Shown: positions 1 through 64,000 of the stretch, piece after piece
Layout: each line of letters begins with the position of its first letter
Position numbering within the stretch: position 1 is the stretch's first letter
Origin: Sphaerolaimus hirsutus
Taxonomy: Eukaryota > Nematoda > Chromadorea > Monhysterida > Sphaerolaimidae
Direction: 5' to 3'
Length of the DNA: 64,000 nt
NCBI GenBank assembly: GCA_964036195.1
Contig: OZ038450.1
Coordinates: forward strand, 1,118,701-1,182,700
Made by a program: the position numbers and the translations under genes
Notes under the pieces: generated by a model
Database searches by the model: none
Told to the model about the DNA's origin: nothing
The model's input: the letters and a program-made list of their open reading frames with translations, nothing else

Positions 1-1653
1 ACTTTTTGAAATAACCTGAGTACAGAAAACATATTTCGGGAAAATCATTTGGGGAATTAAAAAGTGACCACACTGATATGTATCTGCAAAGGTTCTTCGG
101 TTAATGTTTATATATTTATGTTGGAGATGTTTTTAAAAAACAAAACAGTGTAAGCCGATCGAAATGGCTGCAAAAATTATTGAAGTGGCGATGAGTACTG
201 AGATCCTGAGATGAGTAGTGATAGTAGTGATGATGAAATTAAGCCTGAAACAACTTCAGCAGATGTATCAAGCAGTGCAGACTGGACAGCTACAGCTGGA
301 TCATGGTCATCTTAAAAATTAGGCAACAGCTTGATCTGGTGGGAATGTGTTGAAAACAATACACTGTGGCTAGAGGTCAATATATGTGCAGACATTGTAG
401 AAAACAACACATTTTTGCGCTCCAGAGTCAAGAGTAAAACTGAAAAATACTCACTTTTACATTGTCCAATTAAAAAAGTAATTTTAAACTCTTTAACATA
501 TTCTTGAGTATAATAGTAAAAACATACTCACTTCTGCATTTTCTCAAAAAGTATTGTACTCTTTTTATGCCGAGTAAAACCTAAAAAAAATTTCTTTTCT
601 GTTTTCTGTACTCAGGGATGAGTGAAATTTTTCATTTCTATAAGTTTCAGCTTACTTTGAAAAAGTTCAGTACTTTACACAACTCGTTTGTCATATGAAA
701 AAAAATTGCCAAAGAATAATGGCCGAATGTAAACGCGTTTCTGACATTTTACATGGATGGCTTCAAATTCAAGGAATTCATCTAACAATGTGTCCAAAAG
801 TAAATGAACTCAGTGCAATGGATGAAAAAAAGCAAAGTAGCGGATGACAATCTCCATTTTACGGGATCACAGATAATCAAATGTGAATATGTGCTCCTTC
901 TGGCTGTTTAACCAAAACAACACTGCAGCAAAACCATGCAGGCATAAGATCTTTCATCATTTTAATTTGCGCGGGCGGTTTAGGTAACAGTCAGAGTTTA
1001 ACCGTCGTTAGATTTCTGTACCATATTTCTTGTAATGATAGGATAGCGTAACCTCGTCCGACAGACTCCTTGATTTGGGCTAAAAATCTTTTAAAAATGT
1101 GGGAGAAAACCCTAGAAAAATGCTCTTATATCAGAGGAAATACGGTACTTTTTTGCTGATGCGAGAAAGCGAGATTTTTACACATGTGACGCTTTATTTT
1201 GCGGCATCTATCATCACTCGACAAGGTGGAACTTTTTTGTGAACATTTTTACGCCGTTTACTTCACTGTAAATATCTTCCAGGAATGTTACCGTCAAGTG
1301 CATAAACAACAGTAAGCAAACAACATTTTTTAAACATTTTAATAATATTCTCCTAAAACTCAATAATTCCGAACGATTATCTTTCGAACGAACGAGGAAA
1401 TTTCCGTTGACGTGTACTTAAAGATTAGAATTTTTGTCTGTGGCGTTTTTCAGGCACCTTCAAATGAACGGAATCGAAGCGCGGATGTGTCAATCAAAAA
1501 TGGTTGGCATTCAAGTGTAAAATGGCTTACAACGAAATACGGAAAAAAGTAAATGCTCTTTGCCAACGCACAAACGCTTGTAAACGTGTCATTTCCTTCA
1601 TGACAGTTGGCTTGAAATTGCTTCAACGCAAAAACTGAAGAAAACATCCAATA
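1..1653. other. AT-rich intergenic DNA, no gene seen
   Basis: I see no convincing coding exon, RNA gene or repeat array here. Reading frames are short and broken, and none shows the GC-rich composition of the real exons elsewhere in the window. It may hold the promoter and 5' UTR of the small + strand gene that begins at about 1654. Confidence 0.4.
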
Positions 1654-2774
1654 ATGGAAAAAAGCGAGAACACAAAACTTGCGGTCGCAATCGATCCATC
1701 GCGGCGGCGAGAGCAGCAGCGCGCCAGCGAGTACAAGCTGGCCATGGAGCGGTCAGTTCACTTCACGCCACATCGATTTGATGGTGACTAGTGGCCATCG
1801 GGCAGTCCCGCACCCTGGGGTGGTACCAAGCCCTGTGAAGTGTAAAGTAAAGTGCCAAGTAAGTCAAATGCAAAGTCAAATGTCAATTGTCATGCAAAGT
1901 GTCAAAAGCAAACTAAAGTGTCAATTGTGTATCCAAATGTTATGTTTTTGTATCCAAATCATATTTTTCGACGTAAGATTTGGATACACAAATGACACTT
2001 TACTTTACATTTGACACTTTAGTTAACACTTTATTTTGCATTTGACACTTTACTTTACATTTGACTTTGCATTTAACTTTACATTTGACACTACTTAACA
2101 CTTTATTTTACATTTGACACTTTACTTTACATTTGACACCTTACGTAACACTTTATTTTACATTTGACACTTTACATTTGACTTTGCATTTGAGATTACA
2201 TTTGACACAAATTTCTGACGAAATAATAAACCTCCGCGTCGAATAACCCCCCCCCCTCGAAATTCAAAATTTCCACTGAAAAAATACCCCAGAGGATGTT
2301 TCGAGGAAATACGGTAAATGGTAAATCAAGTGTCCATCGTCAAGCTGGTTCATTTCCTACTTTTAGTCCCACTGCACATCCACCTAATCGGTTCTCAATG
2401 CCACATTAGCCGCCCACCCCAGACTGACGGACACGCTGGGCTCGTGGGTGCCGCCGAGCACCAAACTGAGCAAGCAGGACACGCTGCGGGCGGCGCAGTG
2501 CCGCATCGGCTACCTGGCGGCGGTGCTGCGCGACGACGGGCCGGCGGCGCGTGCCGCCCTGCAGCGTCTGTGCGCCGCGCTGCCGTGGGTGCGTCTGTGC
2601 GCGCTGTGCGGCCTGCACACGTGCGACTGCGACCGCACCTGCGCCCACGCCGTCGACAATGACACTGGTGTTAGGAAGAAGGTCCGTTTTTGGGCTGCCT
2701 GCCTGGAAAGTGAGCGGCGGCTGGGGTTGGGACGAAATGACTTTTCGATACCGATAATCGACTTTATTGTCTGA
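1654..2774 (+). CDS. Divergent bHLH-like transcription factor, two exons
   Basis: Exon 1 is 1654-1751 (starts MEKSENTKLAV, ends in phase 2 at a GTCAGT donor). Exon 2 starts at 2423 after a CCCACCCCAG acceptor, and the phases fit exactly. Exon 1 carries a basic stretch (SRRREQQRASEYK). The junction reads into LTDTLGSWVPP, then STKLSKQDTLRAAQCRIGYL, which matches the loop and helix 2 of class II bHLH proteins of the TCF21/Hand/achaete-scute type (the KLSKxDTLR signature). After the domain comes a Cys/His-rich piece (LCALCGLHTCDCDRTCAH). The reading frame can run to a stop at 2774 (149 aa), but an AAA/GTGAGC donor at 2709 suggests splicing to a further exon not seen here. The basic region lacks the canonical ERxR, so DNA binding may be altered. 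A role as a nuclear DNA-binding dimer is inferred from the family; the subfamily is not resolved. Confidence 0.5.
1826..2215. repeat. Fold-back repeat with TGACACTTTACTTTACATT arms
   Basis: The left arm (AAGTGTAAAGTAAAGTG and relatives) is mirrored on the right by many copies of TTTGACACTTTACTTTACA. The centre is a near-perfect hairpin around TGTATCCAAATCATATTTTT with its inverse ending ATTTGGATACACAAA. The repeat lies in the intron of the bHLH-like gene. The same core hairpin recurs at about 10762-10832. Confidence 0.7.
2228..2320. repeat. Fragment of the CGAAATACCCCC repeat family
   Basis: Runs of the form CTCGAAATTC and ATACCCCAGAGG end in TCGAGGAAATACGGTA. The terminal CGAGGAAATACGGTA is common to at least eight other loci in the window, for example 3382, 24662, 35482 and 40485. 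Confidence 0.6.
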
Positions 2775-2859
2775 AACTTGATAATCGGTATCGATATGAG
2801 CGCTCGATATCGATAACCAATATGAAAAATGGTGGATATCCGATATAGGTACGAAAAAT

Positions 2860-3255
2860 ACCGTATTTCTTCTAATAGAACGGTATACCTCCAATAGAAC
2901 GGCAGGTTTTTGCACATTTTTACACCCACGAAAATAGAACGGCAGCCTCCAATAGAACGGCAGGTAGAAATTACGTTTTAAGAGTGCCAAAACACAAAAA
3001 TATTTGAAAAATTGGTGGCGAGAACATCCAGGGTGTTCCGAACTATGATTCAGGGGTTGTTTTCATATTTGGATTGATGTTCTTAATCTGATATAAAAAT
3101 ATCGCTCATGTTTTACTAAGAATACTATGCTCAAATGAAAATCGTGTGAAAATGTTTGACGAAACAATAGAACGGCAGCCTCCAATAGAACGGCAGGTAA
3201 AAGAATTGACGAAAAAAATACAACGGTGCCGTTCTATTAGAAGAAATACGGCAGT
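2860..3255. repeat. MITE-like element, AATAGAACGGCAG family, copy 1
   Basis: It starts CCGTATTTCTTCTAATAGA and ends with the inverse TCTATTAGAAGAAATACGG. Internal units CCTCCAATAGAACGGCAG repeat two to three times on each side of a unique AT-rich centre. Two further copies are at 23614-24049 and 34453-34732. Confidence 0.75.
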
Positions 3256-3381
3256 CGTTATCTTATTGTTTTAAAATTTCCATATCAATATTCAAAATAG
3301 TCGACATTCGACACGATATTTCGTCCAAACCCTACCGGAAGCTCGTTCCTTAAGCGTGGACAGGCAACAAAAGATAAATAC

Positions 3382-3775
3382 CGTATTTCCTCGAAATACA
3401 CCCAGGTCTTTTAGAGATGTGGAAAAAATAAACCCCCTCGAAATACCCCGTCTGGAATAAGGTACATCATTTATGCAATTTACATGTATTAATTGATGGC
3501 TTGATGCCAATATGCATAGCAGCTACACAAGACTAGGTTTGTAGTCATCTTCGTTGATCATTCAAAAATGAAATGTCAAAAAATATCCGTTCTCTCACGT
3601 TTATTTGTAGAGACAATCTTTCGCCTTTTTATTACCAGTTTTGGGTATGTAAAAGTCCACCATTACTACGATGCGTCTCGAAAATTTGTGCGGAAATAAG
3701 AACCCCCTCGAATAAGCCCCCTTGAAATACCCCCCTGAAAATTTGCACTGTGAAAAAATAATCCCCCTGGCGGCA
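3382..3775. repeat. CGAAATACCCCC family repeats
   Basis: TACCGTATTTCCTCGAAATA at about 3380 is followed by CCCCCTCGAAATACCCCGTC. Further units (CCCCCTCGAATAAGCCCCC) run to 3775. It is probably one element with degenerate iterated termini. No coding sequence was found. Confidence 0.55.
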
Positions 3776-4319
3776 TTTCGAGTTGTATTCAAAGTGAAAA
3801 GTCTAGCTACCAAGGGCTACAAAGAACTTGTCACCTGTCCACCTGTCACTGCACTTATTCACTTCCTTTACGCGTTTTGCTGCAAACTACTCTTGACGCT
3901 AATTTATTCTACTTGCAGCGCTTGTACGATAGGACGATTCCATACTGTTAGATGATATAAAGTCAACAAATTTTTACTTGGAATGTAATTTGTCCCGCTT
4001 CTTCAAAATTTACGGGTGCAGAATCGATCTTTATTACTCAGTCATGATTTCAGTCGAATTCACTAACATAAATTTGGGTAACATGCGCTATTTTTGACAG
4101 ACAATTGAGGCATCTAGTTCCATATGTCGGTATCTCCATCATTTTAAGTTTTTCCAAAATTGCATTTGAAAATTCAAAGTTGGCCCGAGCGGGCAACTTT
4201 AAAGTGACAAGTCTTGCCCAAGACTTTTTGAAAAGCTTATGGAATTGTCTACATTTTCCATATTTTAAACCCTGCGGCCGGCGTATATAGCTAGAGTTAT
4301 GATGATTTGATTGATAGCA

Positions 4320-4800
4320 GGTCAGCAGATTCAGTGGAGATACCCTGTTTCGAGTGATTTTTTTCAAAAAAATCACTCGAAACAGGGTATCTCCACTAAG
4401 TCCATGGGATCAACAGGCCCGGTTGTGCTGCCGTTCTGCTGGCCCATGGCCCCACTTGAGAGCAAATTTCTTACCCAGAGCAGTGGAGATACCCTGTTTC
4501 GGACAAAGATTTTTTGGAGATACCCTGTTTCCGACAAAGATTTTTTTGGAGATACCCTGTTTCGGATGATTTTTTTCAAAAACTGGTTTGGAATTCTATA
4601 CCGTAATTCGGATGATTTTTTCTGTTTTGTATGGGAATTTGGACTGTTTGCGTCAAATCTATACCGTAATTCGGATGATTTTTTCTGTTGGTGGAGATAC
4701 CCTGTTTCGAATGAAATTTTTGGTGGCTCTTTTTGGAGATACCCTGTTTCGAGTAAATTTTTTCCAATTTGAGGGTGGAGATACCCTGTTTCGGATGATT
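4320..4800. repeat. GGAGATACCCTGTTTCG interspersed tandem array with perfect palindrome
   Basis: The 17-mer GGAGATACCCTGTTTCG is present eight times in direct or inverted form. Copies at 4335-4397 form an uninterrupted palindrome of about 60 bp whose centre is TTTTTTTCAAAAAAA. Later copies are followed by GATGATTTTTTT and alternate with a related unit, TATACCGTAATTCGGATGAT. No protein-like frame is credible across the array. Confidence 0.8.
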
Positions 4801-5134
4801 TTTTTGTTTTTTCTAAAAATCGGCATATATATATATCTCGGGAACGGTATAAGATATTGAAAAAATTCTTTTGCTATCATGAAGAAATAAGTGCACTTAT
4901 CACAGATCCGCACTTAACTCATTTTTTTACACTTTGGTCTTTACCGACATTCGGAACTAGATGCCTCAATTGTTTTCCAACTAAAAACTAGGATTTACAT
5001 GCACCCGATCCAAATCGAATGCACACGGTGAAATGCGTACTTAACTTGAAATCATGCTTTTTCAGAAATGCAAGACAGCTAATAGTACCAGAGGCGCAAA
5101 GAGGCCGGCCAGGGAGCACTGCCATTCACAGAAC

Positions 5135-5262
5135 CTGTAAAATGTCATGCAAAGCATCTAAAGTCATGCAAATATAATGCTCTGCAAAAGAGCAAACGTA
5201 CGTTTTACACGACTTTACACACTGCATCACATTTGACATTAAACAGGGTATGAGAGTGGCAC
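5135..5262. repeat. Fold-back repeat, TGTAAAATGTCATGCAAAG family
   Basis: It begins CCTGTAAAATGTCATGCAAAG and ends CACATTTGACATTAAACAGG, the inverse of the start. It is one of more than ten copies in the window; others lie at 9614, 28433, 32995, 37398, 41015, 46955, 55595, 61595 and 63415. Confidence 0.7.
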
Positions 5263-5677
5263 CATTGTGCCTACACACACTAGTTTTCACCGTGACTTCG
5301 TGTGAAAACTGAAATTTTTTCAAAAGCATTTTAATGAACACCGTTGAATGGTTTAATTTTATTTAAATTAGAATTTAAATTAATGAAAGTTAAAATTTTG
5401 TAACTAAAACACATCTAGCATACAAAAAGAGTAGGCTGAATGTCGCCATGTGGCCATTTCAGTGAAAACTAGTGTATGTAGGGTATGTAAGTCAATGAGG
5501 ACCCACTAGTTGAACATTCCAGAAGAGATTTAACGACTTTTATAAATGATTCTAATTACTTATAGAAATAAGTTATTTGCATTTAGACTTCAAATAGTTG
5601 TTGATTTTTACGTATACGATTGTTCAACATATCCAGTGTCGTAAATTGTAAAAGAAAATGTGAACCTTTTCTCGACT

Positions 5678-5683
5678 TTTATT
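5678..5683 (-). promoter_or_regulatory. Candidate polyadenylation signal of XBP1
   Basis: AATAAA on the minus strand, about 250 nt downstream of the XBP1 stop codon at 5934-5936. It is the nearest good hexamer I found in the 3' flank; its use is inferred from position only. Confidence 0.35.
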
Positions 5684-5933
5684 TGTCCACATGAAGATGT
5701 ATGAAACGGGCGACGATCAAAACGAATAAAATGAAGCGAAACAACTGCAGCAGTGATAAAAATTCTGTTATGCCAAATTTCCCACATGAACACTAACCGC
5801 TGGCATGCTCAAAATAAAAAGAACATTTTTGAATGGTATAGATAAGAACTGATCACAGAATAATTTGCCAATCTGCCATCTTGTATAAAATGACAAAGAG
5901 CAAAACGACACCAAACACTCACACAAAAAAAGC

Positions 5934-8900
5934 TCAAGCCATGCCATCAAACAGGTCGGTAAAATTTTCCGCCCAATCAAACTCAGCCAAGGTATTACGC
6001 GCGAGAAAATCGTCACCAAAATCGACCAAACACTCTGAATTCTTTTTGTCATCGATGAAACTTTCACTGATCAAATCCAAATCGAGCAGCGGCGGGTCGC
6101 CGGCGGCCGGGAGGGGGCTGCCGCGCGGCACGGACCTGCCGCCGGGACTGCCCAGCGGCGCCGCCAGCGACACGTACGTGCCGCTGCAGTTGGCCGCGTC
6201 CGCGCTCGGCTCATCCTCGTCCGACGTGACGTTGAGCGGCGAGAACGGCTCCGCTGTATCCGGCTGGCTGGCTTCGGGGATTGGCATTGGCAGCTGCTGC
6301 AGTTGCCGCGAGTCGTCGATGGTCACGCTGTCGCCGGGGGACAAGTAGTCGAGAAAAGCGTCGCCCGAGCCGCCGCACTGGCTCAGTGGGCGAGCGCGCG
6401 GGCCGCCTTCTGGACGACTTGCAGCGGCGGCCGGTCGGGCGGCAACTTGTCGCTCAGACGGCGCGACAGCAGAGACACCAGCCGCTGCTGTTCCGTCTCC
6501 GGCATGCGCTCCTCCAGCGCCGTCAGCGAGCTGCGAGAGGGAAGTATTTTGATACAAAGTAGTGCACTACAGGTTGGACAAGGTTCAAACGGGATTGACT
6601 TTTCGGTATCGGGATCGACTTTTTTAGATTTTGGGGGTCGGGACTGCGTTTGAACTCTAGCTTGGACTACACATTCTGTCTATTATATGCGCACCCACCC
6701 AAAAAAAAGTTTTAGTGGATTTTTAGCCGTTTATGCAATATGTATGCTGTCCTAACTTATTATAACTTTCAAGTAAAACACAGTGAAATTTCCCGCTGCG
6801 AAAAAAACGTGAAATTTCCGGCTGCGAAATAACGTAACTTAAATTTTCAGTATGTGGTGCACCCCAGACAGGTTTGCACTTGACTGCACTTGCAGAAATG
6901 CGTCCAAAGAACGTTCGAATGCTAAACTGAATTTACCTGCCTAGCGCCTAGCGCCAAATTTACGGTCACATACACAGTGCGCAGTTTCATTCTCGTAACC
7001 GTGCCGGGCATGTCACGTTATGATTAAATGACTCTAAACTAGGGTTGGCCGACGTTTTTTTAAACGTTTTATTTAAAAAACGTTGTGTTTTTTTAAAAAC
7101 ACGAGGTCCGAAACGTTTTATTTTTAAACATCGGGCGAAATTTTTAGTACTAAGCACTAGGTATTTTGCAAAATTTTTGCGTGCAAGCGCACAATTTTAC
7201 ACACAAATGTTGCTTTCATTGGTTTTGTAGCATTTTTAGTATCAAAGCATCGAATTCTATGTGCTACCATGGGTAAATAAGCCGTCATATGTTGCTGTAG
7301 CATATAATATTCAGGTAATGTGCTTCCATGCACCTCCAGTGTGTAACATCACTCCCAAAGTAACAACCTCCTTTTATAACCTTGATTGATCACTATTCCG
7401 TGCCAAACTTCACTTGAAGTCACGAACATTCGACTATAAGGCGATATATGAACATGTCGACAAAAAATGGACATTTTTGACACAAATCACCACTTATAAT
7501 GCTATCCCATGGCTCCACAGCCATTATATAGTCATGTATAACATCACAGAGTATTGTCACTTGTCTGACATACCTATATATGTTGACCCAGGAACATATA
7601 TGGGAGCTTTAAAAAAAATGTTTTTAATAATTAAAAAACGTTGTTTTTTTAAAAAACAGCGTAAAAAACGTTTTTTTTTCAACTCTACACTATACACAAA
7701 GTTTTCAACCGCAAACGGAATTGAAATGAGATGCCAGTCAACTGCAGTTGACGGAGATAGAAATAAGTCATTCCGGTCAACCCAAATGCCTTAAAAGAGA
7801 ATTTACAAGTTGTCAAATTTTCAGTTGAAAACTAGTGCGCACAGGCACAAACCCTGGCCAAAACACACCTGGGGCTCAATCCCTCCAGCCTGTGCAAAAC
7901 ACTGGTCAAACTGAGCGGTGCCTGCCAAGAGCTCGTCCAATATCCTCTGCAGTTCGTGGTCTTGCTCGAACGGGCCACACTGAGCAGTAGGGCGCACAGG
8001 GTCGCAACCAGCGGTAGGGCGCCCGGGGCCTGCTCCCTCTGCTGGGGAACACTAATGAGTGCTGCTGACTCAAAGGCGGTAGGGCGCACGCCACTGCTGC
8101 TGCTCATTTGTGCCGATTCCTGGGGGGGGTAATTCGATTGCATTGAGGTTTTGTGCAGGGCGAAAGCAACGTGTATAGGTTAGATTTATTTATGTATGCT
8201 GATTGAATTGATTTTAAATTTTCAGGATTCTGTCAGCTAGAGGATTCTTTCGGATCCAGTCAATTCAATTATAATAGGCTTCGAATTTTTCAGTTCGTAA
8301 ATAAAAGAATGTTTCCCGTCTAACATGCATAAATAAAATAAAGAATAAATTTTGGAAGTGACAAGAAAACAAGTAGCAATTCCGTAATTGGACAAGCAAA
8401 CCTTTTATTTCTATTTCTTTCCCATTTTTCTTTCACTTGATTTTTTACTTCCCATTTCACTTCTCACTAATCAAATGCTTTTTGACTACTCCACTAGCTG
8501 AATCGGCCCCAAATACATCATATATGCTATCAAAACCAAACCGATCATTCCAAAGGTTCAATACAATACAAAGAAATCCATGAAATGGAAGAAACGACCC
8601 CCTGCCCAACCTGCTGCTTGGCCTTCCTCAACTGTTCCAATTCTGCTCTCAACCTCCTGTTCTCATCCTCGAGCGTGTGATTGTGCTGGCGCAACTGCAC
8701 ATTCTGCCCGTCCAAGGTGCTGTTCTGCCGCTCCAGCTGCGCCAACGACCGCTCCATGTCCACCATGAGCAACTTCTTGCGGTCGCGCGCCGTTTGAGCG
8801 GCCATGCGGTTCTTCAATTTTCTGTGGAGGTGTGGAGGTGATTTGTGGGTGTTTGTAGGTGATAGGGAGTGTTGTAGAATGGCGCTACGCAAGATCATAT

Positions 8901-10147
8901 TTTGAGATGTGTGTCACAAGGTTTTTGGTTCCGCAGTTGCGATGACAATATTCCCAAAAATTTAGTTTTTGGAACAAAAGTTTTCCATCTTTTTTAACCT
9001 CGACCACAATATCAAGCACCTCAAAGATCGATTTCCTGATCCCGAGAAATGGATAAAATTGAACGAAATTTTTGGGGTGGGGGTTCTAATATAGGTTTTT
9101 CCCAGGTCAAATAGGATAAAAACGTGTGTAAAAACCTTAAGAATAGGTCTACAACAACTTCATGGGGGCGGGGGTGGGGGGGGGGGGGGGTCAAGCGCGT
9201 AATTTAGCTAAAACATTAGCCTCAGAATAGATGAGAGGGTCTGGGATAGATAGCTGGTCGATTTCCGGGGTAACCCCCCGCCCCAACCACTCACATAATT
9301 CCCAATGCCAACACAACCACCCAACCCCCAACCGGCCAACCTCCTATAGAGCTTCTCCTCCGAAGTGAGATGCGTGAGTCTCTCTCGTTTCCTGGCGGGC
9401 GCGTCGAACTGGTCGGAGTGCCACGCGTCCATGAGCATGCCCGGGCGCATCGAACTGGCGCCGGAGAGACTCGACCCGCACGAGGACACGTTCGACGGGG
9501 CCGGGCTTACCGGGGCTGCTGGCGCTGATTGTTGGGTGTGAGCTCGCTTGCCCAGGGTCACCTGGGTGGGGGTGTTGCAAGGATTGAAAGTTGCATTCTG
9601 CAAGTTGCACTCCCCGACCCTGCAAAATGCCCTGTAAAATATCAAATTTCATGCAATGCGTCTCAAGTCACGGAAAATGCCCTGGAGAATGTCAAATGTC
9701 ATGCATGTCTAAAGTTAAATTCCCTGCAAAATGGCAAACTCGTTTGACATTTTACGATGCATTTTACAAGGCTTTGGATGAAATTTGACATTTTAAATGG
9801 TCTGAGAGTAGCTCTTGATTAATTATGATTTAACATTCCTGGTTACTAATATTAGTACCGCAAGCACCCCGAAAATAACTATTGAACCGACCGCAAACCA
9901 TTTCACGGTTTCAAACCAAACCTTTAGCACGAAATCCCCAAACTTCTCGGATAGACGCCCAAAAAGCCTCACAGACCTGGGCAACCGCAGGAAATTTGGC
10001 GCCGGCGCCGAGCCCCTGCGGCTGTCTGATGGTGTAGAAGCCGGGCGCGTGCTGCTTGGGCGGCCTGGACAGCACCACGATGGTCCTGGTGCCCGGCGCC
10101 AGCTGGATGGCCCCCGGCGCGCACCGCGCCTTCCCGGCTTGCGGCAT
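5934..10147 (-). CDS. Xbp1: X-box binding protein 1 (XBP1), bZIP effector of the unfolded protein response
   Basis: Exons in transcript order: 10147-9977, 9561-9341, 8821-8611, 8119-7869 and 6530-5934, all with AG acceptors, GT donors and matching phases. After removal of the 23-nt IRE1 intron (8042-8064) the spliced protein is 475 aa; without removal the frame stops at 6383-6385, giving 333 aa. Exon 2 ends PARKRERLTHLTSEEKLYR, the diagnostic XBP1 lead-in to the bZIP. Exon 3 holds the basic region (NRMAAQTARDRKK, residues 135-147) and a leucine zipper to about residue 196. The unspliced frame has a hydrophobic patch (ALPLVATLCALLLSVA) like the membrane-targeting HR2 of XBP1u. The spliced frame gains an acidic C-terminal region ending AENFTDLFDGMA. 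XBP1s is known as a nuclear activator of ER-quality-control genes. Length is close to insect XBP1. The start is the first ATG in the GC-rich first exon. Confidence 0.93.
6383..6530 (-). CDS. XBP1 unspliced-isoform tail, alternative frame of exon 5
   Basis: If the 23-nt intron is retained, exon 4 joins this exon in phase 2. The frame reads SSLTALEERMPETEQQRLVS and continues through LPPDRPPLQVVQKAARALAH to a stop at 6383-6385. The XBP1s frame reads the same bases as a low-complexity Ala/Gly/Pro stretch. Translated overlap is about 48 codons in two frames. The unspliced frame looks more protein-like (charged, helical) than the spliced one, suggesting selection on XBP1u here. Confidence 0.65.
7040..7690. 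repeat. Fold-back element with AAAAACG ends
   Basis: It begins AGGGTTGGCCGACGTTTTTT with internal TTTAAAAAACGTTG blocks, and ends AAAAACGTTTTTTTTTCAAC with the inverse blocks TTAAAAAACGTTG. The middle is AT-rich and shows no gene. It lies between XBP1 exons 4 and 5. Confidence 0.55.
8042..8064 (-). other. 23-nt non-canonical XBP1 intron excised by IRE1
   Basis: On the minus strand two hairpins carry the IRE1 loop consensus CNG/CNGN. The first has stem GAGT/ACTC around loop CAGCAGC (8061-8067). The second has a six-pair stem GTTCCC/GGGAGC, one pair being G-U, around loop CAGCAGA (8038-8044). Cutting after the third loop base of each removes exactly 23 nt. This shifts the frame from the short hydrophobic tail to the long acidic tail. 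Hairpin geometry and position just after the zipper exon match known metazoan XBP1 mRNAs. Confidence 0.93.
9614..9815. repeat. Fold-back repeat, TGTAAAATG family
   Basis: It starts ACCCTGCAAAATGCCCTGT and ends GACATTTTAAATGGTCTGAG, an imperfect inverse. Internal GTCATGCA and GGCAAACTCG motifs match the other family members. It is located in XBP1 intron 1. Confidence 0.6.
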
Positions 10148-10470
10148 GGCTCTTTGATCTGGGCCTTTTTTGGGCACTTTGAGAACGACTTCCGGTATGT
10201 TGTCCGGCGATTAGTAGCTTTCAGTTCATCTCGGACGCGTCGCTTGTGTTTTAGCTCGGGAATTCAATGGAAATAGACTGTAGAACATGGCGGCCGGGCG
10301 GTCGGCTACTTTAGAAACGCTGTAAAGCGGATACACGTGGAAGAACAAAGGCGTGTGCGACGCCGATTGGCGGCACGGCGCTGCGCCCGGCGCTCATTGG
10401 CCAGCCCGCCGGCAGTGCGCACGTTGCGTCAGCCGACACGCTCTGGCGAGTTGGCACGGTGCCAGGGAAA
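10148..10470 (-). promoter_or_regulatory. GC-rich promoter region of XBP1
   Basis: CpG-rich sequence directly upstream of the XBP1 start codon. On the minus strand there are two CCAAT boxes (10366-10370 and 10396-10400) and a CACGTG core (10334-10339). An ACGT core downstream of CCAAT recalls the ER-stress element, but the spacing (25 nt) is not the canonical 9. XBP1 induction by ATF6 through such elements is known in animals; here it is an inference. Confidence 0.5.
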
Positions 10471-10587
10471 GAATCGATTTGAACTATACGCGCCCTTGAT
10501 GAGTTGGAACCTGGATGGGCGGCTGTAAATATCTAACATTGGATGACGAAACAAATTTTGACGCTGATGCAATACACAACGCATAAG

Positions 10588-11008
10588 CAGGGGCCAGTTC
10601 CGCAAGTGGAAAAGTTAAGAGTTAAAAGTTAAGAGTTGAGTAAAATGACAAATGGCAAGTTAAGAGTAAAGTTAAATGATTAAGAGACAAGAGTAAATTT
10701 AAGAGTAAAGTTAAATGACAAATGATTAGTTAAGAGATAAAAGTAAAGTTAAGAGTCAAGCAATATGTTTTTGTATCCAAATCTTATTTTTCGACATAAG
10801 ATTTGGATACGCAAAAATAAGATTTGGATACACTTGCTCGACTCTTAACTTTACTCTTATCTCTTAACTAATCATTTGTCATTTAACTTTACTCTTGTCT
10901 CTTAACTCATCATTTATCATTTAACTTTACTCTTAACTTGCCATTTGTCATTTTACTCAACTCTTATGTTTTAACTCTTAACTTGTCCACTTGCGGAACC
11001 AGCACCTG
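10588..11008. repeat. Fold-back repeat, CAGTTCCGCAAGTGG family
   Basis: Left end GGGGCCAGTTCCGCAAGTGG is followed by iterated AAGTTAAGAGTTAAAAG units. The right end carries the inverse (TCTTAACTTT units) and closes CCACTTGCGGAACCAGCACC. At the centre is a hairpin TTTGTATCCAAATCTTATTT / AGATTTGGATAC, also found in the 1826-2215 element. Confidence 0.8.
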
Positions 11009-11399
11009 AAGTTATAAAAAGAAAAAATAAAGACGGCCAACGCATGATAGATGTCAAGTGGTTTACGGTCGGGTTCATGTGAAGTCATCAAGTGTGTCAG
11101 TGCAAAGCCGTGTCAAGGTGCTGCACACTCCAAACATAGGTAAATATAAGTCGGCAGACATGATATTATCTCCACCTATACAATTTCGAGAGAACTGCAC
11201 GCTAAGGATGCCTAATGCAAAAGATAGGGGCACAATCACAGCCTCATTTTTTGCCCGATTCGTGTGTGTTTTTGCACACAATGCAGTCACTATTTATTAG
11301 TACAAAATGCCCTTTACAAACACGTTACAATCTTGACAAACAGGGTTAGTAGATGGCAAAGTTGCTTCCCAAGAATGCAATTGCACATGTATAGGGGGT

Positions 11400-13640
11400 G
11401 AACTTGAGTTTTTAGGGGCTGAGTTTTCAATTCAGGGTTGAGTTGATGGGTGTTTATAAATTAGGGTTGAGTTGACAGAAGTTTAAAAATAAGGGGCTGT
11501 TGACACAAGTTTACAAATTAGAGGCTGAGTTTATGGGAGTTGAGTTGATGGGTGTTTGCCAAATTTGGGGCTGAGTTTATGAGAGTTAACAATAACATTA
11601 CCATAATCCTTCAGTGAGGCCCCCGGGGCTAAAAAATATAAATTGTGATATGATGCATTTGTGGGTTACTGATTACAATGATTTGAAATATGCACTCCAT
11701 TCTGACAGTACATTACCATAACCCTGAAATTGAATCCCTGGGGCCAAAACTTTCAAATTGTGAAATGATGCATTGTGGGTTTCTAATTGCACTGATTTGA
11801 TATATAATGCACTCCATTTTGACACTACATAACCCTGAAAACTACATGACCATAACCCTGAAAATGAACCTCTGAAACCAAAAACTTTCAATTTCTGAAA
11901 TCATTCATTCTTGGGTTTCTGATTGCACTGATTTGATATATAATGCACTCCATTTTGACACTACATAACCCTGAAAACTACATAACCATAACCCTGAAAA
12001 TGAACCTCTGGAACCAAAAACTTTCAATTTGTGAAATCATTCATTCTTGGGTTTCTGATTGCACTGATGAGTTGATGGGTGTTTGCCAAATTAGGGGCTG
12101 AGTTTATGGGAGTTAACAATAACATTACAATAATCCTTCAGTGAGGCCCCCGGGGCTAAAAAATATAAATTGTGATATGATGCATTTGTGGGTTACTGAT
12201 TACAATGATTTGAAATATGCACTCCATTCTGACAGTACATTACCATAACCCTGAAATTGAATCCCTGGGGCCAACTTTCAAATTGTGAACCGATGCATTG
12301 TGGGTTTCTAATTGCACTGATTTGATATATAATGCACTCCATTTTGACACTACATAACCCTGAAAACTACATGACCATAACCCTGAACATGAACCTCTGG
12401 AACCAAAAACTTTCAATTTGTGAAATCATTCATTCTTGGGTTTCTGATTGCACTGATTTGATATATGCACTCCATTTTGACACTACATTACCATAACCCT
12501 AAAAATGAACCCATGGGGCCAAATACTTTCAATTTGAGAAATAATGCATTTTCGGGTTTCTGATAGCACTCATTTAAAATATGCACTTCATTTTGACACT
12601 ACATTACCATAACCCTAAAAATGAACCCCCTGGGCCAAAAACTTTCAAATCTTTCAATGATGGATTTGTGGGTTTCTGAGTGTAATGATTTCAAATATGC
12701 CCAGGGCTTCAAAAATTAGAAATTGTGAAATGATTCAATGTGGGTTTCTGATTACACTGATTTGAAATATGCACTCCATTTTGACACTACATAACCCTGA
12801 AAACTACATAACCATAACCCTGAAAATGAACCTCTGGAGCCAAAAACTTTCAATTTGTGAAATCATTCATTTTTGGATTTCTGATTGCACTCATTTGAAA
12901 TATGCATTTCATTTTGACACTACATTACCATAACCCTAAAAATGAACCCCCTGGGCTGAAAACTTTCAAATCATAAAATGATGCATTTGTGGGTTTCTGA
13001 TTGTAGCAATTTCAAATATGCACTCCATTTTGACACTAAATTACTAAAACCCTGAAATTGAACCCCTAGACCAAAAAATTTCAAATTGTGAAATGATGCA
13101 TTTTGCAGGTTTGTAATTGCACTGATTCGAAATGACTCAATTTCAACTCTACATTACTGTAAGCCTTAAATTGAAAATTGAAAATAAATTAGAAATTGTG
13201 AAATGATGCATTTCTGGCTTTTTGATTGCCTTGATTTGAAATATGCACTTCATTTTGACACTACATTACCATAACCCTGAAAATGAACCCCCAGGGCTAA
13301 AAATTTTCAAATCATAAAATGATGTGTTTGTGGGTTTCTGATTGTAGCAATTTCAAATATACACTCAATTTTTACACCACATTACTAAAACCCTGATAAT
13401 GAACCCCTGGGCCCAAAAACTTTCAATTTGTGAAATGATGCATTTGTGGGTTTTTTATTGCAGTGATTTGAGATGTGCACTCCATTTCTACTCTACATAA
13501 CCATAACCTTTAAGTCTCACCCCTGGTGCTAAAAAATTGAAGATTGTGAATTGATGCATTTGTGGATTGATGCTAGAGATTATTTCAAATATTCATTCTA
13601 TTTTGACACTACATTACCATAAACCTGAAAATGAGTTTAC
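11400..13640. repeat. Satellite array, 115-140 bp units with a 527-bp higher-order repeat
   Basis: About sixteen degenerate units each contain GCACTCCATTTTGACACTAC, CCATAACCCTGAAAATGAAC and TTCAATTTGTGAAATGATGC in that order. A marker (GAGTTGATGGGTGTTTGCC) at 11542 recurs at 12069 with the same downstream unit order, indicating a roughly 527-bp higher-order duplication. No coding potential is supported. Confidence 0.85.
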
Positions 13641-13769
13641 AGGAGTTTCCAAATTAGGGACTGAGTTTATGGGAGTTTCCAAATTAGGTGCTGAGTCTAT
13701 GGGAGTTTCCAAATTAGGGGCTGAGTTTACAGGAGTTTCCAAACTAGGGGCTGTGTTTACAGGATTTAG

Positions 13770-14295
13770 AGGGGGTCCCCATGGGGTGCCATTTTTGGGG
13801 GGTCTCCAGGGGGTGCCATTTTTTGGAGGCACATATGGGGGTGCCATTTCAAGGGGGTCCCAATGGGATGCCATTTTTTGGGTGGTCCCCAGTGGTGCCG
13901 TTTTTTGTTGGTCCTTAGGGGGGTGCTATATTTTTTTGTGGGGGGGGGGGGTCCATAGGGGGTGCCATTTTGGGGGGGGTCCCCAGGGGGTGCCATTTTT
14001 GAAGAGTCCCCAGGGGGAGCCAACTTTGGGTGGGTCCCCAGGGGGTGCCATTTTTGTGGCGGTTCCTAGGGGGTGCCATGTTTGGGGGGTCCACAGGGGG
14101 TGCCATTTTTGGGGGGTCCCTAGGGGGTGCTATTTTTGGGGGGTCCCTAAGGGGTGCCATTTTTTGGTGGTCCTCAGGGGGTGCCATATTTGTGGGGCCC
14201 TAGGGGGTCCCATTTTTGGGCGGTTCCCAGGGGGTGCCACTTTTGGGGGGTTCCCTGGGTGATGCCATTTGGAGGGGGGTCCCCACTGGGGTGTC
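13770..14295. repeat. G-rich minisatellite, units of about 27 bp
   Basis: Some 17 units resemble GGGTCCCCAGGGGGTGCCAT followed by TTTTGGGG. Long frames on both strands encode only the repeat (GCHFWG or KMAPP patterns) and are not treated as genes. Dense G-runs on the + strand could form quadruplexes. Confidence 0.9.
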
Positions 14296-14326
14296 AGTTT
14301 TTGCAAGCCTCTGAGTAGTGGGTACC

Positions 14327-14728
14327 TATAGCAGGATTCTCTCCAACCTTCAGTTGGGTTTTGTGGTTCTCTACAATTTATACCACAAGGATTTACAAAC
14401 ACAAAAAGAACAGCAAAGCACAAATGTAACCAATTTAAGATAACAACAAATTTTGACACCTTGCAAAAACCACACTATCATATCACAAAACCTATACCAC
14501 ACAAAATGCACACTGCCCAACCATTTTACAGAAGTTTACAAAAAATCCATTCCAAAACATTGCATCTTTGGTATTGGTCTTGTTATTGTTGGTACATTAC
14601 ATACCGCATTTCAAAACACATGCCTAGCATGTGGGCAAACTTAACTAAACTATCACATTTCCTCCAATGGTATTAATTGTAGAGAACCACAAAACCCGAC
14701 CGAAGGTCGGAGAGAATCCTGCTAGTAC
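14327..14728. mobile_element. About 400-bp terminal-inverted-repeat element (MITE-like)
   Basis: The left end AGCAGGATTCTCTCCAACCT continues into GGTTTTGTGGTTCTCTACAA. The right end begins TTGTAGAGAACCACAAAACC and closes GGAGAGAATCCTGCT, so the terminal repeats are about 48 bp and nearly identical. The interior is AT-rich with no transposase. It abuts the G-rich minisatellite. Confidence 0.75.
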
Positions 14729-16465
14729 TATACAATGAGTCGCATGATGTCATATCATGCACGCTGTATCCAACCCGTAGAACTCTGTTTTGGTGACTCG
14801 TGCTTACGCATATACGGAATGAAACTATTCAATTGTGCCCGCACAATTCAAACCCCCGTCAAAGTGTAGTTGAGTTTTGTGCATGATGCCATCCAAGCGT
14901 CGTCTGGATCTGAATAAATACAAAGCGGGAACGTTTTCTGAATTCAAAATATTGAACGTAACAAGTTTTCGTCAAAATGAATCGATAGCGTGTAACTTTT
15001 CTAAATATGAATTAGATTAAACCTAGGTAAACGTATAATCAAAAATTTGCAGCACCTATCGGCACAAAAATTGTAGTAAACGAGTGCGTAAAGAACAGCA
15101 CATTTTTATTTTCCTTCTTACTATCTTTATATTTTCTTTTTTACTAAATTCCTTTCTCGTTCGCTCTACAAGAACAAAATATAACGTTCCAATTTTGTAG
15201 AATGATATGTCCGTCGACTATACATATTGACATATTCACAACCCACTGCACCGTTTTTCTACCGTACTTAAGATGTATCGCACTTCGCTGTTCAGTAAGA
15301 TGTTGAATTTCATTGACGCTCAGCGAAGGGAAACATAAGTGGACCAAACCTGTACAATATCATGTCTGCCGACTTTTTTTTAAAAAGAACGCGCTGCCAC
15401 AAAAATGCGAGCGGAATTATTTCCCTGTGGCCTCAGTTTGACAAAATGTGATAAAATAGGTTTGCTACTGTGATTGATAAAAATATTTACCCAACACTAC
15501 TGTCCCTAGGAGGAATTCACTCCCTTTTCAAAGCGTAATCTCAATGTGGCACAGTAAATGATATATTTGAGGCGTCCAATTCTAGAAGTCGACAAGTCCA
15601 AAAAATGAAAATTCCGAGTGAGGCCCGGAATCTTGGGCTACTTCCGCACATTTTTCATTATTTTCCATTACTTTTTTGACCTCACGTGCTAAATCCTATA
15701 TATATACGATAGTGTGAAATTTGACATTTTAGGGGAACTACGTTCTCATGTCAACTCCGAATGTGGTCAAGTGACAAAAAGTAAATAGTGCCAAAAAAAA
15801 ACTAATGAGTGAGAAAAATTCGATAATAAAAATACTTGTCGCTTGCTCAACATAAACTTTTTTACCACTTTCCATTTTGTTGTCATTTGTCCACTGGGAG
15901 TGCCTTTCTACAATACAGATTTCCAGTACGTAGAAGGTTGTTATCAACCAATTTCCATAACGAACAGAACGATTTTAAAATCTAGTCAGTATTATTTTCC
16001 GATGAATTGCGTATGTATTCGAGATTATTTTATAAAAGCAAAATATCGGCAAATGTTGAAGCTGAGCGAGATGGTCGGTACGGCGGATTTGAGCGATTTA
16101 ATTGGTGAGTGGGCGGTGAAACATGAGGTATTACCTCACGCGGGTTTCTCGGTCGTGCGGGTGCACAAATTAGGCCGGTATTTACCGTGTCCTGTGTCCC
16201 AAACAAAAACGAGAGTTTTTTTTGGCTACACATTTCGATTGAAAGATTTGTTCGCGGTAGAGGTATTTATATCGCGAAAATATTTGACACCACATGTAAA
16301 TTTGTTGTGGAAAATACTTATCAAACGAAATGGGACGGTATTTTTAACAGTTATTTCGATATCGAATTATAAGTATACGTTGGAATTTCGAAATTGCTGG
16401 AAAATAGTTTGGGCGTTAAACGACAAGATTCTATGTCATTTAGATCCTCTATCTTGTAGGATTAT
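14729..16465. other. Intergenic DNA upstream of the 16.5-kb gene
   Basis: No gene or RNA is recognised up to about 15840. From 15843 a frame stays open on the + strand into the downstream gene, but the 15843-16465 part has no recognisable protein features. It may be a 5' UTR, an upstream exon or chance. Confidence 0.35.
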
Positions 16466-19291
16466 ATGGCGCTCGTTGAGGAAGTGGAAAACGAAAACGA
16501 CGGTTTCGTTGACACTTCACAAGATTCCCAAGACCCTGCGGGCACAAAATCGCAGCCGCTGCGACGTTTGGGTCGCAAATCGGGCAGCTTTCGGGTGCTG
16601 GCGAGCAAAGGCAGTGCGGTGCAAAGCGGAGGACCGAAAAAGCGGAACGCTACCACGGTTAGTGAGACAATGGGTTGGGCATCTGAGTACTGGTGAGAGG
16701 CACTCAAGTGTCAGTTCCAGTTCTCAGATGTCATTGAGTGTCGATATGTTTTCTTCATTCATTGGACCTTCTTTGTCACTGTGGTGTGAGTATCATCCAC
16801 CTCGCAGTAATGGGCTTCACTTGTGGAGCTGTATATATGTCCATATGCGGGAAATTATATATTTAGGCACAAAATACTGTATTATAACATGGTACATACA
16901 GTGTGTCCATTTTAGCACGGTATTCGTAATTAGAATGAATAAGTCGAATACGCATTACTGCGAGGTGGGTCTGACTAGGCGTACATCTATGATCCACATG
17001 TCCAAAATGCAATTTGCCGTGATACAGGCGCTCTCGCATAAAACGAAGCGTGAAAAGATCTTCACGGCAAACTGCTCGGAAATGGACATGGAATTTGAGG
17101 GGCTCACAACGTCCCCGATGGCGACGGCGGAAGACACTGTCGCTATGAAGACAAAGTTCGGCACACTGACGCCGCGCAAATGCGTCAGCTTCGTCAATAA
17201 CCTGGTGGATACCAGGTCGGGCAAGTACGTAGAGCTGGCGGAGCAGATGAACACGATGGACACGTTGCTGTCCAAAGGTCATATCAGTGTAGGTTCTGGG
17301 GCATGTTTTTGTGATAACGATTTTGATATATGCCCGATTAATATAAAACAGAATCAACTCTATACTTTTGAACATATTATCGGGTTAAATTGTATACATC
17401 ATCTCAAATTATTGCGTGGATTGACAATGGAATGCTTATCTACAGTAGTTCTCTACTACAACATGACAAAACCCTGTGTTATGCTAAATATACATTCCAC
17501 TTCCTCGCAGGCCGAATCCCTGGGCGCATATACATGCCAAACCAAGGAGATCCTTGCAAAATTGAAGCATGCCATTTATTTAAGTGGTCAGATCGACTTG
17601 GGGCAGGCAATGATTGCCGAGATGATGCTGCTCGAATCACAGCGCGTGCAGTCAGAATTATTTGACGAGTTAAAAGCGCAGCGCGTGATGATCGAGCGAG
17701 TGCAACTGAGTTTGCAAGCCAAGGGGGTGGATCTGACGGCCGATGTGAACAACATATTTATGTTGAGTAGCACCGAACCACAAGATCCGATGTCCTTCTT
17801 TTATCGGACTGACTTCCTGGCTTTTGGCATTCGTTGGAAGTGCTTAATGTGCGCGCTGATTTGGCACAAAGGTGAGACTTTGGGCGTGCCGGCTCTCAAA
17901 GAAGAAGCCATAAGGTGCAACATTTCCTATACGGAATATGATCCCTTGGCCCCCTTAGTCATGGCCAAGTGCTGGGCAGAGTGGCGCAACGAGCAGTGGA
18001 AATTGTATTACGACGATACCGACGACAATCAAGCCGTCTCATGGTATGATAAGACAATTTCTGGCGATTCTGCTCGTATGCGAAGTACACCGGCCTACCG
18101 CTCCCTAATAGCAGTTTTGCAAGTGTGCGTAAAGGGTAACAAGGCTTTCGCCATGTACCTGAAACTGACAGGGGAGCGGCAAATTCACAATGTGGCACAC
18201 GCGCATCGTTACCTCGGCAACGGCTTTAATAAAACTGCGTGGGATGGCGTGACGAAATCGAGCGATGGCCGGAACATGAATATGTACGGCCTTGCGTCAG
18301 AGGAAGTCCACGCCTCCCCGGAGTTTACCTCTCTGACTTTCACGTCGGAAGAGGAGCAGGCGTACAATGCCGAGTTTGTGGCCCACGAGGCAGACAAAAT
18401 GTGGACCGTTGGCCCCGGGATATCGGAGCACAATGAAAGGGCCAAATCCATCCACCAAGGTAGGTTGGGTGGGTTGCATAGTTTCAGTGTGAAACGTGAG
18501 CAGGGCTTGCCGCATATTCCGATAGTGTGTTGCGTGACCCAGCCATTTTTTCCGGCACAAGAGGGGATCGCACACAACGCGTACGCCGAGGCTATAATTT
18601 GGAGGTTAGGCAGAGACATCGAATCAGCTTTGTCACGGGTCTGCGCCAATATACCTGGCGTGACCATCTGCCAACCCCTGAATTATATATTGCGAAACAA
18701 AAAATCCGCAATTATTCCGCACTTGATGGGTGTGGATACCTTACGCCTATATGAAGGGATTGTAGGCACGGACGGCATCCACCTGAGCAAATACGGGGAG
18801 TCGTTCTTTGGGCGCTTATTGGCACGGGAGTGCGCGTTCGCGCTGGAAGGTTACAGCGCGCCAACGCTAGCCAGGTGGGCGAAAGTAGATAGCGTGCTAG
18901 ATAATATAAGTAGTATAGATCACTTGTCATGGACACATGATTGTATTAAATCTCACTGTACCCTATCTCATACAGGTGGCGCCAGATGTGCGGCTCAACC
19001 GATCCCGGTCTTTGCAAAGAGGGGCAAAGGGCGGTGGCAGACCTGTTCACCAAGGCGAAGGAGGTATGTTTTTAAGTTCCCGTGCGTAAACATTGGGCAC
19101 TGTGTGAATGCATCTGATTTGAATATTACTAAATCGGTGCAGGAAGTTCGCATAAGCGTGGCCGCGGTGATCGTGGAGTCCCGTACGGGCGCGGAAATGG
19201 CGGTGCGGCGCAAATTCGTGGCGCCGGGGGTAGCCGAAACAGTTCGGTGGGCAGCAGGATCCGAGCACAGAGGAAATCTGCAGCAGAATAA
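16466..19291 (+). CDS. Unrecognised six-exon gene with coiled coil, DGIH motif and Arg/Gly-rich tail
   Basis: Exons: 16466-16657, 17028-17288, 17511-18459, 18526-18884, 18976-19063 and 19143-19291. Every junction has GT/AG and matching phase, giving 665 aa. The start MALVEEVENENDGF is acidic and is followed by a basic Ser-rich stretch. Residues 152-235 are heptad-like and rich in Leu/Met/Glu/Gln, a likely coiled coil. Residues 236-467 are a well-behaved globular region I do not recognise. Residues 547-558 (VGTDGIHLSKYG) resemble the catalytic Asp-x-x-His block of SGNH hydrolases, but no clear GDS block is visible. The tail (588-665) is RSRSLQRGAKGGGRP, then HKRGRGDRG, an RGG-type RNA-binding style. 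A variant using donor 18875 reads a different tail and runs to a stop at 19541-19543 (710 aa). A single unbroken frame 15843-19304 also spans exons 2-4. The gene may belong to a retroelement or be a host gene; I assign no function. Confidence 0.55.
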
Positions 19292-19407
19292 CCGGTCCGG
19301 GTGAGTTAATGCCGGGTCAAATTCCGTACATTCTGCTATTTTTCATAATTTTACTATGTTCATTAACACTGGCTATGTATATTTTGGTAATACAATGTAT
19401 ACCTCAG

Positions 19408-19543
19408 GGGTGCCATGTCAGCCGGCGCCGGCAACAATCGCGGAGCGCACGGCGGCCGTGGTCGCGGCGGCCGAGGTGGGGGCCCACCAGGAGTTCCGCC
19501 TGGCGGCAGCGGCAAAGGCCTGTGGTATGTCTACCACGAGTAA
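19408..19543 (+). CDS. Alternative last exon or separate short Gly/Arg-rich ORF
   Basis: It follows a clean ACCTCAG acceptor at 19407 whose partner donor GTGAGT is at 19301. It contains an ATG at 19415 and reads MSAGAGNNRGAHGGRGRGG, then a Gly/Pro stretch, to a TAA at 19541. In the variant model it is the C-terminus of the preceding gene; in the main model it is 3' UTR or the start of another frame. Third codon positions vary freely in this frame, which favours it over the Ala-rich shadow. Confidence 0.4.
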
Positions 19544-19689
19544 AATGGGAGCAAGTAGCTCGGCTGCAAAGTGATCTGTTATTTAGGATGTTTCAGCGTG
19601 CGCGCCTCTGTTTCAGAAGGCGCGACATCCTGAATTATTTTTGCATTGGCTGCGCCACCGTGTTACTTTTTTGCTTAGTTAGCAATAAG

Positions 19690-21690
19690 TTTATATATGG
19701 GGTAACTTCACAAGGCATGGCAACTGGATTATATATGGTAGTTCCAAAAATGTGCCTTATGACATCTGTGGATAATATGTTTATATTGGCACTACTTTGT
19801 GAAGAGACGCCATCCTGCGTTCTGTTCTTATGTCCGAAATACATGGCAATGTGTGCATCAGTCGGCAGAGTGGCAATACACCCAGATAAAAGTAAGATTC
19901 TGCACTTCCGTCGCAAATCCAATCCAACATGCCGTTGGGCATTAGGAAAGGATAAGAACGGTAGGCTCCAATACATATCTGAGGTCGACAAGATAAAGTA
20001 CTTAGGTATTACACTAACGTCGGAAAGGGATATGTTTCTTAGACAGCGTCAATTGCTGCTCCAACGAGCACAGACTGCTGCCATAATGGTGGGAGAATTA
20101 GGAAAACTGTCATTGCGTCCATTTTGGGCAGTGAACAGATTGTGGACGCTATACGCAATGACAAAAGTATTCTATGGTGTAGAAATCTTTGGCCTGCCAA
20201 AGCAAACTTTGGCAAAACTGGTTGGCATACAAATGTCTGTTTACAGAAAGGTATGTCATTCACCTCTGCACCTTTCAAACAGGTGCCTAGCTATTGATGG
20301 TGATGTTACAACAATGAAAGCCTGGTATACTAGCATAGTTGTTGGTCACTGTTGCTACTTGGAGAGTGATAAAGTAAGCTCTACCACTAAGGTAGCATTT
20401 AAACTCTGGGGTAAGACTAAGTCGAACCAACCACGGCGTTTTAGTCCTGGGCGGGCTGCTGCACTACTTAATGATGCAAATATTGATCCTATGTTGGGCT
20501 TAAAGAGTATTAAATTGCTAGCCAAACAACAGGCCTGGAAAGATGCATCGTTGGGCTCTGTAAGTATGTCTTGATCACGGGTAGAATGCTATCTGGGCAT
20601 ATGCCCAACCCCCTTAAACACCTACGAAATATATATTGATGATCTACCGTGGGTTTTTACCCGACACGGTCTGTTGCAAAATGCGCAACAATTCAGATTA
20701 AGTAGGACGGGGAAAAAACAGTGGACTTCTTGCAAATTGTGTAAAAAATATGGCCATGATTTCTGGCCAACATTACAACACTATTTGTACGGGTGCCAAG
20801 ATATGAGTATTATCTATTGGCGTGAGAAGCTACTAAGGGAGTTATACTCTGAGTGCTGTGAACAAAAATGTGCACAAGAGATATGTTCTGTGGATCCGAT
20901 ATGTCGCTTTGCACAGATATCACGAGCTATCTGTGCAAAATCGCGGAAACTGATATCGACCCACATCACAGCATTAGATAAGTATATTACTAGCCTCTGA
21001 TCATGATCAAGTAGGTATCTATATGCGTATCCAAATGGTCGCTGTTTTTTTTCATACATCTCTGATAATAGTAATATGTATATTTATACGGCGACAAGTA
21101 GGTTAAAATAGTATATCACCTACATTGTGAGCTAGAGGACATTGTATTCACTTATAATCGGACAAAGCATGGGATTTTAACTTCCACATGCAGCCCGATA
21201 GTTCATTCAGTGAAATACATTCTCTAGACTCACTAGGCCAAATTTGAATACAATACATAATTAGTAATCATTGTACTGTCTCTTAGAAAAACCAGGGCCC
21301 TGGTATCGTAGACGCTCTTGTTTATATCTTGTTATAGAACGTGCGCCTTAGTGTTAAATCTAAATTTATGTTACTAGTTAGTTGAACTTGTGAAGGGATT
21401 AGGAATTTCCTCTCTTATATTCTTGTTATCACTTACTATAAAGTTCTGTCTATTTTGTGCAGTGGTATCGTGGTAGTTTGCCTTAAACATCGATTGTATT
21501 CGAACAACTATTACCGGTATTTTAAAAACAATTTATGGTTCTCAACTATTGCTGTTCGTTCAATATGAAATGTATTTTAATTATAATATTGCTCTCATCT
21601 TTTTCTTTCTTTTACCTGTTGTTAGTATATGCCCGTGACTTGTAGAGCCAGTAGCGGTACGAGTGTTAAATAAAAATAAAATAAATAAAT
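19690..21690 (+). mobile_element. Decayed non-LTR retrotransposon (LINE), 3' half
   Basis: A broken reverse transcriptase frame up to 20574 keeps SVGRVAIHPDKSKILHFR and EVDKIKYLGITLTSERD, the post-catalytic RT blocks of LINEs. The position of the FADD box reads MFILALLCEETPS, so the catalytic aspartates are gone. A stop interrupts at 20572. A second frame (20674-21000) holds the C-terminal CxxC...H...C knuckle (CKLC, then TLQHYLYGC). The element ends in an A-rich tail of TAAATAAAATAAATAAAT type at about 21665-21690. The copy is inactive. Clade is not resolved. Confidence 0.75.
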
Positions 21691-22097
21691 GGCTATAGGC
21701 ACATTTAATCCTTCAGACAATAAACTTCAAACACTTGTGGAAATGCTCCCTGCTGCTTCACTGCTTCGCTTGAACCCTAGTGATTTTTCCAATAGTGTAC
21801 AAAGAACAATCAATTCAAACAAATGGAACACTACCTAGATATGGTCTCTGGCATAAGGTTAAAAAATATGCATGTGCTGTGACAAAAAAAAACGTTACAA
21901 AGGGTTGCACATGCACACTATTGACTGTTAATTTTCCGATGTACTGGCGCCACACAAGCTAGTTTTCATGGTTCCAATTTGAAAACTCGGCCGAAATCTT
22001 GTCAAACAGTAGTTAAATAACAGTCAACTTGTCACCTTAAACAGTAGTTCATGGACAGATATTTCTGTAAAATATAATATAATAGCATCCTAATACC

Positions 22098-22278
22098 AGG
22101 TGCCAGTTCCGCAAAATGAGAAGTGAGCAGTGAAATGGAAAAGGCGACGTAAAATTACTTTTTATCTTTTTTTTTACTTCGCTTTGCCAATTCACTTGCC
22201 GTTTCACTTGGCCTTTGCGCTTTTACTTCGCCTTTGCCATTTCACTTCTCACTTCTCATTTTGCGGAACTGGCCCCAG
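22098..22278. repeat. Fold-back repeat, CAGTTCCGCAA family (GAGAAGTGA subtype)
   Basis: It starts GGTGCCAGTTCCGCAAAATG, then AGAAGTGAGCAGTGAAATGG. It ends CACTTCTCACTTCTCATTTT followed by GCGGAACTGGCCCC, the inverse of the start. The central part is pyrimidine-rich. Confidence 0.8.
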
Positions 22279-22317
22279 TCACTGGTGGTCAGTCACTGGA
22301 GTCGAAGTGCTCAGCAG

Positions 22318-23460
22318 AGTTGCGAAAGCGTATTTACGCTTACCCGAAATACCCGGGTAAATGGGTATTTATACTTACGCTTACACTTTCGTAAAATACC
22401 CTTCCGCTTTGTTACGCTTTCCTGGCTAAATTACCCGGATACTAAAAGCGTAAAAAAGCTCTCCACATGACCCAGTTTTACGCTTTTGAAAAAGTGTAAA
22501 ACTACAAAAAAGAAAATGAGAAAATACAAAAAAATAGAGACTGCGTGTGCGCAGTATTGCACTGGAAATAGCAGCACATGTATAAATTGTGTCGCAAAGG
22601 CGCCACACACGCTGGATGTCAACTGTTTCGGTGTCAACTCGATTTTAGTTCAATTTAGGTCACAGGACGATTTTCTAGTGAACGTGCGGCAAAGTCTAAG
22701 AGGAATTTATATAGTCATGTGCTTTTGAACATAATTTCGCAGCCTATAAACTAAAAATTTACGAAAAACTGTTGGTCCAGCTGACATCCGGATGTCAACT
22801 GGGCCAACAGTTTTTCATAAATTTTGCGTTTATGGGCTGCGAACCCATGTTCAAATGCACATGGCCATATAAATTTCTCTTTGACTTTGCCGCACGTGCA
22901 CTTGAAAATTGTCCTGCGACCTAAATTGAACTAAAATCGAGTTGACACCAAAACAGTCGACATCCAGCGTGTGTTGCACCAATATGAATGTCTGGTCAAT
23001 ATTGTGTTGTCGAGCAATACCGTGGCGTTAGATTAGTGATTTTGGGACAGAAAATGGATTCCGACGACGATGTTGTTGACGTCGACAGCACAAAATCCGA
23101 GTTAGAATATGATATAAGTGTCGCTGCTCATGAATTGCTACGAGGGCAGACTACCAAATGAACGACCGAAAAATGTCACTGAGATCTTGTTTTGAAAAGA
23201 ATTAACTGAGCAAAAATGGACAGTATCTGTGATACATTGATCTAAATATGAAAGCAAGAGTATTTTACGATGTTCAATGCCAAGAGCACTCTCTCAAAAA
23301 AAATTTACGCTTACGCTTTATTTTACGCTTTCCTAGGTATTTTAAAAATACCTTACGCTTACAGTATCCATACTCAAAATTGGGAAAGTGTATTTACGCT
23401 TACGCTTACGCTTTCCAAAAATACCGGTATTTTAACAACTCTGGTGCTCAGTTACGGGAT
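22318..23460. mobile_element. Composite fold-back element with nested palindrome
   Basis: Outer ends AGTTGCGAAAGCGTATTTAC and ATTTACGCTTACGCTTACGC...AACAACT point inward with GCGTAA-rich arms. Nested inside is a large palindrome (22592-22982) whose arms share ACACACGCTGGATGTCAACT and ATTTAGGTCACAGGACGATT, centred on GACATCCGGATGTC at about 22790. I see no transposase. Confidence 0.65.
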
Positions 23461-23613
23461 GGTGGAAGCGTCAATCAGCGTTCGCGTCGACATTCAGTTT
23501 TTGAACGATTTTTCAAATTGGAACGATGAAAACAAGCTTATTTATAATGTTGAAAAGTGCTAACTGACAATATACACTGACAATGTATTTTAAACCATAA
23601 CGTTATACAATAT

Positions 23614-24049
23614 ATACCGTATTTCTTCTAATAGAACGGCATACCTCCAACAGAACGGCACCTCCAATAGAACGGCAGGTTTTGGCACTTTTCTACACCC
23701 ACGAAAAGAATAGAACGGCAGCCTCCAATAGAACGGCAGGTAGAAAGTGTTGTACGAGTGCCAAAACACAAAAATATATGAGAAAGTAGTGGTTAGAACA
23801 TCCGGGCTGTACAGAACTATGATTTAGACGTCGTTTTCACATTTGGTTTTGTTTGAATTGATGATCTGATATTAAAATGTCGCTCATGTCTCATCAAAAC
23901 TACAATGTTCAAATGAAACTTGTGTGAAAAAGTTTGATGAAATAAATAGAACGGCAGCCTCCAATAGAACGGCAGGTAAAAAAGTTGACGAAAAAAATAG
24001 AACGGTGCCGTTCATTGTCGTTACGAATATTAGAAGAAATACGGTAACA
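23614..24049. repeat. AATAGAACGGCAG family, copy 2
   Basis: Same architecture as 2860-3255: CCGTATTTCTTCTAATAGA at the left, iterated CCTCCAATAGAACGGCAG, and TTAGAAGAAATACGG at the right. The interior shares the GTACAGAACTATGATTTAGA region with copy 1. Confidence 0.75.
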
Positions 24050-24329
24050 TTGTCCTATTCACTGAATGGTGGTTAAAAATAAGTAGGTTAAATTTATAAC
24101 TGATGATGAAAATTGATAATCTTTCAAAATCAACATGAAAATTACCTCAAAACATCAAAAAATACATTTATTTCCAACATTTACCTAGTTCTATGCAATA
24201 TATCATGCAATAAATGGGCTCAAATTCAACTATAGATCAAATTTAGACTGAAAAGTTTCATTGAAACACAATGTTAAATTTGTTTATGAATTCAGTGAGT
24301 GAATGAAAGCCAAATTTTTACCGTAGGTC

Positions 24330-25268
24330 CTTGAAGACGCCCTTGAATAACTCCTCCCTCAAAAACTTTGAAGAAAAAATAACTCCCTCCCCCTTGAATA
24401 AATCCCCACTCTGTGATAAGTGGAAAATTTTTTGGTCAATTGATATAACAATCCATGAAGTCAGTCAGCCCAGCCCGTCTCGGCTGCAAATGCAGTGCAG
24501 TGTGTGAAATGAAGGATACAAAACCATTTGAGCTTACAGCAGCGACAACAGATACATAATGTAATTCTGAGGAAAAAATACCCCCCCCCCCTGAATAACT
24601 CCCCCCTAAAAACCTCTGACGAAAAAAACTCCCCGGGGGACTTATTTGAGGACATACGGTATATTGATATTTGATACTATTTTTTGCTTGTGACACACTA
24701 TATGGTCATTTCAAAATGTTCCTTACTTGCAGTTGGATCACATCACAATTCCACAAATAAAGTTAAAAAAACAAAAAGTGAAAAATTATTAGGAAAAAAA
24801 CAAAGAGTCAATGGAATCTTCCTAAATCTGAATCGCCATAGTTGACTGCATAATTGGCTGGCGGGATGGCTGCCAGATAACATGACAACAGTGATAGAAA
24901 ACGTGAATTTATTGGTTCTCTTGTGCCAACCGCCAAGCAAATATGGAGCCTGTGCAATGTCATCATTATCATCACTACTTAAATACCATATTTGTTTGAA
25001 TAATTCCCCCTGTAAGGCGAGTGAGGAAAAGATAATTCCTTTCCTTGAATTATTCCCCCTGCAATGACAAATTTTTAATGTACAATTTGTCCATGCTATT
25101 GTGTTAATCAAGCATATTTTGTGGAATGAGTTCATAGAAACATGCTTCAAAATTGTGAAGAAATAATAAATCCACCACTTGAATAATTCTCCTCTCGAAT
25201 AGTTACCCCCTAAAAAGTCTGATAAAACAATAATTACCCCAGGGGAGTTGTTCAAGCAAATGCAGTAT
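24330..25268. repeat. CGAATAACTCCCCC repeats, two adjacent elements
   Basis: Units such as GAATAACTCCTCCCTCAAAA and CCCCCTGAATAACTCCCCC are spread over 24330-24662, closing GAGGACATACGGTA. A related set (AATAATTCCCCCTGTAAGGC) lies at 24985-25268. They are related to the CGAAATACCCCC family by termini and behaviour. No gene is present. Confidence 0.6.
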
Positions 25269-26057
25269 TCATTTATTCTTGAAGCAAATCAACATATTAA
25301 ATACAAAATACAGACAAATAGAAATATGCTGACCATAAAATCTATGGCCTTGTCTGTGACTCAGCAAACTTAAAGCTGTCATATTGACTGTGAAATCATA
25401 CTTTCAAACGGGAACAAACATAGGATACATAAATAGATAAAAAATCACTTTCCAGAATATGCCAAAGGAACTTTCAAATGGTAATGGAATGCATACAGGA
25501 TAGGCAATATAATTATTAATGTATTCTATTTATAATAAACAGACTATACAACAAAAATAATTTTCAACGTTAATTCACAAATGAACTTGGTCTGCCACAG
25601 AGTGAGGCATTATGAACACAGTGATAGATCATAAATGCATAACCAATCATATGTCACACAAATAAGAAATCAGTGATTTACTAATTAAATCTTTACTCTG
25701 AAGTTAATGCAGTTTCAAACAGTACAAGTAAATATGTAATGTGGTTACATACATTATATTAATGTTTGTATGCTTGCTTATTCTCGGCAGACCGCGGAGT
25801 ATTTTATGTGCAAAATCCTACCATAATTTGCTGAAAAAAATCTTGTGATAAATTTCGTAATTTATTTTTCCACAGTAAAAACGAAATGATAAAAAATTAT
25901 GATGAAAAAACTGAAAAAATTTTGTTCATTATGCAGATGGGTCAAGGTAGGTTTCCATAATAAGTGTGATGTCCGCCGAGTATACCCAAAGTGACGTGTT
26001 AGCTGAGAGTATAATTCCAATCAAAAATCATGTGACAGACCAAGTTGATATAAATAC

Positions 26058-26607
26058 AGGGATGGGCATTTTCAGTTACCGCTGGAAAAACGCGATAGCT
26101 TGAGCTACGGTAGCTATTTAGCACAATAGAGTAGACTCCATAGGACACCTATTCTGAAGTTTGCAACCCAAACGGCCACATTTTGGGTGAGTTGTGGAAC
26201 ACACAGTTTTTAGTGTAATTTTGTGACTTGACCCCCGTTATCTCAGGACTGGGGGACTATTCGAGAAAAACAAAGAATTTGGTTGTAGCCCCGACCCCAA
26301 ACCCCAACATACTCAAAGGGCATCCAAATCGGCCAATGTACGACAGAATGGGACAACACCAAAGACCGGTGACCCCCCCCTCAAATGCCACCCTCGATTT
26401 ATCCTATGGGTGACGCCTAGTCACAAAATTACACTAAAAACGGTGTGTTCCACTACTCACCCAAAATGTGGCCGTTTGGGTTGCAAACTTTAGAATAGGT
26501 GTCCTATGGAGTCTACTCTATTGTGTTAAAATTTCACTGTGATAGCTCAACCGTAGCTCAAGCTATCGCGTTTTTCCAGCGGTAACTGAAGATGCCCACC
26601 CCTGTAC
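26058..26607. repeat. 550-bp fold-back element with arms of about 180-240 bp
   Basis: The left arm begins GGGATGGGCATTTTCAGTTA and CCGCTGGAAAAACGCGATAG; the right arm ends CTATCGCGTTTTTCCAGCGG followed by TAACTGAAGATGCCCACCCC. The arms also share CAATAGAGTAGACTCCATAG and AACCCAAACGGCCACATTTT. The spacer of about 150 bp has no gene. Confidence 0.85.
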
Positions 26608-27219
26608 ATACAAATGCTCATAGGTATCTGCAACCCGTGTCTCCAACCCAAACTACTGAACAAACCACCATTTTGAAAATGCTGCAAAAAACATTGTATA
26701 AAAGTTGATGAATAGTAAAATAAATACATATCAGCGTTAAAAACCTGTTTTATATGAAAAAAGTATTAGGCTCATTAATAGTAAAGCCAACCAAAGCCGT
26801 CCACAGGCCACGATGTGACCATTAATATCAGCAGATCGTAAAGTCGAATTTCCAAATTACAACAACCCTCCTGCGAAATGACAATGCACTATACAGATTA
26901 AGAACAAATTATTATATTCAAGTGCTACACTGACCAGCTCTCATCTATCTTTATAAAACAATATCACGAATATTTACATCCGCAGCAAGTATAAAAACAT
27001 ATCCGACAGCAGCATTAGACATCCACTTGTGGGAATTATTGTAAATCATAATGATTGTGGGCACCACTATGAATGCTCATAAATTTGCACATGCAAAACG
27101 AAAATTCATACTTACTCAAGAAAATTCAGAGGAGTTTCAAGCAAAGTGAGAAACACAAGATGTACCATTCCATGCCTTGTCAATGCGCAGTGATGTCTTT
27201 CTACACAGGTAGTTTTGCT

Positions 27220-27590
27220 TTTACAAATACAGTCTCCTCGAAATACCCCCATGGGTTTATTATTTCGCCAGCGAATTATGAACGGGTTTAATTCAAGAGG
27301 GCTTATTCAAAGGGGGGGGGATAATGCCGCCAGAAGATTCATGAAATTCCACATACATATAAAAATTTATGTTTAGATCTAGATGGTATTTATAAAGCTT
27401 TATTATACACCTCAGTCATTGTTTTTATCGTGTTTTCTGCTTATGGATCACCAACTGCAGTTTTGTCATTCATATACTCTTTACACTCAATTCGGGTAGG
27501 GGTGATTCAACGGGGGGTATATTATTCCTCAGCTCGCTCACACCTAGGGGTTTTTCGGGGGGGGGGGGTAATTAGAGGAAACACTGTATC
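27220..27590. repeat. CGAAATACCCCC family fragments
   Basis: CTCGAAATACCCCCATGGG at about 27237 and TTATTCAAAGGGGGGGGG at 27305 appear to bound one element. A further end at 27505-27590 reads GGGGGTAATTAGAGGAAACA. They lie 3' of the RING ligase gene. Confidence 0.5.
27399..27404 (-). promoter_or_regulatory. Candidate polyadenylation signal of the RING ligase gene
   Basis: AATAAA on the minus strand about 240 nt beyond the stop codon at 27645-27647. It is assigned only by position. Confidence 0.3.
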
Positions 27591-27644
27591 TGCCATACCT
27601 ACATATTTAAGATGTAAGATGAACATGCAATGCGAGGGGTGGCA

Positions 27645-30600
27645 TCAACTGGCGCTGAGCACGTCCATCTGCATGTGGTTGGCTGCCTGGTCGATGCTCG
27701 CCTCCCCGCCCGCGTCTTGCGAACGCCGCAGCTTGGCCGAGAACGAACGGCTGTTGGTGCGCGGCCGCCCGCCCGCCTGCCCGCCCAACTCGTTTCTGTG
27801 TGCCAGTGTAACTCGGGGGTTTTGTTGTTCTGTGACGGTTTTGAGATAAATGTAAATACAGCAATAACAGGTTCAGAGGTACTTAATGAAAGTCTGCTGA
27901 AGTTCTTTGAAATTTCTGTTCTTTTATTTTTTTTCAGTGAATGTTTTGCTGTTTATTGCTGATCGTTTGTGCTCTTTTTCGAAATAGATCATCGCTCTCA
28001 AAACAGGAAACTATCATCCATCAAAACAATAAAAACATAAAATACCACTGTGGATTAGATTTTGGGGAACCAAAATGCCTGTGTTCTCTTTCGATGCAAT
28101 CCTTTTCTTTTTATCGGTACCACAAAACAAAGTTTAAAAACAACACAACAACCATGAGCCCGTGCGCACCTTCCCTCTGCGTGGGCGCCATTCCTGGGCG
28201 CCACCTTGACCAGCACGGCGCCGTACTCGGGGGGCAGCGCGGTGGTGGGCCGGCCGGCGGTGGACACGAGCACGTGCCTGCCCGACGACGCCGGCTGCTG
28301 CGGCCCCGCCCCGCCGCCCGACTGCAAGCACTGCCGCCGCTCGCTCAGGTGCGGCGTGCACGACGCAGAGTGGTAGGCTGCGTGGGGGGCACAGTGTGCA
28401 GTTTTGAATACGATCCATGGTGCATACAACCGGGGACAGTCCCAGATTCTGTAAAATGCCCTACAAAATGTCTAATGTCATGCTAAATTCCATGGAAAAT
28501 TTCAAATGTCATGTAAAGCGTCTGACGTCATGGAAAGTAGCCTGCAAAATCGCAAACGAGTTTTCCATATTACCGGGCATTTTCCGTGACTTTAGACACT
28601 TTTCCGGATGTTTAACACAATGCATAACATTTGACATTTTACAGCGTGCGGGACTGCCCACGGTATTCTTCGATACCCATGCGTTTTATTTCCCGTCCCA
28701 ATTTGTTGTGTGTCTGTGCCAAATGGTACAGAACGCCTGCAGTCAAAAGGTTTCACACCCAAGTGCAGACGTACCCTCAGCGTGCGGTATGAGCGCGTCG
28801 GGGGAGCGCCGCCCGTCCGACTTGGGGGAGGCAGGCGACGCGTCCGCTTGCGGTGGGTGGTGCACCTCGGCCACGGACTGGTGCTGCAGCACGGCCAGCT
28901 CGACGGGCGCGCCGCTGGTGGCCGCCCAGGGCCGACTGCACGCCGCCGGGGCGCTCGCGTTCGCCGACGACGCCCGGCCGGCGCCCTTGGCCGCGTGCTG
29001 CCGCTGGCTCGACGAGTGGCACGCTGAAGCCAAGCTGCGGCAGCGCGACTCGTTGCCCTGGCGCGAACTGGTCGAGTTGCGTCGACGCTGGCCTTCTGGC
29101 TCGCCGTGCACCTGCGTTTGGTATAGGCAACTAGAGGTCAGCGACTCCAAGAGGACATTTTGAGTCATTTTCACTCAATATCGTTAATTTTTATACCTTT
29201 TTGCCAATTTCCAGCTTCAAAATCCAATTTTGGGCAGTATAAATGCATAGTTTTATACCAAAGTTTAAAGCTATTTTTCACATACTTTCAGTGATTTTTC
29301 CCTCCGGTGATTCAGTGATTTCTGCTTTCTACACACAGAACAAGTCTAAATTCTTAACCACCACAAACCCCCACCATACAAGTAATAAGTAACTTTCCTC
29401 TGTATAGAAGTTTGTAAAGACCCATTTTAGAAAATATCAAAACAAAAAATTGCCTCCATTAAAACACAGCCCACCAACCGTCAAGGGAATAATATTGAAT
29501 CCAGTGGCAGTCTGCTCGGTGAGCACCTGGTGCACCACGGCCACATTGTCCCTGCCATCACTGAAGGGGTGCCTTTCCCTGGGCGGGTGTCTGCCCTCTG
29601 TGTGCTCAGCTGCGCTGTTCGGATAGGACAGGTCCCTGTGATACGAGTCGCTGTTGGTGGCGCTGTTGTGCCTGCTGCGCGGCCGCTGCGAGTGTCGCCG
29701 CTGGGCCGGCTGCGCGGCGGCAGAGTCGTCCTCCAGCTCCTCGTCGTCGTCGTCGTCGTCGATGATCTCGTCGTTGTCCTGGCTGCTGGCCGAGCCCAAC
29801 ACCCCCGCCGGGCTGGCCGCGCCCCCCGCCGCCCCCGGACTGTTGCCGCAGGTCGCCGCGCGAGAACACTGCGTCGTATTTGCGTGCCATAGAAGTTCGG
29901 TAATTTTCGAAAAATGTAAATAAACATAATCTCAGAGTTTCTCAAAAATATATAGGTAATTCAATCTGTCACAAGAAACACAAAAAATATTTGAAAATCT
30001 TTTATTTGCTATATTTTGCTTATTTGCCAGTATCAATAACTTGTCCTGAGACCGACCCGCCAGTAATCAAATATATAAAACCCTGTGTCCAATTTAATGT
30101 GGCAGACCAAGTATAAAGGTAAAAAAGATATAAAATCAATGCGAAAGCCCATGAGCCGAACGGACGGTATAGCCGAAGGCCTTGAGTATGTCCATCTTGC
30201 ACATGGGACAGGTGCGGTGCTCCAAGAGCCAGGGGTCGACGCAGGTCTTGTGGAAGACGTGTCTGCAGGGCAGCGAGCGGACCATGTCGCCCACGGCGTA
30301 GGGGTCGATGCACACGGGGCAGTCCGTGTCCAGGTCGGCGTCGCCAGCGCGCACCACGCGGGTGGGGATTTTCGTGAGCGCCTTGCGCGCCGCGTTGAAC
30401 AGACGCCGCTGCAATTGGTCGCAATTTCCGTGGTCGGCGCTAGTTCACTGACAGTGAACCGGGGGTCTCCTAGATTTCCGCCCCCGGGGGGTTGGATAGA
30501 TAGCAAATCGCTCCTCCGATAGATAGCTGAAAAATTTTCTGGGGGGGTTTGGGGGGTTCGCGGGGGTTCAATATATAGGCTTTTTCGGGGTGCAGAAGGA

Positions 30601-32901
30601 AGAAAAGGGAGAAAAATCGCTAAAAGTAGATGAAAAATCTATAGCTGAATACAGGCAATAATGAACATGTACTCACGATTTTGGAGGTGAAAATCTATAA
30701 AAGGCATGAAAAGTAGCAATTTTGAGCAAAAATTTGGGCTAATTTCTCAACCCCCCCAACCCCCACCCTACGAGACCCCTGCAGTGAACTGAAAAAATGT
30801 GTAACTAAAAGTGAACTAAAAAACCCACCGCAAGTCGATCCTTAGCATGGGCATAGCGAAACCTCTGCACATAGTAGAACACGAGCCAGGCCAAACTGAT
30901 GATCATGAGTATAATGAAGCTGACGCTGACGAACAGCACCGAGGTCTTGCTGAAGTTGTTCATGGACTGCGCGTCGGCGGTGTCTTCGTCGCGGCCGGGC
31001 GCGAACGTGCAGTCGCGCGCGAACGGCACGCGGCCGACCGTGTGGCCCGACTGCAGCGCGGCCACCAGTTCCGACTGCACGAACGCGTCCAGCTGCGTCC
31101 AGTTGCCCACCGAGGGGAAGTTGCTCTGTTCCGACGACAGGAACAACAGGCTCGCCGTGCGCTCGCTGCCTGTGTGGGCAACGGTACCACTCAGCACACG
31201 TGCACATTTGCGAGCAGAGGACACCTGTGCCATGCGGACATCTACACTCAGTTTATTGAACATTGAAGTGACATTGAAGAATTGGGAAATGCAATATTGC
31301 CACACCACACCAATTTAATACCATCAAAACTACGGTGTCAACTTTCACTTTTCCGTTTTCCATTTCGGTTTTCAGAAGGCAAACGTTTTCTATTTCAGTT
31401 TCCTGTAAAAAAAATATTTGACCCCTAATCAAAAGCAGCACACTGAACACACCGCTGTCGCCACGGCCAGCGAGGCTGGCAACCAACTTCCTGTACACCT
31501 GCGGCACGCCAGCAGGGTACTTGTCTGGCTGGTGCACGTGCTCCAGCATCAGCTTCAAGTCGTCCCTGCTGTTGTCCATGGCGAACGCCCGGTCCAACAC
31601 TGCGACCACTATCTCCCTGTGCGGCATGAGCGACGTCCAGGCGGACACGTAGAGCGGCAGGTTCTGACGGCCGCACTGCTCTACGTTGTACGGCCACACA
31701 AGCTGGGTGGGGTGCGTGGCAAGTTGCTTCGAGGTGTCATGTCGAAGACATGAACAATTTTACTACAGAACTTTTGACATTTTGCGTGACATTTTACAAA
31801 TTTGTAAATATGACATTTTACACCCGACTTTACACTTTACAGGGTACGGGCCTGACAACTAGTACCGCAAAAATCTGATTTTTCGGGATCCGAATTTTAC
31901 ACTTTTATCAAAAGATTTGGCGCGAATGCCAGATGCCATATCGGAAAAAGCAAGATCATCCATACTCAAACGATCACACGGTCACACCCCAGACCACGAC
32001 ATCCAGAACCCACCAAATCAGCAGCCACAGTCCTGAGAACATGTCGGGCATAAAACAGCCTCTCTCCAAGGTCAGGGCCGGCCAGCTGCAGGTGCGGCGC
32101 ACAGACAACGTCGTGGCTGTAGTCGTCGGGCAGCTCCGTGCCGCTGGCGCCGGACCAGACGCCGGCGGACGTGTTGGCGGACTGGCTGACGCTCGTGGTG
32201 CCCATTGAGCTGCTGCTGCCGGTGGTGGTGTAGCTGCCGCGGCGGCGCGTCGCCACCATCAAGTCTCCCGGCAGGTAGATCGTTTTTATGTCCGTACTGT
32301 CCAGTGATAACCTGTTGGTGGTAGACAGGGATTTGCTGCTTTAATTTTTGTGTGATGGTTTATATAAAAATTCCGTTTTCTGCGATCAAAAGAACCTAAT
32401 TGTTTAGATGGATTGGGCTATAAATATTAATTTGACAGGAAACATCGACTGAGTACCTGGGAATATTAGACAAGGAACTTCATCTGGATGCTTTTAGGTA
32501 TTTGAATTGAGTTTGTACCGGCACATACCTCAAAGTGAATAGTTTGACCGAGATAAAACATGCACAAGACATTTCGCCTAGAGATGAAAAACAAGTTTTT
32601 TAGACGACCAGTTTTCAAGTTTTACAAACAGTTTTAATGCTCAGATTGTTAAACAAATTTACAGGTTTAAAAAATTCACCGTGGATGACCTTAAGTCCAT
32701 ATTGAAAAACACACACAAAAAAGCACCAAACCTGGGCACGGCGATTCCCCGCACATTGTGAATGACGTTATCACTCGCGCCGGCATCAGCAGCGTCGCCG
32801 CGGCACTGCAGTTTGTCATAGAAACTCGCAGTGCGCTGGAAAGTTGCTGCAGTCGCTGCACCAACTGCACAAGCCAGCGGCACGAACATGACGCACAGCA
32901 T
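27645..32901 (-). CDS. Goliath/RNF130-family transmembrane RING-H2 E3 ubiquitin ligase, nine exons
   Basis: Exons in transcript order: 32901-32732, 32335-32014, 31702-31453, 31169-30829, 30408-30166, 29868-29527, 29111-28775, 28377-28170, 27795-27645. All phases agree and the total is 787 codons plus stop. Residues 1-20 ([20 protein letters not shown]) look like a signal peptide. One membrane helix lies at about 325-347, preceded by [16 protein letters not shown] and followed by [15 protein letters not shown], both signatures of the Goliath/RNF130/RNF150 family. The RING-H2 is at 391-431 (CPVC, then [11 protein letters not shown] and CPMC). The C-terminal third is Ser/Gly-rich, with an acidic [18 protein letters not shown] block and RRRNSTSS. 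Family members ubiquitinate endosomal and membrane cargo. Oddity: the luminal region (57-317) does not read like the protease-associated domain normal for the family. The exon 5 donor (GTCCGT) is weak; read-through gives a stop at 30137. Confidence 0.85.
30166..30408 (-). CDS. RING-H2 exon of the Goliath-like ligase
   Basis: This single exon carries the whole catalytic module: [19 protein letters not shown], then zinc ligands in [13 protein letters not shown] and CPMC with family spacing, and the trailing [11 protein letters not shown]. Arginine in EHRTCPMC occupies the usual allosteric linker position of RING E3s. If the donor at its end is skipped, the frame adds VRSAHGLSH and stops at 30137, a plausible short isoform. 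Confidence 0.9.
31775..31855. repeat. TGTAAAATG family half-element
   Basis: Contains TTGACATTTTGCGTGACATT, TTACAAATTTG and TTACAGGGTACGGGCC, the right-arm motifs of the family. It sits in intron 2 of the RING ligase gene. Confidence 0.5.
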
Positions 32902-32994
32902 GGTGGTAAGTTTACAATTGATAATTGGTGAGTTGAGTAGGTTTCGGTGGAATAGTAGTTTATAGTGCGGCATTCATGTTTGACTGCGGGCACT

Positions 32995-33190
32995 CGCTGA
33001 CCCTGTAAAGCGTCCTGTAAGATGTCTAATGTCCTGCAAAGTGTCTAAAGTCCTGCAAAATGCCATCGAAAACGGCAAACGAAAGTTTGCCGTTTTCCAG
33101 GGAATTTTCTATGACTTTAGACACTTTTGCAATTCACTTGACACTTTACAGGGCATTTTACATGGTCTGCGAGTGGCACCTGGTCTGATC
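32995..33190. repeat. Fold-back repeat, TGTAAAATG family
   Basis: Begins TGACCCTGTAAAGCGTCCTG, with central GAAAACGGCAAACGAAAG mirrored by TTTGCCGTTTTCCAGG. It ends TTTACAGGGCATTTTACATG. It lies immediately upstream of the RING ligase start codon. Confidence 0.65.
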
Positions 33191-34452
33191 CCGGGACTTC
33201 ATTTGGCTGGTTGATATTTTGTGGCGGGCATTTTGTGCCGCCCGTGCCACGCGCCTCTGCTTTGGAGGAAATAAAGTTAAGGCAAAGTAGTTTGTCTATG
33301 TAAATGTTTGTTTGTGTCCATGTTTTCCGGCATAGACACCTTACATAAAAACATGTCCCTTCATTGAAATATTAATAATCTATTCACATAGATCGATAAT
33401 AAAAAACAACATAATAATAAGAAAGTGTGATTTTTGAAACGCTGTTTGAATAAATTGTTACGAATATCAACTATGTATATTTTTATCAGAAGAATGTTGC
33501 GAATTCACCGTGATAAAAAATAATTACATATATGGCATCAAAACAAGATGTCTTCTTACGCACCACCTCAAATTACTTTTTCAAATAAAATGCCATAAAA
33601 ATGAATGGGGAAATAAATGTTTACTTGATTTAAGTTGCGAGTGAGGGGTGAACAGGTACAAGTTTAGTATTTTATAATAATTTATTGCGGCAGCGGCACT
33701 TGAGATTTCAGTATTTTAGAAATTTGAGTGTGCCACCCACTTAATATTTCATAAATCTACATGAATTTAAATTTTGGTTCTTTTTGATGAGGAAGTAAAC
33801 TCAGGCCAGGCAGAAAAACACGTGGTACTATTTTACTTCGAATAATTCGCTTATTCGATCTGACTCACAGTTTTATTAGCATCGAAGTAAAGTTGACATT
33901 TCATGCTAGATCATTTTCATAAATACTTAATAAAATCTGACAAGCAGGTTCTAAATTGAACTTTGAATTGATAATATTTACATCGCAAGGAAACTTACAT
34001 TTGAAGCCCCTTTAATATTTAATGGAAGGAAAACATTGCCAATTGGAAAACGTTCTAAAATGTGACGTATAATTCAAGGTAAAATAGCATGCCAGTCTGA
34101 ATGTTATGGATAACGTCTTCTGCAAAAAATAACGCAAATAACTTTTTAAAACATCACTGAAATGTGAATATTGGCAATAATTTGTGAATATTTACAAAAC
34201 ACAGTGTGTAAAAAATGATCGCTAAGGAACTGTTGTGTTCTATATTAGGTATTTACTATTTTACACAGGTATTCAGACTAGTGATATAAAAAGCGCCATT
34301 ACTTGCGCGCCAAAAATACTTTCGCGGCATAAATACTCGTGTTCAATAAAGTGAAGTAACAGACAACGTTCCGAATGTGAGAAGGGTTCAGGAACTTCAT
34401 CCGAAATTTCTCACTTGTTTCAGTGCATTTCAACAAAAATGATAAATCACAG
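33191..34452. other. AT-rich DNA, nothing recognised
   Basis: No exon-like GC-rich segment, RNA gene or obvious repeat. It lies between the first coding exon of the RING ligase and the GC island at 37.9-38.3 kb, so it is probably a first intron or 5' flank. Confidence 0.35.
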
Positions 34453-34732
34453 TTACCGTATTTCTTCCGATAGAAGATCGCCGTTCTATTTTTGTCTTCA
34501 ACGTTTTTACCTGCCGTTCTATTAGATTAGACCACCCATTTTTCTAATATTTGTGTGTTCTGGCACTCTTCCAACGTAATTTCTACCTGCTTTTATATTG
34601 GAGGTGCCGTTCTATTGGAGGCTGCCGTTCTATTAATTTCGTGAGTGCGAAAAAGTGCCAAAACCTGCCGTTCTATTTGAGGTGTCGTTCTATTGGAGGT
34701 ATGCCGTTCTATTAAAAGATATACGGTACCCA
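34453..34732. repeat. AATAGAACGGCAG family, copy 3
   Basis: Left end ACCGTATTTCTTCCGATAGA; right part GCCGTTCTATTGGAGGCTGC with iterated CCGTTCTATT units, ending in TTAAAAGATATACGGTA. It is shorter than copies 1 and 2. Confidence 0.7.
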
Positions 34733-35159
34733 CATTCTTCGAAATCGGATTGGTGAAAGCCGTCGGGAAATTAGTGTTTTTCTGGCATTGGCTGAGTGCT
34801 ACCGATTTTTTACATAAAATATCAGCAATCAAAGCAGTTGTTATTGTGCTGCCATTTTTTGAAAAATGTTGATGGAAGTACAGGTAATGGAAATATATTT
34901 ACATTTTTACTTTTTCCTATAATTTATGATTTGGCGTCGAATGTTCAGAAATCTTTAGTGAGCGTTCTAAAATCCTCGAAATGGGGCGTAAATTTGACAG
35001 TCGTTTTCACAGATCGCATTTTCGCATTTCCTGCACAGAATGGTGAAATTACGTATTCGATGTCACCTTTTGTGACACATTTCCACTTTTTGACACAGAA
35101 AATTGATCCCTCCAACAAGAGAAAACCAAGTTAGCCGCAAAAATGGCTAAGAAAGTAAG

Positions 35160-35482
35160 AATACGTAACATACCATATTCCCCCTCGAAATACCCCCGTT
35201 TGGAATTATGTACATCATGTATGCAATGTACATAAAGTATATATTGCTGCCAGTTTGCAGTGCAGTTACACATACACTGAATAGTTTGTGTAGCGATGAA
35301 CGTTGATACATACCTATATATATGTCCAAATAAATCCTATTTGGACACATTATTTACCGGTTTCGGTGATATAAAAGCGTATTCTCTACTACGATTTTCA
35401 CGAAAATATTCTGACGAAAAAATACCCCCTCAAAATTTGCACACTAAAAAACCCCTGGGGGTATTTCAAGAAAATACGGTAG
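35160..35482. mobile_element. CGAAATACCCCC family, most intact copy
   Basis: Left end ATTCCCCCTCGAAATACCCC; right end CCTGGGGGTATTTCAAGAAA followed by ATACGGTA, an inverted relation. The interior of about 270 bp is non-coding. Confidence 0.6.
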
Positions 35483-36218
35483 ATATTTCGGTGCCATCCT
35501 AACGATTTGTTCAGGAGAAAGTATTGAATTTATTTCTTAAAGTCGCATTGAAGCAGCAGAGTATCACATGCTGCAATGCAATTTTTTGGTGTGTTGGGTA
35601 AATTATGAATTCATCAGAGCACAGACTTGTGGAAATTATTGAAGTAAAACACTATTTTTCCAAATCAGTATACACGACTAAAATGCCACCTACTTATGCA
35701 TGTATGTATTTGTGCTTGGTCTGTTCCGGAAAATCTGAGATTATTTTGTTCCAAACTCAAGGGATCATCTGACAATAAATTATTTCCATTTCTTTCCTCC
35801 AGTGACAACGAAAATGGTATGAACTTTTTGTGGGCAGTTTGTCCTCTGCTTCTGGTCATTATTTGCCTGTTGTGCAGTAAAACGTCATAAAAAAGGTTAA
35901 AATCATTATATTTTGGGAACTATGCAAGCCTGTCTCTCCTGTCCCAGAGTTGTTAAAATACCTTTATTTTTGGAAACTGTAAGTGTAAATACACTTTCCT
36001 AGTGTCGAGTAACTGAACTAAGTGTATTGGTTTTTTTAAATACCAAGGAAAGCGTAAAAAGGGTAAGCATAAACATTTCTTAAGAAAGTGCTCTCCTGTA
36101 TAGCACTGGACAACACAATAGTTTTCACATTTAGATGAATTGATCATTATTTAACATGTTTATCATCAAAAAATCATAGTGTAAAACAATAACACACAGA
36201 TGAATATATTTGTACTTA

Positions 36219-36472
36219 GGCGCTCCACACGGTGGTTGACGCTACTTTTTAGAAGTCGATTGAGTCAACTCAGAGTCAACTGTTTTAAGTATAACTATTT
36301 TTAATTTATTACCTGTGTTGATTAAGAAATATTGAGAAGTCGATTGATGTAGAATGAAAGAAGGGGATTTTTTGGATACATATTGTAAATGGCTCAGAGT
36401 CAATTGAATTTTTGACCAGTTGACTCTGAGTTGACGCTAATTTTGGCGTCAACTAGCGTGTGTGGGGCCTTA
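36219..36472. mobile_element. MITE-like fold-back, CACACACGCTAGTTGAC family
   Basis: Left end GGCGCTCCACACGGTGGTTG with ACTCAGAGTCAACTG. The right end carries the inverse, TTGACTCTGAGTTGACGC, and closes CAACTAGCGTGTGTGGGGCC. The same right end occurs at 43434-43595, 54221-54500 and, with substitutions, 57593-57795. Confidence 0.6.
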
Positions 36473-37397
36473 TTGACAGTTACCAGATTGCTAAGTTGTA
36501 TGCCCTTTGCATATAACCCACAGTGTGTTTTGCGCAACAGGTGTTTGCAGGTGGACATGAAAGACTGTTTGCCACATAACTTTAATCTTTAAACTACACA
36601 TTTGGAGATCACCCTGTGACACATGAATAGAAATCTGGAGTTGACATACACCAGCTGACACACAAATGTCAACTACTGAGCTGGCCACCAATGTCAGAGT
36701 AAACAATTTAAATGACTTTTCTTGCTTCCCGGACAATTTGAAGATTTCAGGCTTTCTTACAACATTAGAGCAATACAGCAATGGGATGAAAGTTTGCCAT
36801 CTTGACAATTTGAAGATTTCAAAGTGTTCAGATTTCTGAGAACTGTTTTAGCTTTCTTTGGCATTGGCAAATGCGTTTTCCCGACAAGCCCAGTATAAAG
36901 TGTGGGGGGAGCAGGGTAGAATGTTCTTATTTTTCTGGAATGTGGAGTGACTTCACCTCTGATGATGGTGTCGGGTCACTCCAGGCTGGTTCAGGTCAGA
37001 TGAAAGACAAGGGAACCTGAATGAACAACCCACAATTGTTATTCTCCATTTACTGCAATTTTTCACTAATTTTTAGCCAACATTAGATTTCTTTCTTTTA
37101 TTTCTTACATCATTAGGGCACTACAGCGATGGCACAAAAGTTTGCAATGTAAGTATCATGGCAGCTAAGTGCCGTGCCCCACTACTTTTGGAATACAGCA
37201 AATATTATAAATCAATGAATTTACTGTAGTACCTTGGCCAACACGTTTTAATGTTTTGAAAGTGCATCAACCAAATCCGGACAAAACTAAATACAACTGC
37301 TGTAAATTACAGTGAGTGAGTGAAGTCATGTAAAAACGTCAGTCACGTGAATGCAGAAATTACCGCAGCAATGGGGGTGTGGGGTACCAGGGAGCAG

Positions 37398-37530
37398 TAC
37401 CAGGCCCTGCGAAATGCCCAGTAAAATGGCAAACGTTATTCACAGTGTCTAACGTCATTGAAAATGCCTCGGAAAATGGCAAACCTACACTTTGCATGAC
37501 ATTTGACATTTTACAGGGACTGGGACTGGC
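37398..37530. repeat. Fold-back repeat, TGTAAAATG family
   Basis: Left end CCAGGCCCTGCGAAATGCCC; right end GACATTTGACATTTTACAGG, then GACTGGGACTGGCACC. Both match the consensus ends of the family. Confidence 0.65.
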
Positions 37531-37929
37531 ACCAGGATCGATTTGAGAGACTAGAACTAGCCCAAGTAATTTCATATGAATGTACTACATGTAAAAAATT
37601 TATGAGACACACAGACAGTGTGGACATGTTCCCTCAGCTTAGAGAGTATTTATTACATGTAAATAGCTGCACTTAAAATGTATCTACACAAACTGCACTT
37701 TATATAGGCTGTCGACGCCATGTCCAGAACAGCGCAACCTCAAGCTTCCGGCGGGCAGCAAAACCAGTACAAAATTGCCCCGACCGCAACATTGCTGCAT
37801 GAGCCATTTTCCATACGGACACATTGAAGCATAACAGAGCGCGCCACCGCACAGCTCACTGGGCAATGCGTAACAGTCGCATGATATATATGCGCATACA
37901 GCATGTATACAAGCACGTAGAAGCGAATA

Positions 37930-38285
37930 GATGGCGCGCAAGGGAGGGCGGCGGCAGCGCTAGGCAACGGCGCCATGACGCCCGGCCGCGGCGCAGCGCC
38001 TATAAAACAGGATGCGCGCGACGCAACCGCCGCATGTGCCCAAGTGGCACGACCGATCGCCCACCGCAAGCGCTGTATCAAACTCGAACGTGGCCGCACC
38101 GCGCTGCAGTTTCGCCGCCGACCGCAAACAAGGCGGCCGACTGGCGGGAATGTGAAAGCGGCCTCGAACAAGGTCGAGAGGAAGTGTGCCCGAATATCGA
38201 TCGCGCCACGCCGCCGCCCCGCGGCAGGAGCAGTGCTGCGTGGCCGCCGCGCGACGCCGCCTGCTCATATAACATCCCAGTGCAA
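37930..38285. promoter_or_regulatory. CpG-rich island, possible promoter
   Basis: An isolated 350-bp segment is far richer in G+C and CpG than its AT-rich surroundings. A TATAAAA lies on the + strand at 38001-38007. Frames on both strands are Arg/Ala-rich and not protein-like. It could be the promoter or 5' UTR exon of the RING ligase (5 kb upstream, minus strand) or of an unseen + strand gene. Confidence 0.4.
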
Positions 38286-38449
38286 ATCACATAAATGAGG
38301 TGGTGTGTTATGAGGAATACAATATGGTATTCATTTATACCAATTTTGAATTGGATGTGCATTTACAAAAACACTTCAGTTGTTGGAGTAGTTTCTTTAT
38401 CTAAGATGACTTCTTACAGACTTATTTTGTTTCAGTTAAGCCCATTTGA

Positions 38450-39165
38450 CCAGGTGCCAGTTCCGCAAAATCAGAGGTGAGAAGTGAAATGGCAAATGCA
38501 AAGTAATTTGGCAAATGCAAAGTGAAGTGGCAAGTAATTTGGCAAAAGGTGAGTAAAATGCAAGCCATTTCATTGGCAGGGACCTCGTAGGAAAATTTGG
38601 CAGCTGGCAAAAATTGCCAAAGAAGTCGAAATCACTATAAAAATAGCTAGAAATAGGTATAACGCCATAGATATAGACAAAAAAGTGATTAGAAGGTGAA
38701 AAATGGCAACTGGGGCAAATTTTAGCAGTTTTGAGTGTGATCTTTATATTTTCTATCCCTGTATTTTGATTGTAAAATATGCAACTTGGACATGGGCAAT
38801 GTTTAAACCGACATGCAAAAATTGTTCCAAAGAAATGTCTCTGAAATGAAATTGGTGCACAATTAAGAGAGAAAGAGTGTATCGTGCTTCTATGTACAAC
38901 TCATTTTCGTGACAATAACATGATGTGATCATTCACAAAAAAAATTAACTGGAATATGGATCACAGTTCAGTATCCCATTTTCAAAGTTTTTCCATTTAA
39001 CTTTCTACTTGCCATTTCACTTTACATTTTACTTCTCAATTCACTTCACACTTCTCATTTCACTTCACTTTTGCCAATTTTCTTCTCAATTCACTTCTAA
39101 CTTTTCATTTCACTTTGCATTTACCATTTCACTTCTCATATCTTATTTTGCGGAATTGGCCCCAG
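38450..39165. repeat. Fold-back repeat, CAGTTCCGCAA family, long copy
   Basis: Begins CAGGTGCCAGTTCCGCAAAA with AGAAGTGAAATGGCAAATGC units. It ends with many CATTTCACTTCTCA units and TTTTGCGGAATTGGCCCC. The unique middle (38590-38990) shows no gene. Confidence 0.75.
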
Positions 39166-40119
39166 ATGGATTCCACTCATTTTAGAGTCAAGTTGAAGTC
39201 CAGCAACATGCTCTGAGGATAAAATGCACATTTCCTCAGACTGTTTTCAATGCATAGACTTTTCTGGCATCTCAGTAGGTTTATGCAATATTTATATAAT
39301 AGATTTAGATGAAAATGCATTTACCAAGTGGAGTGCACTTTGAACAGAATCCTACCGTAATATAATGAATAAAATCATGTGATAAATTTTGTAATCATTT
39401 ATTCCATAGAAAAATGAAATATTGTGATGAAATAACTGTATAATTTTGGTTCATTATTCAGATGAGTTGCTGTAGGTTTCCACACTAAGTGTGATGTCTG
39501 CTGATCATACTAAAAAAAACTTCTCAATCTTCTATCTTCTATAAAAATCTTCTCAAACCAAATAATCAAAAGCCACCTAGACCATCCCCTGAAATTATTC
39601 TGATGCATAATAATCTCCATGGGGGCATTGATTGATGAAATACAGTAGAAATTGTATTTCATTACATAAGATACGGATGTAATATGATGGCAGATGTCAT
39701 AAGCCACAATGCCCAGCCCACCCTGTAGCTACAGCTGTAGAGGGGTGGTAAGAGTAAATAGGTATATTGCAAAGCTTATTCCCTGCCAATATCTAGGGAT
39801 CAATACTACATGGGCGTGAGTGTAAATGGTAAATGGTAATAAGGAATATAGAACGTACATAAATGTATGCAGGTGTATATTTACAGACACCTCGCGCAAC
39901 GACAAATCAACAGGAAATCAGTGATCACGCAATCGGAAAATGCGCCACGCGACACAATGCAAATTCAATAGAAATCCCTTCAAAACGCAATAGTGACGGG
40001 GGTATAATAAATAATACGAAATCAGAATATATGGCACCGCATCCACATGAACTAAATAGCTCTATCCATTGCGAATTAAATAGAATGGGGCCGCCAATTG
40101 AAAACACATACGACATACC

Positions 40120-40485
40120 GTATATCCTCGAATAAGTACCCCGGGGAGTTATTTTTTCCTCATAACTTTTAGGAAAACTTGCAGGTAGGTATGTGTATAA
40201 CTGCGTAAAATATGCACTGTGTATCTGCTTTCGCTGCTGTAGGCTAACATTCTCTTGTATTTTTGTCTCACACACTACACTGCATTTGCATTTCGTTTTT
40301 TCCACTTGTTGCAGTATCTTCTCCACTCATCAGAGAGGGGGAGTTATTCAAGTGTGGGGAGTTATTTAAGGGGGGGGGGGTATTTTTTCGTCAGTGCTTT
40401 TGAGGGGGGAGTTATTCAAGGGTGGGGAGTTATTCAAGGGTGGGGAGTTATTCAAGGGGGGTCTTATTCGAGGATATACGGTAAC
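40120..40485. repeat. CGAATAAGTACCCC family repeat
   Basis: Left end CCGTATATCCTCGAATAAGT; right end TTATTCGAGGATATACGGTA, a good inverted pair. Between them, GGGGAGTTATTCAAGGGTGG repeats three times near the right end. Confidence 0.7.
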
Positions 40486-41014
40486 CTAATCGGGCTGCAA
40501 CGTGAAAAAGCAAAATGGGGAGCGAACGCCACAGGTGAGCAGCGTAGAATTTTTTTTCCAGTTCCATCATATCTCCATCGGTGATTGTAAGGAAATATAA
40601 TTAATATTATCTCCGAAAATCTCTCAAAAAATATAAAAAAACTAAATATCTCTCGAACATCTAGAATTTAGAGTCAGTATTATATACTGACGGGAACACA
40701 TGCTTTATAGAGAATGCTACCGTATTTTTATAAACCAAGTTACCTGTAAAATCATTATCCAAGGTCACCAATAGTTAAAGCGATGCAAAGTTACGAAAAA
40801 TGAAAAAGTTTGGACGTTCATTCAGATGGGATATGGTAGATTTAACTGAAAAGCAGGCAGAATATTTTTTATACAACCGTTTGCGAGTTCGGTCCATAAA
40901 GCAACTTACAATTGATGGAACTTGAAACTTCGTAGCAAGTTAGACCAGCTTAAAAAAATTGAAACACAGACATTACAGTGTAGAAAACTGTCATTTTCCC
41001 TCCCTTTCCAGGTG

Positions 41015-41165
41015 CCAATACAGACACTGTAAGATGTCCTGTAAAATATCATGCAAAGTGTTTAAAGTCATGTAAAATCCCTGCAAAATGGCAAACGTAT
41101 ATTTACCATTTTCCATGACATTTGACATTTGACATTAACAGGGTCTGGGACTGCCCCCAGAAAAA
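41015..41165. repeat. Fold-back repeat, TGTAAAATG family
   Basis: Runs from ACTGTAAGATGTCCTGTAAA through ATGGCAAACG to GACATTAACAGGGTCTGGGA. A second partial copy (AGACCGAGTAGGTAAAGCGC) follows at 41695-41815. Confidence 0.6.
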
Positions 41166-41999
41166 ATCCCGTTTTCGAAAATAACGGGACTTTCTGTGTT
41201 TTTGCATGGTTGAAAAAATAGAGACACTCATAATAGGAAGACATTGAAAATGAAAATTTGGTATTGTGCTAACTAGAAAATTGATGGGTGACAGCTGCGA
41301 AAATATTTAGAACATCATAAGTCACATGTATAAAAAAATTTGAAAAAAAAACATAAATACTTACATATTTTGTTCATTTGTTAAACGTGGAGGCATGTGC
41401 TAAAACTGTGAATGTTTTTTCCTATTTATCGAGAAAAAATAGATCAAAAAGCACAGCTGTTGTAGTACAGTCATGATTAGTTCACATGACTGGTCCCCAA
41501 ATACAGCTGTTGATTTGATTGCCTGCAAATTACCTTTGCTCTGTAAACACGTTCTTTCTGAAAATAGGAAATTTGGGGAAGTCTTTTTGAGAGAATAAGT
41601 CATTTTTACATTTTCAAATCCTTTCTCGCATAAAAACACCTGAATTCACAATTTCCAAAAAATCTGTTTGCAGAGTCAGCTCACACACTAGCAAAGCCGG
41701 TGCCAATCCCAGACCGAGTAGGTAAAGCGCCCTTTAAGATGTCTTATATATTGCAAAGTGTAAAAAGTCATGTAAAATGTCCTGTAAAACGGCAAAGGTA
41801 CATTGGCCATTTTGGCAAGTGAGGGGGGGGGGGTTCAGGGATTGTAGCCAAAAAAATCGCCTCCGGGATAGATAGCTGGACGATTCGGGGAACACCCCAC
41901 CCCTTCTTACCCCTGGTCAAGTATTTGGAGGAAATTCGATTCAAGAAGTAAACGAAGCCACCATATTGGCAATCAGCTGCCATCCATAGAGAATAAGCT

Positions 42000-43430
42000 T
42001 ATTCAATTTATCTCAATGTACAAAACATCTCAAAAAGCCACAGCGGTAATCAGAATTCTATTTATGGTTCAGAGAAGTTTGCTCAGTGCTTCAAAGTAAA
42101 TAGTAAAGTGCTATCCAATCAGACTACGAAAATACACTGGGCGGACATGATACTTGCACTCGAAGTCACGTCTCCAAATCAGTCACTGAGAAGTCACTTC
42201 TCTGGAAGCGTGCCAATGATAATTAAAGCACGTCATTTTTGTGAAACGATTAAAAAATTCATTGTTGTGAATACGTGTACGTAAAACGTTGTGACGGCAA
42301 TGAATGTTTCCAACTTTTTATGAAAATCACATCAGCGTTAAATATCGTTGACAATATTGCAGAATGAACCTATGTACCAGAATTTTCATAAAACCCAAAA
42401 TAACTGAATATTCAGCATCACAACGAAAGCAGACTGAAGGGAATGCAAATGTGGTCTTTACAGGAAAGGGATATTCGGATGGGGTACAATCATTTCTGAA
42501 GTGTGAAAGTAATCGTATACTTGTCAAGAGATTAATAATTTGTCAAAGTGAATACATAAACTACAAAATAGATTTTATACAAAAAATATTTGGGTGCAAC
42601 CTTTTCAGCGGATGTTCAATTCAATAGAATACTGTCTTTCTGCAATGTGGCAAAATATTTATGGCGGGAATATTCTGCAAACATGCCTTTCCATTTTCAC
42701 ACAGGTACATCAATATTTACCTGCATGCCTACCATACAGAAACATTTTGCAAAGACTTAAACTCGGCAGACATGAAAGGAATCAGTGATTCGGCCCTTAC
42801 GTACCAATTTTAAATTTCGTTAAAATTGTTAAGTTAATTTTGAATTTGAATGAATGCATTCCAATCGATTCATGGTAAATCTTATTCAATCCGACGTTTT
42901 ATGCGAGAACAGGATAAACTGAACACGCATATTGTCATATGAAAGCAGATAACAAGGTATTTTATTGTAACAGCCCGGACAAATTCCAACAAAAAAGTAC
43001 GTATGTGTGCGTGCGATAGAACAAGGGAAGAACGACCCTGTACACTGTACACCACTAGCGAAATCTGGATCGTTTTGAAAATCTAAAAATTGCTCTGAAT
43101 AACATAAAATGCTCACTATGTTCGTAATAATAAGAAATTATCGTATATTTATCAAGTGTAGATCTTAAATTCAAATTTCGACGGTGACGTTCACTTATCT
43201 AATTGAAAAATTTGTTGATGGTCATCCCTACGCATGAAATACGAGTGTCAATAACAATGAAATTGGGTTAGAATGGCACTTGTACAAAAATTCGTTAGAC
43301 CATTGACTCGCATAATGTCTGCCGAGTATACCCACCGCGCCAGATTTTTTGACTTCGTAAATAATGGGTATAAAATTGCACCAAAGACACACAGATGAAT
43401 ACGATAGTCAGAAAAATACGTATACTTAGG
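42000..43430. other. AT-rich DNA, nothing recognised
   Basis: Short frames only, none with domain-like sequence or the GC bias of the real exons. No RNA gene was seen. Confidence 0.35.
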
Positions 43431-43433
43431 CCC

Positions 43434-43595
43434 CACACACGCTAGTTGACATCGACACCAAATGTCAACTGGTTCCGTTCCCAATTCAAAGCTTGCGTTT
43501 GAACGTCGTTCGTCGGCTCGTCAGCAAGCTTTGTATCGGGAACGACGCCAGTTGACATTTGGTGTCGATGTCAATTAGCGTGTGTGGGCCCTTAA
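43434..43595. mobile_element. MITE, CACACACGCTAGTTGAC family
   Basis: Left end GGCCCCACACACGCTAGTTG, then ACACCAAATGTCAACTGGTT. The right end is the inverse, CCAGTTGACATTTGGTGTCG, closing AATTAGCGTGTGTGGGCCC. The interior holds the AAGCTTGC...GCAAGCTT pair. Confidence 0.8.
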
Positions 43596-43799
43596 GCACG
43601 GGGTAAATGATCTTTCCGTAAACGCTTATAGGTACTCCGAGGTACCTCCTACTAATACTAGTTTCTAAAAATTTTTTTGGATTTTTGCCAAGTCCCTACA
43701 CTTGTTTAGGAGAGGGTGTAAAAGTCACCCGACGGAATTAACTTAACTGGACACGTGTAAAAATTACGTTCCCTCCGCAAAAAAATACAGGTAAAATAC

Positions 43800-44910
43800 T
43801 CATCTTTACGCATACTCTTAGAAAACTCGAGGGAATCCCGATTTTTAACCTTCTCGATTGGTCAGCTTTCGATTGGTAAGCCGAAGTGCCTCGATTTTTA
43901 ACCCAATGTATCTTGATATTTAAGCTGCAGGCTAAGTTGTTTTGTTTATTCGATTGTAAGCCAAAATGTATCAGTTTTTAACCCAACTGTCTCGATTTTT
44001 AAGCCGCATGCACACATAACAAAATACACAGCGACAGTAAGTAAATATTTCCATAAGACTACTTGAATAATTAGCGAGGTGTTTAAATACAGTTAAAAAT
44101 AATGAAGGAATGATGGGGGATGTGTCAGTAATGGTGCGATTACAGCTCGGGCGTAAAATTCCAGTGTAAAATTCCATCGCAAAATTGATTACATCAAAGT
44201 GGATGATGATACAGGTCTGCAATTTTCCATGGACAATATGTTTATCAATACCTTCATTGTAACCAAAGGTTATCGTCCACGGTCACTTCTATTTGATTGC
44301 GAAAATTCAAAAATTTCAGTTTTACGCTGGAATTTTACGCCAGCTGAAGAAAAATCAATTCTACGCTATGTCATGGCATGCAATCACCTGGCGTAGCTGA
44401 TTTATCGATTGATTTTTCTTCAGCTGGCATAAAATTCCAGCGTAAAATCGAAATTTTTGAATTTTCGCAATCAAATAGAAGTGACCGTGGGCGATGACCC
44501 TTGGTCACAATGAAGGTATTGATAAAAATATTGTCCATGAAAAATTGCAGACCTGTATCATAATCCACTTTCATGTAATCAATTTTGCGATGGAATTTTA
44601 CGCTGGAATTTTACGCCCGAGCTGTAATCGCACCATTAATTGCGATTTTACCAAAAGTGCCGATTATCTCGCCACTAAATCTGATAAAAAATATTTACCT
44701 TTGCTCCATACATATGGATGTGGTATGTTTGCATTATAGCTTAAATCTAGACATTGGCTTCATAATCGACATAACACCGGTTAAAAATCGAGATACTTTT
44801 GTAAGCCGAGTGTGGCTCCATTGTTGATACACTTTGGCTTACCAATCGAGAGCTTACCAACTGGGAAGGTTAAAAATCGCTACACTCTCAGAAAACTCAC
44901 GAGACGAGCT
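43800..44910. repeat. 1.1-kb near-symmetric palindrome
   Basis: Inner arms (44130-44385 and 44400-44640) are almost identical when inverted: GGTGCGATTACAGCTCGGGC at the left against GCCCGAGCTGTAATCGCACC at the right, plus ACGCTGGAATTTTACGC. Outer arms also pair, from GATTTTTAACCTTCTCGATT and CTTAGAAAACTC at the left to GGAAGGTTAAAAATCG and CTCAGAAAACTCACGAG at the right. No transposase is present. Confidence 0.85.
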
Positions 44911-46367
44911 TGCGTAATATGTGAACGTCAGGATGGAACCATGGCGCTGGCGCCACGTAACGACACACCATTGGCGCCTGGCGCCATTATTAATCGCGGC
45001 ATCGTACGTCGACTCTTGGGGCAATTTTTCCGGGCTTTTCACTATTTAGTGCAGGTAGAAACAAAAATTTTAGCTCATGCTGCAAAATGCAGCCAGACAA
45101 CAAAGTGATGGCACAACAAATCTGATGGCTGAATCATAAATAGTAATTTTTATTTATTTGTTCTCTTTCCAGTAAAATAAAGTAGGAAAAATGTTTGCAA
45201 CATTGTGAACACGAACCAAAAGAAAAATTAAGGTGTAAATGTATTAAGATAACGAATTAAGTGTACAAATAAAAATACGTGAACACGACAAATTCGATCG
45301 AGTTTTTTTCAAATTTTGATAGACTGAAAAACCGAGGCGCTATTTGATGTCATCCGGAAGTGCGGAAAGCAAACAAGTTTGCACGGCTTTTCTACTCAGA
45401 AAAACATCAAACAAATAAAAATAGAAAACGCATAAGAAAAAAAAACACTCGCAAAGCAGTGAAGAATCGTAGTCCAAACATTTGCGGTCTAGAAATATTT
45501 AATACGGACGAAACACCGGCACGATTTGACAATTGTTGGAATCATCCGCAGCTAAATGCAGGGCAATTCGCGAAATCCGATTAAAACAATCCAGGCACTT
45601 TTGGCGGCAATGATGGAAAATCACGTGAGAGTGAGGTATTTACCTACCTAAATATTGATGTAAATATAATATTAACATTTTTACGTTTTTTTATATTTAT
45701 GTTCTCGCGAGCTACAGTTCAATTTTTGGGAGGAACTGGGGGCATTTTCAATTTTTTTCAAAGAAAAGATTTGAAAATTGTCAGAAATTTCACGGGATCT
45801 GCTGAGATTTTTCTTTGGTGACCCAGATTTGCGGGTTATCATAGGTAATCATTTTGCATGCACTTCAAAATTTTCAAAACAAAAAGCAATCATCAACGTA
45901 ATCATGAACAAGAGGAAAAAAGTTTTGCACCTAAATTTTCGGAAAGTCGATTTTTGAGTTTTCCTACGGCAAAATCTTGTTCGATACATTTCAGCAATGT
46001 TGAAAAATTGCAAAAGGCATGAAAAAATGAAGAGACTCTCAATTATAGATTTCCATCAGTTTGTTCGGCGCGCACCGCAGAAAAACCACATCAATTTGGC
46101 ATCTGAGACATTAAAAACATCCGCTTCTCACATGCAGTCATGCAATCAATCTCATGCACTTGCGTATGCAAATATTTTAAAAGATATTACAGTATGCAAA
46201 TGATTGTAAAAACAGAGGCGACACATGTGTGTCAACTCTGATTTCGGCTTAACTGTCGCAGAGCAATGTTCCAAATGCACATGCGACAATGTTGAATATT
46301 GCGGCACGTGCAGTTGGAGATCGCCCTGCGACACATGAAGCCGACATTTGAATTGGCAGACCAGGGG
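44911..46367. other. AT-rich DNA, nothing recognised
   Basis: Short Lys-rich frames (for example near 45360-45584) without domain features. It may contain the missing 3' exons of the cordon-bleu-like gene, but I cannot point to one. Confidence 0.3.
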
Positions 46368-46590
46368 CCAGTTCCGCAAGTGGAAAAGTTAAGAGTTAAA
46401 ACTTAAGAGTTAGGTAAAATGACAAATGACAAGTTATGAGAAAAGTTGAGAATAAGAGTTGAGTAAAACGACAAATGATTTTACTCAACTGTTAACTTTT
46501 AACTTTACTCTTAACTTATCATTTGTCATTTTACTCAACTCTTAACTTTTAACTCTTAACTTTTCCACTTGCGGAACCGGCACCAGTTGG
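46368..46590. repeat. Fold-back repeat, CAGTTCCGCAAGTGG family
   Basis: Left end GGGGCCAGTTCCGCAAGTGG with AAGTTAAGAGTTAAAAC. The right end has TTTTAACTCTTAACTTTTCC and closes ACTTGCGGAACCGGCACC. It is a compact copy without the ATCCAAATC core seen at 10.8 kb. Confidence 0.8.
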
Positions 46591-46954
46591 GCACACATGT
46601 GTCAAGTAATGTGCGGGCCGCCAATAAAAAGTTTGTCAAACGTAAAAATAACTCTATTTTGCCATACGCAAATGTGAACTGTGTATGCACCTAACAAGAT
46701 AAAAATACCATTCACATGCTAAGTATGTATAACATTTAAAATACTAATGTCCACTGTGGACTAACTTATCAGCAATGCAAAACAGAGCAAAATTAGAGAA
46801 CTTTGTAAGTAGACAATTCTGATTGAACATCGGAAAATACCAAAAGTGACAAGAAAAATGTTTAGTAAAAGTGCACTACTTAAATATAACTGACCAGTAA
46901 ATTCAACAATGACAATACCTGTCACTTTTATACCTATAACTCCACTGGTAACAT

Positions 46955-47110
46955 TCCCAGTGCCTGTAACATTTCAAATGTCATCGAAAATGCTCCGTAA
47001 AATGACAGACGACTTTTCCATTTTACAGAACATTGACATTACTTCAGACAATTTGTATGACATTTGACATTTTACAGGGCGATTTACAGGGTCTAGGAGA
47101 GCCCTCTGAT
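46955..47110. repeat. Fold-back repeat, TGTAAAATG family
   Basis: Begins CAGTGCCTGTAACATTTCAA and ends TTACAGGGTCTAGGAGAGCC. Internal AAAATGACAGACG is mirrored by GTATGACATTTGACATTTTA. Confidence 0.6.
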
Positions 47111-48074
47111 AACTTACCACTTTTCTTGTCACTTGTCCTACTTAGGAATTGGTCCCAGGGCTTGCAAGTACAGGTAAACACACACATTTCACCCATCTGA
47201 AAATAAGGTAGAGAACATGTATATGTAAATACCTATTCATTCAAGTATTAATTATCACAATCGCAGTCGAAAGACGCATTCCAATTAAGCAGCATCCTCT
47301 GAATGCACCTGAAAAGTAATTATTTCTGATTGAAGATTATAAATCAGCCTTAAAATTGAGTTTACCGTGACGAGGTGTCTGTCGACTACAGTCGATGGGC
47401 AATAAAAATCGGTACTCATTCTGGTAAACTCAAGTGCGTCCAAGACTGATTTATGAGTTTTCATTGGTTCGTTCAAAAATTAGTGTCTAGGTAGGCACAA
47501 TATGAAAAAGGCAGTGCACTGTAACGTGTCAGGGCTGGTTAAACGGACCAATCGAAAAGTTGACAGTCGCTCATCGGTCAACTGAAAAATACTTTATACC
47601 TAACATGTTTTAATCAACGACAACATGCATGCCCGACGGCGACGACGAATGCATACTTTTTAGTCCCCGGCTAGTCAGTCAACTGGTGTTGACAGAGAAA
47701 ATACCCATGTACTTACACAAATATTGCGTGGTATTATTTACCTAAAATACTTAGATTCGAAGGCAATAGAGCGAAATTTAATTTGCAAATGGTGTGTTAC
47801 TTATTAGAGAGAGCCCAACCCGCCCCTGCTTTGATGTTTTTCCGTTGAGTAATGTAGGATAAAATCATTTTATGCTGCTTGATTTTTTTAAATTCTTTAC
47901 GCTTTTATATAAAAAATAGATCGACCCAGCATTAAAACAAATCTGTGGACAAAATCAAGTGCGATCACTACCGTTGACTAAAACGCGTGTAAAACGCGAT
48001 TTTAATAGAAGTAATACAGACGTTGATCAACTACTAATCAAACCACCTAAAATTTTCCACCTGAAAAACAGTTA

Positions 48075-48350
48075 TCCTGGAGTCAGTTCCGCAAATTGAG
48101 AAGTGAGAAGTAAAATGGCAAATGCGAAGTGAAATGAGAAGTGAATTGAGAACGAAACTGGCAAAAGCGAAGGGAAATTACATTTTTTACTTCGCTTTTG
48201 CCACTTTACTTGCCATTTCACTTCACTTTTGCTAATTTACTTGCCATTTCACTTCGCTATTGCCAATTTTCATCTCAATACACTTCGCATTTGCCATTTC
48301 ACTTCGCATTTGCCATTTCACTTCTCAATTCGCGGAACTGGCACCTGAAT
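48075..48350. repeat. Fold-back repeat, CAGTTCCGCAA family
   Basis: Left end GTCAGTTCCGCAAATTGAGA, right end TCTCAATTCGCGGAACTGGC. Both arms are built of AGTGAAATGGCAAATGCGAA-type units. It lies directly beside the WH2 exon, so it occupies the following intron. Confidence 0.8.
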
Positions 48351-48358
48351 GAACCAAC

Positions 48359-48586
48359 CTTCTTCAAACCACCGATCCCACCAAAACTGCGAATGGCATC
48401 GAGCAGTTCGTCCCTGGTGTCCACTGGCTGCGTTTTCTGTTTTGAAAGCGGTGGCGGCTTTCTGCCGCGCTGCAGTGATCCAGCGCCGTTGAAACTTGAG
48501 TTTTGACTCGCATTTTGACAAACCACAGTGTTTTGGGTTTGAGTTTGAGTTTGTGTTTGATTTTGATTGACCGGCTTTAGTTTGAC
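48359..48586 (-). CDS. WH2-domain exon of the cordon-bleu-like gene
   Basis: Starts after an ATACGCAG acceptor and reads VKLKPVNQNQTQTQTQ, then a Ser/Lys/Pro linker, then DTRDELLDAIRSFGGIGGLKK up to a GTTGGT donor. The amphipathic helix and the LKKV motif split across the donor are the actin-contact features of WH2. The helix is at the exon end, so a downstream exon must complete LKK(V). Confidence 0.75.
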
Positions 48587-51500
48587 CTGCGTATTGTTAT
48601 CAGAGTTGTTAAAAGTATCAAAGTTTTTTCAACGTATACGTGAACGTAAAGTTTTCTATTTTACTCACCGCCCGAGTACAGAAAACGTAAAGGTTTTTTT
48701 TACTTACGCGTAAATGTGTCAAATCTTTTGAGGAACGAGAAACGAAATAAGAAACGTAAACATGAGTATTTTTGTGAAAATGTGCCCCAATTTTCGCTCA
48801 AAATCATTTATTTTCATACTTTTTGCCTATTTTCACATAAAAATACAAATCTCCCGCGATTTTTGGAAGGCCAGCCTAAAGATGGCAGGTGTGCAGTCAG
48901 CAGAGTATAAACTAGTGCGCACCTGCTGCATGGCCGACACCCACTCGTTCAGTCCCATCTGACTGTCATGCGCCTGCTGCGCGGGCGGCGGCAGCGGCGG
49001 CGCGGGGGGCGGCGAGCCCGTCGCTCGTGCGCTCAATGGCGGCGTGGTGCACGGCGGCGGCGCGGCGGGCAGCGGCGGGGGAGTGTCCACGTCCGATGCG
49101 CAGTGACCGTTGGTCAGCGCGGCGCCGCGGCTCGGCTCCACCGGCGTCACGGGCGACCAGGGCTTCTTGGCTGACTCGGTGGTGTTGCTGAACACGCCGC
49201 TGGTGCTCATCGTGTATGAGGAAGGCGTGCTTGCGTCGTTGATCGTCTGTGTGAAGGGAACATGTGGAACTGAATATTTTTGATGTGATTTTCGTTGGTG
49301 GATGGCCACTGGGAAAGGTTCTACGTTGAAAAATAATTAATATACCAACTGAATACCTTTATACATAATTACCTACATCTGTGTACTAAACGATTGCATT
49401 CTTTGCACATTATATAACCAATTTTGAGGGATGTAACCAATAAAGGGATGTAGTTCATAATATGCTAAGAGTATGCGAAGAATTGTCAAAGTGATTTATT
49501 TTATTTTTCACTTTAATTTTTGTTCACTTCAAACCAAAAACTGAAAAATCAGTCAACCAAAATGTTCTATTTTCTTTATAAAAAAACGAATAGAAATCAC
49601 CAGCGGCTGCTAAAAAAATCTCCAAACAACCCCCACCCCCTAAAAAAACTACACCGACACTCTCAGAAGCGGAAGGCGGAGGGGTGTCCACGACCCTCCC
49701 AAAAGTCGGTTTGACCGCGCTCGTGTCATCGATGAGCGGCTTCAAGGGGGGTCCATCCACGGGGGTCCTCCTGCGTCTGAGCGCCCCACCGAAGAGCTGA
49801 GAGGGCTTGACCACGCCGCTCGTGTCCAGGCCGCGCTCGCCGCTGTCGGGCGACTGGGCGGACGGCTCCATGTGGTTCATGTTGTTGCCTGTGATGGACT
49901 TTGTGTCAACTGGCGAGTCAACTGGCCTGTGTCGCAGCGATAAACAAATGCGCTTCTCTAAAAACATCGCCAGTTCAGCATTTAGGGCACTTGTGTTCTA
50001 TACGAGATTCTAATCTGAGAAATGTCACCTGTCACCTGAGAAATGTCCCGAGAAACCTCTCAAAATGTAAATAAATCTTTCTCGAAAAAAAAAACACATT
50101 TTTCGATTTTTATATATCTTATTCCCGTTTCTCAACCCCCCCCCCCCCTACCTGCGGTAGTGTGCTGCCTGCGGAACACAGCTGCGAGACTCTCGCCGGC
50201 CACCTGCGAGGGCGCCGCGCCGCCGTTCAGCTGCCGCTTGCCGTTGCCCACTGGGGTGGAGGGCTTCTTTGGCGGCAGCGTTGCAGAGTGCACCAGAGGC
50301 GGGCGTGACACCTGAAATCCACGTTTGAGGGGCAATTTGACGTGCACTTGACAATGGTGGATTGTCGCGCGTGTTCTTTGGAAATTGCTATGTATTTTCT
50401 TTAGGTATTAACGTTTAATGGTAATATTTCTTTATTTTAGCCGTGTTCTAGTGAGTTGAATAATTTATTTTTAAATTAGTACTCCAGCCCATAAATATAT
50501 TTTACATAATATATATGAATCATATTTAAACCTGTGGAATATCTCAGTAAAAATATCAATATTTATAAAAATGTACTTTTGTAGAGTTTTTCACTTTTTT
50601 TGTGAGATCGTAAAAAATAAATATTCCGAAATTTTTGAAATGATATGTAAACCCAGTCACAACGTGCTGCACCCACCGGCTCAGACTGGAGTTTGGACGG
50701 CCTGACAACAGACGACTCGTCGACGAGCGAGTCTCGCTTGACCGGCGGCGCCTTGTGCGCCACCTCGTACCTGTGCAGCGTGGACGACTGCCGGTCGCCT
50801 TGCAGTCGCGCCGCGCCGCCGCCCTCGCTGATCACTGTCACCGGCGTCGCCCTGGCCACTATGGGCGCGTCTTGCCGCACTGCAGCCGGCTTGAAAGCCA
50901 CCGCCCGATGTTGCCGCTGCTTCACTGGAGCTTCTGCGTGCACCTGCGGCGGCGCCTGCTTGCTCTGCACTTCTTCTGCCGCCGGAGGCGTGGGCGACTT
51001 GGCCGCAACTGCCGCAACGTCATTATCATCTGCCGCCGCGGGCGGACTGGGCGCGACGAAACCCGGCTGCTCTTTGGCCGGCGACGGCGTCCGGGAAGAC
51101 ATAGTTGACGCGCCGCTCGATTCTTGGTGGTTCTGCGGCGAGCAAAAAATACGTGGGCTGAGCGTCAAGGAATAGAAAATGTGAGGAGGGAAACGGCGCA
51201 TAACCACAATAAAAGATTGCGAAAACGCGATGAGCCACAAGTACATGGTGACTCAACCATCCCAAACAATATGTTTATTGCCCTGCAAACAGCCGGCAAA
51301 AAGCGCACAAAGCAAGTCTAACCGCGTGAAAGTGCTGCTCCGAATTGGAAGTGTGGCCATTCTCAGTAAACTTGACGTGCCGCTGGTGCAATTGCAGATC
51401 TTTTTTCGCCTGCTGCCGCCTCTGCTGCGCCGCGACGCACATCTCCTGCACGAGTCGATGTTGGTTGATCAGCTTCGACTGGACGCGCTGCAGCTCGGCT

Positions 51501-54500
51501 GCCTTGGCCGGCGGCAGGCAGGCGTTCTGGCGTTCGCGCGCCAATTCTTGCTCCGAGGCGAGACCGTGCCATGTGGCGAAAAGGTCCTAAGCGCGGAATA
51601 GTTGGTGTTTAAGTGGGTTGAGTTCGTGGGGATTGAGAACTTAAACTCTACCGAGAATGTTACCGTACTTTGGCGATTGAGTCAATTGACAAATTATTCA
51701 CCACATCACCTATAGTGGAAGCAATGTCTTGTGATGAGGAGAAAAATTTGTGGATCAACTCTGGAGTCAATTACGCAAGTTGTTAAGTTAAAAAAGATTT
51801 AGCAGTGAGAAGAAAAATGAGAACTCAAATTATTTATATTTTTTAATTTTTGTTTTCTTTTTATTTCTCACTTTTAAATTTACTTTTCTTTTAAAACTTT
51901 ACTGCTCATTTCACTTTGACCTTCCAAATTTACTACTAATTTCATTTCTCACTTACATCTCTTGTAAATTTTTACTTCTAATTTCTAAATTGTTTGTTTT
52001 TACTCCCCAACTTGCGAAACTGGCATCAGTTAGAGGCATCAAGTCTTGGTAGATTTCACTGAAATGTGCGCAGTCACAGGACCATACAACTTGCATTCTC
52101 GGCAGGGGTCTCGAATGGGGGGTTGGGGGGGGGGTTAACGGGGCAGGCCTGATACGCACATCTGCCCGTTACGCACATCTGCCCGTTACGCACATCTGCC
52201 CGTTACGCACATTTGCCCGTATCTGAAAATCACTTGAAAATGTGTCAAGTGAAAAAAAACAATGAAAAATAGCCATTTTTCACTGTTTTTCACTTGACAC
52301 ATTTTCAAGTGGTTTTTCATTGCGCAGCGTTTTTCACTTCACTCATATCTGAAAATCACTTGAAAAAGTGTCAAGTGAAAAAACGGGCAAACGTGCGTAA
52401 CGGGCAGATGTGCGTATCAGTGCACCCCCGGGTTAACCCCCCCCCCCAAACCGCCCAGCTATCTATCTATCCCGGAGGCCGCTTAGCTATCTATCCCGGA
52501 GGCAAAATTTTGGGCTACTACCCCCAGATACCCCTGATTCTCGGCGTTAGGCAGTGTAAACAAAACTGCCCTACTCCGCCAACCTGCAGTCGGTCATATT
52601 CGGCGTGCAGCCGCGCGTCCGATTCCAGATCGTCCGCCGACGGCCCGTTCATGTTGAACAGCAGCGGGAAGCTCGGCCCTCCCGGCGACTTCTAAGAGAT
52701 AAGATTGGCATTCATGTGAGAGCACTTGTGGACGTATGGAGAAACTGTGGTTATGGGGCCAGGAGAATTTGAGACGGTGTTCTGGACTTGAGATGTTTCT
52801 GGGCGTTGTATACTTGTCACCTTTGCGGTCTTTTCTATCCGCACAAGATTTTGCCTATTGTGACCACTCGAGAATTTTGTAAGACTAGCGAGCGCCATAG
52901 CATTCATCGACAAAAAACCTCGTATTTCTGGCAATTAAATTGCACCTCCAACAATCAAACTCACAATAATGGGCACGTCGCAAGTAACGTTCACAGTAGC
53001 AGTAGCTTCCTGGGCGACGTGCACAGCCCTCTCTTTCACGTGCGCAGCGACTGCATCAGCGGCGCGTGCAGCTGCAGCCTGGCTGTGATCGCGGCCGCGG
53101 TCGCATGCCGCCGGCGCCCGGTACACGGTCGTGTGCTGCAGTTGCGACGCCGGTTCGCTCGCAGTTCGCAAGTCCGGCTGCGGCGCGGCGGCAGGTTTCG
53201 CTTGAGGCGTCGCTGCGTGCGCGTTTGTTTGTTGCTGATAAAGATAGGTAAATGTGTGTGCTGCCTTCAGGGGGTAGGGAGCTGAGATTTTCCGTGACCG
53301 TGAAAATAATTGTGCTAACTCAAGTTTATCACTTTTCCACAAAATACTTGAGAACATACATACAAATCAAAAGTTTTTCCACCCAAAATGAGACGCTCTA
53401 CTTAGCGTCGAAAAATGTCAGCATCAGATGAAAAATGTCTGGAATAATTTTTTGTAGTCATGAACTGTCATTTTCATGAAAGTACATCATTTAGGTACGT
53501 CAAATACCCTCAAAAATTTCAGCTCAAGGTAATGGCACGCTGTAACCACAATAACATAACCTGACAAGCATTTTACCCAAACAAGTCACATTTCTTTAGA
53601 AGGCAAAGCTTTAAAAAAAAAAAGTGAAAAAAGACAAATACATGTGACTTATGTGTTTATGCACAAGGACGGTAGGTGGGGTTTTATTTAGACAAGCGAT
53701 TGCATTCAAACAGGCCAGTGTATAGCAGTATTACTGTCTACATTTGAAAAACAGTCATGTGTTAAGGAAAATCTGGGGGCCAATGTTTGGATAAATATTT
53801 ATACCCACACATGCTTGAGCTTCCGCAAATTGCTGCATGGTAAGTGACAGACAAAATTGGAAAATTCTTGTCAATAAAAGTTTACTTGTTGCTTGACTCT
53901 ACGGCTTGACCTACCACTGTCACTTGACTTGTACATACTTAGGTAACCACTCGCTGAATCTACCCAGCTATCTATCTATGAGCAGGGCTAAAATGGATAC
54001 ATAAAAATAGAACAGGGCTACCGGGCGACAGTATTTGAACATTACGCATCCATCAAAGTTTGAACGCTTATAAAATACCGCAAGTTGCGGCACTTGAAAC
54101 AAACTGGCACAGTATCACAATGAACGCATTCAAAAAGTAGACAAATTCGCCGGCTCACTGCAGCGGCGCGGCCGCATGAGCCCAACGTCAAACACCAAGC
54201 TGCAGCCACTGCAAAGGTCCTACACACACTAGTTGACAAGGACACCAAATGTCAACTGGTTCCCATCCCAATTCAAAGCTTGCTCACGATTCGACCAACG
54301 ACGTTCAAATGAAAACGTATAAAATCAGATTGCAAATGAAGCTGTAGTGTTGACAAAAATATTGCTGTATGTGCAATGCACAAGGCCGACATGAAGCATT
54401 TGTATCAAATTATGCGTAGCGCTACCCGCCAGCAAGCTTTGAATTGGGATGGGAACCAGTTGACATTTGGCGTCCTTGTCAACTAGTGTGTGTGGGGCCA

Positions 54501-57500
54501 AAACGCGCGCATTCACACACAGAAATTTGCCGCCGCTTCAAAGGCAAATAATACGAATACTAAATTCATCACGGCGCTTTCCAATGCAGGTACATCTAAT
54601 ATTTATATTCTGTGGTGACTAAGTAAGACCGGACCAAACTAATGCAATTGCTGTCTAGATTTCATTCCCCGACTAAAGCGCATGGGTGCAGCGAAAAACA
54701 GCCAGGTGAAAGGGAATTCGTTCAAAATAAATAGAGTGGATTTAATACACGCCATAATAAATCCAGGTACATAAATCTATGCAGATGCGGTGTATCTGGC
54801 AGCGGCGGCAGTACAAATTTGAGTTGAAAAAATCCAGAAAAAATCATTCCGCACAACCTGCATATCATCAGGACGGCAAAAAATGAAGGTCAAAAGACCT
54901 TCCTTCCTTTGCATTCATTTTCAAGTGAAACGCACCCGTATATTTCATTTATTTACATGTGTATTCGCTAGTGATGGAAACAGAAAAGTGTCAATGGCGC
55001 CGTGGCGCCATTCGAAAAAATGGCGCCACGGCGCAAGGAAATTGCGCCAGACAAATGAATAGCGCCAACAATTATGACATCATCTGAAATCGGGACTGAG
55101 ATGAAGAAAGCGCCAAAAGCCAACGTTTCCATGAGTAATTTTTATAATTGGGTATAATATTTAATGGCTAGACCCACAAAAACGCATCTCCCGTGGCGCC
55201 AATGCCTACACCAATAGTATTACAAAAGGGAGATATGCAGGAAACACTTCTAACCTCTTCAAAAATAAACGACAAAAATTATGAATATGAAAATGTAAAA
55301 AATTATATTTTTACTTATTAAGATCTTCCGTGGTTTTCGGAATGCTATGCGCTAGAGAAATAATTTGAACAGAACAAAACAAATCATTCGCAATCACTCG
55401 GGTTGGTGAAGGGTGAACAATGGGTGAAATTTGTGCAAAATCGAGGGTTCGTCGCGCGCGCGCCAGGGGTCAGATTCAATAAAAACGTAAGGTTCATGTA
55501 AGGCGCCCGACGCGCTTTGTGCGAAATTGCATGCCCTTTTTAGCGTGTCGGGTGCCTTCCGCTACGGGCAAACAAATCCGGCCTGGCGACACTCCCATAC
55601 CATGTAAAGTCACGTGTCAAATGTCAAATTTCATGCAAATTTCAAAATTTCAAAAATTTGCAAAATTCATTGCAAGCTGTCAATCAAAATAAATGATAAA
55701 TAATAGATTTTATTTCTAAACTTCTGACATCTTACATGATGTTTTACACATTTGTATTTGCAACATGGCATTTCACACATTACATGACATTTTACCGCCC
55801 CTTGTAGTGAAGGCTGAAATGCGTGCAAAATAGAGGGTTCGCTGCACGCGCCCAATTGAAGGGCACAACTTCACGCTAAAACTGAAAGCGATTGTAGAAT
55901 GTAAACCCGGGCAAAAGTGTGTAAATAACATTCCATTCAACGGCTATTACTTGTAATTCCGCGGTTTGTTGACACATCGCAAAGGTGCACTGTTAATGCA
56001 GACAATGCCTACATATTTGTGATGTATTATTTAAGTACAGTTGGGTTTGGCCCCTGTGAAATCCGCCTTTGTAAGGGTGCACAGCAGAAAATCTGTGTAA
56101 ACTACCTACCTATGTAATTTTGATGGATGTATTTATAGCGCGAGGTTTGCAGAAGTTGAGTGAACTTGATATTTTATATCTAGATACTGCAAAGATAATC
56201 CAAAAAACTGTGTACCAGAATGTTCCGTTAAACTTTACAAACTACAGAGAGGCAGATTCCTGTCAAAAAGTGTCCTGTCAAAAAAATCCCTTTTCGTGAA
56301 ATTTAAAGGTAAAAATATTTAAGGGAAATTTGACACTTCACCCGTCATTTGACAGGGAAGTTTAAAGACTTCCTACATGGAACTTGACTTGAAAAATCCC
56401 ACGGAATAAAACATTACATAAACTTAACAGGATAAGAAAGGAATTGCTAGCTGCTACTGGTGACTTAATGGAAATTAAATTGAAAATAACAATTGAGTCT
56501 CTGAAGAGATACTTATGCTTATCACAGCACACACGATAACAATACTCGGAAATCTTCCAGAAAAAAATTCAACAACACTCAAACGCAACAATAAAAAATC
56601 ACAAATCGACATTTGCCAGCCGACTGCCTAAAACTGGACGATGACAGCCAAATTCACACGACTATCAATAAATAAATATAATGCACCAATTTGTCGATAA
56701 CACCAGGGCCACGCATCAGTGCCCACAACGGCAGGACTTGAAACGGCAGCCCCCCCCCCCCCCCGGAATCACGCAATAAGTGCCCTACCCCCCCCCCCCC
56801 CCCCGCTATTATATTATATAGAAAGGAATACATGCTTCGCATGGATGCTACCGTAATTTGATGAATATAGTATGATGAATGTTTGTTGGAAAACCCCATA
56901 GCAAAGTATTGTTTTGTGTCTACACATACGGTGTTTTCAGCTAAAACGCATCAGATTTGAACGCATTTGAGTTTACCAAAATTAGTTTTTTTAATCGGTC
57001 AACTAGTTGATGGACACCTCAAACTGATAAACTCAAATGAGTTCAAATATGATTTATGAATTTTTGGTTGAAATCTTCTGTGTGTGATCGTGACAAATGT
57101 GAAGGAAAAAATAATCGGTCCATCATTCCGACGGTATACGGTAGTTTCCCGTAGAAACTGCGCCCTCGGCACTCGGCAGACTACACTGTACCAGTTGAAA
57201 TAATGCCATCTTCACTTCCTTCGCGAGGCTCACGCGCCTTCTATTGTAATGCAGAATGTGAATTTTAGAATTGAAAATGTGTTCATTGCGGGCGGGCGCG
57301 AATGAAAATTGAAATTTTCGCCGTCCGCGAAATAATGCGGGCACATCAAAAACAACACGAGAATCGGTTCCACTTGTGAACGGGGGCGGCAGAAACACAC
57401 GTGCGTTTATGAAATTCAGTCGTTGCGACGGCAAAAACGTTCGCCGCACACGTTTTTTCGGTCGTGATTAGAAGTTCAGTACACACACTGGCGAGTGCAA

Positions 57501-60500
57501 TCAGCTGGCGAAGGAATGGTGCCATTCCTTTCAAAGGCGCCACTGGGCGTGACGCTTGTCGGTTGGTTCAGAATTGCGGCCAAAGCATTGGCCACACTAA
57601 CCCTACACCAGTTGACAACGACACAAAATGTCAACTGGTTCCGTTCCCAATTCAAACTTTCTGATGAGTAACACTACGCATTATTTTTTCAACACTTTCG
57701 CACTGAACGTCGTTCGTTGGCCCGTCAGCAAGCTTTCAATAGGGATCGCAACCAGTTGACATTTGGTGTTGTTGTCAACTAGTGTGCATGAGACCGCTGT
57801 AGTGTAATAAAGGCGTCAATAAGTTCTGGCGCCGTTGGCGCCTTGCGCTATATTTTCGGAGGGCGCCAATTTTTCCTGGCGTTTTTCCATCACAAAATAG
57901 TAGCAATAGGGGGGAGGGTAGGGTGTCAAATTTCCGTTTCCGTTTTCCGTTTCCGCCTTTCCGCAGGAAAATTTTTTACCTTTCCGTTTTCCGTTTTCCG
58001 GCAGCCGAAAATTTTTTACCTTTCCGTTTTCCGTTTTCCGGCAGCCGAAAAATTTTTACCTTTCCGTTTTCCGTTTTCCGGCAGCTGAAAATTTTTTACC
58101 TTTCCGTTTCCGTTTTTCCGGCCCATTTTTCCGTTTTCCGGCTGAAAAATTTTTACCTTTCCGTTTCCGTTTTACCAGGCCATTTTTCCATTTTCTGGCT
58201 CGATTTTCAGTATTCTGGCATTTTTCCATTGTTTTTCCAATCTGTATTTATCTTCAATTGGCTCATCCCATTGTGTTGTTTTTGTCTCTTGGAGCAGCAT
58301 TGACAACTGGGATTTCAGGGTCAGTGAAACAGGTGCTGTGAACCCAATTGGGTCATATGCTGACACCAATAATTTATTCAAGTTTCATCTGGTTGGTGTT
58401 GTGATGCTGTCAATTTGCAATTTTGGTGTTGATATTGCCAGCATGTCCGTTTGGTGATTTTATTTCATGCCCATTACTGCAACAATTTTATTCACCTTTG
58501 GACTCCTGTCGTTTTCTGCTATTTCATTCATGACTGATCTGGAGTTTGACAGCCATTCCCTCATGTTCATAGAACATTGGTCAAATAACGCTTTGACTTT
58601 GTAATATAGTTCTAAAGCTTCAACTTCATTCGTGACACTCATGATGAAGTTATCGATGTAAATGTTGTTTATTATCATCGCCAACTGGTTTTGTTCCCCT
58701 TCATTTTCTTCATATTCATTCATGTTGTTTATTGTCACATTTAAATGGTATTTTATGACTGCTCCCAAAATTGCTGGGCTGCAGACAAGTTCAAACAGTA
58801 CGCGTTTAAAACAAAGTACTATTAAGTTATTTTCAGTTACTGGTTTTGAGGCATCTTTCAACCAGAAAAATTGTGTGTAAATAGTCTCTAGCTTGGTCAT
58901 GCAATCCTATTTGCAAAAATGCCTTTTCATTATCGGCAATTAATGCTAGATTGCCTGCCCTGAACCTCAGGAGTAGGCCCAGTGTTAATGGTGTTGTAAT
59001 TGGTCGTCTAAAAAGGCACTCGTTGAAACTGGGCTTACCTGCCAACCCATCGTACACGATTCTGCATGATGTCGATTTGCCCAGCGTGATTACTGGCTGG
59101 TGTGGCAGGTAATGAATCCCCTTGTTGTCTGTTTTGTCGTCACAGATCTCAATTATTCCCTTTTCTAGTTGGTCATCCAAAACTTTCCGGTATTGTTTGA
59201 ATAAGTTTGGATCTTTGTTGAATCTTCTTATCAGTGATTTAAACCACACCAAGGCTTCTGCTTTTCCCCTGGGGAAGGTTACTGATACTCTCTTTATACG
59301 ACCAGTCAATATAGTATCGTTTGTTGTTGTCATTGAATTTTATGCTATTTATTATCATCTCCTCTGCAATGTTGTCATCAATTGCATAGGGGTCATCAGT
59401 GACTCCCACTGCTTCTAGACTGTGAAATTGTCATAGTGTTTCCTTTCCTATGGCCACTATGGCTACTTTTTGATGATTTTTTGTTGGTTCAGTTAAGCTT
59501 GAACTACAAGTGAAGTTACAGGCATGATCCATAGTTGCAGAATGTACAGCTACCACAATCAAAGCCAAATAGGCAAACCTGCATGCAGGTTTTCCTTCTG
59601 CAAATTTGTCTATTACCGTGCTAATTTCACTTTATTTTTTTCCGTTTCCGTGAAAATTTTGCTTTCCGTTTTCCGTTTTCCGGCATTTCATTTTTCCGTT
59701 TTCCGTTTTCCGGCCAACAATTTTTTTTTACCTTTCCGTTTTCCGTTTTCCGCTGAGTGAAATTTTTTTACCTTTCCGTTTTCCGTTTTCCGGCAGAAAT
59801 TTTTTTTTTACCTTTCCGTTTTCCGTTTTCCGTAAAGTGAAAAAATTTTACCTTTCCGTTTTCCGTTTTCCGTAAAAAATTTTTTTTGACACCCTAGGGG
59901 AGGGACTGCACGAGAATTACACAAAAAGCACACATTCATGGAGACAGACAGCAAGCGTAAAGAAAACATGGATTATATAACTTGCAAAGTGTTATTTTAG
60001 GTCAGAAAAACGAGGGGCAAGCGTGGTATACCGCATGGTTTGCACAGAATGTTATCAGTTACCATATTTTAATGAAAAGGTTCATCAGATATGTACATGC
60101 TGTGCAAAGTTTTGGGGACGAAAAGCGATCTATTTGTTCCGAGGTGCATATTTCATTTTGAACGAGTTTTCTACAGGACATTTTGCAAATCGTTAGACAC
60201 TTTGCATGAACTTGACATTTTACAGGGGCTGGGACCTGATAGACTTCAGTGCAAAGTAGGCAAATACAAAACAACCCCAATAAAAACAAACGGCAACACA
60301 CAAACATAGACGCGGTTGCAAAAACACAGCATACCTTCAACCCCGTCGAGACACTGGGCGGCCGTGTGCAGCAAGTCGGCGAAGCTGCGCGCCAAGTCCC
60401 TCTCGTCCGACGAGCTCGGCACGCACGCGTCATTGTCATTGTCATTGTCATTGTCGTAATATTCTTCTGGTTCTGTTATTTTGTCAGTGTGGATTAGGTA

Positions 60501-63500
60501 AAATGTGTTAGATTTTGTGTGGGTGATTTTGGGGGTTGGCACTTGACAGGGCTCAATTCCGCTCAAGTGGGGTTATAAAAACCGTTTTAGAAATGAGAAG
60601 TGAAATGAAAAGTGACAGGTAAATTGAGTGGAATAAGAAGTGAAATGAGAAGAAAAAAGTTTAAATACTTAGTTTTTAACTTCTCATTTCACTTCTTGCT
60701 TTTCATATCGCATCTCACTTCTAAAGTCTTTTTTTACTTGCGGAATTAGCACCAGGTTTTTGGGCTGTTGGTAACACGACTGGGGCCAGATTTAATTATA
60801 ATGTAAGGCGCCCGACAATTGCGGAGAAGAACTTCATGTTCCGATACGCGTGTAGGGCGCCCTACGTTCTACCGCACCACATCCAGTTATGAGTGTAAAA
60901 CGTGAGTGAGTTCAGTAAACAATGAATTTTCTTTGTTTTCCGAATAGTTTAAATAAAATTTTATCACATTTTACAGGATGTGGTTTTAGCATCTAGATGG
61001 TGTATTGTACCGTATATACCGAGTTATAATAACAAAAAGCCATGTAAAATGCAGGATGTCAAACAAAATTCATCCAGTGTCAGACTCAGAGTAAAACGTA
61101 AAGTTACCGATCAAAAGTAGAAGCTTCACCGGGAATTTTACATTTTACCTGAAATTTCAGTTTTCAGATATAACTTTTAGGGTGCGGGACTGCCCCATCT
61201 GCTATTTAAGTGCCAAAATTTTTTCAAGGGCGATATTTTAATTGTACACAGAATGATGCAGCGAGTTAGATGAGTGATGAAATTCGATTGGTCCGATACA
61301 GTTCACTCTGGCGGCCAAATGGTAAATTTGAAGCTGCCTGATTTTTGGGTCTGCGGTGAATCCCGAACCCCGAATTGTCACGTAACAATTTTTTGTTAAT
61401 ACTGATAATGTTTCTGATATTTTGCACTGTACATGACATTTTAGGGGGAGCTAGATAAATTATTCGCCAGAACAAGTATCAATTATCCAATCAAATTTCG
61501 ACACAGACAGCAAGCAGTTGTAAATACATATTTCCATGTAAACGTTGCAATATGCACAGAGCGGTAGCAAGAAACACACACAGCAAAGCCAGGGGTCCCA
61601 GACCCTGAGAAGTGCCCTGTAAAACGTACTAAGTGTCTAGGTAAAGTTAAGGAAAATGCCTGAGAAAATGGCTAACTTGGTTTGCCATTTTCCAGGACGT
61701 TTTACGCGGCTTTTGTCAATTTGCATGACATTTTACTTTTCCGGGGCATTTGACAGAGATCTACGAGTGTCACCAGGACAACAAAGTCACAATTTCAAAA
61801 AAGACCCAAAAAGAGCCGCCCCAACATACCACTGCCCCCAATAGCCACACTGGACACGTAATCGCCCTGTTTGTGCAGCTGGAGCTGGCCCTGCGGCGCC
61901 TCATCCACTGCGGCGTCGCTGCGCGGCGACACTGCGGCGGCGGGTCTGGCCGTGCCGTCCTTGCCGCCGTCGGAGGGCGACGACAGGTCGTGGTAGCCGC
62001 TGCTCTCCGACGGCGAGTGCGACTGCGCCATCGCGTCCGTCACGTCCACCTGCATAGGGGGGGGGGGGGGGGGTGAGTGTGCGGCTATTTGGTATCCCGC
62101 GTTCAAATATATACCGATCGGACTGCACGCTATACCAAGGGTGTTACCGTAGTTTGATGAATAAGATCACGCGAAAAATGTGCATCCATATGTAATGCGG
62201 TGTACAGAATTCAATTAGATCCGTTGGTTTTTATTCGGATGGCTATGGTCCATTTCAGTGTAAAGTGTGCAGTCAGTAGACTATTCCCTCGAATCAGTCT
62301 CCTGCGGAGTGATTCCTTTGCAGATTTCTAGGAAGATTTCTTTCTTAACTGTGTAGTTATACGAGGGTATGTATTCGAGGAGTTATGGTACAAAATTCTA
62401 TTGAAGAATGTTCTGCATGCTGTAACTCGACCACATTGTCCGAACCCTACATCCTAAAAATTATATGTAAATACCTACATGCAATCATGTAAATGTGCAC
62501 GGATGTGTTGTTAAAAAAGTCTCCGGAATCACGAAATGTTTGCATACTACGTAAATACTGATCCTGTCACAACTACTTAAACTAATCCACTTTAGTCTTA
62601 CTAACGTGTGATTGTGAAAAAGGGAAGATGTGCACTCAAAATTATCCTATGCGACTGAAATTTCATTTACAAACAGATTGTGCATGTTGCATTTAAATAC
62701 AAACAATCAATTGTTGTGTTTGTTCATGAAACAATTGTTACATGTTTCTCTCTTACGCGGCTTTCAAACGAGTATCTTTAGTGAGAATCATTTCACCATT
62801 GCAAGAAAGCCAGTTCACTTATGACATCTTACGGGGTTAAGCAACATTTCTCCGTTTATTCTCATGTAAATACCTATGTATTTAGTAAATGAAATCTCAG
62901 CCGCGGCGGGACATTTTCGGTCCCGCAAGAAAAGTTTTTCAGAAAGATTCAGAGAGAAAGAAAACTATTTGTTTCATCATTCAGTCACACCGTAAATTAT
63001 TTACTTACATGGAAGAGTAGAATCCACTCTGACCCCTGCGGCCCGGTAGTTAAAATTAGTAATGGAAAAGCGCCAAGCCGCTTTTGGCGCTCGGCGCTAT
63101 ATTGCTCTGGCGCCATTGGCGCTTGGCAATGGGGTTCGAAAAAGCGCCATGGCGCTTTTGGCGCTTTGCGCTAAAGTCCTGGCGGTTTTTCCATCACTAG
63201 TTGAAATGGACACAAATGGTTTAACATTATGAAAATCCACAGAAAATTCGGTAATTCATCGAATTCATCCAATTATAAGCGAAGCGTTATTTCCGTGGGG
63301 GCAAAAGCAAGTGTATTTACTTTCACAGGCAATGATGGGAAGTATTTTTCTTCGAAAAACACTTTGTGCTTTGAGTTCTTATTTGATTGTGCCATTGTAG
63401 CAGTCAATTAGTGGAGCCCTATAAAGTGTTAAGTCAAGTGTAAAACGACCAATGGTCGACCAATTTGTCAATTGCCATGCAAATGTTCAAAATTTCAGTA

Positions 63501-63829
63501 AAATTTTTTTCGTTTTTTTTTTTGCTTTGATAGACATTTTACATGACATTTGACACTTGACTTAACACTTTACAGGGCTCGCGACTAACCCTATGGAACC
63601 AAAAAAGGCACAAACCACCGCAACCCCAAAACCCACATTGATCTGATGGGTGGCGTGCCTGGCCACGGGCTCGGCGACCTCGTCGATAACGGGCGGCGGC
63701 TGTGGCGCCTGCCTTTTCTTCCTGCCCAACTGCACGTGCTGCTGCTGCTGCAGTCTGCCGCCGGGCGTGCTCACTGTGATTTGGTGCTGCTGCGACTGCA
63801 CGCTGTAGTTGGTGTCCAGCGAGCGAGAT
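48359..63829 (-). CDS. Cordon-bleu-like WH2 actin-nucleator, eleven exons, open at both ends
   Basis: Exons in transcript order: 63829-63637, 62049-61830, 60472-60335, 53234-52965, 52691-52584, 51586-51323, 51132-50677, 50311-50152, 49888-49653, 49246-48923, 48586-48359. All have GT/AG, and phases fit except between the 60.4-kb exon (ends in phase 1) and the 53.2-kb exon (starts in phase 0), so one exon is probably unseen in that 7-kb gap. The first exon carries LGRKKRQAPQPPP, like the basic KRAP motif of Cobl. Then come a Ser-rich SPSESSGYHDLSSPSD, a coiled-coil segment (exon 51586-51323) and long Pro/Ala-rich linkers with PPPLPAAPPP. The last visible exon reads RDELLDAIRSFGGIGGLKK, a typical WH2 actin-binding helix plus LKKV. 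Cobl proteins nucleate actin filaments. The 5' start lies beyond the window edge and the 3' end was not found. The identification rests on motif order. Confidence 0.6.
51768..52030. repeat. Fold-back repeat, CAGTTCCGCAA family, degenerate
   Basis: Left part GTCAATTACGCAAGTTGTTA; right part CCCCAACTTGCGAAACTGGC. Arms of AGTGAGAAGAAAAATGAGAA and its inverse. It lies in a cordon-bleu intron. Confidence 0.6.
52145..52430. repeat. Fold-back with tandem CGCACATCTGCCCGTTA
   Basis: The left side has four 18-bp copies of ACGCACATCTGCCCGTT; the right end carries the inverse, GTAACGGGCAGATGTGCGTA, then TCAG. The interior has paired TCTGAAAATCACTTGAAAA and its inverse TTTTCAAGTGGTTTTTCA. It is flanked by G/C homopolymer runs. 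Confidence 0.8.
53235..54220. other. Intronic AT-rich DNA, nothing recognised
   Basis: Lies within the large cordon-bleu intron. A CCAGCTATCTATCTATG tract at about 53969 belongs to the ATAGATAGCTGG repeat group. No exon is evident. Confidence 0.35.
54221..54500. mobile_element. MITE, CACACACTAGTTGAC family
   Basis: Left end CCTACACACACTAGTTGACA, then AATGTCAACTGGTTCCCATC. The right end is the inverse, GATGGGAACCAGTTGACATT, closing ACTAGTGTGTGTGGGGCC. It contains the AAGCTTGCT...AGCAAGCTT pair. Confidence 0.8.
54970..55065. repeat. GGCGCC-rich GTGATGGAAA element, partial
   Basis: Starts TAGTGATGGAAACAGAAAAG, then TGGCGCCGTGGCGCCATTCG and ATGGCGCCACGGCGCAAGG. Full relatives are at 57805-57905 and 63060-63200, whose right ends are TTTTTCCATCAC. 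Confidence 0.55.
55595..55805. repeat. Fold-back repeat, TGTAAAATG family
   Basis: Begins CCATGTAAAGTCACGTGTCA and ends with TTACATGACATTTTACCGCC. The centre is a CAAAATTTC-rich stretch. Confidence 0.55.
56749..56806. repeat. Two poly-C tracts
   Basis: Runs of about 16 and 19 C separated by GGAATCACGCAATAAGTGCC. Similar G/C runs flank several repeats in the window. Confidence 0.8.
57593..57795. mobile_element. MITE, AGTTGACAACGACAC family copy
   Basis: Left ACACCAGTTGACAACGACAC with AAAATGTCAACTGGTTCCGT. Right GCAACCAGTTGACATTTGGT and GTCAACTAGTGTGCATGAGA. It is related to the copies at 43.4 and 54.2 kb. Confidence 0.7.
57940..58195. repeat. TTTCCGTTTTCCGG minisatellite, left block
   Basis: Five to six units of about 55 bp, each TACCTTTCCGTTTTCCGTTT followed by TCCGGCAGCCGAAAATTTT. 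The same unit resumes at 59630-59885 after the BEL/Pao fragment. Confidence 0.85.
58172..59340 (-). mobile_element. BEL/Pao retrotransposon pol fragment, broken
   Basis: Three co-linear minus-strand frames (59333-58833, 58900-58460, 58381-58172) give a partial BEL/Pao-type reverse transcriptase. Landmarks are GIHYLPHQPVITLGKS, RIVYDGLAGKPSFNECL, LLRFRAGNLALIADNEKAFLQ, IYIDNFIMSV (the YxDN polymerase box) and MREWLSNS, followed by SAYDPIGFTAPV. Frames shift near 58870 and 58440, so the copy is dead. No LTRs, gag, protease or integrase were seen; both sides are minisatellite. Confidence 0.85.
59630..59890. repeat. TTTCCGTTTTCCGG minisatellite, right block
   Basis: Four to five units (TACCTTTCCGTTTTCCGTTT plus a variable A/T-rich spacer) in the same orientation as the block at 57940-58195. 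Confidence 0.85.
60545..60755. repeat. Fold-back repeat, CAGTTCCGCAA family, degenerate
   Basis: Left arm AGAAATGAGAAGTGAAATGA; right arm TTCTCATTTCACTTCTTGCT closing ACTTGCGGAATTAGCACC. Confidence 0.6.
61595..61775. repeat. Fold-back repeat, TGTAAAATG family
   Basis: Starts CCAGACCCTGAGAAGTGCCC. Has AAAATGGCTAACTTGG mirrored by TTTGCCATTTTCCAGG, then GCATGACATTTTACTTTTCC. Confidence 0.6.
62050..63059. other. Intronic DNA of the cordon-bleu-like gene
   Basis: Holds a poly-G tract next to an acceptor (62055-62075), a partial CGAATCAGTCTCCT repeat at 62280-62390, and otherwise AT-rich sequence with no exon seen. Confidence 0.35.
63060..63200. mobile_element. GGCGCC-rich GTGATGGAAA element
   Basis: Left TAATGGAAAAGCGCCAAGCC; right CTGGCGGTTTTTCCATCACT, an inverted pair. 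The interior repeats TTTTGGCGCTCGGCGC and TGGCGCCATTGGCGC. Confidence 0.65.
63415..63595. repeat. Fold-back repeat, AAGTGTTAAGTCAAGTGT family
   Basis: Left CCCTATAAAGTGTTAAGTCA AGTGTAAAAC; right TTGACACTTGACTTAACACT, then TTACAGGGC. It sits just 3' of the KRAP-motif exon. Confidence 0.7.
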
Positions 63830-63885
63830 CTGGGAGGGGGGGGGGGGTCAATGGAGAAAGATCACAAGTTAAACAGCCATTTTAG

Positions 63886-64000
63886 AAGTGCCTGGAGAAG
63901 TGTGAATTAAAATGAGAAGTGAAATGAGAAGTTCTTCTTTCACTTCTCACTTCTCATTTCACGTTTTACTTCTCACTTAACTTCTCAGTTCACTTCTCAA
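63886..64000. repeat. CAGTTCCGCAA family arm, cut by window end
   Basis: AATGAGAAGTGAAATGAGAA is followed by CACTTCTCACTTCTCATTTC, forming a small fold-back that runs off the window. Confidence 0.6.

Follow-up and report, generated by a model that had tools for sequence, protein, structure and literature searches.

The minus strand of the analysed stretch of DNA from the nematode Sphaerolaimus hirsutus (64 kb; hereafter, the window) almost certainly carries an ordinary metazoan XBP1 gene with an IRE1-type intron and a frame switch; what is confirmed here is a known, widely conserved mechanism in an ordinary gene. The model of this gene consists of five exons, all on the minus strand, and all four of its conventional introns have GT..AG borders. 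The coding part of exon 1 (9977-10147) starts with the ATG at 10147 and ends before the donor GT at 9976; the basic region begins in exon 2 (9341-9561) and the remainder of the bZIP domain is encoded by exon 3 (8611-8821). Exon 4 (7869-8119) contains the predicted IRE1 intron, downstream of which two reading frames run in parallel into exon 5 (coding part 5934-6530). The unspliced frame ends first, at the stop codon 6385-6383, which makes 6383-6530 the dual-coded part of exon 5, and the spliced frame continues to the stop codon 5936-5934; beyond it, an AATAAA at 5678-5683 is a candidate poly(A) signal. With these borders, removal of 8064-8042 turns a frame of 333 codons into one of 475, exactly the two totals that had been claimed for this gene from the letters of the sequence.

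The features by which XBP1 is recognised were found in this gene, namely, an XBP1-type bZIP domain, hairpins with CNGCNGN loops after the zipper, an HR2-like hydrophobic region, and a 23-nt intron, not a multiple of three in length, without which a longer C-terminal frame is open. The Pfam family PF07716 (bZIP_2) matches residues 124-176; the E value is 2.8e-10 for the unspliced product and 7.8e-10 for the spliced one. In a search of the unspliced protein against solved structures, the best match (E = 0.0037) fell in the bZIP region, and XBP1 did not occur among the names of the 12 sequences with E of 1 or less. For comparison with human XBP1, the residues of the human sequence were checked against the numbers given in PMC6624018. 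By BLASTP, identity to this sequence is 49% over 114 aa for the spliced product and, for the unspliced one, 37% over 188 aa. The shared elements include the basic region (RKLKNR-AAQTARDRKK), RPxA and ESAAL beside the cut, which are likewise kept in the unspliced product here, and the placement of the hairpin pair just after the zipper, adjoining ESAAL. Beyond the cut, 327 of 1000 shuffles score as high as the unspliced tail against the human tail, and 892 of 1000 as high as the spliced tail; since neither tail does better than shuffled sequence, it is position and frame that support homology in this part of the protein, and not the sequence.

The hairpin pair itself is as the earlier note described it. 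On the minus strand, the two 7-nt loops read CAGCAGC (8067-8061) and CAGCAGA (8044-8038), they are borne on clean stems of 5 bp and 7 bp, the latter with one U-G pair, and the two cut points lie 23 nt apart. Specifically, folding and alignment to the Rfam family RF04247 delimit a 5' splice-site hairpin at 8056-8072 (stem UGAGU/ACUCA, 8072-8068 paired with 8060-8056; loop CAG^CAGC) and a 3' splice-site hairpin at 8031-8051 (stem UGUUCCC/GGGAGCA, 8051-8045 paired with 8037-8031; loop CAG^CAGA). The 5' stem looks the same as that of human XBP1. Folding of 8022-8082 returned both stems in the minimum-free-energy as well as in the centroid structure. When 20 to 400 nt of flanking exon were included, the pair probability was at least 0.96 throughout both stems except for their outermost pairs (0.81 and 0.35). 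An additional C-G pair forms within each loop with a probability of 0.63-0.65 and, because it belongs to the minimum-energy fold, the modelled 7-nt loops are not fully open. The 61-nt stretch as a whole is not unusually stable (z = -0.10; of 200 shuffles, 95 reach an equally stable fold).

Cutting after the third loop base by the published rule, in keeping with the two frames, predicts an IRE1 intron at 8042-8064. The human XBP1 intron is 26 nt long, as compared to 23 nt here. One expectation that had been attached to this intron, that reads from stressed animals would lack exactly 8042-8064, has to be relaxed: both cuts are flanked by CAGCAG, so that the deletion can be placed in seven ways (from 8067-8045 to 8061-8039) with an identical product and, therefore, cDNA reads by themselves cannot prove the exact intron borders.

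The use of two frames in one stretch left a trace in the base composition. GC at the three codon positions amounts to 0.59/0.51/0.82 before the cut. For the overlap, the unspliced reading gives 0.64/0.55/0.82 and the spliced reading 0.83/0.64/0.55, and past the unspliced stop the values of the spliced frame are 0.63/0.48/0.76. The codon-position signal, hence, follows the unspliced frame through the overlap and the spliced frame again past the unspliced stop; in sliding windows it is noisier and fades in the last two windows. A position-specific base model was trained on those parts of the gene that lie outside the overlap; when it was applied to the overlap, the unspliced frame scored +15.3 bits, the spliced frame -26.5 and the third frame -46.1. 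By exon, the unspliced and spliced frames scored +14.7 versus -21.3 bits in exon 5 and +0.6 versus -5.1 in exon 4. This codon-position signal, obtained from a single genome, suggests a real protein under constraint in the unspliced tail, in line with the title of a 2006 study by Nekrutenko and He listed among the references of PMC2329644. The mere openness of the frames was also considered as a sign of constraint and was discarded: when the spliced frame was recoded synonymously 5000 times, 31% of the recodings kept the unspliced frame open for as long as observed, and the spliced frame stayed open through the overlap in 10% of 5000 recodings.

The same signal could be read differently, namely, as a consequence of a mismodelled exon 4/5 junction or of an assembly indel near 6385 that shifts the apparent signal of 6530-6386. 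In this stretch the spliced frame, which reads rich in Ala, Gly and Pro, carries no coding signal and the unspliced frame carries a strong one, as the exon 5 scores show, and the donor reads gtgtgt, so that a donor two bases further is possible. However, the modelled junction has a good acceptor, acttccctctcgcag, and a good donor, CCCCAG gtgtgt; an exon 5 with a single frame would make the unspliced product the longer one, against the known switch; and in the present model each signal-bearing stretch is used by exactly one isoform. We consider such an error in the model or the assembly unlikely, and retain the dual-frame exon 5.

How often would a hairpin pair of this kind arise by chance? In first-order Markov simulations, in which a pair was defined by two CNGCNGN loops, a stem threshold and starts 10-60 nt apart, stems of at least 5 bp yielded no pair in 100 simulated 64-kb minus strands, and a pair in 0.09% of the 20,000 sequences simulated for the joined exons (from the ATG to 5600). 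With stems of at least 4 bp, there were on average 0.01 pairs per simulated strand, and 0.475% of the simulated mRNAs contained one. These figures are too low, because the real strands are richer in single hairpins than the simulated ones: with stems of at least 4 bp, 14 single hairpins were counted on the plus strand and 10 on the minus strand versus a simulated mean of 2.87, so that single hairpins of the IRE1 type are roughly four times as frequent in reality as in the simulations. When stems of 3 bp were admitted, two pairs were found on the plus and three on the minus strand of the window. One of the pairs on the plus strand, at 6793, with stems of 4 and 5 bp and a spacing of 26, is false; it arises from a 26-nt tandem duplication (6775-6829) antisense to intron 4. 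A duplication that mimics IRE1-type hairpins is a caution for motif-only searches.

The Rfam family RF04247 ("bZIP non canonical Hac1/Xbp1 intron") matches 8019-8087 of the minus strand over the full span of its model, with E = 0.0049 for 64 kb, at the expected place and on the expected strand; up to E = 0.05 the window holds no other match to this family; the score of the match, 35.5 bits, is below the gathering score of 41. The 13 remaining Rfam matches in the window, to miRNA and snoRNA families, are all under their gathering scores and presumably reflect chance or inverted repeats. The earlier note had held that the hairpins fix the identity of the gene; the identity as XBP1 stands, and what does not stand is that the hairpins would fix it by themselves, because there is a false pair in the window and the match to RF04247 falls short of the curators' threshold. 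The hairpin motif alone is no proof; its location inside the XBP1 gene is the proof.

It could still be argued that the hairpins had formed by chance in some other bZIP gene and that the frame switch is coincidental, inasmuch as pairs of CNG loops can be accidental, as at 6793 on the plus strand, the RF04247 score is under gathering, and open second frames are not rare among recodings. Yet pairs with stems of at least 5 bp are scarce among the simulated mRNAs, the pair found here lies just after the zipper and beside ESAAL, as in human XBP1, the 5' stem of which also looks the same, and the shift opens a second long frame that bears its own codon-position signal past the unspliced stop; such a coincidence seems exceedingly improbable. 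That the locus is a pseudogene or a broken copy of XBP1 is hardly credible either, given four GT..AG introns, both frames open to their ends, a third-position GC that is high before the cut and again after the unspliced stop (0.82 and 0.76, as above), and an AATAAA past the stop. We thus keep to an ordinary XBP1 gene.

The unspliced protein contains, at residues 235-250 (7973-8020, minus strand; coordinates assigned by hand), an HR2-like hydrophobic region with a Kyte-Doolittle value of 2.4 over 15 aa. This is the best 15-aa value after the cut in the unspliced frame, as compared to 0.83 in the spliced protein and to 1.86 for the human HR2. In mammals, as described in PMC4138184 and PMC6624018, the mRNA reaches the ER by means of HR2 together with an arrest peptide at the C-terminus, and the two elements are reported there to be conserved in Drosophila. 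The Drosophila Xbp1 resembles the gene described here in having HR2 in the unspliced protein and an IRE1 intron (PMC4138184).

A C-terminal arrest peptide of the vertebrate/fly type was not recognised here. After the cut, the unspliced protein of 333 residues has tryptophan only at positions 262 and 266, shortly behind the hydrophobic region. Its last 67 residues contain none, in contrast to the human arrest peptide, and nothing near the unspliced end corresponds to the human W249 and W256. Nor was the pattern W-(5 to 7)-W found in any minus-strand frame of genomic 8070-5600, intron 4 and exon 5 included. Drosophila is reported, in PMC4138184, to keep the leucine and the tryptophan of the human pausing region, whereas here there is no tryptophan beyond residue 266. 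Such a peptide, reported for vertebrates and fly, is an accessory feature, however, and does not define XBP1. One could speculate, with rather little confidence, that the unspliced XBP1 of this animal ends in a constrained tail of its own, encoded by some 48 codons of exon 5 with the codon-position signal in the unspliced frame and lacking the arrest tryptophans, and may hold the mRNA at the ER via a different pause signal or via the stronger hydrophobic region alone.

Among the published systems close to this one is XBP1 of Diaphorina citri, for which PMC13027231 gives a sequenced 23-nt intron, the CNG'CNG motif, five exons and an ORF1 of 347 aa, and according to which most of the pest species compared have a 23-nt XBP1 intron. 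The gene described here likewise has five exons, a 23-nt intron and CNG'CNG loops in two stem-loops, with 333 aa in place of the 347 of ORF1; the junction of D. citri was confirmed by sequencing (PMC13027231), whereas the one reported here is predicted. The crustacean XBP1 of Litopenaeus vannamei also has unspliced and spliced forms and undergoes splicing on infection (PMC3634759). According to PMC4891664, IRE1 cuts two 7-nt loops after the guanosine at position 3, and in metazoans RtcB ligates after this cleavage.

The following sequence of events can be envisaged. Ordinary splicing of the five exons would yield an mRNA that, as long as it is unspliced by IRE1, would be translated into the 333-aa bZIP protein, the hydrophobic region of which probably brings the mRNA to the ER. 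Upon ER stress, IRE1 would cut both loops after the third base, that is, after 8065 and 8042, and a ligase, presumably RtcB as in other metazoans, would join the exon ends. The loss of 23 nt would shift the frame and give rise to a 475-aa protein with a new C-terminal region of 255 residues, which is expected to act as a transcription factor. That the switch is a working one, as the earlier note had it, goes beyond the sequence; the IRE1-dependent switch is predicted to work in this animal.

The surroundings of the gene are described here for completeness. Upstream of the ATG (11100-10147), no consensus of ERSE-I, ERSE-II or UPRE was found; this region contains CCAAT at 10542, 10400 and 10370, ACGTG at three places, and CCACG at 10340. 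A long inverted repeat of TTAAGAGT-like units, discerned by eye at 10600-10960, is probably a small transposon and has a sub-threshold match to MIR868 in Rfam; further upstream, tandem repeat arrays with units of 116 to 136 bp occupy 11709-13634. On the plus strand, 15813-21000 holds open frames of 1163, 446 and 141 aa that look retroelement-like by eye; the first two have no Pfam family above the cut-offs. A RING-H2 pattern is seen at 30199-30321 on the minus strand, and the open frame 31314-30805 has a membrane-spanning-like stretch; by eye, this appears to be a goliath-like E3 ligase gene. A fragment at 58833-59339 of the minus strand resembles, by eye, a BEL/Pao reverse transcriptase, with no Pfam match at E 0.01. 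Ten neighbouring open frames, out of 82 of at least 110 aa, were searched against Pfam; none of the ten has a family above the curated cut-off, and two have weak matches below it.

The codon-position test employed here offers a simple way of telling, from a single genome, which of the overlapping XBP1 frames bears the coding signal. The 475-aa product of this gene would escape a plain gene finder, and the XBP1 gene described here provides a usable marker of ER stress for this animal.
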